A stretch of DNA of 42,312 nucleotides from Singulisphaera sp. GP187 (GTDB lineage: Bacteria; Planctomycetota; Planctomycetia; Gemmatales; Gemmataceae): positions 1 to 42,312 of the forward strand of contig CAMAUE010000031.1 in NCBI GenBank assembly GCA_945861245.1, written 5' to 3'. Position numbers and translations under genes: made by a program. Of this stretch, positions 1 to 42,312 are shown in pieces. How positions within the stretch are numbered: position 1 is the stretch's first letter; the number at the start of each line of letters is the position of its first letter. The notes under the pieces were generated by a model, which was given only the letters and a program-made list of their open reading frames with translations, had not been told where the DNA came from and searched no databases.

Positions 1-930
1 CGCAAGCACCTGGAGCGGCTGCCGGACGAGAACGGCGGGGTCGAAGAGCATCCCGACGGATACGAAAAAAAGTGCGGAAAAGGCGTCCTGGAGCGGCTGT
101 AACTCCTTCGCCGCGCGGTGGCTCAGGTCCGATTCGTGGACCACTACCCCGGCGAAGAACGCTCCCAGCGCGAACGACACGCCGAACAGCTTGGCCGACC
201 CGAAGGCGACTCCCAGCGAGAGCGCGATGACGGCCAGGGTGAACAGCTCTCGGGAGCCGGTGCTCTCGACTCGCTTGAGGATCCAGGGTAACACCCGCGA
301 GCCGACCACCAGCATCAGCGCAACAAACGCGGCGACTTTGGCGAGTGTCAGGCCAATGACGACCCACAGCCCGCCTGGTGGCGGGTCGCCGGCAGCCGGC
401 GAACCGAGGGGTCCGGCAAGGGGCGGCAACAGGACGAGAGCCAGGACCATGATAAGGTCTTCGACGATCAGCCAGCCGACCGAGATACGACCATCGTCCG
501 AATCCAACAGGCCGCGCGCCTCCAAGGCACGCAGAAGCACGACCGTGCTGGCCACGGACAAGGCCAGTCCGAACACGACCCCAGCCCCAATAGGCCACCC
601 CCATAGGGCGGTCAACCCGGCCCCCAGGGCCGTCGCCACCGCGATCTGGGCCAGCGCCCCCGGTACGGCGACATCACGCACCGCCAGCAGGTCGCCGATG
701 GAGAAGTGCATCCCCACCCCGAACATGAGAAGTATAACCCCAATCTCGGCGAGTTGCGGAGCCAACTCCGCATCGGCGACGAAGCCCGGCGTGAACGGCC
801 CGACGGCGATGCCCGCCAAGAGATACCCGACGAGCGGCGGCAAGCGAAAACGGATTGCGAGGAAGCCTCCGACGAATGCGAACGCTAACCCGACGGCAAT
901 GGTGGCAATCAGTGAGGTGTCGTGAGGCAC
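1..930 (-). CDS. ybaL: YbaL/Kef-type monovalent cation:proton antiporter (CPA2), C-terminus beyond window
   Basis: The reading frame stays open from the GTG at 930 to the window edge, giving 310 codons. It reads as the membrane half of a CPA2 antiporter, which exchanges K+ or Na+ for H+ across the inner membrane. The resemblance to E. coli YbaL is close throughout: PLVGYLLAG, the GPFTPGFVAD stretch, ILLMFGVGMHFS, ASTVVLLRALE, the WLIVEDL motif with its conserved acidic pair, and FALGAFFAGVV followed by LSHRAA. About nine hydrophobic segments are visible. The cytosolic TrkA-N (RCK) domain expected at the C-terminus lies outside the window. I chose the GTG because VPHDTSLIATIAVG lines up with the usual N-terminus. 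An in-frame ATG at 993 would add 21 residues with no family resemblance. Confidence 0.9.
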   Translation of the reverse strand, partial: MPHDTSLIATIAVGLAFAFVGGFLAIRFRLPPLVGYLLAGIAVGPFTPGFVADAELAPQLAEIGVILLMFGVGMHFSIGDLLAVRDVAVPGALAQIAVATALGAGLTALWGWPIGAGVVFGLALSVASTVVLLRALEARGLLDSDDGRISVGWLIVEDLIMVLALVLLPPLAGPLGSPAAGDPPPGGLWVVIGLTLAKVAAFVALMLVVGSRVLPWILKRVESTGSRELFTLAVIALSLGVAFGSAKLFGVSFALGAFFAGVVVHESDLSHRAAKELQPLQDAFSALFFVSVGMLFDPAVLVRQPLQVLA

Positions 931-1363
931 ATGAATTCCAATGCAACAGTGAATGGTACGGAACAACCCAGGCCCCGAACGGGAACTTTCCATTCTACGA
1001 ACCCAGCATTCTGCGGACGAACGACAAAGCTCACTTGCCCGGCCCGCGCCGGCCAGCGATGGGTACCGGAAGCTCTCCCGCAGGCCGGGTCAGCTGCAGC
1101 GAATGGCCCCGCGCATTCCTTCTCCAGACTGGCGAGAAAACTGGTGCAGCTCGTTGTTCTTACCAAACACGGCGCGACGGCGCGAACAACGACTGAAAAC
1201 GAACCGCGTCGCCTTCTGTTCACCGCGACACCCTTCCGATCGAGGGCCGCGCAGCCTCACCGTGGCGACAGGCGATCCGGACGCACGATGTCCCAGAACT
1301 CCGCCGACCAACGGTCGTACAGGTGATGTCTCTTTGTGCGTTTGCATGCCACATCGAATCGCC
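931..1363. other. intergenic gap with no recognised gene
   Basis: This 433-bp stretch separates the antiporter start from the end of the kinase-sensor gene, both on the minus strand. It has open frames on both strands, but none has a recognisable domain, a good ribosome-binding site or a plausible composition. It should hold the promoter of the antiporter gene. I could not pick out a convincing -10/-35 pair, and no large palindrome of the kind seen in the other gaps is present. Confidence 0.4.
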
Positions 1364-3811
1364 TTATTTCTTGCCGGGGTTTGCCCATTGTCCGCCCCAG
1401 CCAAGACGCAGATCTTGCAGAAAACCGTCCCAATCTCCCCTACTGCGGGTGTTGGGATACGGGATCGGCGCGATGGGGGTATCCGAACTGTAGACGATCT
1501 TGAAGCGATTCTCGGTAGTGATCTGGCCGATGCGGAAGATCTTTGAAGTATGCTGCGTTTCCGGGTCAATGCGCACCAGACCCTGCGGCGCCTCGAAGGT
1601 CTGGTTGCGTGCGGCCTTGCGGATTTTGGCCGCGTTGTCGTCGCCGGCCATCTTGACCGCCTGGGCCCAAAGATGCACGCCGATGTAGGCGGCTTCCATG
1701 GGGTCGGACAGGACGCGCTGCTTGCCGTGTTTGGCCTGAAAGCGTGTGACGAAAGCGTGATTTTGCGACCGCTCGACACTCTGGAAGTAGTTCCAGGCCG
1801 CGTAATCGCCGATGACTTCCTTCAAACTCAGGTTGCTCAATTCTTCCCCCGAGATGCTGAAGGAGATCGTGGGAGTCTTGTCCGCCGTGACGCCCGCGCC
1901 GCGGAGAGCGCGGAAGAAAGACACGTTGCTGTCGCCGTTGATGGTGTTGAGAATAACGTCGGGACGAGCTTTGACGATCTTGCCCACGAGATCGCGAACG
2001 TCCGAGCTGCCTAACAACAGATACTCTTCGCCGACGATTTCCGCGCCAAGGTTCTTGGCCTGGTCTTTGATGATCGCATGCGCGCAGTGCGGGAAGACGT
2101 AATCGGAACCGACCAGAAAGAGCTTTTTCTTTTTCAAATGCGACACGCACCATTTGACGGCGGGGATGATCTGCTGATTGGGGGCGGCGCCGGTGTAAAC
2201 AATATTCGGCGACTGCTCCAGTCCTTCATACTGGATCGGATAGAATAGGAGATGGTCGTACTTCTCGAAGACGGGCAGCACGGTCTTGCGACTGGCGGAC
2301 GTCCAGCAGCCAAAAACGGTGCAGACCTTGTCCTGGGTGATCAATTTCTCGGCCTTGGCCTTGAACGTCTCGCTGTCCGATTCGCCGTCTTCGACAACCG
2401 CCTCGACCGGCCGACCGAGCACTCCGCCTTTTTCATTGATTTCATCGATGGCCAGCAGAGTCGCATCAATGACCGACCGTTCGCTGATGGCCATGAATCC
2501 GGTGCGCGAGTGGAGTACGCCAATCTTGATCGGCGTCACGGGGTCGAAACCGTCGCGCCAGGGGTTAAAGACAAAGGCCAGGGTACCCGCCAGAAGCAGC
2601 GTGCCGAAGATAGCTCCGCCAACGACCAACTTGCGCCGTGACACGGGCTGCTGGGATGAGCCAGGAGTCACCCATTGGGCATCACGCGCGGAAGAGGCGC
2701 GCGTCAGGTCCATTTTGGAGGTTGTCGTCCGGCGCGTGGTGCGCACAAACTCGGCCAGACTGCAGCCCTGGGCAAACGGCGCCAGGGCGGCGGCGACCTC
2801 CTCGGGGCGGGCGAATCGTTCCTCTTTGTTCTTCGCGAGCATCTGCGCCAGAATCGCGGCAATTTCCTTGGGCAAATCGGGCCGCAACTCGAGAATCAGC
2901 GGCAGCGGCGCCTGGCAGTGCGCCCACATCTGTTGCATCAGCGTGCTGTACTTTGTGTTGGGGAAGGGCGTTTGCCCGGTCAGCAAGTAATAAAGCGTGC
3001 AACCCAGGCTGTAGATGTCAGCCCGGATGTCCACGTCGCGGCTGCTCTCCCATTGTTCTGGCGCCGCGTAGTCCACCGTGCCCAGGAATTGATGATCAGC
3101 CGTCAGCTCGCCCTCCGTCGATTTCTGACTTCCCTTCAGTGTTGCCAACCCAAGGTCGAGAATCTTTACTTGACCCGTCGAGGATATCAGCAAATTGTGT
3201 GGCTTGATATCGCGGTGAACTAGCCCCTGCGTGTGGATATACTCCAGACCAATCGCAACTTGGCGGATCAATTCACACGCCTCGGCCACCGGCAATAGGC
3301 CGCGATCCGCCACCAGCTGGGCGAGGCATACCCCCTCGATGAACTCCATCACCAGCATTTGCGTTGAGCCGTATTCCTCCGCTTCGTACACGGTGACGAC
3401 GTTGGGGTGCATCAGACGGGCGGCCAGGCGAGCCTCGCGCTGAAAGCGCTGTACCACATTGGGCTGAGCGACCAGCTCGGGTCGGATGACCTTCAACACG
3501 ACCGGCCGTTCCAACAACCGATGTTCGGCCTTGTAGACGGTGCCCATGCCGCCGCGGCCAAGCACCCCTACGACGCGATAGCGAGGGTGATTCCGCAATT
3601 CGTCGGGCAGTTTCGCATCGTCTGCTACTGTGTCCGGCGCGTCGGCGGGCGGCGCGTAATTCGCTGTCGGTTGGTGTGGGCTTAATGACGCCACTACCTG
3701 CTGGCAGGTGGTACAGCCCTGCACATGAGTGCCGACCATAGCCTGGTCGGCGGGGGTGAGCTTGTTGGTGATGAGGAGCTCAAGTTGTTCGTTGGAAGCA
3801 CATTTCTCCAT
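1364..3811 (-). CDS. receptor-type Ser/Thr protein kinase with UrtA-like urea/amide-binding sensor domain
   Basis: An 815-residue membrane receptor kinase. Residues 1-40 carry an H29-x3-C33-x2-C36 motif like the zinc site of anti-sigma (ZAS) domains. Residues 77-345 form a Hanks-type kinase: GRGGMG glycine loop, VLK lysine, HRDIKPHN catalytic loop, DLGLA and APEQ. One membrane helix lies at about 394-415. The rest (about 427-790) is a type-1 periplasmic binding protein of the Peripla_BP_5 class, close to the urea transporter subunit UrtA (GCWTSASRKTVLPVFE, LLFYPIQYEG, YTGAAPNQQ). The natural reading is that urea or a short amide outside the membrane controls a cytosolic kinase. The frame extends upstream to 3904. 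However, an extended -10 box puts the transcript start near 3903, and AGGCAGGG lies 9 nt before the ATG at 3811 (or overlaps a second ATG at 3820). Confidence 0.9.
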   Translation of the reverse strand: MEKCASNEQLELLITNKLTPADQAMVGTHVQGCTTCQQVVASLSPHQPTANYAPPADAPDTVADDAKLPDELRNHPRYRVVGVLGRGGMGTVYKAEHRLLERPVVLKVIRPELVAQPNVVQRFQREARLAARLMHPNVVTVYEAEEYGSTQMLVMEFIEGVCLAQLVADRGLLPVAEACELIRQVAIGLEYIHTQGLVHRDIKPHNLLISSTGQVKILDLGLATLKGSQKSTEGELTADHQFLGTVDYAAPEQWESSRDVDIRADIYSLGCTLYYLLTGQTPFPNTKYSTLMQQMWAHCQAPLPLILELRPDLPKEIAAILAQMLAKNKEERFARPEEVAAALAPFAQGCSLAEFVRTTRRTTTSKMDLTRASSARDAQWVTPGSSQQPVSRRKLVVGGAIFGTLLLAGTLAFVFNPWRDGFDPVTPIKIGVLHSRTGFMAISERSVIDATLLAIDEINEKGGVLGRPVEAVVEDGESDSETFKAKAEKLITQDKVCTVFGCWTSASRKTVLPVFEKYDHLLFYPIQYEGLEQSPNIVYTGAAPNQQIIPAVKWCVSHLKKKKLFLVGSDYVFPHCAHAIIKDQAKNLGAEIVGEEYLLLGSSDVRDLVGKIVKARPDVILNTINGDSNVSFFRALRGAGVTADKTPTISFSISGEELSNLSLKEVIGDYAAWNYFQSVERSQNHAFVTRFQAKHGKQRVLSDPMEAAYIGVHLWAQAVKMAGDDNAAKIRKAARNQTFEAPQGLVRIDPETQHTSKIFRIGQITTENRFKIVYSSDTPIAPIPYPNTRSRGDWDGFLQDLRLGWGGQWANPGKK

Positions 3812-3909
3812 TGATTGCATCCCTGCCTTGGTTCCGGCCGTTGCTCTTCGCCCCACCGAGTTCTTTTGCCTAATGATTGCGTTCGCTTGCCGGGCCGGCT
3901 GCAAGGAAC

Positions 3910-3918
3910 ATTATATCA
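3910..3918 (-). promoter_or_regulatory. extended -10 promoter for the kinase-sensor gene
   Basis: On the minus strand the sequence TGATATAAT (TGn followed by a perfect TATAAT) lies about 100 nt upstream of the chosen kinase start. It has no good -35 at 16-18 nt, as is common for extended -10 promoters. A start site near 3903 would leave a leader of about 90 nt and would exclude the longest in-frame start at 3904. Confidence 0.55.
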
Positions 3919-4166
3919 AAAAACCTGTAATGCCGGTCCGGTCAAGTGCAACGGCTAGTTGCCTGGAGAGTGTTGCAGAAAAGCCGACTGCTTCGATCAT
4001 TCTAGCAGTTCGGCACTTACGGCAAATCGTTGTTCTCCGAAATCGTCCACCGGCCTTTCGGCGGCGGGCAAATGGAGGGCAATCGCGAGGTTGCGTTGGA
4101 GTTACGTCGCTGGGCGCTGACGCGGCCCAGGGCGTACCCTCAATGCGTCCTTGCGAGGTCCTTCTC

Positions 4167-5429
4167 ATGGCGTGGCTCGAAAAACATCCGTCCTCCGGTC
4201 ACTTCAAAATCTGCTTCCGCTGGGGCGAAAAGAAGAAGCGAAAATCGCTTCCCATCACCGACTCAAAATCCGCTGACGCGATTCTACTCCGCTTCGAGGA
4301 GAATGTCGCTCTCCTGGAACGCGGACGCCTCGAACTGCTGCCCACCGGCGACATCATGACGTTCCTGCTTTCCGATGGCAAGCTATCGTCCTCGCCCAAG
4401 GCTTCGCACGTCCAACCGAAGACCCTCCCCGAAATCGTTGACCGATACCTTGCCGCAATCAGCCACGGTTCGGTCGAAGCCAATTCGCTCGAAATTTTTC
4501 GCATGCATCTCAATCACGTGCTCCGCAAGTTCGGCAACAACCTGATCCTCCAAAACCTCGTAACTGCCGATTTGCAGGACTACATCGACACGCGCGTTCG
4601 CCGGAAGGGCAAGAAATCGATTCCTCTGAGCTGCGTTACGCTTCAGAAGGAGCTGGCCACATTCCAAGCGTGCTACAACTGGGCGGTTCAGACCGGGCTA
4701 CTGACCGGCAGTTTTCCGAACCGCGGACCTCGCTTCCCCAAGGGGGAAGACAAGCAACCGTTCATGACCTGGGAGGAAATCGACCGTCGCGTAGGCCGCG
4801 GCGGCCTATCCGCCGAGGAAACAAAGCGGAACTGGGATTGCTTATTTCTCGATCTTCAGCAGATCGACGAGTTTCTCGCTCATGTGAAATCCCACGGCTC
4901 TCGGCAATGGATGTATCCCATGTGCGTCGCAGCGGCACACACCCGGGCTCGCCGAAGTGAGCTGGTTCGTATGAACATGGACGACATCGACTTTCAGCAA
5001 AAAACGATTCTGATTCACGAACGAAAACGAGTCAAAGGGCAACGCACAACCCGCCGTGTGCCTCTGACTCCATTCCTTGAGCAAGTTTTCCTCGAATGGT
5101 TCCGCGTCGGCCATCCCGGCGGGCGATACGTTTTTTGCCAAGAGCAAAAAACGGGACATCGCCCAATGGAGGGTGAGGTTGCTATTCCGATCACAGCCGA
5201 CGACGCAGGAACGCATTTTGTCCTCACCGTTCATGGATCGAAATGGGCCGTGTTACGAGGCTGGCATGTTTTGCGGCACTCCTTCGCTTCGAACCTCGCC
5301 GCCAAGGGCGTGGATCAGCGGTTCATCGACGAGTTCATGGGCCACCAGACCGAGGCCCAGCGCCGTCGCTACCGACACCTATTCCCGCACCAGCAACGGC
5401 AGGTGCTCTGCCAGGTTTTCGGCAATTGA
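4167..5429 (+). CDS. tyrosine recombinase / site-specific integrase
   Basis: A 420-residue phage-type integrase that would cut and join DNA through a tyrosine intermediate. The N-terminal half contains an Arm/SAM-like core-binding region (about residues 90-190). The catalytic half carries the full set: R262 in TRARRSEL, a lysine in the following beta hairpin (RKRVKGQR), H367 and R370 in HVLRH, H393 in MGH, and nucleophile Y402 in RRRYRHLFP. The frame is open from 3729, but GAGG sits 9 nt before the ATG at 4167 and the upstream extension looks random. No tRNA or att site was found next to it. The adjoining truncated gene and inverted-repeat element suggest an accessory patch. The spacing from the divergent kinase gene is about 355 bp and holds that gene's promoter. 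Confidence 0.88.
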   Translation: MAWLEKHPSSGHFKICFRWGEKKKRKSLPITDSKSADAILLRFEENVALLERGRLELLPTGDIMTFLLSDGKLSSSPKASHVQPKTLPEIVDRYLAAISHGSVEANSLEIFRMHLNHVLRKFGNNLILQNLVTADLQDYIDTRVRRKGKKSIPLSCVTLQKELATFQACYNWAVQTGLLTGSFPNRGPRFPKGEDKQPFMTWEEIDRRVGRGGLSAEETKRNWDCLFLDLQQIDEFLAHVKSHGSRQWMYPMCVAAAHTRARRSELVRMNMDDIDFQQKTILIHERKRVKGQRTTRRVPLTPFLEQVFLEWFRVGHPGGRYVFCQEQKTGHRPMEGEVAIPITADDAGTHFVLTVHGSKWAVLRGWHVLRHSFASNLAAKGVDQRFIDEFMGHQTEAQRRRYRHLFPHQQRQVLCQVFGN

Positions 5430-5597
5430 GCGGCCAAGTGCCGAGTTGAGAGTACCACCGGCTTGCCATTGATCGGAAAGAGCCAACGATCAGCCGCAAG
5501 TGTTTATTCGTGAGCAAACGTTGAGCCCTCTGGGGATCGCCGTAAAATAGCCGACGACGATTCCCAGGATGCCATCACGCGGAGAGATTGATCTATC

Positions 5598-6098
5598 ATG
5601 AACCTTGAGACCCTACGCACGATTGTTGCCCTGGGCGAATCCGACCAGCGAGAGTTCAAGAAGACTACCGGAGAACTCAAGGGCGGCATCGAATCCCTCT
5701 GCGCTTTCCTCAATGGCTTGGGCGGGCAAGTGTTTTTTGGCGTCACTGAAGCCGGAACAATCAGAGGACAGGTCATCTCGGATGCCACTCTCCAGGAGGT
5801 CGCCAGAGAGATTGTGAAGCTGGACCCACCGGCCACGGTGATGCAATCACGTGTCCCAGTTGAAGCGACGCGCGAAGTTCTGGTATTGGAGGTCTCGCCC
5901 GGCCCGCAGGCGCCGTACTACAATGGTCGGCCATATCGTCGCGTGACTTCAACGACCAGTCTTATGCCGCAAGCAGAATACGAACGTCGTCTCTTGGAGC
6001 GATTGGCGACAACTATTTTTCCGGTCAGCGACAATTACCGACTCGCCTTAACTCCCAGCATGCTTTTCTCGTCCAGTACGCCCTGCGCCGCTAGCTGA
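5598..6098 (+). pseudogene. AlbA_2 (Schlafen-type) ATP/DNA-binding domain protein, truncated by an inverted-repeat element
   Basis: The first 136 residues match the AlbA_2 domain found at the front of RecG-like and Schlafen-like putative DNA-binding regulators: the E-S-D-Q-R-E-F-K start, LCAFLNGLGGQVFFGV and GRPYRRVTSTT followed by MPQAEYERRLLE. Family members normally continue for 100-400 more residues. Here the last 30 codons come from a 180-bp element with terminal inverted repeats that begins at 6006, and the frame stops inside that element's central palindrome. I therefore read it as a broken gene. A short stand-alone AlbA_2 protein is possible, because the ATG at 5598 and the domain itself are intact. 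Confidence 0.72.
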
Positions 6099-6185
6099 GG
6101 GCGTACTGGACGAGAAAAGCATTGCCACGCTGCGACGACTTGCGTCATTCCGATAATTGTCGTTAGACACAAAAATAATTGTCGC
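6006..6185. mobile_element. 180-bp MITE-like element with 35-bp terminal inverted repeats
   Basis: The two ends (6006-6040 and the complement of 6151-6185) align without gaps: GCGACAAYTATTTTT, then 8 variable bases, then CGACAATTAYCG. Each end therefore contains two CGACAA copies in direct orientation at a 22-bp pitch, which is typical of recombinase binding sites. The interior holds a perfect 25-bp inverted repeat. It encodes no transposase, so it would be non-autonomous. It interrupts the AlbA_2 frame after residue 136. I did not find a clear target-site duplication. Confidence 0.7.
6060..6122. repeat. perfect 25-bp inverted repeat with 13-nt loop
   Basis: Arms 6060-6084 and 6098-6122 are exact complements (left arm begins ATGCTTTTCTCGTCC). 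The palindrome lies in the middle of the 180-bp inverted-repeat element. Transcribed, it would form a very stable hairpin. Confidence 0.85.
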
Positions 6186-6257
6186 TCATCATCCATCATC
6201 TGGCGTCCGCTGCCAGGCGGCAAGCGCGTGGTAATGAAAAAGTAGTAAGCAATCACC

Positions 6258-7586
6258 TCACACAATCACCGTCTCCTTCAACATCGGCAGCCACGCGGGA
6301 CGGCGTTTCACGGCTTCCTTGATGCGGCGGACGACATCCTCATCGGTCGGGTATGGCGACTTCAACGCAGGGCGTAAGGGCAGCGGGATTTCGTCCATGC
6401 GATAGGCGGTGCCACCTGCACTGACGCCGGTCACCGCGGTGGTGATGTGCACGCGGGCCAGTCGGCTTGTGTGCGTCACTTTTGGGTCGAGCACGATCGT
6501 CGGGACTTTCGCCAAGTGGTCGATCGCTGGCTGGGGCATCGTCGCGCCGGGGTCGGCACCGAGCACCAGGCAAGCGTCGATGTCGCCACGCACGAGCAGG
6601 TCTACCGTCGAGAACTCGCCGGGGTTGAATCGCGGATAGCCTCGGCACAGATTGACGCCGAACGGGTAGCCCGTCGTGTAGCGCAGGACAACATCGGCGC
6701 CGGTGACGTTGCCATGCCCACGCATCGGCATGGCCACGAACTTGGTGAACGCGTTCATCTCGGCGGCGAGCATGAGGATCGCGGCGGAGTTCATGTGCTT
6801 GCCACGGGTCATCGACAAACCCATGCCGAAGAAGATGACGCCGAAACGTGCCTCCTTCATCATCTTGACGAGGTCGTTAAGCTGTTCGAGTGTCAATCCG
6901 GTGTCGGCGATCGCTTCGGGGCGGATCGTCTGGTTCTTGACGAGCGCTCGCAGGGCGGTGATGACTTCGAAGTCCTTGCCCGGGCGGACTTGGAGAAACA
7001 CGTCTGCCGCTTTGCCGCTGGGTGTCTCGCGGATATCGACGAGGACCATGGTGCGGTCCTTGCGGCCATTGGGCGTGAACTTGCCTTTTTGGGTGAGCGA
7101 GTATTTGGTGAAATGGCGTGGATGGCATTCAGCCGGGTTCCCGCCCCAATAGATCATGAAGTCGGCGCGGTTCTTGACCTCGCCAAGCGTGCAGGTGACT
7201 TTACCGCCCAACTGGGCGGCGATTTCGGTTGGCCCGTGTCAGAGGGAGGTGTGGCTGTCAACCACGCCTCCGATCAGTTCGGTAAGGTGCACCGCCTCGC
7301 GCTGGGCTTCGCAGGTGACGTTGCTCAGCCCGTACACAAGCGGCATGTGGGCGTCGAGCAGGTAGTCGGCGGCGGCCTCGATGGCGTCGTCCACCGTCGC
7401 GGGATGTCCGTCGATCAGCGCGTCGGGATAGAGCCGTTCGGCGGTGTGGTTCTTGAACCAGCTTTCGCCGAGGCTGCACGCGCGTTTCGTCTCGGTGATG
7501 CGCACGCCGTCGGCATGCAGTTCGATGTCATCGCAGACACAGCCGCAGAAAGTGCAGGTGGCGTTTTTGACGATGGTAAGGGTCAT
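6258..7586 (-). CDS. fhcB: formylmethanofuran dehydrogenase subunit B, probable selenoprotein (in-frame TGA = Sec116)
   Basis: The molybdopterin subunit of the formyltransferase/hydrolase (formylmethanofuran dehydrogenase) complex, which in bacteria carries one-carbon units on tetrahydromethanopterin and methanofuran analogues. Residues 11-37 hold the [4Fe-4S] motif CTFCGCVC plus C37. The frame is then open to 6258 except for one TGA at 7239-7241 (codon 116). The context DSHTSL-TGA-HGPT matches the family position where a Cys, or in some methanogen enzymes Sec, binds Mo/W. Read through, the protein has 442 residues, the usual family length. After the TGA, homology continues at once in the same frame (HGPTEIAAQLG, VKNRADFMIYWGGNPAECHPRH, later GADPGATMP). 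A SECIS-like hairpin follows. A plain annotation would split this into 7239-7586 and 6258-7211. A recent nonsense mutation is the alternative. Confidence 0.85.
7203..7220 (-). promoter_or_regulatory. candidate bacterial SECIS stem-loop in fhcB
   Basis: In the mRNA the sequence GCCGCCC-AGUU-GGGCGGU forms a 7-pair GC-rich stem (one G-U pair) with a 4-nt loop. The loop begins 25 nt after the UGA at 7241-7239. The second loop base is G. Known bacterial SECIS elements sit within the coding region just after the UGA and need a G in the first two loop positions. Pairing below the stem is weak, so the full extent is uncertain. Confidence 0.65.
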
Positions 7587-7596
7587 AATAAACTCA

Positions 7597-7624
7597 GAAG
7601 GATGAAGGATGAAGGATGAGGGAT
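7597..7624. repeat. four tandem 7-bp units (GAAGGAT)
   Basis: Three exact GAAGGAT units and one GAGGGAT unit lie head to tail in the 73-bp gap between the nucleotidyltransferase and fhcB. The tract is in the fhcB leader, 11 nt before its ATG, so changes in copy number could alter leader length. Confidence 0.7.
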
Positions 7625-7659
7625 GAATCAGAGAGTGTAAATGGAATCAGACGAATCGT

Positions 7660-8226
7660 TCACGTTGCTTTTTCAGCCTCGCGAATCATCTGCCAAATAT
7701 CGTCCAGGCCAAACCGTGTAGTCCATGATTCGATGTAGCCAATATCGAGCTTGTCACCTTGAATGCGGACCACGCCGGCGATGTCGCGAAGGTGTTTTTC
7801 CGAGCCGCCTTCGCGGTAGTAGAGCATTTTCTTGATGATGACATCCTCGGGCGAGGCAAAGGTAATCCGTTGGTCCGAAAGGCCTTCCAGGTTTCGGCCA
7901 CGCTTCCGGCGTGCTTGGTCAAACTCTGACTCCGTAAACAGGATAAAATCGATCTTCAATCCCGATGCGGGGAGCAGCACGTTAAATTGATGTTTCGTCC
8001 GAACTGCCGTTCGAACCGCTTCCTCGCTCAAATAAAACTCGCCGAGTGGAAACGCGGCACAAAACGCCGATACTTTTTCCGAAGGCAGATCAACGACGAT
8101 ATCGATATCATTCGTGAAGCGAGGTTCGCCATAGGCGATGGTGGCCGTCGATCCTGTGACGATGTAGGTGACGTTCAGTTTCTCCAGGGCCTGGCATGAA
8201 TAACGCAGAAGGTCAACATGCTCCAT
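7660..8226 (-). CDS. nucleotidyltransferase-fold protein (DUF6036/MNT-like)
   Basis: A 188-residue protein of the polymerase-beta-like nucleotidyltransferase fold. It has the G25-S-x-A start of the active-site helix, YGEPRFTND, and D40-x-D42 as metal ligands (NDIDIVVDL), then a helical tail with SPEDVIIKKMLYY. Such proteins in accessory DNA are often toxins or antitoxins that modify RNA or protein. The substrate cannot be told here. The ATG at 8226 has GGAGG 7 nt upstream and lies inside the end of the preceding gene (14-bp overlap), so the two are probably translated together. A longer start at 8286 would overlap that gene much more and add only unrelated residues. Confidence 0.8.
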   Translation of the reverse strand: MEHVDLLRYSCQALEKLNVTYIVTGSTATIAYGEPRFTNDIDIVVDLPSEKVSAFCAAFPLGEFYLSEEAVRTAVRTKHQFNVLLPASGLKIDFILFTESEFDQARRKRGRNLEGLSDQRITFASPEDVIIKKMLYYREGGSEKHLRDIAGVVRIQGDKLDIGYIESWTTRFGLDDIWQMIREAEKAT

Positions 8227-8437
8227 GAGACAACCTCCGTGCGACTTCCCGTCGAATTTGCTCCTCCGACCAGTCGCGGTGCTCACTTCTCAGAATATTC
8301 CACAAAAGAATTCGAGCCGAGCGCCACATCCCCCAGGCGATGTTAAGCCGCTCCGCTTCGGTTTTGTCGCGCAGGATGGCGGCCATTTGGCGGTCGACGA
8401 TCTCGATTGTTGGGGTTTTTGGTTGGCGGCTTAACAT
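8213..8437 (-). CDS. small protein paired with the nucleotidyltransferase
   Basis: A 74-residue soluble helical protein: ERLNIAWGMWRSARILLWN, then HRDWSEEQIRREVARRLSHG. Proteins of this type are commonly encoded directly before a DUF6036-like nucleotidyltransferase, as here, with the end overlapping the start of the next gene. It may be the partner (antitoxin-like) half of a two-gene module. That role is inferred only from the arrangement. The ATG at 8437 follows GAGG with 5-nt spacing. An upstream in-frame start at 8536 would overlap the preceding antitoxin-like gene. Confidence 0.65.
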   Translation of the reverse strand: MLSRQPKTPTIEIVDRQMAAILRDKTEAERLNIAWGMWRSARILLWNILRSEHRDWSEEQIRREVARRLSHGAC

Positions 8438-8453
8438 TCGAGCCTCGCATGCG

Positions 8454-8723
8454 TTATCTACTCGTCTTGCTCTGGCGCGTTTTTTGGGTGCGACCACTTG
8501 GCCGAGCCGACTCGGATTTCCGCTCGTGATCTTCAATCAATCGCGTGACGATCTGGACGAGTTCGGCGGGCACGGCAAGCCAGGTATCGCCCCCCGCCTC
8601 CGGTGCGGACTCGATTTCCTCCGCCGCTTCCTCGTCCGTTTGTTGGTCGTAATGCGCAATCACGGCACGAACTTTCTTTTCGTTCCATCCCCGCGGGAAA
8701 TCTTGGTTGACTTTAGGTTTCAT
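8454..8723 (-). CDS. antitoxin-like small protein
   Basis: An 89-residue protein beginning with a pattern common to antitoxins encoded after small RelE/DUF4258-like toxins: FPRGWNEKKVRAVIAHYDQQTDEEAAEE. The middle (TWLAVPAELVQIVTRLIEDHER) resembles another antitoxin type, so this could be a fused or extended version. The tail is basic. Its ATG overlaps the stop of the toxin frame (ATGA), and GGAGA lies 5 nt upstream, which indicates coupled translation. The function is inferred from the pairing. Confidence 0.65.
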   Translation of the reverse strand: MKPKVNQDFPRGWNEKKVRAVIAHYDQQTDEEAAEEIESAPEAGGDTWLAVPAELVQIVTRLIEDHERKSESARPSGRTQKTRQSKTSR

Positions 8724-9000
8724 TGCTTTCTCCTCGATCGACGACGATAGGCCTTCAATTCTTTGCCTCGCAACTCATATGCAGTAATGACGAATATGCC
8801 TTCGCCTTCCTTTCGCGGCAAATAAACCACTTTCAAAAATCGGCCGGCCCTCGTTTGGCCCAGAGCTATTCGAGAGTCGTTGCGGCCTTTGAGAAGCAGC
8901 CCAGGCCGAGCCAAAAGCTCCCGCACTTCCGCTTCAGACACACCGGACCGAGGATGTGCGGTTGGCCCGTCTCGGGATCGATGAAGAACTTAATTTCCAT
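8720..9000 (-). pseudogene. DUF4258-like toxin gene with apparent one-base frameshift
   Basis: Two frames together make one typical small toxin-like protein. The ATG at 9000 starts MEIKFFIDPETGQPHILG, then the frame must shift near 8943 to continue as VSEAEVRELLARPG and on to GRNDSRIALGQTRAGRFLKVVYLP and VITAYELRGKELKAYRRR. Full-length relatives read through this junction (PHI...GVSE-E-EV), so one base seems to have been lost. The second frame alone (8720-8941, GTG start, 73 residues) could still be made. It overlaps the antitoxin-like gene by 4 bp. The assignment to DUF4258 is by overall pattern and is not certain. Confidence 0.55.
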
Positions 9001-9116
9001 ATTATCATACGGCATCCAATTTCAGAGCGACGAATTCAATTGATGCGTCCCTCGCCTGTTGTTCCCTCATCCTTTCCCTTTTCGCTCCCGCCCGAACCGG
9101 GCGGCACGAAGAATGT

Positions 9117-9272
9117 TCAGCCCAGCGCTCGGCCCTGGCAGCTGCCGCGCACTCGCCGCGGCATGAATCGGCCGGGGGCGATCTCTTCCCAGGCGGATGC
9201 CGGTCCGGTGCCGACGGTGTCGGTCAGCGCGGTCGGATTGTCTGGGGTTTGGGGATCGTGCGTCGTCGTCAT
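9117..9272 (-). CDS. 51-residue small protein next to fmdD
   Basis: A short gene with a strong ribosome-binding site (GGAG, 6 nt before the ATG at 9272) and a clear stop at 9117. The protein has a polar, Thr/Pro-rich first half and a basic end (WEEIAPGRFMPRRVRGSCQG) that looks like a conserved peptide motif rather than a random frame. I do not recognise a family. It lies 74 bp downstream of fmdD on the same strand, with a small palindrome in between, so it may belong to the formylmethanofuran dehydrogenase group of genes. Confidence 0.55.
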   Translation of the reverse strand: MTTTHDPQTPDNPTALTDTVGTGPASAWEEIAPGRFMPRRVRGSCQGRALG

Positions 9273-9296
9273 GTGAGTCTCCATATTTCGTTAATT

Positions 9297-9332
9297 GTTT
9301 AGCGCTCGCGCGGCGACCTGCGAGCGCTAAAC
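9297..9332. repeat. palindrome, short member of the GCTTAGCGCTC family
   Basis: Arms GTTTAGCGCTCG (9297-9308) and CGAGCGCTAAAC (9321-9332) are exact complements. It lies between fmdD and the 51-residue gene. It shares the TTAGCGCTC core with the longer palindromes at other gene borders. Confidence 0.75.
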
Positions 9333-9346
9333 GGCAAGCCGAGAAA

Positions 9347-9682
9347 TCAAACAATCGGTTCGATTTCGACTTCCCAGCCCTTCGACGTTGGCATGCCCGT
9401 GCCATCCGTCGTTTGGCCCATGAGTTTACAAGTGGGCGGGCCGTACGGCACGAAGATCATGCCGGCGGGCAGTTTGCCTTCCTTGCACAGGAACACCGCT
9501 TCGCCCATCTCCGAGCGGACCAGCACCTGCGTGTTGTTCGCGATGCCTTCCGCCTTCATATCATCGGCATTCATCGTGATCGTCGTCACAATCGCGATAT
9601 ACTCGGCTCCGTCCTTGCCGATGTTGATGTGCTGGCCTTGCTTGGTAGTTCGGCCGGCGTTCATCGAGTAGCGTTTTTTCAT
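9347..9682 (-). CDS. fmdD: formylmethanofuran dehydrogenase subunit D-like, molybdopterin dinucleotide-binding domain
   Basis: A 111-residue protein corresponding to the C-terminal molybdopterin dinucleotide-binding domain that is a separate subunit (FwdD/FmdD) in formylmethanofuran dehydrogenases. Visible marks are MNAGRTTKQGQ at the start, MNADDMKAEGIANNTQVLV, then PAGMIFVPYGPP and the diagnostic TDGTGMP-T-KG near the end. It would complete the cofactor pocket of FhcB, encoded about 1.8 kb downstream on the same strand with a toxin/nucleotidyltransferase cassette between. The start ATG at 9682 has GGAAA 6 nt upstream. An internal ATG at residue 7 is possible. Confidence 0.82.
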   Translation of the reverse strand: MKKRYSMNAGRTTKQGQHINIGKDGAEYIAIVTTITMNADDMKAEGIANNTQVLVRSEMGEAVFLCKEGKLPAGMIFVPYGPPTCKLMGQTTDGTGMPTSKGWEVEIEPIV

Positions 9683-9826
9683 GCGACATTTCCCAGGAGC
9701 GACGATAGATGACTTATTGTACCGCTTGCTGGACGATCCTGCTACTTCGGGCGGGCTGTCGGCCTTCCCCGTAAGATTATTGACAGGATGAATTCCACGA
9801 TCGGTCGCGCTGCAAGTAATGAGACT

Positions 9827-9900
9827 TTGGCGAGCCTAGCCGCGTAAGCGGCAGGTTGGCTGGCGCGTCAACCTGCCGCTTACGCGGCTAGGCTCGCCAA
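9827..9900. repeat. 32-bp perfect inverted repeat (family I, first copy)
   Basis: Arms 9827-9858 and 9869-9900 are exact complements around a 10-nt loop, with core AGCCTAGCCGCGTAAGCGGC. A near-identical palindrome lies at 27533-27613. It sits between divergent genes (fmdD and the membrane protein), ending 36 bp before the ATG at 9937, so it is not simply a terminator. Confidence 0.9.
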
Positions 9901-9936
9901 GGCACTCTTATCGGACGCTCCACAATCGAGACCCAA

Positions 9937-10753
9937 ATGGACGACGACCGAACCAAATTCCGCCGCCGCGCCGTGCAACCGATGGTCTGCCTTAGCGAGG
10001 GCTGGCGCATTATAAAGCCGAACTATTGGCTGTTTCTCGGCATCTGCTTTGTCGGCTCGCTAATCGCGGGCATGGGGCCGATGGGTATCCTCATGGGGCC
10101 GATGATGTGCGGCATCCACTTGTGTTTATTGCGAGCGGAGCGTGGCTTGCCCATCGATTTCGGCATGTTGTTTAAGGGGTTCGATTACTTCTTACCCAGC
10201 TTCGTGGCGGCGCTGTTTATTATGGTGCCGATGATTGTGATATTGGTTGCGACATACATCCTCTTCTTTTTTGGGATGTTTGCGGGCATCGCCGCCTTTG
10301 GCCCACAACAGCGCGGCGTGCCTCCTGGGGACGAGTTTGGTTACTACATGATGAGCCTCTTTGCCATCATGTACGTATCGATCCTGGTTACCTCGACAGT
10401 GCTTCACGCCGTCTTTCTCTTCGTGTTTCCCTTGAATCGTGGACCGTGAGCTATCCGGGTGGGACGCGGTCGTGCTCAGTGTCCGCGCGTTCCTGGGTAA
10501 CTTTTTCGGCGTGCTGGCGTTGGTGATTCTGATCATGTTTCTCAGCTTGCTCAGCTTGCTGGCGTGCTATGTCGGCGTCTTCTTCTTCATGCCGGTCAGC
10601 ATGGCGATGACGATGGCTGCCTACCGCCAAGTGTTTCCAGAGTTGGAATCGCCGCTGGAAAGGCTTCGCGACTTCGACGTCGGCGACGACCTCCCGCCGC
10701 CGCTGAAATGGTCGCAGCCGACTTCGACCGATATCACGTCGGCGCCGCAGTAA
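9937..10753 (+). pseudogene. multi-pass membrane protein with a one-base frameshift
   Basis: Two frames join into one membrane protein of about 270 residues. The first (9937-10449) holds the N-terminus SEGWRIIKPNYWLFLGICFVG and four hydrophobic segments and ends in FVFPLNRGP. The second (10439-10753, possible GTG start) continues VDRELSGWDAVVLSVRAFLGNFFGVL with two more segments. At about 10434 the sequence reads TTGAATCGTGGAC. Without one A it would give FPLIVDRELSGWDAV in a single frame, so a single inserted base is likely. Proteins of this shape (inner-membrane, paired repeats of a WDA-AS-R type helix) are common and uncharacterised. The remaining alternative is two coupled frames overlapping by 11 nt. 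Confidence 0.7.
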
Positions 10754-10754
10754 A

Positions 10755-10810
10755 TCCGCTTGCGGCTTAGCGCTCGCGTGACCAGACGTGATCGCTAAGC
10801 CGCAAGCGGA
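10755..10810. repeat. GCTTAGCGCTC-family palindrome
   Basis: Arms TCCGCTTGCGGCTTAGCG (10755-10772) and its complement (10793-10810) surround a 20-nt loop. It lies between the convergent ends of the membrane protein and the sugar dehydrogenase, 2 bp after the first gene's stop. It could act as a terminator in both directions, though it has no T-tract. Confidence 0.85.
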
Positions 10811-10820
10811 AATTCGGTCC

Positions 10821-12842
10821 TCACCGCGCAAATTTCAGGATTCCTTTCCCGGTCGTCGTCACGGTCAAGAAATAGGCCTCGCCTTGCTCGTCGTCGCCGA
10901 AGCTAAGGATGATGTTGCTCGCCCCCTGGATTCGGCGATTGGCGACGACGCGTTGTTGGGCATCATCGTACTTTAAGGCCCAGATGCTGCCGGTGATGTA
11001 GTCGGCGTAAACGTACATGCCATCGAGCTCGGGCAGAGCCTTGCCGCGATAGACGAGGCCGCCGGTGATCGATTTACCGACGTCGTGATGGTACTCCCAG
11101 ATCGGTTCGATGAGGTCCTTGCGGGGTCCGACGCCGTCGATGCTGAAAGGATGCAGGCCTTCGCGGAGGCTCCAGCCGTAGTTGCCGCCTTTCTTGACGA
11201 TATTTATTTCTTCGTACAGGTTTTGCCCTACATCGCCGGCCCAGAGTTGGCCGGTCTTGCGATCGAACGCCATGCGCCAGATGTTGCGGAAGCCATACGC
11301 GTAGATTTCGGGCAGCGCTTTGGCGTCGTCGACGAAGGGATTGTCCTTGGGGATGGCGTAGGCCTTGCCAGGGTCCTTGCGATCGACATCGATGCGGAGG
11401 ACTTTGCCGAGCATCGTCTTGAGGTTTTGGCCGTTACGGTGCGGATCATTGGCAGCGCCGCCGTCACCGACGGCCAGGTAAAGGTATCCGTCGGGCCCGA
11501 AGCAGATTGTGCCGCCGTCGTGGTTCCAGTACGGGCGAGTGATGCGCAGTAGCTCCTCCTCGGAGGCGGGGTCGGCTTTGTTCGGGTTGTCCTTGCTGAC
11601 TTTGAAGCGCGACAGGACGTTGGTTTGCTTGACGCCTTGGATCGTGTAGAGGACGAAGAACTCGCCGTTCTTTTTGTAGTTCGGATGAAACGCCAAACCG
11701 AGCAGACCTTCTTCGTTTTGTTTGTCTACATAGACGACTTTCTTCTCTATGTCGAGGAATACTTCGGTCGTTTTCACTTTAGGATCATTGGCGAAGGCGT
11801 GGATGACGCCGTGCTGGGTGGCGAGGAAGATGCGGTTCGTTCCATCGCCCGCGTGAGTGAGGGCGATCGGGCGTTGCGGGATGAGTTTGCCTTGCGGCGT
11901 CTCGGCGGACCAACCGGTGAACTTCAGATCGGGAAACGCGACGACCGTCTTCAACGGCAGCGGGCTGAGGTCGAGCACCTCGCCGGGAACCTTCGCGGGA
12001 AGGGCGGTCAGCGTGCCGGCCTTCATGTCGGGAATCAGCATGAATTTGCCCGTCGGATCGAGACACAGGTCGGCGGCGGATTCAAAGCCCTCGGCGATCA
12101 GCTTCGGCGCGTCGCCGGGACGACCGATGACCCAGGCTTTGCCGGTCTTCCAACTGGTGATGTAGAGTCGGCCGTAATGGTCCCAGGCCAGGCCATCGCC
12201 GCCGTCGAACCCGTCGGCGATTTTCTCGCTCGTGCCGTCGGCGATTTTGACGCGCAGCAATTCGCCCGAAGTGAAATCGAGCGTGAGCAGGAACGACTTG
12301 CCGTCGAGCACGAGACCGTTGGGCGTTTTGACGGCGGGGTTGCGTTTGCCATCGGTGACGACGGTGATCTTGCCTTTCTGCGGGATGCGAAAGACGACGC
12401 CGGCGTTGCCCTTGAGATCGCCGGAATCGGAGACGTACAGCGTGCCTTCTTCGTCAACTGCGATGTCGTTGAGGAACAACGGTGCGACAGGGAACGCCTT
12501 CTCGGCGGCGATGACTTCGACTTTGCCCTTCATATCAATCTTCACGACGCGCTTATTGTCGGCGACATAAAGAAAATTCAGCCAACGCACGATGCCTTTG
12601 GGATCGTCAAGCCCGCTCGCGAACGGCACGATTTTACCTTTATCGATGACAACGACGCGGCCATCGCCGTCTTTGCCGAACTCGCCGATCTCGGTCACGT
12701 AGATGCGTCCGTCCGAGCCGACGACGACCGATTCGGGCATCTTCAGCCCTGTCGCCATCGGTTTGGGTAGTTTGTCGCCAGCAGCAACGCTGGCGGCGGG
12801 GATGAAACAGAGTGCCAATACAAAAGCCGATATTCGCTTCAT
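10821..12842 (-). CDS. exported PQQ-dependent sugar dehydrogenase-like protein fused to an SMP-30-type propeller
   Basis: A 673-residue secreted protein with a signal peptide (MKRISAFVLALCFIPAASVAA). Residues of about 25-300 form an NHL/SMP-30 (gluconolactonase-like) beta-propeller with repeated GIVRWLNFLYVADN and NDIAVDEEGTLYVSDSG blades. Residues of about 315-670 match the glucose/sorbosone dehydrogenase propeller: PIALTHAGDGTNRIFLATQ, EGLLGLAFHP, WNHDGGTICFGPDGYLYLAVGDGG, GFRNIWRMAFD and DVGQNLYEEIN-V-KGGNYGW. It probably oxidises sugars or polyols in the periplasm with PQQ. Whether PQQ is made by this organism is not visible here. It has no partner gene nearby and is flanked by palindromes on both sides. 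Confidence 0.88.
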   Translation of the reverse strand: MKRISAFVLALCFIPAASVAAGDKLPKPMATGLKMPESVVVGSDGRIYVTEIGEFGKDGDGRVVVIDKGKIVPFASGLDDPKGIVRWLNFLYVADNKRVVKIDMKGKVEVIAAEKAFPVAPLFLNDIAVDEEGTLYVSDSGDLKGNAGVVFRIPQKGKITVVTDGKRNPAVKTPNGLVLDGKSFLLTLDFTSGELLRVKIADGTSEKIADGFDGGDGLAWDHYGRLYITSWKTGKAWVIGRPGDAPKLIAEGFESAADLCLDPTGKFMLIPDMKAGTLTALPAKVPGEVLDLSPLPLKTVVAFPDLKFTGWSAETPQGKLIPQRPIALTHAGDGTNRIFLATQHGVIHAFANDPKVKTTEVFLDIEKKVVYVDKQNEEGLLGLAFHPNYKKNGEFFVLYTIQGVKQTNVLSRFKVSKDNPNKADPASEEELLRITRPYWNHDGGTICFGPDGYLYLAVGDGGAANDPHRNGQNLKTMLGKVLRIDVDRKDPGKAYAIPKDNPFVDDAKALPEIYAYGFRNIWRMAFDRKTGQLWAGDVGQNLYEEINIVKKGGNYGWSLREGLHPFSIDGVGPRKDLIEPIWEYHHDVGKSITGGLVYRGKALPELDGMYVYADYITGSIWALKYDDAQQRVVANRRIQGASNIILSFGDDEQGEAYFLTVTTTGKGILKFAR

Positions 12843-12926
12843 GTTCGCTCCTTGTCCATGTTAGTAAGCAGATGTCTCGCGGAGTACGTTATATGGCCCG
12901 CGAGCGATACGGCGTCGGGTTTCGTT

Positions 12927-12987
12927 TTGCCGCTTGCGGCTTAGCGCTCGCATGGCGCCCTGTTGAGCGCTAAGCCGCAAGCGGCAA
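12927..12987. repeat. GCTTAGCGCTC-family palindrome
   Basis: Arms of 23 bp (12927-12949 and 12965-12987) are exact complements. The copy lies between the divergent sugar dehydrogenase and arsR genes, so it stands upstream of both and cannot be a terminator for either. Confidence 0.85.
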
Positions 12988-13057
12988 TCTCACACACCTC
13001 AACGGAATGAAACAATAAGATAGACGATAGCTCCTCCCCGCGCATCGGATAACTGTC

Positions 13058-13357
13058 ATGAAAGACCAGCTGCAATCTTCCAAGTGTGCCATCAGCCTCA
13101 AAGCGATCGGCGATCCGGAACGGCTCAAGATTATTCAATGTCTTCAGCTCGGCCCGATGCATGTCGGTGCCATCGCGGACGTTCTCGATGCGGAGATCGC
13201 CAATGTCTCGCACCATCTGCAAACCCTCAAACACGCCGGCCTCGTCGCGGTCAAAAAGCAAGGCAAGTTCGCGTTCTACTCGCTGTCGGCTGAGGTTCTC
13301 GCCGAGAACGACGTGCTCGAACTGGGCTGCTGCCGACTGCAGCTTGGCAAGAAATGA
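13058..13357 (+). CDS. ArsR/SmtB-family winged-helix repressor
   Basis: A 99-residue repressor with a typical ArsR core: KAIGDPERLKIIQCL, GAIADVLDAEIANVSHHLQTLKHAGLV (recognition helix), then the wing KKQGKFAFYSLS. The classical ELCVCDL arsenite site of the recognition helix is absent. The only cysteines are C10, C27 and a C-terminal pair (ELGCCRLQLG), so any metal sensing would use a different site. It precedes the aquaglyceroporin gene by 134 bp and likely controls it, with a palindrome between the two. The start ATG at 13058 has no strong ribosome-binding site. Confidence 0.88.
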   Translation: MKDQLQSSKCAISLKAIGDPERLKIIQCLQLGPMHVGAIADVLDAEIANVSHHLQTLKHAGLVAVKKQGKFAFYSLSAEVLAENDVLELGCCRLQLGKK

Positions 13358-13365
13358 CGCCAATG

Positions 13366-13429
13366 GTTTACGTTTAGCGCTCGTTGGATGCCTCACCGCC
13401 GAGTGGTTCCGCGAGCGCTAAACGTAAAC
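13366..13429. repeat. variant palindrome of the GCTTAGCGCTC family
   Basis: Arms GTTTACGTTTAGCGCTCG (13366-13383) and its exact complement (13412-13429). Relative to other copies, both arms have changed in step (CTTGCGGCTTAG became TTACGTTTAG), so the pairing has been kept. It lies between arsR and the aquaporin gene, where it could reduce read-through. Confidence 0.85.
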
Positions 13430-13491
13430 GAATGCTAAATTTTGTCAAACGTTCAAACGAACATAAGAATATCAATCGACGAGGGAACCTC

Positions 13492-14343
13492 ATGGAATCG
13501 CGCTGCGTGCCTATTCGTTGTTTCGGCGAATTGCTCGGCACCTTTATGTTGGTACTGTTCGGCTGCGGCGCGGTGCATGCGGCGGTGTTGACCGGCGCTC
13601 AAAGCGGACTTTGGCAGGTCGCCATCGTTTGGGGTATCGCCATCGCGGTCACGATTTACACCGTCGGGAATGTCTCCGGCGCCCACATCAACCCGGCGAT
13701 GACGCTCGCCTTCGCCTGTTGGCGCGGCTTTCCCAAAGCGCTTGTCGTGCCGTATATCGTCAGCCAATTCGCTGGCGCGATGCTGGCGGCGGCAGCGCTA
13801 TTCGTGCTTTTTGAGCCGTTCCTCGCTGCCAAGGAACACGATCTCGGCCTTGAACGAGGCAAACCGGGTAGCGAAATGACCGCGATGTGCTATGGCGAAT
13901 ATTATCCGAATCCGGGCCGCATGGAATCGACCTGGCGAACCGACGCTCGCGCTGCCGAGAAACACGGTGCCCTTGTCAGCGAAGCGGCGGCGTTTTTCGC
14001 CGAGATGTTGGGCACGTTGATGCTGGCGCTCGTCGTCTTCGCCGTCACGGACGAGCGCAACGCCGCTGGGCCTGGCGGACGCATCGCGCCGTTGTTCATC
14101 GGCTTGACCGTGGCGATTCTGATCTCGGTGTTCGGGCCGCTTACGCAAGCGTGCTTCAACCCGGCCCGCGACTTTGGGCCACGTCTGTTTGCGATGCTCG
14201 CAGGTTGGGGCGAAATCGCGATTCCCGGTCCGAATGGCCGGGGGTTCTTTACCGTCTATATCATCGCCCCGATAGTCGGCGCATTGATCGGCGGCGGTTT
14301 GTACGATGGCGTATTGCGATCGCCGCCGGAAGCCCAGAGGTGA
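13492..14343 (+). CDS. MIP-family aquaglyceroporin
   Basis: A 283-residue six-helix channel with both signature loops: INPAMT (N67) and FNPARDFGPR (N223). The aspartate after the second NPAR is typical of glycerol-type rather than water-only channels. An extra segment of about 45 residues between helices 3 and 4 (KEHDLGLERG to AAEKHG) is larger than in E. coli GlpF. With arsR directly upstream, it may pass arsenite or another small neutral solute, as AqpS does in some ars operons; that is inference. GAGGGAA lies 5 nt before the ATG at 13492, so I prefer it to the in-frame start at 13384. Confidence 0.88.
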   Translation: MESRCVPIRCFGELLGTFMLVLFGCGAVHAAVLTGAQSGLWQVAIVWGIAIAVTIYTVGNVSGAHINPAMTLAFACWRGFPKALVVPYIVSQFAGAMLAAAALFVLFEPFLAAKEHDLGLERGKPGSEMTAMCYGEYYPNPGRMESTWRTDARAAEKHGALVSEAAAFFAEMLGTLMLALVVFAVTDERNAAGPGGRIAPLFIGLTVAILISVFGPLTQACFNPARDFGPRLFAMLAGWGEIAIPGPNGRGFFTVYIIAPIVGALIGGGLYDGVLRSPPEAQR

Positions 14344-14410
14344 GGTACCCCGAACCTCTGGGATGTTGGGCGCTCATGCCAAGGGTTCGGAGTACCTCAC
14401 CCTTGGGCTT
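14330..14410. repeat. imperfect palindrome (family III), overlapping the aquaporin stop
   Basis: Left arm from 14330 (AAGCCCAGAGGTGAGGTACC) and right arm to 14410 are complementary over about 31 nt with a few mismatches. The left arm includes the last codons and stop of the aquaporin gene. A close relative lies at 39072-39155 and a half copy at 23048-23078. Confidence 0.8.
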
Positions 14411-14433
14411 TCATTTTTTCTTGAGGCACACGC

Positions 14434-15564
14434 ATGTTTCGTTTTCCCGCCTACGCAATCCCATTGTTGCTGACGGTCCCGGCGTTCGCGCATGGGCAAA
14501 TGAAACTCGATCCGAACTTGCCATACCAGGGTGTGAAGTCGAGTTCGGTCAGCTTCAACGTCGATTTGTCGGCCGTTGTCACACCGCCGTACAAGTGCAA
14601 GGTGCTCAAGATTTGGATGCCGATCCCACCGTCGGATACGATCCAGGAAGTAACCGGTAGCAAGTTCTCGACGTTCCCGATGAAGCTGGAAGCGAAGGTC
14701 GGCATGGAGCCGTTGTATGGCAATCGCTTCGCCTATTTCGAGTTTCACAATCCGCAGGGCGCTCAGATGGTGCGCCACCAGTTCACAATCAAAACTCACG
14801 AAGTGCGCTGGAACATTGATACCGCCAAAGTCCCGGCCATCGCCAAATGGCCCGCGTCGTTCGGGCCGTACCTTCGCGGCGAGCCGTTGATTCCGCTCGA
14901 CGAACGCTTCGCCAAGGTTGCGACATCGATCGTCTCGGAGAGAACGAACGCCTCGCAAGACCTCAGCAAGATTTTCGACTGGGTGCAACGCACGATGAAA
15001 TACAGTCACGTCGAATGTTCGCTCCAGGCCAGCGCGGTGCATGCCCTCGACAAGAAGATCGGCCATTGCAGCGATTATCACAGTCTGTGTACAGCGCTAG
15101 GCCGAAACCTCGGCTACCCGACACGCATGGTCTATGGCATCAACCCGACGCCAAAGCCGTCGCCGTCGCATTGCAAGCTGGAAGCGTTCATCCCGCCCTA
15201 TGGCTGGGTGTGCTTCGACGTGTCCGAAACGCAGCTGTTGATCGCGAAGATCGGCAAAGACGAAACACTGAACGAGTCCGCCAAGAAGAAGCTAATCGCC
15301 AAGGCCACGGAACGCTTCCTGGCGGGTTTTCGCGACAACACCTGGTTCCTACAAACGCGCGGCAGCGGGTACGATCTCGAACCGCCGGCAAAGCACAAGG
15401 TGAACGTTGTCCGCACCATCTACGCCGAGGCCGACGGCGAAGCGTTGCCCGAGCCGGACCCGGCCAACCCCGCCCAGCGTGCGTTCAGCTGGATGACGTT
15501 GCACCACTACGAAGCGAGCCGCAAGGTCGTCAACCCGTTCGATGATTGGCGGTCGCTGGAGTGA
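14434..15564 (+). CDS. exported transglutaminase-like protein
   Basis: A 376-residue protein with a signal peptide (MFRFPAYAIPLLLTVPAFAHG). Residues of about 30-135 form a beta-rich N-terminal region. The transglutaminase-like core follows with the triad C212 (GHCSDYHSL), H246 (PSHCKLEAF) and D262 (VCFDVSE). Before the core there is IFDWVQRTMKYSHVECS, the helix that usually leads into it. Such bacterial proteins act as periplasmic proteases or peptide cross-linkers. The substrate is unknown. The gene stands alone between two palindromes. Confidence 0.85.
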   Translation: MFRFPAYAIPLLLTVPAFAHGQMKLDPNLPYQGVKSSSVSFNVDLSAVVTPPYKCKVLKIWMPIPPSDTIQEVTGSKFSTFPMKLEAKVGMEPLYGNRFAYFEFHNPQGAQMVRHQFTIKTHEVRWNIDTAKVPAIAKWPASFGPYLRGEPLIPLDERFAKVATSIVSERTNASQDLSKIFDWVQRTMKYSHVECSLQASAVHALDKKIGHCSDYHSLCTALGRNLGYPTRMVYGINPTPKPSPSHCKLEAFIPPYGWVCFDVSETQLLIAKIGKDETLNESAKKKLIAKATERFLAGFRDNTWFLQTRGSGYDLEPPAKHKVNVVRTIYAEADGEALPEPDPANPAQRAFSWMTLHHYEASRKVVNPFDDWRSLE

Positions 15565-15577
15565 GACCGCGGAACTG

Positions 15578-15631
15578 CCGCTTGCGGCTTAGCGCTCTCG
15601 TGGGAATTTCCGAGCGCTAAGCCGCAAACGG
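15578..15631. repeat. GCTTAGCGCTC-family palindrome
   Basis: Left arm CCGCTTGCGGCTTAGCGCTC (15578-15597) pairs with 15612-15631 with one mismatch. It begins 14 bp after the transglutaminase stop. Confidence 0.85.
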
Positions 15632-15662
15632 AATACGGATACGCAATTTTTGCAACATATCC

Positions 15663-15714
15663 TTGACATGCGCCATTCGCTAGCGTAAGATTCTGTTGAG
15701 ATGCCGTCTCAACA
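15663..15714 (+). promoter_or_regulatory. sigma-70 promoter with overlapping Fur-like operator for the Bfd gene
   Basis: A TTGACA box (15663-15668), a 17-bp spacer and TAAGAT (15686-15691) form a near-consensus promoter. The expected start site falls inside a perfect 8-bp inverted repeat, TGTTGAGA-N5-TCTCAACA (15694-15714). The inner TGAGA-N5-TCTCA has the geometry of a Fur box. A repressor bound there would block the start site, which suits an iron-regulated Bfd. Confidence 0.7.
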
Positions 15715-15733
15715 AGCATGTTACGGTGCTTCG

Positions 15734-15967
15734 ATGGATACAACTTGCGAATTCCTGGCGAGCGAATGCTGCGATGAAAAGATCGTCTGCCGATGTTTGC
15801 ACGTGACAGAAGCACAAGTCGTTCGCATGATCACGCAGCTTGAATTGCGCACAATTCGCGAAGTAAAGCAAATCACGGGAGCTGGCGATGGCTGCACTGC
15901 CTGCCATTCCAAATTGGCGGAATGCCTGGAAATGCACGCCTGCCCGGTTGAATTAGCCGTGCGGTGA
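15734..15967 (+). CDS. bfd: bacterioferritin-associated ferredoxin-like [2Fe-2S] protein
   Basis: A 77-residue protein with the Bfd-type iron-sulfur motif: C-x-C (VCRCLHVTE) then, about 32 residues on, C-x2-C (GCTACH), with the intervening helix IREVKQITGAGDGC. In other bacteria Bfd binds bacterioferritin and reduces its iron core so that stored iron is released. The N-terminal stretch has two more cysteines (ECC). An in-frame ATG at 15701 would lie at the predicted transcription start, so the ATG at 15734 is preferred. No bacterioferritin gene is in the window. Confidence 0.82.
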   Translation: MDTTCEFLASECCDEKIVCRCLHVTEAQVVRMITQLELRTIREVKQITGAGDGCTACHSKLAECLEMHACPVELAVR

Positions 15968-16327
15968 GTTGTCTATCTCAATTTTCCACCATATACTTCG
16001 CGCAGTTTGAATTGTCGCATCGGTGGCACAGACAGGAAGGTCTGCGCCACCGGTCAATAAATCGGACAAGTCTAGCCGTTCAAGGTCATAGACGGGGCGT
16101 AAGCATTTTGAGGGGTGCATCAACATTGACTCGCCCATCAAAAGTCGATTTCCCGGCGGAGGCTGAAGCTTAAGCGAGGCATTTACGCTGCCTCTTCAGC
16201 CTCGGAACGCACGACTCGCAAGGCTCTGTTATACTCGGCTGCATCATCGATTTGCACAGCCAGACTGGCCCCACAGAACGTGATTCGACCGCGTCAATCG
16301 ACAACGGCGCGGAGTGAATTTGAGGTT

Positions 16328-16384
16328 TTCCGCTTGCGGCTTAGCGTCCAGATCATCCATGCGAGCGCAAAGCGGCAAGTGGAA
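16328..16384. repeat. degenerate GCTTAGCGCTC-family palindrome
   Basis: Left arm TTCCGCTTGCGGCTTAGCG is intact, but the right arm (16362-16384) has several changes, so pairing is interrupted. It is a worn copy of the family. Confidence 0.65.
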
Positions 16385-16418
16385 TATCGGAAAATTGACC
16401 ATCCGCGCCAGATTCTGC

Positions 16419-16447
16419 TTGACAGATCCTGTACGCACGTGTAAATT
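16419..16447 (+). promoter_or_regulatory. sigma-70-like promoter upstream of the DUF1501 gene
   Basis: TTGACA (16419-16424), 17-bp spacer, TAAATT (16442-16447). It leaves an untranslated leader of about 130 nt before the ATG at 16583. Confidence 0.55.
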
Positions 16448-16582
16448 TTTGATTGATACCACATTCGGCATCAGCTGCGCAAGAGTTACGTTCACGGGCG
16501 GACATGGGGGGTATCGCTTTCCGCTTGACGAGTCGCGCGAGTAGTGCCGGCATCCTACCTGAATCGCCGAAAGGTTCCCACC

Positions 16583-17926
16583 ATGCTGAACGTATCCGGT
16601 CCGTCATCGCGGTATTGCGACGGCGTCACCCGCCGTGGATTTTTGAAGATTGGCGCTTTCGCCATGGGCGCGACCACGCTGTCCCTTGCCGACATCTACC
16701 GTGCCGAAGCCAACGAAGGCGCGACAACTTCGCATCGAGCCGTCATCAACGTCTACCTCGGCGGCGGGCCCCCGCATCAAGATATGTGGGACCTCAAGAT
16801 GGAAGCGCCGATGGAAATTCGCGGCGAATTCCAGCCGATCCAGACCAACGTCAACGGCATCCAAATCTGCGAAGTCTTCCCGCGCATGGCCCGGGTCATG
16901 GACAAGTGCGTCGTCATCCGTTCGATCACCGGTTGTGCCGACCGCCACGATGGTATTCAGTGCTTGACCGGTTGGCCTCACAATTCACTGCAACCGTTGG
17001 GTGGCCGGCCTAGCGTCGGGGCGGCGCTTTCCAAAGTGCTTGGCCCGGCCCATCCGTCGGTTCCGCCTTTCGTCGGCTTGACAGCGGCGACACAGCATCG
17101 CCCCTGGTCCGATTCCGGTCAAACCGGTTTCGTCGGCCCGTCGCACGCGCCGTTCCGTCCTGATGGCCCCGGCATGGCGAACATGCGACTCAACGGCATC
17201 TCCGTCGATCAACTCGACGACCGCCGTCGCCTGATGCGAAGCTTCGACTCGCTTCGCCGGGAGATCGATATCTCCGGCGCGATCCAGGGCCTTGATGCCG
17301 CTCAACAACGCGCGCTCGGCGTATTGACTTCCAGCCGACTTCTCGACGCACTCGATGTCTCGCGCGAACCACAAGCGGTTCGTGAACGCTATGGCGATGG
17401 GCGACCGTACCAGTACCAGTTCGACGGTGCTCCAACCGTAAACGACCAGTTCCTCGTCGCGCGTCGGCTCGTCGAAGCCGGCGTCCGTTGCGTCACGCTC
17501 ACCTTCGGACGCTGGGATAGCCACGGGCAGAACTTCAACCTCGTCCGCGATCACGGCGGCAAACTCGACCAGTGCTTGAGCGCTCTCGTCGAGGACCTCG
17601 ACACGCGCGGCATGCTCAACGACACAACCATCGTCGTCTGGGGCGAATTCGGCCGAACCCCGCGAATCAACAACGGCGCTGGCCGCGATCACTGGGCACC
17701 GGTCAGCAGCTGCGTAATGATCGGCGGCGGCATGCGGACAGGCCAGGTCATCGGTGCGACGAACCGTCTCGGCGAGATCGCTGCCCAACGCCCGGTATAC
17801 TCCGGAGAAGTCATCGCCACCGTCTACCGCAACCTCGGCATCAACCCAGATGTCGTCAACATCAATGACCCGACAGGCCGACCGCAACACTTGATCGACC
17901 TGCCGTCGTTGCCGGAAGTTCGATAG
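16583..17926 (+). CDS. Tat-exported DUF1501 protein
   Basis: A 447-residue DUF1501 protein, a family of alkaline-phosphatase/sulfatase-like fold that is greatly expanded in planctomycetes. A twin-arginine signal is clear (TRRGFLKIGAF, R17-R18), so it is exported folded. Family marks include INVYLGGGPPHQDMWDLK, GVRCVTLTFGRWDSHG, and VVWGEFGRTPRINNGAGRDHW near residue 352. DUF1501 genes usually travel with DUF1549/DUF1553 cytochrome-like genes. Here the gene is alone, with its own promoter and a strong terminator. The substrate is unknown. The start at 16583 places the Tat motif at the normal distance. Confidence 0.92.
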   Translation: MLNVSGPSSRYCDGVTRRGFLKIGAFAMGATTLSLADIYRAEANEGATTSHRAVINVYLGGGPPHQDMWDLKMEAPMEIRGEFQPIQTNVNGIQICEVFPRMARVMDKCVVIRSITGCADRHDGIQCLTGWPHNSLQPLGGRPSVGAALSKVLGPAHPSVPPFVGLTAATQHRPWSDSGQTGFVGPSHAPFRPDGPGMANMRLNGISVDQLDDRRRLMRSFDSLRREIDISGAIQGLDAAQQRALGVLTSSRLLDALDVSREPQAVRERYGDGRPYQYQFDGAPTVNDQFLVARRLVEAGVRCVTLTFGRWDSHGQNFNLVRDHGGKLDQCLSALVEDLDTRGMLNDTTIVVWGEFGRTPRINNGAGRDHWAPVSSCVMIGGGMRTGQVIGATNRLGEIAAQRPVYSGEVIATVYRNLGINPDVVNINDPTGRPQHLIDLPSLPEVR

Positions 17927-17950
17927 TTCAAGACGAAGCTCACCATCACG

Positions 17951-17978
17951 AAACCCACCCCACAAAGGTGGGTTTTTT
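17951..17978 (+). terminator. intrinsic terminator of the DUF1501 gene
   Basis: AACCCACC (17952-17959) and GGTGGGTT (17967-17974) form a perfect 8-bp stem with a 7-nt loop followed by a run of T. It lies 25 bp after the stop. The A-rich left side gives a weaker T-tract on the other strand, towards which the converging prenyltransferase-repeat gene runs. Confidence 0.88.
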
Positions 17979-18093
17979 CGTGTTTTGAGCAAATGGCGTC
18001 AGGCACTCGATGTGAGCGGCCTATTTGCGGCGCAGAACTCAACCGGCTCCTTACGGAGCACGGCTCGCCGGTAGAATTGGAGGTTCTGCCCTG

Positions 18094-19128
18094 CTACTTT
18101 TTTTCCGCTTCTTCGTTGCGTTGGTAGAGGGGCAGCAGCCGATATTCGACGGTCAAGGCGAGCACGGCCAAGGCGGTCGGGAAAGTGGGACCGAGGCCGT
18201 CGAGATCGAGCCAGCTGCCGTCTTTTTGCTGGCTGCCGAGTAGCAGTTTGTGAAGGTTGGGTCGAAAGGCGAGCCAGTAGTTGTTGCCGAGCTGGAACAT
18301 CGCTTGCGAGGCGTAGTACGTGGTGTAGTAGTGGTGTTGTTCGTTGTTGGTGAGCGGATGTTTGATGAGATAGGAGCCGGCTTGAAGTGCTTCGCGCGAG
18401 AGGTGACGATCTTTGCCACACAGTTCGAGAGCGAGGATGCCCGTGCCGGTGCAGGCCTTGGTCTCGGCGCCGGAGCCTGGCAGGTAGCAGAAGGCGCCAG
18501 AGCGTGGGTCTCGACATTGCAGGACGAACTCGACGGCCATGTTGATGCGTTCGGCGGGCACGTCGCAGCCGATGTTTCGGGCGGCACGTAGGGCCAGCAG
18601 TTGCCAGCCGGTGATGCTGAGGTCGGCGTCGGCGCCTTCCACGTTATAGCGCCAGCCGCCGCGGTTTAGATCTTTGCCCTGACGCTGGGCCTGGAGAATG
18701 CGTTTGACGCAGGCCTCGAGTTTGGGCCGAAGTTCCTTGGCGGTTTTTGCATCGCTCATCGCTGACACTTCGCACAGCATCATCGTGCAGATGCCGAGGT
18801 GATACATTTCTCCGGTGCCGACGTTGGTGGTGATAATGCCGTTCCTATCGATTAGCGACAAGATCCATTTCACGCCTTTCTCAACGTTCGCGCGATACGG
18901 TCCTTCGCCGGGAACGTGGCCCGCAGACAGGAACGCCATCACCGCCAGTGACGTGATGGCGGGGTCGTTCTGTCCGTTTGAATCCCACCTCCCGTCAGGC
19001 AACTGTTTGGCAGCGAGAAACACCAGCGCCCGATCGACACTGGCCGTGAGCCTATCCTTGGCGCTTGGCTGGGCGCGCACGCTAGACGAAAGCAGACCGA
19101 CGATCAGAAAAGCAAGGATCGTTCGCAT
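18094..19128 (-). CDS. exported prenyltransferase/squalene-cyclase repeat protein
   Basis: A 344-residue protein with a signal peptide (MRTILAFLIVGLLSSSVRAQ) and alpha-alpha toroid repeats of the prenyltransferase/squalene oxidase type: LVFLAAKQLPDGRWD, AITSLAVMAFLSAGH, GVKWILSLIDRNG, RGGWRYN, SGAFCYLPG, QKDGSWLD. The DxDD acid motif of real squalene cyclases is absent, so a binding or scaffold role is more likely than cyclisation. A second protein with this fold plus DUF4159 lies at 34358-36775. It is separated from the DUF4175-like gene upstream by a palindrome. Confidence 0.85.
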   Translation of the reverse strand: MRTILAFLIVGLLSSSVRAQPSAKDRLTASVDRALVFLAAKQLPDGRWDSNGQNDPAITSLAVMAFLSAGHVPGEGPYRANVEKGVKWILSLIDRNGIITTNVGTGEMYHLGICTMMLCEVSAMSDAKTAKELRPKLEACVKRILQAQRQGKDLNRGGWRYNVEGADADLSITGWQLLALRAARNIGCDVPAERINMAVEFVLQCRDPRSGAFCYLPGSGAETKACTGTGILALELCGKDRHLSREALQAGSYLIKHPLTNNEQHHYYTTYYASQAMFQLGNNYWLAFRPNLHKLLLGSQQKDGSWLDLDGLGPTFPTALAVLALTVEYRLLPLYQRNEEAEKK

Positions 19129-19144
19129 GAATATTCCAATCCCA

Positions 19145-19198
19145 CCGCTTGCGGTTTAGCGCTCATGTGGGATCATCCGAGCGCTAAGAAGCAAGCGG
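19145..19198. repeat. GCTTAGCGCTC-family palindrome, diverged arms
   Basis: Arms 19145-19164 and 19179-19198 pair with mismatches (CGGTTTAG against CTAAGAAG). It lies between the start of the prenyltransferase-repeat gene and the end of the DUF4175-like gene. Confidence 0.8.
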
Positions 19199-19217
19199 AA
19201 AAGGCGCAAACTCACAA

Positions 19218-22200
19218 TTACTGTTTCCGCCCAGGCGTTTCGGCGATGCGTTCAAAGTAGCGCTGGATCAGCTCGGCGTAGTCGTCGCCGAAACGACCGC
19301 GGAAGTCCTGGAGCATGCGCGTGCGTAGTTCGCCGGGAAGCTCACCCCAGGTCTTGCCGTCGATGAGTTCGGCGGCGATGTCCTTGGGCAGAGTCGGTAA
19401 TCCAGGCCGACCGAGATCGGGCGACACCTTGGCGGCAGGCTTACGGGCCGTCACCGGGTTCTTGCGTTTGGTTTGCTCGCTTGCTTGCTGGGCCGCCTCC
19501 ATGAGTTGCTTGGCAGCGGACTTCATGGCGATCTCGGCGTCCTTGGGCATCGTCGGCAGGTCCTTTTCGGCGCGGCGCATGTCATCGGCGGCTTTCTTCA
19601 GCGACTCCGCCGTCTTCTCCGCACCCGGTTTCGGCATGTCCTTGCCGGCTTGCTCCTGGACCATCTTTTGCAGTTGTTTCACGGCAAGTTCGAGTTTGCC
19701 CGCGGCGTCGGCGTCCATCTTTTTGGCTTGCTCGGCCTCGCCCTTGGCTTTGAGCGCGTCGCTGGCCTGCATCGCTTTCTTGGCGTCATCGAGCGTTTTC
19801 GCCGACTCGTTCGCCATCGCTTTCGCTTCCGGGCTGGTGGCCTTCTGCGCGAGTTCCATGAGGTCGCCCGCCAACTTCTCCGTTTGTTTTTCCATCGCGT
19901 TGCCGCCGCCCGCCGACATCTTCGTCAAGTCGGCAAGCAGGCGTTCGGTGTCGGCACGTAGTTCCTGTTGTACCTTCTCGAAGCGTTCGATGCGGTCGAT
20001 GTTGTCGCGCACCACCGGGTCCTTGATGTCGTTGCGATCCGTCGGCAATGATTTGGGCAGCGATTGCGCCAGTCCGTCGATTAGTTGTTTCGTTTTCTCC
20101 ATCGTCTCATGAGCCGCCAGGGCGTCCTTCACCGCCAACTCACGGGCAGCTTTGAGGGCGGTCTGGCCAGCGACATCGCGCTGTGGCAAATTGCCGGCAC
20201 CTGTCGGCAGCTTGGCGACGGCATCGGCGAGTTCGGCCTGGCGCTTGACGAGCGCGCCGAGCCGATCGCGCACCATCACTTCGTTCAGGTTGCCAAGGTC
20301 GGCGCCGAGTTTCTCCAAATCGGCAGCGATTTGTTTCTGTTCCTTGGCCAACTCCATGACGCGCTCGCGGATCGCATTGACTGCTTGGCCGGGCAGAAGT
20401 TTCTCCAGCCATTCGCGCAGACGGCGTTCGTGTTCTTTTTGCTGATTCAGCGCCGGCTCGATGCGAAGTCGGCGCAACGACTCCGCCGCCTCGTCCGCCG
20501 GTTTCAGGTTCGGGCCTTGATGTTTCTTCGCGAATGGCTGGGCGTCGTCGGCCAAGGCGGCCTGACGTTCGGCCAGCTTCTTCAGGCGTTCCTTGATCGC
20601 GGGCGACATCTTCTCGGGCGGAATCTCGCTCTGCTCGCGCTGCTCTTGTGCCAGCGCTTTGGCGTCGGCAGCAAGTTGTTTTATTTTCATCTGCTCAGCG
20701 ACGGCGTGCGACTCCTGCACAAGCCGACTTTCCTTTTCAAGCTTCGCCATCTCGTTGGCGATCTTCGCCTGCTCCTCGCGCAAGGCGTCGATGCGCTTCG
20801 TCATCTCGGCATCCCCCATGGGCATCGGCGTAGGCGACTCGGCGAGGAGTTTCGCCAAACGGTCGGCGAGTTCCTGCTGCCGTTTCGCCAGCTTCTCCAT
20901 CTGAAACTGATCGAGCCGATCCTGAGCGAGCAACTTATTCAGATCCTGCAACTGATCAAGCTTCTTGAGCGCGCTGAGAAGCGCGTCGTTGGCGGTTTGC
21001 AATTCGCGCTCGGCTTTCTCGAACGATTTCTCGGTCTCCGCTACTCGCTCCAGCGCATTGCCACTCTTGGTGAGATCGGTCTCGGCAATGCCGAAGAAGC
21101 GGTCGGCCAACCCCGCAAGTTCGGGATTGCGCGCGAAGCGTTCGCCGGCGCTGAAGAGGTCGCCAATGATGTCGCTGTTGAGCGTGCGAATCTTCTTCAC
21201 CTGCTGAATCTGCGCCGGCGTCAGCACCGCTTGCTGATGGATCGAACGCTGTACGTCGCGCACCTGAACGATTTCCTGGTTGATCTTCTGCTTGATGCTT
21301 TCCAGTGTGTTCTTGATCTCACGAGCTTGCACCTCGGCCTGATCCTTGAGGAAGCTCTCAATGGAACGATTCACACGCAACGTCACCCAAGCGTCTTCGC
21401 CACCGAACGCGGCGGGTGCATATGCAACATTGGAGGACAAATCGCGCTCGGGATGCACTGCCCCGGCAGCGTTGACGACTTCGCCCCGGCGCAACGCGCG
21501 ATTGTCCGACACGCGAATGCGAAACTGCACACGGTCGCTTTCTTTCAAGCCATCCGGCAACGGCAGCCAATCGTCGATCACCAGCGACTTCTTGCCCGAG
21601 GCACGCAGCCAGGGCACGGTAATCGCCGGCTGATCGTTCAAACGATATTCGAACTCGACCTGATCCAGGCCTTCATCATCGGCAATTTCGGTTTGCAGCC
21701 TTAGCGTATCTTGTGGCGAAATGCGGTACTCGCCACGCGACAGCACCGTCGAATCGACGCCACGCAGCGTCAACGGCTGCACGAGGCGCGGCGCCTGATC
21801 CTCGTGAATCCGCCAAACGCCCATCGGCAACACAGCTATCAATTCGTGTTCCAACGTCATCCGCAGCGTGACGCGGTAGTCGGCAGGCTTCAGCGCCAAC
21901 CATTCCGCTTGCCCCGACACGCTGTTGTCGGTGAACGTAACGCCAATCGCTTGCCGCGATATCGGAGCATCGCCTGGGGTAATCGATGTGATCTCAAGCA
22001 TCGCCTCAATCGGCTTGCGGTCGAGAGGCAGCGAAAAATGCAGCCGAGAGAATTGAAGAACGGCGTTCGCGTCCTCCGTCGCGCTTTCGAACTCAGTCGG
22101 CTGCGCCGCCGTCGCTGCGACATATTTGGGCGGCGTCATCGTGTAACTCGGCTTGCCTGACCAACTCGGCGGATCGATCGGTTGGAGCGCAAACACGTTG

Positions 22201-22997
22201 CTCTTCACATCGTCGGCCCGCACGATCCAGGAACTCGGCTCGCGGACGCTGGGAACCACGAAGGTGAACTGATCGTCGCCGACCTGCGTCATCGCCTCGC
22301 CCGTTTCGAGCGAATCGGCAGGGCAGAGCGTGCACGCTGAGAGCGCCGGCGCGTGCGGATCGAGACGGATGACCTTGGCCCGAATGACACCCTCGCCGCC
22401 ACGAACCGCGTAGACAGTCGGTGCGACCTCGATTGCAAATGGGACCAACGGCGTGAACCACGCCAACGCACAACGCTGCGAGAAACTGGTGAACGCCGGC
22501 CAAAAACAAAGGCCGGTCAGCAAAACGACCCCAATGCCGAGCGAACGCAGCCAGCGCTGACGTTCGCCGTCGAGCGAACAGGCGTCCTGCGGGTTAACGC
22601 TCGAGAGCTGCCGACCGGTTTCCGCAGCGAGAAAGCGCGCGAACGGTACAGGCGTTTCGGTCGGCAGTTGCACAAGCGTGACGAGACGCTCCGCAAGTTC
22701 AGGATGGCGCTGCTCCAGGAGATGCGCCAGCCCGACCGGATCGAGCCGGCTGCGCCAAATTTGCAGCCAGGCCATCGACACGCCGCCGGCAAGCGTTCCC
22801 GCCATGCCTCCGACGATGACGCGCAACGACAACGTGCGCAGTCCGACGACAAGATCGAACGCAAACGCCAGCGCGAACACGCCGACGGCAATCGTCGCCA
22901 TTCGCCAGCCTAACTGCGATGTCCGCAACCAGCGCACCTGGCGTGCGATCACGGCGAGAAACGTTGGCACATCCGCTGAAGGTGTCTTGTTCACGGA
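19218..22997 (-). CDS. very large DUF4175-like membrane protein with long coiled coils
   Basis: A membrane protein of about 1259 residues. The front holds two hydrophobic helices (ATIAVGVFALAFAFDLVV; VIVGGMAGTLAGGVSMAWL) and a third after about 130 residues (GIGVVLLTGLCFWPAF). A beta-rich extracytoplasmic region follows (Ig-like; PSWSGKPSYTMTPPKYV, then EIADDEGLDQVEFEYRLND). The second half (about 570-1180) is Glu/Lys/Ala-rich coiled coil with repeated KLAERQ and QELADRLAKL type heptads. The end is compact (LPTLPKDIAAELIDGKTWGELPGELR). This layout is that of the DUF4175-type proteins common in planctomycetes; the function is unknown. The frame opens at 23042, but a dispersed repeat ends only a few bases before that ATG and no ribosome-binding site fits. 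GGAA lies 9 nt before the GTG at 22997. Confidence 0.8.
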   Translation of the reverse strand, partial: SVNKTPSADVPTFLAVIARQVRWLRTSQLGWRMATIAVGVFALAFAFDLVVGLRTLSLRVIVGGMAGTLAGGVSMAWLQIWRSRLDPVGLAHLLEQRHPELAERLVTLVQLPTETPVPFARFLAAETGRQLSSVNPQDACSLDGERQRWLRSLGIGVVLLTGLCFWPAFTSFSQRCALAWFTPLVPFAIEVAPTVYAVRGGEGVIRAKVIRLDPHAPALSACTLCPADSLETGEAMTQVGDDQFTFVVPSVREPSSWIVRADDVKSNVFALQPIDPPSWSGKPSYTMTPPKYVAATAAQPTEFESATEDANAVLQFSRLHFSLPLDRKPIEAMLEITSITPGDAPISRQAIGVTFTDNSVSGQAEWLALKPADYRVTLRMTLEHELIAVLPMGVWRIHEDQAPRLVQPLTLRGVDSTVLSRGEYRISPQDTLRLQTEIADDEGLDQVEFEYRLNDQPAITVPWLRASGKKSLVIDDWLPLPDGLKESDRVQFRIRVSDNRALRRGEVVNAAGAVHPERDLSSNVAYAPAAFGGEDAWVTLRVNRSIESFLKDQAEVQAREIKNTLESIKQKINQEIVQVRDVQRSIHQQAVLTPAQIQQVKKIRTLNSDIIGDLFSAGERFARNPELAGLADRFFGIAETDLTKSGNALERVAETEKSFEKAERELQTANDALLSALKKLDQLQDLNKLLAQDRLDQFQMEKLAKRQQELADRLAKLLAESPTPMPMGDAEMTKRIDALREEQAKIANEMAKLEKESRLVQESHAVAEQMKIKQLAADAKALAQEQREQSEIPPEKMSPAIKERLKKLAERQAALADDAQPFAKKHQGPNLKPADEAAESLRRLRIEPALNQQKEHERRLREWLEKLLPGQAVNAIRERVMELAKEQKQIAADLEKLGADLGNLNEVMVRDRLGALVKRQAELADAVAKLPTGAGNLPQRDVAGQTALKAARELAVKDALAAHETMEKTKQLIDGLAQSLPKSLPTDRNDIKDPVVRDNIDRIERFEKVQQELRADTERLLADLTKMSAGGGNAMEKQTEKLAGDLMELAQKATSPEAKAMANESAKTLDDAKKAMQASDALKAKGEAEQAKKMDADAAGKLELAVKQLQKMVQEQAGKDMPKPGAEKTAESLKKAADDMRRAEKDLPTMPKDAEIAMKSAAKQLMEAAQQASEQTKRKNPVTARKPAAKVSPDLGRPGLPTLPKDIAAELIDGKTWGELPGELRTRMLQDFRGRFGDDYAELIQRYFERIAETPGRKQ

Positions 22998-23047
22998 AAC
23001 CAATTCCTGCCGGCCTATTGGCCGATTAATGAGGACGATCAAGAGTG

Positions 23048-23078
23048 TTAGCCCAAGGGTGAGGTACGCCGAACCGAT
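23048..23078. repeat. half copy of family III repeat
   Basis: TTAGCCCAAGGGTGAGGTAC and the following CGAACC match one arm of the palindromes at 14330-14410 and 39072-39155. The second arm is missing, and the next palindrome starts a few bases on. Confidence 0.65.
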
Positions 23079-23085
23079 CCAAACA

Positions 23086-23170
23086 TTTCCGAGCCGCGAC
23101 CGTAAGGGAGCGGCCGACTGGATGCCGTGCGGATTATGTCGGCCGCTCCCTTACGGTCGCGGCTCGGAAA
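23086..23170. repeat. perfect 33-bp inverted repeat with 19-nt loop
   Basis: Arms 23086-23118 and 23138-23170 are exact complements (left arm begins TTTCCGAGCCGCGACCGTAA). It is a single copy here but has the same form and setting as the other gap palindromes. The 356-bp gap 23043-23398 is almost filled by this repeat, the half copy before it, a small GGTGCG/CGCACC hairpin near 23262-23298 and the family palindrome at 23324. No gene is present. Confidence 0.88.
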
Positions 23171-23323
23171 AGCGTCGAACTCACCCGGCCAAGGCATCAT
23201 TGCGGTAGGCGGGACGAAAGTATGATACCAGAAAGCAGGGAAAGTAGGCAAAGAAAAAAGGTGCGCATCGAGGAATAAATCCCACGAATACGCACCCTCT
23301 CGCCTGGGTTGGATGCTTGTATC

Positions 23324-23378
23324 CCGCTTGCGGCTTAGCGCTCATGGGAAATTTTTCCGAGCGCTAAGCCGCAAGCGG
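23324..23378. repeat. GCTTAGCGCTC-family palindrome
   Basis: Arms CCGCTTGCGGCTTAGCGCTC (23324-23343) and its exact complement (23359-23378). It lies 20 bp past the end of the alpha/beta hydrolase gene. Confidence 0.88.
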
Positions 23379-23398
23379 AAAGCAGGTTGCTTCGCCAC

Positions 23399-24241
23399 TC
23401 ACACGCCGCAGAACGAGTGAACGCGCTGAGCGACCAGATCGGGTTTGGTGACGAACGCCAAATGGCCGGCGTCGGGCAAGCGGTGAACCTTTGCTTTGGG
23501 TAAACCACGAACCAGTGCGTCGAGACTCGTCGCAGAGACGAATACATCGCGATCGCCGGACAGGATCATGGTCGGGGCCTTGATGCGGTGGAGATCGGAT
23601 TGCAGGTCGAGGCCTTCAATCAACCGGAAACGATGGGCCATCACGCTCTGGTCGGTCTGCCAAACCTGACGAATGACGAAGTCGCGTAAGGCATCCTGTT
23701 TTTGGCGCCCGCCAAACAAAAGATTGAAGAACTGATTGACGAACGGGCTATCATTGGGCAATGGAAAGCGAGACAAGACCGTACCGGCGATCTGATGAAT
23801 CAGCCCGCTTTCGTAAAGTGCACCTACACCTTGCACGATCAGCCGGCCAACGCGGTACGGGTGGCGGATCGCGAACTTGAGCGCGATAACGCCACCGAAC
23901 GAGACGCCCATAAGCGTTGGTTGTTCGAGCTTCAGCTTGTCGAGAAGTTCCGCAAGATCATCGACGAGATCATCCAGATCGAACGGATGGCGAAGAATAA
24001 AGCAATCGTTCTCGCCACGTAGCTGATAGGTGAACACACGACACCGCTCTGCAATTCGTTTTGCGAGAGGATCCAACAGGCCAATCCCACCGGCAAGACC
24101 AGGGACCATGACAATCGGGCTGCCCTGACCGAGCGAGCTTAATTCCGAGGTATATTGGTTAAAATGAACTACTTGCGAGTTATGGGAGAGAAGCCCATGG
24201 TCGCCGTTCATTGTCGTTGACCAAGATTCTGTAGCTTTCAC
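23399..24241 (-). CDS. alpha/beta hydrolase
   Basis: A 280-residue alpha/beta hydrolase with the complete triad: nucleophile S114 in GVSFGG, D232 in SGDRDVF and H260 in AGHLAF. The oxyanion region PGLAGG lies near residue 48, and a helical cap at about 140-200. No signal peptide is present, so it should be cytosolic. The substrate class cannot be told (esterase, haloperoxidase-like or lipase-like). It starts with GTG at 24241, with AGGA 7 nt upstream. It is divergent from the sigma-54 activator gene. Confidence 0.85.
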   Translation of the reverse strand: MKATESWSTTMNGDHGLLSHNSQVVHFNQYTSELSSLGQGSPIVMVPGLAGGIGLLDPLAKRIAERCRVFTYQLRGENDCFILRHPFDLDDLVDDLAELLDKLKLEQPTLMGVSFGGVIALKFAIRHPYRVGRLIVQGVGALYESGLIHQIAGTVLSRFPLPNDSPFVNQFFNLLFGGRQKQDALRDFVIRQVWQTDQSVMAHRFRLIEGLDLQSDLHRIKAPTMILSGDRDVFVSATSLDALVRGLPKAKVHRLPDAGHLAFVTKPDLVAQRVHSFCGV

Positions 24242-24269
24242 ATGAACATCCTAAAAAAAGGTGGGATTA

Positions 24270-24332
24270 ATGAAAGCAATAATCATACCAATCCTGATAA
24301 TCGGCTTTTCTTTTGCCTTTTTTCGCCCATAA
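24270..24332 (+). CDS. possible 20-residue hydrophobic leader peptide
   Basis: A micro-frame MKAIIIPILIIGFSFAFFRP with AGGTGGG 4 nt before its ATG lies in the AT-rich gap upstream of the sigma-54 activator. It reads as one membrane helix followed by Arg-Pro. It may be a regulatory leader or small membrane peptide, or simply chance in AT-rich promoter DNA. Confidence 0.25.
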   Translation: MKAIIIPILIIGFSFAFFRP

Positions 24333-24452
24333 TGATTACGAAGCGCTCAATATTGGCGAATTTTCGTTAACGAAATCACGCAATCGCTAGCTGTCGAAAA
24401 CTCGCTAACATGGCGTCGTTGTTTTTCGTCAATCGTTTTTTCGCAAAATACC

Positions 24453-27400
24453 ATGACTAGATTTTTGCGAGAGCACAATCGTTTGGAGTTCGCGTTGATG
24501 ATGGCGCTAGCCATCGTCATCGTCGGTTATGGCACGTTTGTGCTGTTTTTCGTCAGTTCCACCTATCAAATCGGCATTCGCAGCGCGTTGACTCCCAATA
24601 TTCAGGGCACACCCACCCGATATTTAGCGAATCGAAGCACGGGCGAACCGCAGTCCGGCGATGCTGTTGGACACTTGGGCAATGAGCCCAACATCCGCAC
24701 GTGGTCTGATATGCTTCGTTCGCCGGGAAATCTGGAGCGAAAGATCGCTCGCGGGGAGACCGATCCTTCGTGGTATTACTTCGACGAGGACGAGGACCGT
24801 CATTACATTGCCGCCGCCTGCACGCGCCCCGATGGCACGGGCGGCTACACTCTGTGGTGCGAACTTTATCGCTATCCGCTTGAGGAAATGGTCCCCTCGC
24901 TGATTTGGCTGTTCTTAAAGGCTGCGCTCTTCGTCATCGGTTTCGCCGTCTATTGGAAGCGTCCGGATGATCTATCTGCTCGGCGGTTCTACATCGTCTG
25001 CGTCGTCACGCTGGGGGCGTATATTGGAGGATACCACTGGTCGTACATTGCTGTCAATCCGATCCTGTTGATTGGGTTTATGACCTGCGGAGTGCTCTTG
25101 CCGGTTGTGAATCTGCATTTTTATTTGACGTTCCCGCGCCCGCATGGATTGTTGGCGAAATACCCGAGGCGAACGCTTGCGGGGATCTATGGCATTGCTG
25201 GGATTAACCTGGCGGTGCTGTTTGTTTTGTACGCCGGTGTGCGTTTCTCTGACCCTGGCGCACCGGTGAGGCAGTATCTGCTGTGGGCGATCTATGGTAC
25301 ATTCGGGCTTGCCTTACTCTGGTACCTCGCCTGCATCGCGTCGTTGGTGCATGGTTTGGGCACGGTTCAGAACACGATGGAACGCAATCAGGTGAAGTGC
25401 ATCCTGGTCGGCGTGTTTTTCTCGTTGTTCCCGATTGCGCCGTCGTTGTATATCGTCGTGGCGTCGCCGGAACGCTTTGTCGAAGGCGCCGTCACCTGGC
25501 CGATGTTCGGTGCCTCGCTAATGGTGACGGTGGCGTTCGCGGTTGGCATGACGCGCTATCGGCTCATGGAGCTCGACAAGATCGTCAATTCGGGCATGGG
25601 CTACGTCCTGGTCACGGTGCTGGCGGGTTTGCTGTATTATGCCGTGGTTTTCGTCGGCGCCCTATTCTATAGCCGATTTGTGTCAGGTCCGACCCTGCCA
25701 GCGGCGTTGGCGGTGAGCACAACGGCATTGATTTTCGTGCTGATTCTCGACACGGCGCGCAGCCGAATCCAACGCGTGCTCGATCGGCGCATTTCGCGAA
25801 GCAAGTCGCAGATTGATCAAACGCTACAGCAGATGAGCCAGGCGGTATCGCAGCTGGTCGATCCGCCGGTTCTGGCCCAGCGCCTGTTAGTAACGGTCGG
25901 CGAGACCTTGGGAGCGATACGCGGCTCGATCTACCTGCGCGACGATCCACCGACGAGTTTCCGGCTTGCCGCCAAGCTTGACGAATCCGCACCCGCGCCG
26001 GCTTCCCTGTCCTCGGAAAACCCACTCGTCGAAGCGATGCGTAACGGCCTGGGCTTCGATGGGTCGGCAACGTCGGATGGCCCGCTGTCGGCGGCGCAGC
26101 GCCAGTTATCCGAACTCGGCGCGGAAGTGGCCCAGCCGTTGATGAGTGACGGAAAGTTGGTCGCGTTTCTGATGCTCGGCCCGAAGGATACGCCGTTTCG
26201 CGCCGAGGATTGGAACCTGCTGTCGGCCTTCGCGCGGATTACGATTGTCGCGCTGGAAAGCGCCGCCAAACATCGCACGATCGAGCTGTTGAACCAAGAA
26301 TTGCAAACCAAGGTTGCGAAGATCGGCGAACAGCAACGCCGAATCGTGGCGTTGCAGACTCAGTTGCGCGGTCGTTCGGGCGTCGCGACCGTTCCGCCGA
26401 CCGCGCGGACCGAGGCGGGCGAGCGACCGACCGTTCTCCCGGCACCGGCCTCGGAGCGGACGCCCCGCGGTGCCGATCCGATCGCCCCAACGCCTGACGC
26501 GGGCGGAATCGTGGGTTCCAGTCCCGTGGTCAGGCAATTGCTGACGCTGGTGCGCAAGGTCGCCGTCACCGATGCCGTAGTTCTGCTTCGCGGTGAGAGC
26601 GGGACAGGCAAAGAGTTGCTTGCCCGCGCCGTGCATGAAACCAGCGCCCGCGCCGCCCAGCCGTATGTAAAAGTCCACTGTGCCGCGCTGTCCGCGAATC
26701 TACTCGAGAGCGAATTGTTTGGCCACGTCAAAGGCGCGTTCACCGGCGCCCTGCGCGACAAGGTTGGCCGATTTGAACTCGCCGACCGCGGGACGCTCTT
26801 CCTCGACGAGATAGGCGATATCAGTCTCGACGTGCAAACAAAGCTCCTGCGCGTGATTCAGGAAAAGACCATCGAACGCGTCGGTTCCAGCGATACGCTT
26901 GGCGTGAACGTGCGCATCATCGCAGCGACGCACCAGAACCTTGAAGTATTGATTCGGCAGGGCCGATTCCGCGAAGATCTGTTTTATCGGCTCAACGTCT
27001 TCCCGATCATCGTGCCGCCGTTGCGCGATCGCGTTGAGGACTTGCCCGAGTTGGCGTTGTTCTTCGTGCAGCGTTCGGCGCAGCGCATGGGCAAGAGAAT
27101 TCGCCAAATCGACGACGATGTCCTTATGCTGCTCAAATCGCAACGCTGGCCAGGCAATGTCCGCCAGCTGGAAAACGCGATCGAGCGGGCGGTCGTATTG
27201 GCAGAGCAAGAGACACTGACGATTACCGACATGCCGCCGGAATTTTTGCTAGCCCCGACGGACGTGGACGAGACCTTCGCGCCAGCGTCAGAAGCCGATC
27301 CGATGCTGGCAGCGGACTTTCGTGCCGACCGCGATCGGCGTGAACGCGATCAATTGGCGCAAGCTTTGACGACGGCCAACGGCAACAAGTCCGAAGCGGC

Positions 27401-27467
27401 GCGCATCCTCGGCATCGCCCGCTCCACGTTCGTGAGCCGAATGAAAAAGCTCGGCATTCCCGAATAA
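24453..27467 (+). CDS. membrane-anchored sigma-54-dependent transcriptional activator (GAF-AAA+-Fis)
   Basis: A 1004-residue activator of sigma-54 RNA polymerase. Residues 1-440 form a membrane sensor: one helix near 15-35, an extracytoplasmic loop of about 110 residues (to about 147), then about eight further helices. A GAF-like domain lies at about 465-615, then a Pro/Arg-rich linker. The AAA+ module has Walker A GESGTGKE (714), the sigma-54 contact loop GAFTGA (761), Walker B LFLDEIGD and the arginine finger region [12 protein letters not shown]. The C-terminus is a Fis-type helix-turn-helix (977-1003, [25 protein letters not shown]). Most enhancer-binding proteins are soluble, so the multi-pass sensor is unusual. 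Its targets are not evident; I saw no clear -24/-12 promoter nearby. Confidence 0.92.
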
Positions 27468-27532
27468 CGCCCGAACTCGTATCTTCAACAACGGCGGGGT
27501 TCCGCGCCGATTTGTTTATACGGGCGCAGGTT

Positions 27533-27613
27533 CGGCGAGCCTAGCCGCGTAAGCGGCAGGTTGAACTGACGACGGCTCGTGTCAACCTGCCGCTTACGCG
27601 GCTAGGCTCGCCG
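27533..27613. repeat. 32-bp perfect inverted repeat (family I, second copy)
   Basis: Arms 27533-27564 and 27582-27613 are exact complements with core AGCCTAGCCGCGTAAGCGGC, as at 9827-9900. The loop differs (17 nt here, 10 nt there). It lies between the sigma-54 activator and the transketolase N-half. Confidence 0.9.
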
Positions 27614-27657
27614 CGCGACGACTACCTCCATCGGATTCCTTTTCAGGAGCTACGAAC

Positions 27658-28485
27658 GTGACCGTGCGACTTAGTTTGCCCGATTTGCTGGCCAAGGCCA
27701 AGGTGATTCGCCGACATATCGTCATGAGTACGACGGCGGCGGCCTCGGGCCATCCCACGAGTTCGATGTCGGCAACCGATATCGTGACCGCCCTCTACTT
27801 CGGCGGCGTGATGCGCTATGACGCGAAAAACCCCACCGCGCCGGGACGCGACAAATTCATCCTGTCCAAAGGCCACGCCGCTCCGTTGCTGTACGCCATC
27901 CTCGCGGAGGCCGGCTACTTCTCGACTGACCTGCTGCCCACCTTGCGCAAGATCGGCAGCCCGCTCGAAGGCCATCCGAATTACCGTCGGCTGCCCGGCG
28001 TCGAAGCATCCACCGGTTCGCTTGGCCAGGGCCTCTCGATCGGCGTCGGTGCCGCCCTCGCCGCCAAGCTCGACAATTTCGACGCCCGCACCTACGTCCT
28101 CACGGGCGATGGCGAAGTCGCCGAAGGCCAAATCTGGGAAGCCGTCATGTCCGCCGCCAAATATCGGCTCGACAACCTCGTCTGCATCATCGATCAGAAC
28201 GGCTACCAGCAAACCGGCGCCACCTCCGACGTGCTCGACCTGCGGCCACTTGTGCCGAAATTCGAGGCCTTCGGCTGGTTCGCCCAAGAAATCAACGGCC
28301 ATGACGTGAACGAAATCCTCATCGCTTTCGACAAGGCCAAACATATCAAAGGCAAGCCGAGTGCGATCGTTTGCCGAACGGTTAAAGGCTACCCGATCCA
28401 CCAGATGCTCGCCAGCGATCCGAACCATCACGGCAAGCCGCTGACGAAAGACGAAGCGGAGCAGGCGTACGCGATTATTGGGTAA
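27658..28485 (+). CDS. transketolase, N-terminal (thiamine diphosphate-binding) subunit
   Basis: A 275-residue protein matching the N-terminal third of transketolase when encoded as a separate subunit. It has the substrate/TPP region STTAAASGHPTSSMSA, SKGHAAPLLYA, STGSLGQGLSIGVGAALA and the GDG...N cofactor motif (GDGEVAEGQIWEA to IIDQNG). It works with the C-terminal subunit encoded at 29694-30632 to move two-carbon units in the pentose phosphate pathway. In most split transketolases the halves are adjacent. Here a membrane protein gene lies between. The ORF starts at the GTG at 27658; AGGAG lies 8 nt upstream. Confidence 0.93.
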   Translation: MTVRLSLPDLLAKAKVIRRHIVMSTTAAASGHPTSSMSATDIVTALYFGGVMRYDAKNPTAPGRDKFILSKGHAAPLLYAILAEAGYFSTDLLPTLRKIGSPLEGHPNYRRLPGVEASTGSLGQGLSIGVGAALAAKLDNFDARTYVLTGDGEVAEGQIWEAVMSAAKYRLDNLVCIIDQNGYQQTGATSDVLDLRPLVPKFEAFGWFAQEINGHDVNEILIAFDKAKHIKGKPSAIVCRTVKGYPIHQMLASDPNHHGKPLTKDEAEQAYAIIG

Positions 28486-28488
28486 TCC

Positions 28489-28554
28489 GGTTTTCCGCTT
28501 GCGGCTTAGCGCTCGGGTGCGATCTTCCGAGCGCTAAGCCGCAAGCGGAAAACC
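28489..28554. repeat. GCTTAGCGCTC-family palindrome, 27-bp arms
   Basis: Arms 28489-28515 and 28528-28554 are exact complements, the longest of the family here. It begins 3 bp after the transketolase N-half stop and separates that gene from the next. Confidence 0.88.
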
Positions 28555-28578
28555 AAACTCGAGAGTTAAACGCATCCC

Positions 28579-29622
28579 ATGAATCCCTGCGTCGTTTGTC
28601 CCGCTGGTCATCCCGTCGTGGTGCATCCGAGTAGGCTCGGCTCCGAAGTCGCCTGCCCGCGCTGCCTCGAATTTTTCCTCGCCGAAATACCGCGCATGGA
28701 CGCCGAGTTCGCCAGCAAGGACACCGGCAAACGTCCCGCGAAAAAAAAACCCGATGATGATGACGAAGAGGAAGACGAAAAGCCGCGCAAAAAAAAGCCG
28801 GACAAACCGGCCAAGGAAACCAAAGACGACAAGAAGAAACCGGCGGCCAAAAAGAAGCAGAAGGAAGAAGACGAAGAAGACGAGGACGAGGACGACGAGG
28901 AAGCCGACCCGGAGGATGACATCACCTGGAGCGCTCGCAAGTACGGGCTGAAAACGTGTCATAGCGGGCTGGCAATCGTCAACTTTGGCTACTTCGGGCT
29001 GATCGCGCTCTACGTTATCACCCTACTAGGTGTCAGCCTAGCGTCGTCAGGCATCGGAATGGGCAACATAGTTGTGAAATTCGGAGGCTTGGCGACTGCC
29101 CATATCGCGCTGGCCCTGTTCGTCGTCGGCATGTTCATGAACATCCGCGTTCCCGCCAAAGCCGAGGCGGGCGTCGGTCTCTACTCCTCCATCGCCTTGG
29201 GGTTGTTCACGTTCTTTGTCGCCATCATCATGATCGTCGCCAACACGGGAGCTTTCTTTGAAGATCCCGCACGAACGGAACGCTTCGTCGGACTCCTGTT
29301 CGGTGCCCTGGTCCTTTGTTACTTGGCCACCTGGATGGCGATGATGGGATACCTGTGCAGTGTGCTCTCGTTCATGCGCATGACCAACGACGCTAGCGCA
29401 CCGATCACGAATGGGGTCTTCGGGTCGCTTCCGTTCGTTGGCATGCTCGCGCTTCATTTCTTCGGCGGAGCACTGCGATCGGGAATCGGCGATTTCATGA
29501 ATTGGGTCATTATCGGCGTCAGCGTGGCAATGAGCGGTTATGGGATTTACATGATGGTGCTCCAGCTCCTGCTCACTGCCAAACTCCGCGCCAAGATTTG
29601 GGATCACATCGTCTGGGAATGA
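28579..29622 (+). CDS. six-helix membrane protein with zinc-ribbon-like N-terminus and Lys/Asp/Glu tract
   Basis: A 347-residue protein of unknown function. Residues 1-36 look like a small metal site (CVVCPAGHPV, then VACPRCLEFF). Residues of about 52-115 are a low-complexity run of Lys, Asp and Glu. The remainder has about six hydrophobic helices. A cytosolic zinc ribbon plus charged linker plus membrane domain is a form seen repeatedly in Gemmata-like genomes. A run of nine A at 28741-28749 encodes part of the Lys tract and is prone to slippage. The gene lies between the two halves of transketolase, which have no evident link to it. Confidence 0.75.
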   Translation: MNPCVVCPAGHPVVVHPSRLGSEVACPRCLEFFLAEIPRMDAEFASKDTGKRPAKKKPDDDDEEEDEKPRKKKPDKPAKETKDDKKKPAAKKKQKEEDEEDEDEDDEEADPEDDITWSARKYGLKTCHSGLAIVNFGYFGLIALYVITLLGVSLASSGIGMGNIVVKFGGLATAHIALALFVVGMFMNIRVPAKAEAGVGLYSSIALGLFTFFVAIIMIVANTGAFFEDPARTERFVGLLFGALVLCYLATWMAMMGYLCSVLSFMRMTNDASAPITNGVFGSLPFVGMLALHFFGGALRSGIGDFMNWVIIGVSVAMSGYGIYMMVLQLLLTAKLRAKIWDHIVWE

Positions 29623-29693
29623 ACGGCTCGTTTTTCATTTTCCCGAACATACAATAATCGCGATAATTCGGATTTAATTTAGGAACCGTGCTC

Positions 29694-30632
29694 ATGAAAC
29701 TCGGCAAAGCAACACGCGAAGCATTCGGCCTGGCCCTCGCCCAACTTGGCGAAACCAATCCCGACATCGTCGTCGTCGATGGCGACGTCGGCAACTCGAC
29801 CCGCACCGAACTCTTCGGCAAGAAATATCCCACCCGCTTCTTCAACGTCGGCATTGCCGAGTCGAACCTCGTCAGCGTCGCCGCCGGCCTGGCGTCATCG
29901 GGCAAGCGAGCGTGGCTGGCGAGTTTTGCCGCGTTTGTGATGTGCAACGCCTACGATCAGCTGCGCATGTCGGTCGCGTTTCCGTGTCTCGACGTGAAAG
30001 TCGTCGGCACGCACGCGGGCATCTCGATCGGCGAAGACGGCCCGTCGCAGATGGGCATCGAAGATGTCGGCCTGGCCTGCTCGCTGCCGAACTTCACCGT
30101 TATCGTACCCGCCGACGAACCGTCCACCTTCAAGGCGATCGAAGCCTTGAACAAGATGCGCACGCCAGCCTATCTTCGTGCCGGTCGGCCCAATGTGCCG
30201 ATTGTTTACGAAGGCGACTTTGAATTTCAGATCGGCAAGGCGAACCAGCTCCGCGCGGGCAGCGACTTGACGATCATCGCTTATGGTTTGATGATTGGCC
30301 CAGTCTTGCAAGCAGCGGAAGAGTTGGCAAAAACCGGCGTGCAGGCGCGGGTGCTCGACATGCACACAATCAAGCCGCTCGATCACGCCGCCGTTCTCGC
30401 CGCCGCCAAGGAGACAGGCCGAATCGTCGTCGCGGAGGAGCACCTGTTGCATGGCGGCCTGGGCAGCGCCGTGGCGATGTCGGTGGTCAGGCAGCACCCC
30501 GTGCCGATGCGTTTCGTCGGCATCAACGACACCTTCGCGGAATCGGGCAAGCCGGACGAATTGCTCGCGAAGTACGGCCTGACCGCCGCGGACATCGTCA
30601 AAGCGGCGCGGGATTTGCCGGCGCGGAAATGA
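29694..30632 (+). CDS. transketolase, C-terminal subunit
   Basis: A 312-residue protein with the pyrimidine-binding and C-terminal domains of transketolase: ATREAFGLALAQLGE, DGDVGNSTRT, FFNVGIAESNLVSVAAGLA, THAGISIGEDGPSQMGIEDVGL, then the C-terminal GLMIGPVLQAAEEL and VAEEHLLHGGLGSAV. It pairs with the N-terminal subunit at 27658-28485. The frame begins with a GTG at 29688, but AGGAA lies 8 nt before the ATG at 29694. A TACAAT box at 29650-29655 suggests its own promoter, in keeping with its separation from the other half. Confidence 0.93.
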   Translation: MKLGKATREAFGLALAQLGETNPDIVVVDGDVGNSTRTELFGKKYPTRFFNVGIAESNLVSVAAGLASSGKRAWLASFAAFVMCNAYDQLRMSVAFPCLDVKVVGTHAGISIGEDGPSQMGIEDVGLACSLPNFTVIVPADEPSTFKAIEALNKMRTPAYLRAGRPNVPIVYEGDFEFQIGKANQLRAGSDLTIIAYGLMIGPVLQAAEELAKTGVQARVLDMHTIKPLDHAAVLAAAKETGRIVVAEEHLLHGGLGSAVAMSVVRQHPVPMRFVGINDTFAESGKPDELLAKYGLTAADIVKAARDLPARK

Positions 30633-30655
30633 TGCATGCGCTCATCAAGTTCCCG

Positions 30656-30719
30656 GTATTTCGCTTGCGGCTTAGCGCTCGCATGGGATACTCCGAGCGC
30701 TAAGCCGCAAGCGGAATAC
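30656..30719. repeat. GCTTAGCGCTC-family palindrome
   Basis: Arms 30656-30681 and 30694-30719 pair over 26 bp with one mismatch. It lies between the converging transketolase C-half and response regulator genes and ends 8 bp before the latter's stop. Confidence 0.87.
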
Positions 30720-30727
30720 GAAAGCAC

Positions 30728-31219
30728 TCACGCCTTTTTGCGCAGCCGATCCACTTCTTGCTCCAATGCCGTGATGCGTTCGCGCAACAGGTACAATTCG
30801 CTGCGCAGCTTCTCCATCACGTCCGCGCTTTCGACGATCCGATCGTACTCGGCGGCGGCTTCGCGCACCGCCTGCTCGAGGTCTTCGGGCAGCCAGGGCT
30901 TCTTCAGAAACTTGAAGATATGCCCCTGGTTGATTGCCGCGATGACCGATTCGATGTCGGCGTAGCCGGTAAACAGCATGCGAATCGCCTGCGGATGGCC
31001 CGCGCGAATCGAGCGTAACAGCTCCACGCCGGTCACCTTCGGCATGCGCTGGTCGGTCATGATGATGTGCACTTCGTTTTCGCGCATCAGCTTCAGGCCG
31101 TCTTCCGCGTTGCGAGCACGCAGCACGACGAACTCTTTCCGCAGCAGGTCGTGTACGGAATCGCCGACATCGGGTTCGTCATCGACCACCAAGAGCGTGT
31201 GTTTTTTCACCATTGTCAT
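30728..31219 (-). CDS. single-domain response regulator with coiled-coil tail
   Basis: A 163-residue receiver protein: acidic pair D13-D14, phosphoacceptor D56 (MTDQRMP), switch threonine (LFTGYAD) and lysine (LKKPW). After the receiver comes a helical coiled coil (residues of about 125-160, LRSELYLLRERITALEQEVDRLRKK), with no DNA-binding or enzyme domain. It therefore probably works through protein contacts. Its ATG overlaps the stop of the histidine kinase gene by 4 bp (ATGA), so the two are translated together and form one two-component pair. RpfG/HupR-like receivers share the FTGYAD-KKPW pattern. Confidence 0.92.
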   Translation of the reverse strand: MTMVKKHTLLVVDDEPDVGDSVHDLLRKEFVVLRARNAEDGLKLMRENEVHIIMTDQRMPKVTGVELLRSIRAGHPQAIRMLFTGYADIESVIAAINQGHIFKFLKKPWLPEDLEQAVREAAAEYDRIVESADVMEKLRSELYLLRERITALEQEVDRLRKKA

Positions 31220-34041
31220 CGCGGGTTCCTTGATTCTTTTAATGGCAGGAAAACGCGGAAGCGCGTGCCCTCGCCGACTTTCGTATCCACCTCGATGCGC
31301 CCGCCATGCGCGGACACGATCGAATGCGAGATCGACAGGCCCAGGCCCGTTCCTTCGCCCACATCCTTCGTTGTGAAGAACGGATCGAACAATCGCGGCA
31401 ACGCTTCCGGCTTGACGCCCCCGCCGTTGTCGGCGATTTCGATCAACATCTCGTCCTGGATGCGTTGGGTTAGAATATTGATCTGCCCGCCCTGGGGATG
31501 GTGTGCCTCCACCGCCTGAAAGGCATTGACGAGCAGATTCAGGACCACCTGGCTGATCTGGGTCGACACGCAGGAGACGACCGGATTCGGGTCATGATTC
31601 TGTTCAACGACGATGCCGAGGTGTTTGTATTTCCCGGCCAGAATCTCCAGACTGCTATTGATGAGATCGGTGATGCTCGTGTCCTGCTTGCGCGGCGCGG
31701 CGGTGCGGGCCATGCCGCGCAGACTATGAACGATGCGCGTGACACGATCGATGCCGTCGCGAGTTCGGCTGACGATGCGGGCCAGATTCGCACGGATGTA
31801 GGGGAGGTCGATTTCCTGCTGTAACGCGGTGATGTGGTCGGCCAAGACCGGATCGCCGGCCTTGATGATGGGATGCGATGATTCGTACAAGTCGAGCGTA
31901 GCGAGTATGCCCTTGTTCTCGCGCTCGAGCACGACGAGGTTGTTGGCGACGAACGCCAGCGGATTGTTGATCTCGTGGGCGACGCCGGCGGACAGCAGAC
32001 CGATCGACGCCAGCTTTTCGTTCTGCACAAGGACGGCCCGCATGCGGTTGCGCTCGGTGAGATCGCGAATCGCCGCCAGGACCTGAAACGGTTGAGCGCT
32101 CGCATTGGGATCGATGAGCGAGCTGAGGGCGATCTCGACGGGAAATTCGCTGCCGTCCTTACGTCGGGCATGGAATTCGTGCGGCTTGCCGATCAAGTCC
32201 GCCAGGCGTGCTCGGAGCGGCTTGCCAACGCCCATCGTGAGGACGTCCTGAAATTCACCAGGGATTAATCGACTTGCATTTTCGCCGAGTATTTCCGCCG
32301 CGATGTAGCCGAACATGCGTTCCGCGGCGGGATTGAAGAGCAGGATGGCTCCATCGGCGTCGATGAGGATGATGCCGTCCATCGTCGCTTCGGTCAATTG
32401 GCGATAGCGGCGCTCGGAGCTGGTGATCGCTTCGTTGACCAGCGTTTCTTGAGTGACATCCCAGAAGATGCCCTGAACGCCGATGGCATGGCCGTCCGCA
32501 TCCAACACGGGCGTTTTGACGACATGCACGAACAGTCGGTTGCCATCGGGAAGGCGATGTTCCTCGACGGTATCCAGAGTGCTCTTCAGACGCATGAGTT
32601 CGCGATCGTCGGCCACGTATTTGGCTGCGAGATGTTCCGGGAACAGATCGAAATCGGTCTTGCCTAGCAACTGTTCCGCGCTGCGGTTCAGGCTTTCGCA
32701 GTAGCGTTTGTTGGCATAGGTCACCCGGCCCATCTGATCCTTGCGAAAGATGTTCTGCGGCAGCGATTCGACAAGCGAGATGTAGAGCGCTTCGGAATCG
32801 CGCAGTTCCTTTTCGACACGCTCACGATGCAGATATTGGCCAATCTGATTGACGCCGGAGCGAATCAAATCCAGGAAGGCCGGTTCTTCTTCTTGAAAGG
32901 TTTGGCTCCAAAATTCGAGCACGCCGATGATTTCCTCGCCGCTGGCGATCGGGACGGCGAGCACTGTCTGGAGGCCGGCCTGTCGTGCGGCGACCCAGCG
33001 CGGCAGCGTGGCCCAGGGCGCATCGCTCGTGTTGGCGGTTTGCAGCTTCCCTTCGCGTCGCACCGCCGGCGGCAGATCACGCTCGACAAACGAGACCGAG
33101 GCGATGGCGACGGCGCCGAAGCTCGCTTCGGCAAAGCGTGGATGGCGCCACGCCAAACGCCGGCGGAACTGGTCGCGCGTCGACTCGGTTTGCCACAATA
33201 CACCAGCTTCACAATCGAGTTCCTCGCAGAGCAATCGCATGATTTGCGCCAGCGCGAGATCGGTGCCTTCGCCCGAAGCGATGACCCGCGCAACCTCGTG
33301 TTGGACATGCGCTCGGCGCTCGCTGCGCTTGTGGTTGGAGATGTCGTGACAGACGATCACGCCGCCCTTGATGCTCCCGTCCCGTTCGCGCAACGGCCTG
33401 CCCGCGACGCTGATCCACAATCCCGCAGGCGCGTCGGCGTGCCGAACGAATAGCTCGAGCGCGTCAAACGATTCGCCGCCCACGCAGCGTGCCGTCGGAA
33501 ACGTGGGTAACCGCGTGATGCGGTCCGCATGATAAAGCTGGCACGCACTCTGGATCAGTCCCAGGCCGAAGATGCGCTCGGCCTGCGGGTTGAACAACAC
33601 AATCTGATCGCTCGCATCCGAAACGACGATAGCGTCGCTCATGTTATCGAGTATCGACTGCAACAGGTGCGTCTGTTTGGCAAGCGTCGCTTCAGTCTCC
33701 TTGCGGGCGCTGATGTCGCGCATGACGGCCAAGACCGCGGGCATGCCGTTAAGCTCAATCTTGGAGGTGTAAATATCGACGTGAATCCGCTTCCCGTCTT
33801 TCGACCGATGCACGCCTTCGCAGCGCATTTGGCCGGTCTGTAGCTGCGAATTCAATCGCGACTCGTACCCACTGGCGAACTCCGGGTCGTCAATGTCGCG
33901 CGTGTTAAGGCGCAGCAACTCTTCGCGCGCATATCCCAGCCGACGACAGGCGGCGGGATTCGCCTCAAGGATGTTGCCCGCTTCGTCGTAAACGAATACG
34001 GCATCATCGATCGCTTCAAAAAGTATGCTTGTCCACGACAT
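31216..34041 (-). CDS. soluble PAS-PAS-GAF-PAS-PAS sensor histidine kinase
   Basis: A 941-residue cytosolic sensor kinase with no membrane helices. In order: PAS (LFEAIDDAVFVYDEAGNI), PAS (ILDNMSDAIVVSDASDQIV), GAF (about 265-410), PAS (LVESLPQNIFRKDQMGRVTY), PAS (LTEATMDGIILIDADGAIL), a dimerisation helix with H689 (GVAHEINNPLAF), and an ATPase domain with N box (LNLLVNAFQA), ADNGGGV and GTGLGLSIS. It should autophosphorylate on H689 and pass phosphate to D56 of the overlapping response regulator. Five sensory modules suggest that it integrates several signals such as redox or small ligands; no ligand is identifiable. The ATG at 34041 begins directly before the first PAS. The frame extends only to a TTG at 34077. 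Confidence 0.92.
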   Translation of the reverse strand: MSWTSILFEAIDDAVFVYDEAGNILEANPAACRRLGYAREELLRLNTRDIDDPEFASGYESRLNSQLQTGQMRCEGVHRSKDGKRIHVDIYTSKIELNGMPAVLAVMRDISARKETEATLAKQTHLLQSILDNMSDAIVVSDASDQIVLFNPQAERIFGLGLIQSACQLYHADRITRLPTFPTARCVGGESFDALELFVRHADAPAGLWISVAGRPLRERDGSIKGGVIVCHDISNHKRSERRAHVQHEVARVIASGEGTDLALAQIMRLLCEELDCEAGVLWQTESTRDQFRRRLAWRHPRFAEASFGAVAIASVSFVERDLPPAVRREGKLQTANTSDAPWATLPRWVAARQAGLQTVLAVPIASGEEIIGVLEFWSQTFQEEEPAFLDLIRSGVNQIGQYLHRERVEKELRDSEALYISLVESLPQNIFRKDQMGRVTYANKRYCESLNRSAEQLLGKTDFDLFPEHLAAKYVADDRELMRLKSTLDTVEEHRLPDGNRLFVHVVKTPVLDADGHAIGVQGIFWDVTQETLVNEAITSSERRYRQLTEATMDGIILIDADGAILLFNPAAERMFGYIAAEILGENASRLIPGEFQDVLTMGVGKPLRARLADLIGKPHEFHARRKDGSEFPVEIALSSLIDPNASAQPFQVLAAIRDLTERNRMRAVLVQNEKLASIGLLSAGVAHEINNPLAFVANNLVVLERENKGILATLDLYESSHPIIKAGDPVLADHITALQQEIDLPYIRANLARIVSRTRDGIDRVTRIVHSLRGMARTAAPRKQDTSITDLINSSLEILAGKYKHLGIVVEQNHDPNPVVSCVSTQISQVVLNLLVNAFQAVEAHHPQGGQINILTQRIQDEMLIEIADNGGGVKPEALPRLFDPFFTTKDVGEGTGLGLSISHSIVSAHGGRIEVDTKVGEGTRFRVFLPLKESRNPR

Positions 34042-34200
34042 GGCGATTCGTTCGTTGCTCCATACAAAAAACCGCAAGGCTCACAAATCCGCGTTATTCT
34101 ACGCCATCGAAACATCGCGACGCCAGAAAAATATCACATGATAGTTGACAAAGGCTCACTGAAACGACAAGCGAAGCGATGGTATCGATTGCGCGGGCCA

Positions 34201-34273
34201 AAATGCAAAGAGCGAAGAGCGAAGAGCGAAATATTCGAATTGTTTCGCTCTTCGCTCTTCGTACTTTGCATTT
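34201..34273. repeat. palindrome built from AGCGAAG repeats
   Basis: Arms 34201-34231 and 34243-34273 are complementary over 31 nt with two mismatches. Each arm contains two or three tandem AGAGCGA units. It lies between the divergent histidine kinase and DUF4159 genes. Confidence 0.8.
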
Positions 34274-34357
34274 GTTGTGCATTGCGATGATTTCGGCAAT
34301 ATCGTATCATGAATGAGCATCGCGCCCGAATCAGTTCCGCAATTCGGAGGCAAATCC

Positions 34358-36775
34358 ATGTCGCGCTTCCTCGCAACCTTCGCCATCCTTTCCATCGCCA
34401 GCAGCGCCGCCGCCCAGTTGCCGCAGGAACCGCTGGTCAAGCAGGTGAAGATCGGCATCGCTCGCGGCGTCGCCAATCTTGTCGCTCGGCAGCAGGGCAA
34501 CGGTGCCTGGGAAGAACTGGCAGGCGACGAGAAATCGGTCTATCGCGGCGGAACCAGCGCGCTCATCGTCCTTGCGCTCATCCAATGTGACGGCGTTCTC
34601 GACGACCCCAAGCTCGAACAACGCCGGCTGCACGCTGTCAAAATCGGACTCGAGCACATCCGCGCGATCGATTCGGGCAAAGTCTACGTTCGCGCACTCC
34701 AGACCATGGCTCTTGCCGACGCTCGCAATCCCAAGGACCTCAAGCAGCTTGACAACAACGTGCAATGGCTGCTCGATGCGCGTGTCTACAAAGCGAACAA
34801 GTTCATCGGCTGGGGCTACGATCAACGCCATATCACGCAGGCTTCTGACGCTTCCAATTCGCAATACGCCATGCTCGCCCTTTGGCACGCTCGGCAAGCG
34901 GGTGCGAAGATCCCGCGCAACGTGTGGGAGGAAATCCGCGACTACTACACGCGCACGCAAACCAAAGACGGCGCCTGGATCTATTCCAACGACTACGGAC
35001 CCGACGACGAAAAAGGCGCCAGCGTCACCATGTCCGTCGCCGGGCTGTGCGGGCTTCTCATCGCCGGCATGGAGCTCAACGGCGGCCGCGAGCAATGGCT
35101 CAGCCCTGGTCGCTTTCAGGGCTGTGGCAGCTACAGCGAAAACGAACCTCTCGCCAAGGCCCTCGCCTGGGTCAGCCGTGATAAGAATTTCTCCTTAACC
35201 CTGTCCGGCCGTTCCTATTACCACCTCTACGGCATCGAACGCGCCGGTCGCCTGTCCGGGCAACGCTTCTTCGGCGCGCACGACTGGTATCGCGAAGGCT
35301 GCGAGTTTCTCGTCAAACGCCAAGAATCCGACGGCTCGTGGCAGAAGCTCGCCGGCTGGGACCGCTGGCCGAACATCAACACCGCCTTCGCTCTGCTCTT
35401 CCTCTCCAAGGGCCGAACGCCCGTCGTCATCAGCAAACTCGTGCATGGCAATTGGCCTCGCCGCGAGGACGACACCGACTGGAACAACGACCGCAACGAC
35501 CTGCGCTTTCTCACCGATTACCTCAGCCGAAGCGAACTCTTCGACCGCAAGCCGCTCGCCTGGCAAACCTACGATATCCAGCGCTCGATCGAAGCACGGC
35601 TCGACAAGAACGCCGTGCTCAACATCGACGAGGAAGACGCCGTCCTTTCCGACATGCGCCAATCGCCGATCCTCTACTTCAACGGCCACACCTCACCCCT
35701 ACGGCGATTTCAAGATGTCGAGATTAAGCTCATCAAACGCTTCACCGAGAACGGCGGCTTCCTCGTCGCCGAGGCGTGTTGTGGCGATCCGCGTTTTGAC
35801 GAAGGCGTCAAGGAATGGGTGAAGGACGTTTGGCCCGGCAGCGAGCTGCGCTATCTCGATAGCACGCATCCGATCTGGACCAGCTATCACACCATCACCG
35901 GAGGCGAACCGTACAAGCTGATGGGCCTGCAAGTCGGCTGCCGAACGGTCATGATCTACAGCCCGCAGGATCTATCGTGCTGGTGGGAATCGAACAAGTA
36001 CGAAGGCGATGCCCGCGGCGTGCTGGCGTTTCGCCTCGGTGCCAATATCGTAGCGTATGGCACAGGCCGCGTGGCCCCGCAACCGCGCCTGACGCCGATC
36101 GACATCGCCTCGGCCACGAGCGTCAAGGAACCGCCGCGCAAACGTGGGTTCTTCGAGATTCGTCAAATCTACCACCAAGGCGATTGGCAGCCGGCCCCGC
36201 GGGCGATGCAAAACGTACTTCTGCATGTGCACAAAACCGCCGGACTTGACGTGCGACTTCAAGTGCAACGCGTGCTGCCGACTGATTCCGATATCGCGTC
36301 GGCGAAGTTCCTCTACATGCACGGTCGGCAAACATTCACCATCAACAAAGGCGGCCTGGACCACCTACGCCTCACGCTCGACAACGGCGGCCTGCTGCTC
36401 GCCGACGCCTGTTGCGGCAGCCCCGAGTTCGACAAGGCGTTTCGCACCTTCGCGGCCAACCTCTTCCCGGGCGAAAAGCTCGTCACCGTCTCGAACGATC
36501 TCGATAACCCCGATCCGCTGTTCTCGGCAACGCTCAACGACGAAGCCCTGACCGCCTCCAACATCAAATGCCGAACGAAAGTCAACGGTTCGATGCAACC
36601 GATGGCCCCGCAAATCGAAGGCATCAAGCGCAACGGCCGCTGGGTCGTCCTGTACAGCAAATACGACCTCGGCTGCGCGTTAGAGAAACACGCCTCACCC
36701 GATTGCGTAGGCTACGACCCCGACAGCGCCCTGCGCATCGCGACGGCGGCAGTAAGGTACAACGTGCGGCCGTGA
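34358..36775 (+). CDS. exported DUF4159 protein with N-terminal prenyltransferase-repeat domain
   Basis: An 805-residue protein with signal peptide MSRFLATFAILSIASSAAAQ. The first half is an alpha-alpha toroid of the prenyltransferase/terpene cyclase type (LVARQQGNGAWEEL, SNSQYAMLALWHARQAG, FLVKRQESDGSWQKL). The second half holds two DUF4159 domains. Each has a beta strand plus FNGH/MHGR, then GGFLVAEACCGDP-FD or GGLLLADACCGSP-FD, near residues 470 and 680. The duplicated ACCG motif is striking. The function is unknown. The perfect GGAGG 7 nt before the ATG at 34358 fixes the start; an upstream in-frame ATG at 34313 has none. Confidence 0.9.
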   Translation: MSRFLATFAILSIASSAAAQLPQEPLVKQVKIGIARGVANLVARQQGNGAWEELAGDEKSVYRGGTSALIVLALIQCDGVLDDPKLEQRRLHAVKIGLEHIRAIDSGKVYVRALQTMALADARNPKDLKQLDNNVQWLLDARVYKANKFIGWGYDQRHITQASDASNSQYAMLALWHARQAGAKIPRNVWEEIRDYYTRTQTKDGAWIYSNDYGPDDEKGASVTMSVAGLCGLLIAGMELNGGREQWLSPGRFQGCGSYSENEPLAKALAWVSRDKNFSLTLSGRSYYHLYGIERAGRLSGQRFFGAHDWYREGCEFLVKRQESDGSWQKLAGWDRWPNINTAFALLFLSKGRTPVVISKLVHGNWPRREDDTDWNNDRNDLRFLTDYLSRSELFDRKPLAWQTYDIQRSIEARLDKNAVLNIDEEDAVLSDMRQSPILYFNGHTSPLRRFQDVEIKLIKRFTENGGFLVAEACCGDPRFDEGVKEWVKDVWPGSELRYLDSTHPIWTSYHTITGGEPYKLMGLQVGCRTVMIYSPQDLSCWWESNKYEGDARGVLAFRLGANIVAYGTGRVAPQPRLTPIDIASATSVKEPPRKRGFFEIRQIYHQGDWQPAPRAMQNVLLHVHKTAGLDVRLQVQRVLPTDSDIASAKFLYMHGRQTFTINKGGLDHLRLTLDNGGLLLADACCGSPEFDKAFRTFAANLFPGEKLVTVSNDLDNPDPLFSATLNDEALTASNIKCRTKVNGSMQPMAPQIEGIKRNGRWVVLYSKYDLGCALEKHASPDCVGYDPDSALRIATAAVRYNVRP

Positions 36776-37014
36776 CGGCGGGATGATGTTCAGACGCGTT
36801 TCTGGTGGCAATGCGTTCGATCTCGTTGAGCTCGCGGGGCATCTCGAAGCACAACGTCGCCGGGCCGGCGCACCGACGAATGGAAGCAAAAAGAACAGCG
36901 CTCGCCGCGCCCAAGGATAATCGGAAGAACGCCCGTGCGACTTGGACTGCGGAATCTCATATCATGCCATTATCCCGCGCGGCTAATTACCGGACCGAGA
37001 GAATAGGCGAGCGA

Positions 37015-37626
37015 ATGGCACACGACACTGCGAAAAAGAAAAAGTCGTCCCAAACCTTCGATCGACCGGTCGATCTGGATCGGATCGCTGCTGCGGTGCG
37101 CGAGATCCTACTCGCAATCGGCGAAGATCCCGATCGCGATGGTCTGCGCGAGACGCCGGCGCGCGTGGCTCGCATGTATGACGAGATGTTTGCCGGGCTG
37201 CGCAAAGACCCGGCAACCGTGTTGCAAAAGACGTTCATCGAAAAGTATGACGAAATGGTGCTCGTTAAGGACATCGAATTCGAGAGCATGTGCGAGCATC
37301 ACCTGCTGCCGTTCTTCGGGACGGCCCATATCGCCTATTTGCCGAACGGTCGGATCGTCGGTTTGAGCAAACTCGCGCGAATCGTGGAGATACTGTCGCG
37401 TCGGCCGCAAGTACAGGAACGCATGACGGAGATGCTCGCCGACTTGGTGATGGCGGAGCTGGATGCCCGCGGCGTCGGTGTCGTCGTGGAGGCGTCGCAT
37501 ACCTGCATGTCGATGCGCGGCGTGCGCAAGTCGCACAGTCGATGCACGACCAGTGCGATGCGTGGCGTGTTCCAGTCGAACCTCTCGACGCGCGCGGAGT
37601 TCATGGCGCTGATTCAGACAAAATAG
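37015..37626 (+). CDS. folE: GTP cyclohydrolase I
   Basis: A 203-residue enzyme that opens GTP to dihydroneopterin triphosphate, the first step to folate and also to tetrahydromethanopterin-type pterins. Zinc ligands are C93 and H96 (MCEHHLLPFF) and C164 (SHTCMSMRG). Other family marks are GLRETPARVARMY, HIAYLPNGRIVGLSKLARIVE and the end MRGVFQSN-STRAEF. The frame opens at 36805 but relatives start near residue 1 as chosen here. A start at 36964 is possible. As this genome also encodes formylmethanofuran dehydrogenase subunits, the pterin product may serve both cofactors; that link is inference. Confidence 0.95.
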   Translation: MAHDTAKKKKSSQTFDRPVDLDRIAAAVREILLAIGEDPDRDGLRETPARVARMYDEMFAGLRKDPATVLQKTFIEKYDEMVLVKDIEFESMCEHHLLPFFGTAHIAYLPNGRIVGLSKLARIVEILSRRPQVQERMTEMLADLVMAELDARGVGVVVEASHTCMSMRGVRKSHSRCTTSAMRGVFQSNLSTRAEFMALIQTK

Positions 37627-37638
37627 ATGCGTCGGAAA

Positions 37639-37710
37639 AGTGGCTAGTAGCTAGTGGCTAGTGGCTAGCGGCCCCAATTACTAACCACTAGCCACTAGCC
37701 ACTAGCCACT
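37639..37710. repeat. palindrome built from CTAGTGG repeats, abutting the next start codon
   Basis: The left side has repeated TGGCTAG units and the right side repeated CCACTAG units, complementary over about 28 nt around a short loop. It fills the gap between folE and the following membrane protein gene, ending 1 bp before that gene's first ATG and so displacing any ribosome-binding site. Confidence 0.82.
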
Positions 37711-37711
37711 G

Positions 37712-38461
37712 ATGATTGTGACGTTCTGCCTACGATTGGCTGCGGGGATGATACTGATTCTGCCGGCGTTGCCTGCGAGCGATCTGCCGCCGCGGTTTTT
37801 TCGCGTGCATTTCTTGACGGCGTTGGGCTTGTTGGGCGTGGTTGGCGTGTTCGTGGCGGATTCGGCTACGCCGGCGTTCTGGGCGCTGTATGCGGGTGCG
37901 GTTCTGTGGTGCGTTTTCGGATCGATCGTTTGGCATCTGAACGACGCGCCAGGCGGAAGATTGGCAATCTGGATTACGCCCATCGTGCTCTCGGCGTGCA
38001 TGGTCCTCGGCGGCATGCTGATTCGGAGCGACCGCGATTCGGCCCTGCGCATCGCCGATGACATCGCCTCGGCACTTGTCGTCGGCAGTGCGATTACCGC
38101 GATGCTTATCGGGCATTCGTATCTCATTTCTCCCGCGATGACGATTACGCCACTCATGCGGTTGTTAGCTGCGCTGGGCATTGCCATCCTGATACGTCTC
38201 ACGTTGGCGTGTTACGGACTTTGGATCTGGTCGACAGATCAACGCATCGCGTCGATGGAAACGGAGTTGCTGCTCTGGCTAAGCGTGCGTTGGGCTCTTG
38301 GACTATTCGCCCCGATGATCCTCGGCTGGATGGCTTGGGAGACGGCACGCATTCGCTCGACGCAGTCAGCGACTGGGATCCTATACGTGGTTGTGATAGT
38401 CTGCTTCCTCGGAGAGCTTACGAGCATGCTGATTGCGGAGAAAACGGGCTTTCCATTGTGA
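37712..38461 (+). CDS. seven-helix membrane protein of unknown function
   Basis: A 249-residue protein with about seven hydrophobic helices and short polar loops. Recognisable stretches are VGSAITAMLIGHSYLISPAMTITPLMRLL and LSVRWALGLFAPMILGWMAWETARIRSTQSATG. I cannot assign a family. It may be an integral subunit of a redox complex, but no partner genes are adjacent. The first ATG (37712) has no ribosome-binding site because a palindrome ends just before it. An internal ATG at 37748, preceded by GCGGGG, is a possible real start. Confidence 0.7.
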   Translation: MIVTFCLRLAAGMILILPALPASDLPPRFFRVHFLTALGLLGVVGVFVADSATPAFWALYAGAVLWCVFGSIVWHLNDAPGGRLAIWITPIVLSACMVLGGMLIRSDRDSALRIADDIASALVVGSAITAMLIGHSYLISPAMTITPLMRLLAALGIAILIRLTLACYGLWIWSTDQRIASMETELLLWLSVRWALGLFAPMILGWMAWETARIRSTQSATGILYVVVIVCFLGELTSMLIAEKTGFPL

Positions 38462-38572
38462 ACTCGCAGCTTTACAGCTTTCGCGATCCGATTTAGGTTG
38501 CGACTCTACCGGGCCGGGCCATAAAACAGAATCATGTGATATTGGACGAAGTTCAGCACTCGGATTGTCCGA

Positions 38573-38600
38573 CGCGAGCGCCAAGCCGCAAGCGGAAAAC
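38573..38600. repeat. half copy of the GCTTAGCGCTC family
   Basis: CGAGCGCCAAGCCGCAAGCG followed by GAAAAC matches one arm of the family, with one change. The opposite arm is absent. Confidence 0.65.
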
Positions 38601-38615
38601 AGTAAGGATTGTTTC

Positions 38616-39065
38616 GTGAAAGTGACGTTTGCTTGTCCGGCGTGTGACCAACCAGATGCCGTGCCTGTTGACGCCGCGTTCGATTGGCAATGCTCGGCAT
38701 GCGATCATCGCCAGCATTTTGCCGCGGCGGATCCCGCCTTGCCTGATTGCGTGGTATGTGACAACCACGAGTTCTATAAACGGAAAGACTTCCCGCACAC
38801 CCTGGGCATGGTGATTCTCGTCGGTGCGCTGCTCCTATCGACAATCACCTATTACTGGTACGAAAAATGGTGGTCGTGGGCGTTTCTCATCGGCTCGGCA
38901 ATCATCGACGGCGGTTTGTACTTACTGGTGGGTGATGTCGTGGTCTGCTACCGATGCAACGCCCACTACCGCGGGCTGACGGCGAGCGCCGCGCACCAAC
39001 CGTTTGAGATCACGATCGGCGAACGATATCGCCAGGAACGAATCCGCCAGGATCGGCTCAAGTAG
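38616..39065 (+). CDS. small membrane protein with two zinc-ribbon-like CxxC pairs
   Basis: A 149-residue protein. The N-terminal 50 residues hold CPACDQPD, CSACDHRQ and CVVCDNHEFY, that is three CxxC pairs like a zinc ribbon. Two hydrophobic segments follow (LGMVILVGALLLSTITYYW and AFLIGSAIIDGGLYLLVGDVVVC), then CYRCNAHYRG. It may be a membrane-bound metal-binding or folding helper; no function is known to me. The start is a GTG at 38616 with AAGGA 7 nt upstream. The frame is open from 38433, but that part overlaps the preceding gene and the repeat. Confidence 0.75.
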   Translation: MKVTFACPACDQPDAVPVDAAFDWQCSACDHRQHFAAADPALPDCVVCDNHEFYKRKDFPHTLGMVILVGALLLSTITYYWYEKWWSWAFLIGSAIIDGGLYLLVGDVVVCYRCNAHYRGLTASAAHQPFEITIGERYRQERIRQDRLK

Positions 39066-39071
39066 AAAACG

Positions 39072-39155
39072 CAAGCCCAGGGGTGCGGTACTCCGAACCC
39101 CTGGGATCGCTTGACAAGTATCCCTGGGGTTCGGAGTACCTCACCCCTGGGCTTG
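39072..39155. repeat. 34-bp palindrome (family III)
   Basis: Left arm 39073-39106 and right arm 39121-39154 are complementary with one or two mismatches (left begins AAGCCCAGGGGTGCGGTACT). It fills the gap between the small membrane protein and the dehydrogenase gene and shares sequence with 14330-14410. Confidence 0.87.
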
Positions 39156-39182
39156 TATGAGAACAAATGAAGGGTTCAAGTC

Positions 39183-42098
39183 GTGGATGCGCGTCGGTTG
39201 CAAGATGATCTGCACGGCTTTTTCAAAGGTGAAGTCCATTTCGACGACGTCACGCGGACGCTTTACGCCACGGATGCGAGCATTTTTCAAGTTACGCCTG
39301 CCGGCGTCGTGGCGCCATTCGATGACGAGGATGTCAGACTACTCGTAAAGTATGCTCACGAAAACGGCGTCTCGCTAATCGCTCGCGGCGCCGGCACGGG
39401 TGTCGCTGGCGAGTCGCTCGGTGATGGGCTGGTCGTCGATTTCTCGCGACGCTTTCGTCAGATTTCTGCCATCGACAATGAAACGGTTCGCGTGCAAGCC
39501 GGGGCTACGCTCGCCGCAGTGAACGCTCGACTCGCTGAGGTTAGTCGCCGACTGGCGCTGGACCCTGCCAATGCTGGCGTCGGAACGGTGGGCGGGATGC
39601 TAGCGCGCAACGCCTGCGGACCGCGCGCGATCAAGTACGGTCGAACGCTGGAACAGGTCCTATCGCTGCGCACCGTGCTCGACAACGGTGAGGTAGTCGA
39701 ATTGAGACGGGAAACGCCACTCTCAGCCGGCGAACCGGGGTCGCATTTCTCCGACATCGTTACCGCGCTCGGCGTGCTGTTTGAGCAGAACCGGGAATTT
39801 ATCGACGGCGTTCCCCAGCGAACTCGGCATGATCGCCTGGGGTACAACATTCGCGCCGTACAGATCGGCCAATCGCTCGACATAGCGAAACTATTGATTG
39901 GCTCGGAAGGCACTCTCGCGCTGTTCACCGAGGCGACATTGCGGACGATTCCGCTGCCGATCGGTCGCTCGATGGTATTGGCGAATTTCGCTCGATTTGA
40001 CAGCGCGTTGCAGTGCGTGGCGAGCGTGATGGCGACCAGGCCGTCGGCATGCGAACTTCTCGATCGGCGGCTGCTCGGCCTGGCGCGAATCGGCGACACA
40101 AGCGCCATCGCGGGATTCATTCTGCCCACTGCCGAGGCGGCGCTGCTGATCGAATGGGAGGCCGACACCGAAGCCGAGGCCCAGCGCGAAGCCGACGGGC
40201 TCGCCGATCGCCTCCGCGGTTTCGCGGATGTACTTGCGGTGCATTCGGCATTAACACGCCAGCAACAGGATACGCTTTGGCAGATCCGCGAAATCGCCTT
40301 GCCAAGCATGCATGCGGCCCGCGCGGGCGTGCAGCCGATTCCGCTGGTCGAGGACATTGCGGTGCCAATCGAGGCGTTGCGCGAAACCATTCGGCGTTCA
40401 CAGGAAATCCTGCAGGAACACGAAACGACGGGCAGCTTCCTGATCCACGCCGGCGCGGGCCAGGTCCACGCCAGGCCGTTTCTCGATCTCAGCCAGATGG
40501 AGCATGTCTCGCGGCTCTGGTCGATCGCGGACAAGATCCACGCATTGGCGCTGGAACTGGGCGGTACTGTAAGCAGCCAGGACGGCACAGGATTGGCACG
40601 CACGCCGTGGGTCGCCAGGCAGGCCGGGTCGCTCTATCCGATCTTCCGCCAAATCAAGTCGATCTTCGATCCAAAGAACATCTTCAATCCAGGCAAGATC
40701 GTCGATCCCGATCCGTTGCAACTCAAGAGACCGCTGCGCGAGTTTGTCGCACGAGCAACTACAACGGTCCCGCTGTCTCTGGCCTGGACGGCGGAGGCGG
40801 TGACGCAGGAGGTGAACCACTGCAATGGCTGCGGGCAATGCCGAACCGCCCTGCCGAGCCAACGCATGTGCCCGATCTTTCGCGCCGACGGGACGGAGGC
40901 GGCGACGCCGCGAGCCAAGGCGAATCTGCTTCGGCACATTCTGCATCAGGCCGAGGTAGGCACACGCATCGGTTCGGAGGAGGTGCGTGCCGTCGCCGAC
41001 TTGTGCGTCCATTGCAAGATGTGCGCCGTCGAATGTCCGTCGCATATCGACGTGCCGCGACTGATGCTCGAAGCCAAGATCGCGAACGTGGCCGAACATG
41101 GCATGGACAACACCGATTGGTTCTTCGCCCGGATCGAAAACGTGTTGCGCTGGGGCCATTCCATGACTTTGCTAACGAACTTCGCGTTGTGGGCCAGGCC
41201 GACGCGCTGGCTGCTCGACAAGTTTTTCGGCGTCTCTGCCAAGCGTCGGCTGCCGCGCCTTGCCTCGCGAACATTCCTCGCCCTCGCCAAGAAACGTGGC
41301 TGGACACAGAAGCCCAACGGCAATCGGCCCACGGTCGTCTACTTCGTTGACCTCTTCGCGAACTACTTCGACCCGCAGATTGGCGAGGCCGCCGTTGCCG
41401 TCCTGCGCCATAATGGCTTCGACGTATTCGTACCGCCTGAGCAACGCGGCAGCGGCATGGAATCACTCGTGCACGGCGACATCGAAGGGGCACGCGAGTC
41501 AGCCAAGCAAAACCTTCGAGTTCTCGCCGAGGCGGCCCGGACGGGTTGGCCGATCGTTTGCTCGGAACCGACCGCTGCCGTCGCCTTGAAGCAAGACTAC
41601 CTTGACCTCCAGCGTGACGACGACGCTCGCGCCGTCGCCGAGCAGGCTATCGAACTCAATGCGTTCCTTTGGCGATTGCGCCAAGAAGGCAAATTGCGGA
41701 CCGACCTGCAACCGCTCGATTTCGGCGTCGGGCATCACGTTCCCTGCCACGTCAAGGCGTTGACCGGACCGATCGCCGGGCCGGAACTCATGCGGCTCAT
41801 ACCGCAGATGCGCGTGCAAACGATCGACAGCGGCTGTTCGGGCATGGCCGGCACGTTTGGATTGAAGTCGGCGAACCGCGAGGTTTCGCTCCAGGCCGGC
41901 GAAGTGATGCTGCGTGAATTCCGCCAGCCCGCCAACGCCTTCGGCTCGACGGAGTGTAGCAGTTGTCGCATGCAGATGGAAGACGCCGGCGGCAAGCGCA
42001 CGCTACATCCGGTGCAATATCTCGCCCTGGCGTATGGCCTGATGCCCGAGCTTGCCGTCCGCTTACGTGAACCGATTCGAGATAGGATGCTGCGATGA
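39183..42098 (+). CDS. GlcD-like FAD-linked dehydrogenase fused to a two-cluster Fe-S/CCG domain
   Basis: A 971-residue fusion that probably oxidises D-lactate, glycolate or another 2-hydroxyacid and passes electrons to quinone. The N-terminal half is an FAD-binding type 4 domain (DDEDVRLLVKYAHENGVSLIARGAGTG region, GTVGGMLARNACG, DRLGYNIR, FNPGKIV). The middle has two [4Fe-4S] motifs: C547-x2-C550-x2-C553 with C563-P, and C608-x2-C611-x2-C614-x3-C618-P. The C-terminal part has two cysteine-rich CCG-type regions (HHVPCHVKAL with DSGCSGMAG, and STECSSCRMQM) like GlpC/GlcF. In E. coli GlcD and GlcF are separate; here they form one chain. The GTG at 39183 has AAGGG 9 nt upstream. The stop overlaps the moaD start. 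Confidence 0.9.
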   Translation: MDARRLQDDLHGFFKGEVHFDDVTRTLYATDASIFQVTPAGVVAPFDDEDVRLLVKYAHENGVSLIARGAGTGVAGESLGDGLVVDFSRRFRQISAIDNETVRVQAGATLAAVNARLAEVSRRLALDPANAGVGTVGGMLARNACGPRAIKYGRTLEQVLSLRTVLDNGEVVELRRETPLSAGEPGSHFSDIVTALGVLFEQNREFIDGVPQRTRHDRLGYNIRAVQIGQSLDIAKLLIGSEGTLALFTEATLRTIPLPIGRSMVLANFARFDSALQCVASVMATRPSACELLDRRLLGLARIGDTSAIAGFILPTAEAALLIEWEADTEAEAQREADGLADRLRGFADVLAVHSALTRQQQDTLWQIREIALPSMHAARAGVQPIPLVEDIAVPIEALRETIRRSQEILQEHETTGSFLIHAGAGQVHARPFLDLSQMEHVSRLWSIADKIHALALELGGTVSSQDGTGLARTPWVARQAGSLYPIFRQIKSIFDPKNIFNPGKIVDPDPLQLKRPLREFVARATTTVPLSLAWTAEAVTQEVNHCNGCGQCRTALPSQRMCPIFRADGTEAATPRAKANLLRHILHQAEVGTRIGSEEVRAVADLCVHCKMCAVECPSHIDVPRLMLEAKIANVAEHGMDNTDWFFARIENVLRWGHSMTLLTNFALWARPTRWLLDKFFGVSAKRRLPRLASRTFLALAKKRGWTQKPNGNRPTVVYFVDLFANYFDPQIGEAAVAVLRHNGFDVFVPPEQRGSGMESLVHGDIEGARESAKQNLRVLAEAARTGWPIVCSEPTAAVALKQDYLDLQRDDDARAVAEQAIELNAFLWRLRQEGKLRTDLQPLDFGVGHHVPCHVKALTGPIAGPELMRLIPQMRVQTIDSGCSGMAGTFGLKSANREVSLQAGEVMLREFRQPANAFGSTECSSCRMQMEDAGGKRTLHPVQYLALAYGLMPELAVRLREPIRDRMLR

Positions 42099-42312
42099 TC
42101 GTGCTCTTTTTTGCGCGAACCCGTGATCTCGCCGGCGTTGACCGCGTGCAATTTACACCGGCACCCGCAAACGTCGGGATGCTGCGCCAGGAAATTGCAG
42201 GACGATTTCCGAAATTAGCAGGATTGCTTGACAAATGCGCGATCGCCGTGGGCAACGAATTCGCTGGCGACGACGCCGTTTTGCAAGAAACCGACGAAGT
42301 CGCCCTGTTGCC
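42095..42312 (+). CDS. moaD: molybdopterin synthase small subunit MoaD, C-terminus beyond window
   Basis: The first 72 codons of a MoaD/ThiS-type beta-grasp protein: MIVLFFARTRDLAGVDRVQF at the front, then LRQEIAGRFPKLAGLL, IAVGNEFAGDDAVLQETDEVALL, stopping just before the expected PPVSGG end. MoaD carries the sulfur that makes the dithiolene of molybdopterin. Its ATG overlaps the stop of the dehydrogenase (ATGA), so the two are translated together. The cofactor it helps make would be needed by FhcB/FmdD in this window. A moaE gene would be expected next, outside the window. Confidence 0.87.
   Translation, partial: MIVLFFARTRDLAGVDRVQFTPAPANVGMLRQEIAGRFPKLAGLLDKCAIAVGNEFAGDDAVLQETDEVALL

What the first reader, a model, noticed from the sequence alone, without database searches (positions are those of the whole stretch)
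6258..7586. FhcB read through an in-frame TGA at the active-site position: a probable bacterial selenoprotein
The sequence shows one frame from 7586 to 6258 broken only by TGA at 7239-7241 (codon 116). The flanks read TSL-TGA-HGPT and stay homologous to formylmethanofuran dehydrogenase subunit B on both sides. In the FwdB/FmdB family this residue is the Cys, or in some methanogen enzymes Sec, that binds Mo/W. The related E. coli FdhF has the same Sec-His-Gly-Pro order. A random nonsense mutation hitting exactly this codon, with no other damage in 442 codons, is unlikely. Automated annotation would split the gene into two fragments, and a Sec form in a planctomycete C1-transfer pathway would change how this enzyme is viewed in bacteria.
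Basis: partly seen in the sequence, partly recalled or inferred. Interest (0 to 1): 0.93.

Follow-up and report, generated by a model that had tools for sequence, protein, structure and literature searches.

The report
Bacterial selenium-type formylmethanofuran dehydrogenase gene
A planctomycete gene for the formylmethanofuran dehydrogenase B subunit carries a stop codon (TGA) exactly at the metal-binding position; the same TGA is there in all 80 closest copies compared from other genomes, and it is very likely read as selenocysteine, which would make this bacterium's one-carbon metabolism depend on selenium.

Summary
Confirmed. window:7586-6258(-) is one frame broken only by TGA at codon 116, which aligns with the metal ligand Cys118 of archaeal FwdB. 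In the 80 best-matching loci of other genomes the codon is TGA in 80 of 80, no other stop occurs in the aligned part, and both flanks are under purifying selection. A hairpin 25 nt after the TGA fits the published bacterial SECIS model; its Leu codon is TTG in 80 of 80 (18% elsewhere in the gene). The genome has tRNA-Sec, selA, selB and selD; tRNA-Sec was found in 69 of the 80 other genomes. It is therefore, with high confidence, a selenoprotein gene. Correction: it is a FwdB/FmdB-type subunit with [4Fe-4S] cysteines and a FwdD partner gene in the window, not the cofactor-less FhcB of methylotrophs. Not wholly new: Kim et al. 2016 (PMC4807772) reported a selenoprotein fmdB in one planctomycete. 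Added here: its breadth, the in-frame SECIS, only one fmdB found in this genome (no Cys copy), a Sec-linked Cys154, and trees that place the bacterial Sec clade inside Cys lineages, beside a Thr/Ser sister group. Selenium itself was not measured.

The parts
6258..7586 (-). fmdB (fwdB-type) gene, read through the internal TGA; ends in its own TGA
7239..7241 (-). TGA, codon 116, predicted selenocysteine, aligned with Cys118 of M. wolfei FwdB
7203..7220 (-). bSECIS-type hairpin, 7-bp stem with AGUU loop (loop at 7210-7213), 25 nt between UGA and loop
   Evidence: model limits from PMC13188914 (passages)
7533..7556 (-). Codons 11-18 with Cys11, Cys14, Cys18, which with Cys37 (7476-7478) match the [4Fe-4S] motif of FwdB in the alignment
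   Evidence: 81 of 81 conserved
7125..7127 (-). Cys154 codon, Cys in 81 of 81 Sec genes and Ser/Gly/Thr in 30 of 30 full-length non-Sec database homologues
9347..9682 (-). fmdD, partner subunit (FwdD-like, 78.7 bits to NF042908, below that model's cut-off of 175)

Best explanation
[quoted passage not shown] Inferred mechanism: SelA, with selenophosphate from SelD, makes Sec-tRNA-Sec; SelB would bind the hairpin 25 nt after the UGA and deliver it, so the ribosome passes the UGA and stops at the gene's own terminal UGA. The selenium would be the protein ligand of a Mo or W bis-pyranopterin, near His117 and His291, with a [4Fe-4S] cluster on Cys11, 14, 18 and 37. With FmdD, FmdA and FmdC it would interconvert a formyl-methanofuran-type carrier and CO2 at the end of the tetrahydromethanopterin C1 pathway, probably in the oxidising direction. 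Shown: codon, conservation, hairpin, machinery, partner genes. Inferred: Sec insertion, metal, reaction, direction.
For: 80 of 80 loci of other genomes have TGA at the site; 10 of 10 best-matching genomes in a 392-genome phylum survey, the window's included, have it too. dN/dS against 8 relatives is 0.06-0.16 before and 0.08-0.11 after the TGA. The hairpin is paired in 558 of 567 stem cells, loop AGTT in 80 of 81; Leu126 is TTG in 80 of 80 Leu codons, the top synonymous constraint of 312 columns. Of 399 other codon positions only 7 that share this hairpin reach its mean energy; the next lies at -7.8 against -12.2 kcal/mol. tRNA-Sec with anticodon TCA, selB, selA, selD in the genome. tRNA-Sec in 69 of 80 genomes holding the loci, in 9 of 10 TGA genomes against 5 of 35 other fmdB genomes of the survey. 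Partner genes FmdA, FmdC, FhcD in the genome and FmdD in the window.
Against: No protein or selenium data. tRNA-Sec was not found in 11 of the 80 genomes nor in 1 of the 10 survey genomes (G343, 62% complete). 5 of 81 genes have another minimum-energy fold and 2 (L066, L078) a G-G mismatch in the stem; synonymous recodings are as stable in 134 of 2000 draws for the window and in 19% on average over 81 genes. 7 of 19 non-Sec homologues have some hairpin of -6 or lower, one (L114) at -12.1, though none with the same geometry. Only one clear two-sided stem change (L073). Cofactor, metal and direction of reaction are untested.
Confidence: 0.95

Rival explanations
1. Pseudogene or sequencing error: the TGA is a nonsense mutation or a misread TGC.
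For: It is a single codon in a draft assembly of 289 contigs, and the operon is broken up with an integrase and an AbiEii-like gene nearby.
Against: TGA in 80 of 80 loci of other genomes; purifying selection on both sides; no other stop.
Confidence: 0.01
2. Two real products: the UGA ends a 115-residue protein and the rest is translated from an internal start (such as TTG at 7211) as a separate 317-residue subunit, without Sec.
For: Databases hold the 3' pieces as proteins: 89 of the 120 listed hits, starting at query residues 122-144.
Against: Those pieces are gene-caller output. The site is Cys in related intact proteins (12 of 31), the hairpin fits bSECIS, the Sec machinery is present, and the gap would remove the metal ligand and His117.
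Confidence: 0.02
3. The UGA is read through as an ordinary amino acid (suppression, or UGA reassigned).
For: A read-through protein would be intact apart from residue 116.
Against: The same gene ends in UGA, and the genome has the full Sec set and a Sec-type hairpin.
Confidence: 0.01
4. A selenoprotein, but the complex works as a formyltransferase/hydrolase like Fhc of methylotrophs, and the Sec site is not catalytic in a redox step.
For: The genome has two FhcD copies, and in the Thr-type sister group His291 is lost in 6 of 11, so drift away from redox function may happen nearby.
Against: Sec position, His117, His291 and the cluster cysteines are kept in 81 of 81 genes; keeping UGA, hairpin and machinery would be odd for a relic; 6s6y_B (FhcB) matches at only 53.8 bits.
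Confidence: 0.08

Closest known systems
Selenoprotein fmdB of planctomycete P2 (Rhodopirellula, from Porphyra) and homologues in uncultured bacteria (Kim et al. 2016, PMC4807772, passages)
   Same: Bacterial FmdB with in-frame UGA in fmdD-fmdB-fmdA-fmdC order; this is the same kind.
   Different: P2 is said to hold Sec and Cys forms; only one fmdB was found here, and the gene set is broken up. Their supplement on SECIS was not read.
Archaeal FwdB/FmdB with Sec (methanogens; reviewed in PMC13188914, passages)
   Same: Same subunit, same ligand position, Sec instead of Cys.
   Different: Archaeal SECIS elements lie mostly in the 3'UTR; here the hairpin is in the coding sequence. In my tree the presumed archaeal Sec chain (9sfi_Q, X at the site) does not group with the bacterial Sec clade.
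FhcB of methylotrophs (PDB 6s6y)
   Same: Homologous subunit of a related complex with FhcA, FhcC, FhcD.
   Different: Described as a scaffold without Mo/W-bisPGD; match only 53.8 bits.
Sec formate dehydrogenases (E. coli FdhF, FdnG)
   Same: Sec as Mo ligand and in-frame bSECIS (from the literature; not compared here beyond a sequence match).
   Different: Distant: 35.8 bits to 1kqf_A, 23.1 to 1aa6_A; act on free formate.

Membership tests
Bacterial selenoprotein | In-frame UGA, conserved across species, at a position that is Cys in homologues | tested here: met
   80 of 80 TGA; Cys in 12 of 31 full-length database homologues and 7 of 7 of the next survey group
Bacterial selenoprotein | bSECIS after the UGA (loop 3-9 nt, stem 4-16 bp, G in first two loop positions, 16-37 nt spacing) | tested here: met
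   AGUU loop, 7 bp, 25 nt; limits from PMC13188914
Bacterial selenoprotein | selA, selB, selC, selD in the genome | tested here: met
   each over the curated cut-off
Bacterial selenoprotein | Selenium in the protein | not testable with these tools
   needs mass spectrometry or 75Se
FwdB/FmdB | Family model and full-length match to FwdB structures | tested here: met
   496.6 bits to TIGR03129, cut-off 327.8; 374 to 330 bits to five FwdB-type chains
FwdB/FmdB | N-terminal [4Fe-4S] cysteines, Sec/Cys ligand position, active-site His | tested here: met
   Cys11, 14, 18, 37, UGA116, His117, His291 in 81 of 81; His291 = His290 of M. wolfei
FwdB/FmdB | FwdD, FwdA, FwdC partners | tested here: met
   FmdD in window, FmdA and FmdC on other contigs
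FwdB/FmdB | Mo/W-bisPGD bound, CO2/formyl-methanofuran activity | not testable with these tools
   biochemistry needed
FhcB (methylotroph hydrolase scaffold) | Lost metal-ligand and cluster residues (no Mo/W-bisPGD) | tested here: not met
   Those residues are all kept here; cofactor content itself not measured

The most novel reading that the evidence does not exclude
Bacteria re-invented selenium use in this enzyme. FwdB was Cys-based when it spread in bacteria; one lineage turned the metal ligand into Sec by building a bacterial SECIS inside the coding sequence, independently of archaeal Sec enzymes, and remodelled the protein around it: Gly127 (Val in most others) serves the RNA hairpin, and a new Cys154 goes with the Sec. 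The form spread through Planctomycetota and into lineages labelled Acidobacteria, became the only FwdB in genomes such as this one, and was swapped for Ser, Thr, Gly, Arg or Cys in related lineages, a natural series of ligand changes.
Probability: 0.5. Interest if true: 0.75.

Novelty: new member of a known kind. Interest (0 to 1): 0.58.

Why it matters
FwdB is usually told as a methanogen enzyme: a 2020 phylogeny wrote of the absence of bacterial FwdB representatives and held Sec to be the ancestral ligand (PMC7331816, passages), and the passages I saw of a 2026 selenoproteome review name it for methanogenic archaea (PMC13188914). A broad bacterial Sec-FwdB clade with its own in-frame SECIS makes the ancestral-Sec claim testable and predicts that C1 metabolism of many planctomycetes needs selenium. 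It also shows a practical problem: 89 of the 120 listed database hits are pieces that start after the UGA, so reconstructions can miss or misjudge the enzyme.

Tried and rejected
Nonsense mutation, read error, split gene and general UGA recoding were considered and rejected (see rivals). Pfam gave no family for the read-through protein at E 0.001, so the family call rests on NCBIfam and PDB sequence matches. PF00384 finds one molybdopterin protein elsewhere in the genome, without a stop; it missed the Sec gene itself, so it is no proof that no other Sec enzyme exists, and other selenoprotein families were not searched. Survey rows with a stop outside the Sec group: the G257, G205 and G048 copies were fetched; the site is Cys, Phe and a gap, and the one stop seen in the aligned part (G205) is at its C-terminal end; G069 was not fetched. 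The AU test rejects the Sec rows as one exact clade (p 0.0035) because P0013, with Arg, sits among them; I read that as a loss, but P0013 is a long branch. The synonymous-recoding fold test gave only moderate support. A viral-contig scan with P0001 found no relative. Not done: a survey of Acidobacteriota, structure prediction, codons of the Thr/Ser proteins (proteins only are held).

Full report
What is there. The minus-strand frame 7586-6258 has 442 codons with one internal stop, TGA at codon 116 (7239-7241), and ends in its own TGA. Read through, it matches formylmethanofuran dehydrogenase subunit B (TIGR03129) at 496.6 bits, and each piece matches the same model on its own. The five closest solved chains are FwdB-type (374 to 330 bits); the methylotroph FhcB chain 6s6y_B reaches 53.8 bits. 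Codon 116 aligns with Cys118 and His291 with His290 of 5t5i_B, the M. wolfei enzyme.

Conservation of the stop. A scan of the genome collection with patterns outside the site gave 169 confirmed loci, of which the best 80 were returned. All 80 have TGA at the site in the context SHTSL*HGPTE, at 73 to 89% protein identity. No other in-frame stop occurs in the aligned parts; Cys11, 14, 18, 37, His117 and His291 are kept in 81 of 81. dN/dS against 8 near relatives is 0.06-0.16 before and 0.08-0.11 after the TGA. Most of the 80 record titles name Planctomycetota groups; six name Acidobacteria or Acidobacteriota (L043, L051, L065, L066, L078, L095), which may be transfer or wrongly labelled MAGs.

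Distribution. In 392 genomes of the phylum, 45 have a relative at E 1e-20 or lower. Of the 30 matches fetched, the ten best, this genome included, have TGA at the site; the next seven (56 to 60% identity) have Cys; the others have Cys (2), Gly (5), Ser, Ile, Phe (1 each) or a gap (2), and one does not reach the site. tRNA-Sec is found in 224 of the 392 genomes: in 9 of the 10 TGA genomes and 5 of the 35 other fmdB genomes (my count; Fisher 2e-5, kinship not corrected). It is found in 69 of the 80 genomes that hold the loci (44 of 50; 25 of 30). Among the 31 full-length proteins in the 120 best database hits the residue is Cys 12, Thr 11, Ser 5, Gly 1, Arg 1 and Tyr 1, the last beside a gap.

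Machinery. The genome (6.04 Mb, 289 contigs, 94.66% complete) has tRNA-Sec with anticodon TCA, selB (362.8 bits), selA (564.1) and selD (286.4), on four contigs. One fmdB match was found at E 1e-20, so no Cys copy was seen.

SECIS. From 19 to 36 nt after the TGA lies GCCGCCC-AGUU-GGGCGGU, 25 nt between UGA and loop, inside the published limits (PMC13188914, passages). In 81 genes 558 of 567 stem cells pair and the loop is AGTT in 80. Codons 123-128 are the most synonymously constrained six-codon window; Leu126 is TTG in 80 of 80 Leu codons, Gln125 CAG in 81 of 81; TTG makes up 18% of other Leu codons. Of 399 other codon positions, 7 neighbours share this hairpin; the next best mean is -7.8 against -12.2 kcal/mol, median -2.1. 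None of 19 non-Sec homologues has the same geometry, but 7 have some hairpin of -6 or lower and one reaches -12.1. Weaker results: 5 of 81 genes fold otherwise at minimum energy; synonymous recodings are as stable in 134 of 2000 draws for the window and in 19% on average over the 81 genes.

Residues that go with Sec. Among positions kept in at least 97% of the 81 Sec genes, those rare in others are the UGA itself, Gly127 (80 of 81; Val in 21 of 30 non-Sec database proteins), Cys154 (81 of 81; Ser, Gly or Thr in 30 of 30, Cys in 2 of 23 survey non-Sec rows) and Ile185, which is Val in 5 of 9 survey Sec rows. Gly127 is encoded inside the hairpin, so the RNA may have set that residue. Cys154 has no explained role.

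Surroundings. FmdD lies upstream on the same strand at 9347-9682, separated from fmdB by an AbiEii-like gene (7660-8286) and small frames; beyond fmdB lie a Schlafen/AlbA_2 frame and an integrase. In the window only FmdD of the four partners was found; FmdA, FmdC and two FhcD copies are on other contigs. Of the 80 related loci, 79 have at least one partner in their flanks; of 52 with about 3 kb or more on both sides, 52 have FmdD and 49 an FmdA match, which is a short piece in L024 and L093. So the gene belongs to a formylmethanofuran dehydrogenase set that here is broken up.

Evolution. In a careful tree with long rows left out, 28 Sec rows plus one Arg row form a clade (98/89), sister to Thr, Ser, Gly and Cys forms, inside bacterial Cys lineages. 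With four presumed archaeal chains as outgroup the bacterial rows group at 100/100 and the chain with X at the site stays with the archaea. This favours a separate gain of Sec in bacteria, but the outgroup is four rows, copied by hand with small errors. Thr forms have lost His291 in 6 of 11, Ser forms in 0 of 5.

Literature. Kim et al. [quoted passage not shown] Wells et al. 2020 (PMC7331816, passages) write of the absence of bacterial FwdB; a 2023 paper (PMC10100899, passages) counts 149 bacterial FwdB, infers transfer from archaea, describes FhcB as lacking Mo/W-bisPGD, and notes that annotation truncates Sec proteins. Listings showed me no other paper plainly on a bacterial Sec-FwdB; one search listed 30 of 54 papers, I opened six papers, by passages only, and most subscription papers are not held.

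Verdict. A real selenoprotein gene, rightly spotted, misnamed FhcB, of a kind reported once before in this phylum as far as I found. Its breadth, the in-frame bSECIS, the linked residues and the apparent separate origin are the parts worth following.

Noticed in passing
database proteins P0003, P0005, P0007-P0009, P0011, P0012, P0014, P0028, P0029, P0051, P0063, P0074, P0089, P0094, P0111: Close relatives (62-70% identity) carry Thr (11) or Ser (5) at the metal-ligand position, with the cluster cysteines kept; six of the Thr forms also lack His291.
   Followed up: partly
database protein P0001: A 75% identical protein lacks about 26 residues just at the UGA and hairpin (TSL joined to YFIVYWGG) and keeps Cys154; it may be a real deletion or an annotation join.
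   Followed up: no
window 6001-6190: A 190-bp element with nested inverted repeats, outer arms 40 nt (75%) and inner arms 25 nt (100%) 13 nt apart, just downstream of fmdB and overlapping the end of the Schlafen/AlbA_2 frame; MITE-like, no second copy in the window by two patterns.
   Followed up: partly
G000:C21:39984-40946 (L021:316-2571): selD lies in a 751-residue frame whose first half looks by eye like an NADH-dehydrogenase-type flavoprotein, a fusion; the SelD part has Cys, not Sec, at CGGCGSK.
   Followed up: partly
G000:C173:1333-2190 and G000:C12:4695-5564: Two FhcD (formyltransferase) copies, 437 and 322 bits, beside a single fmdB.
   Followed up: no
window 7660-8286: An AbiEii-type nucleotidyltransferase frame (22.6 bits, just over the cut-off) sits between fmdD and fmdB, inside what is an operon in relatives.
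   Followed up: no
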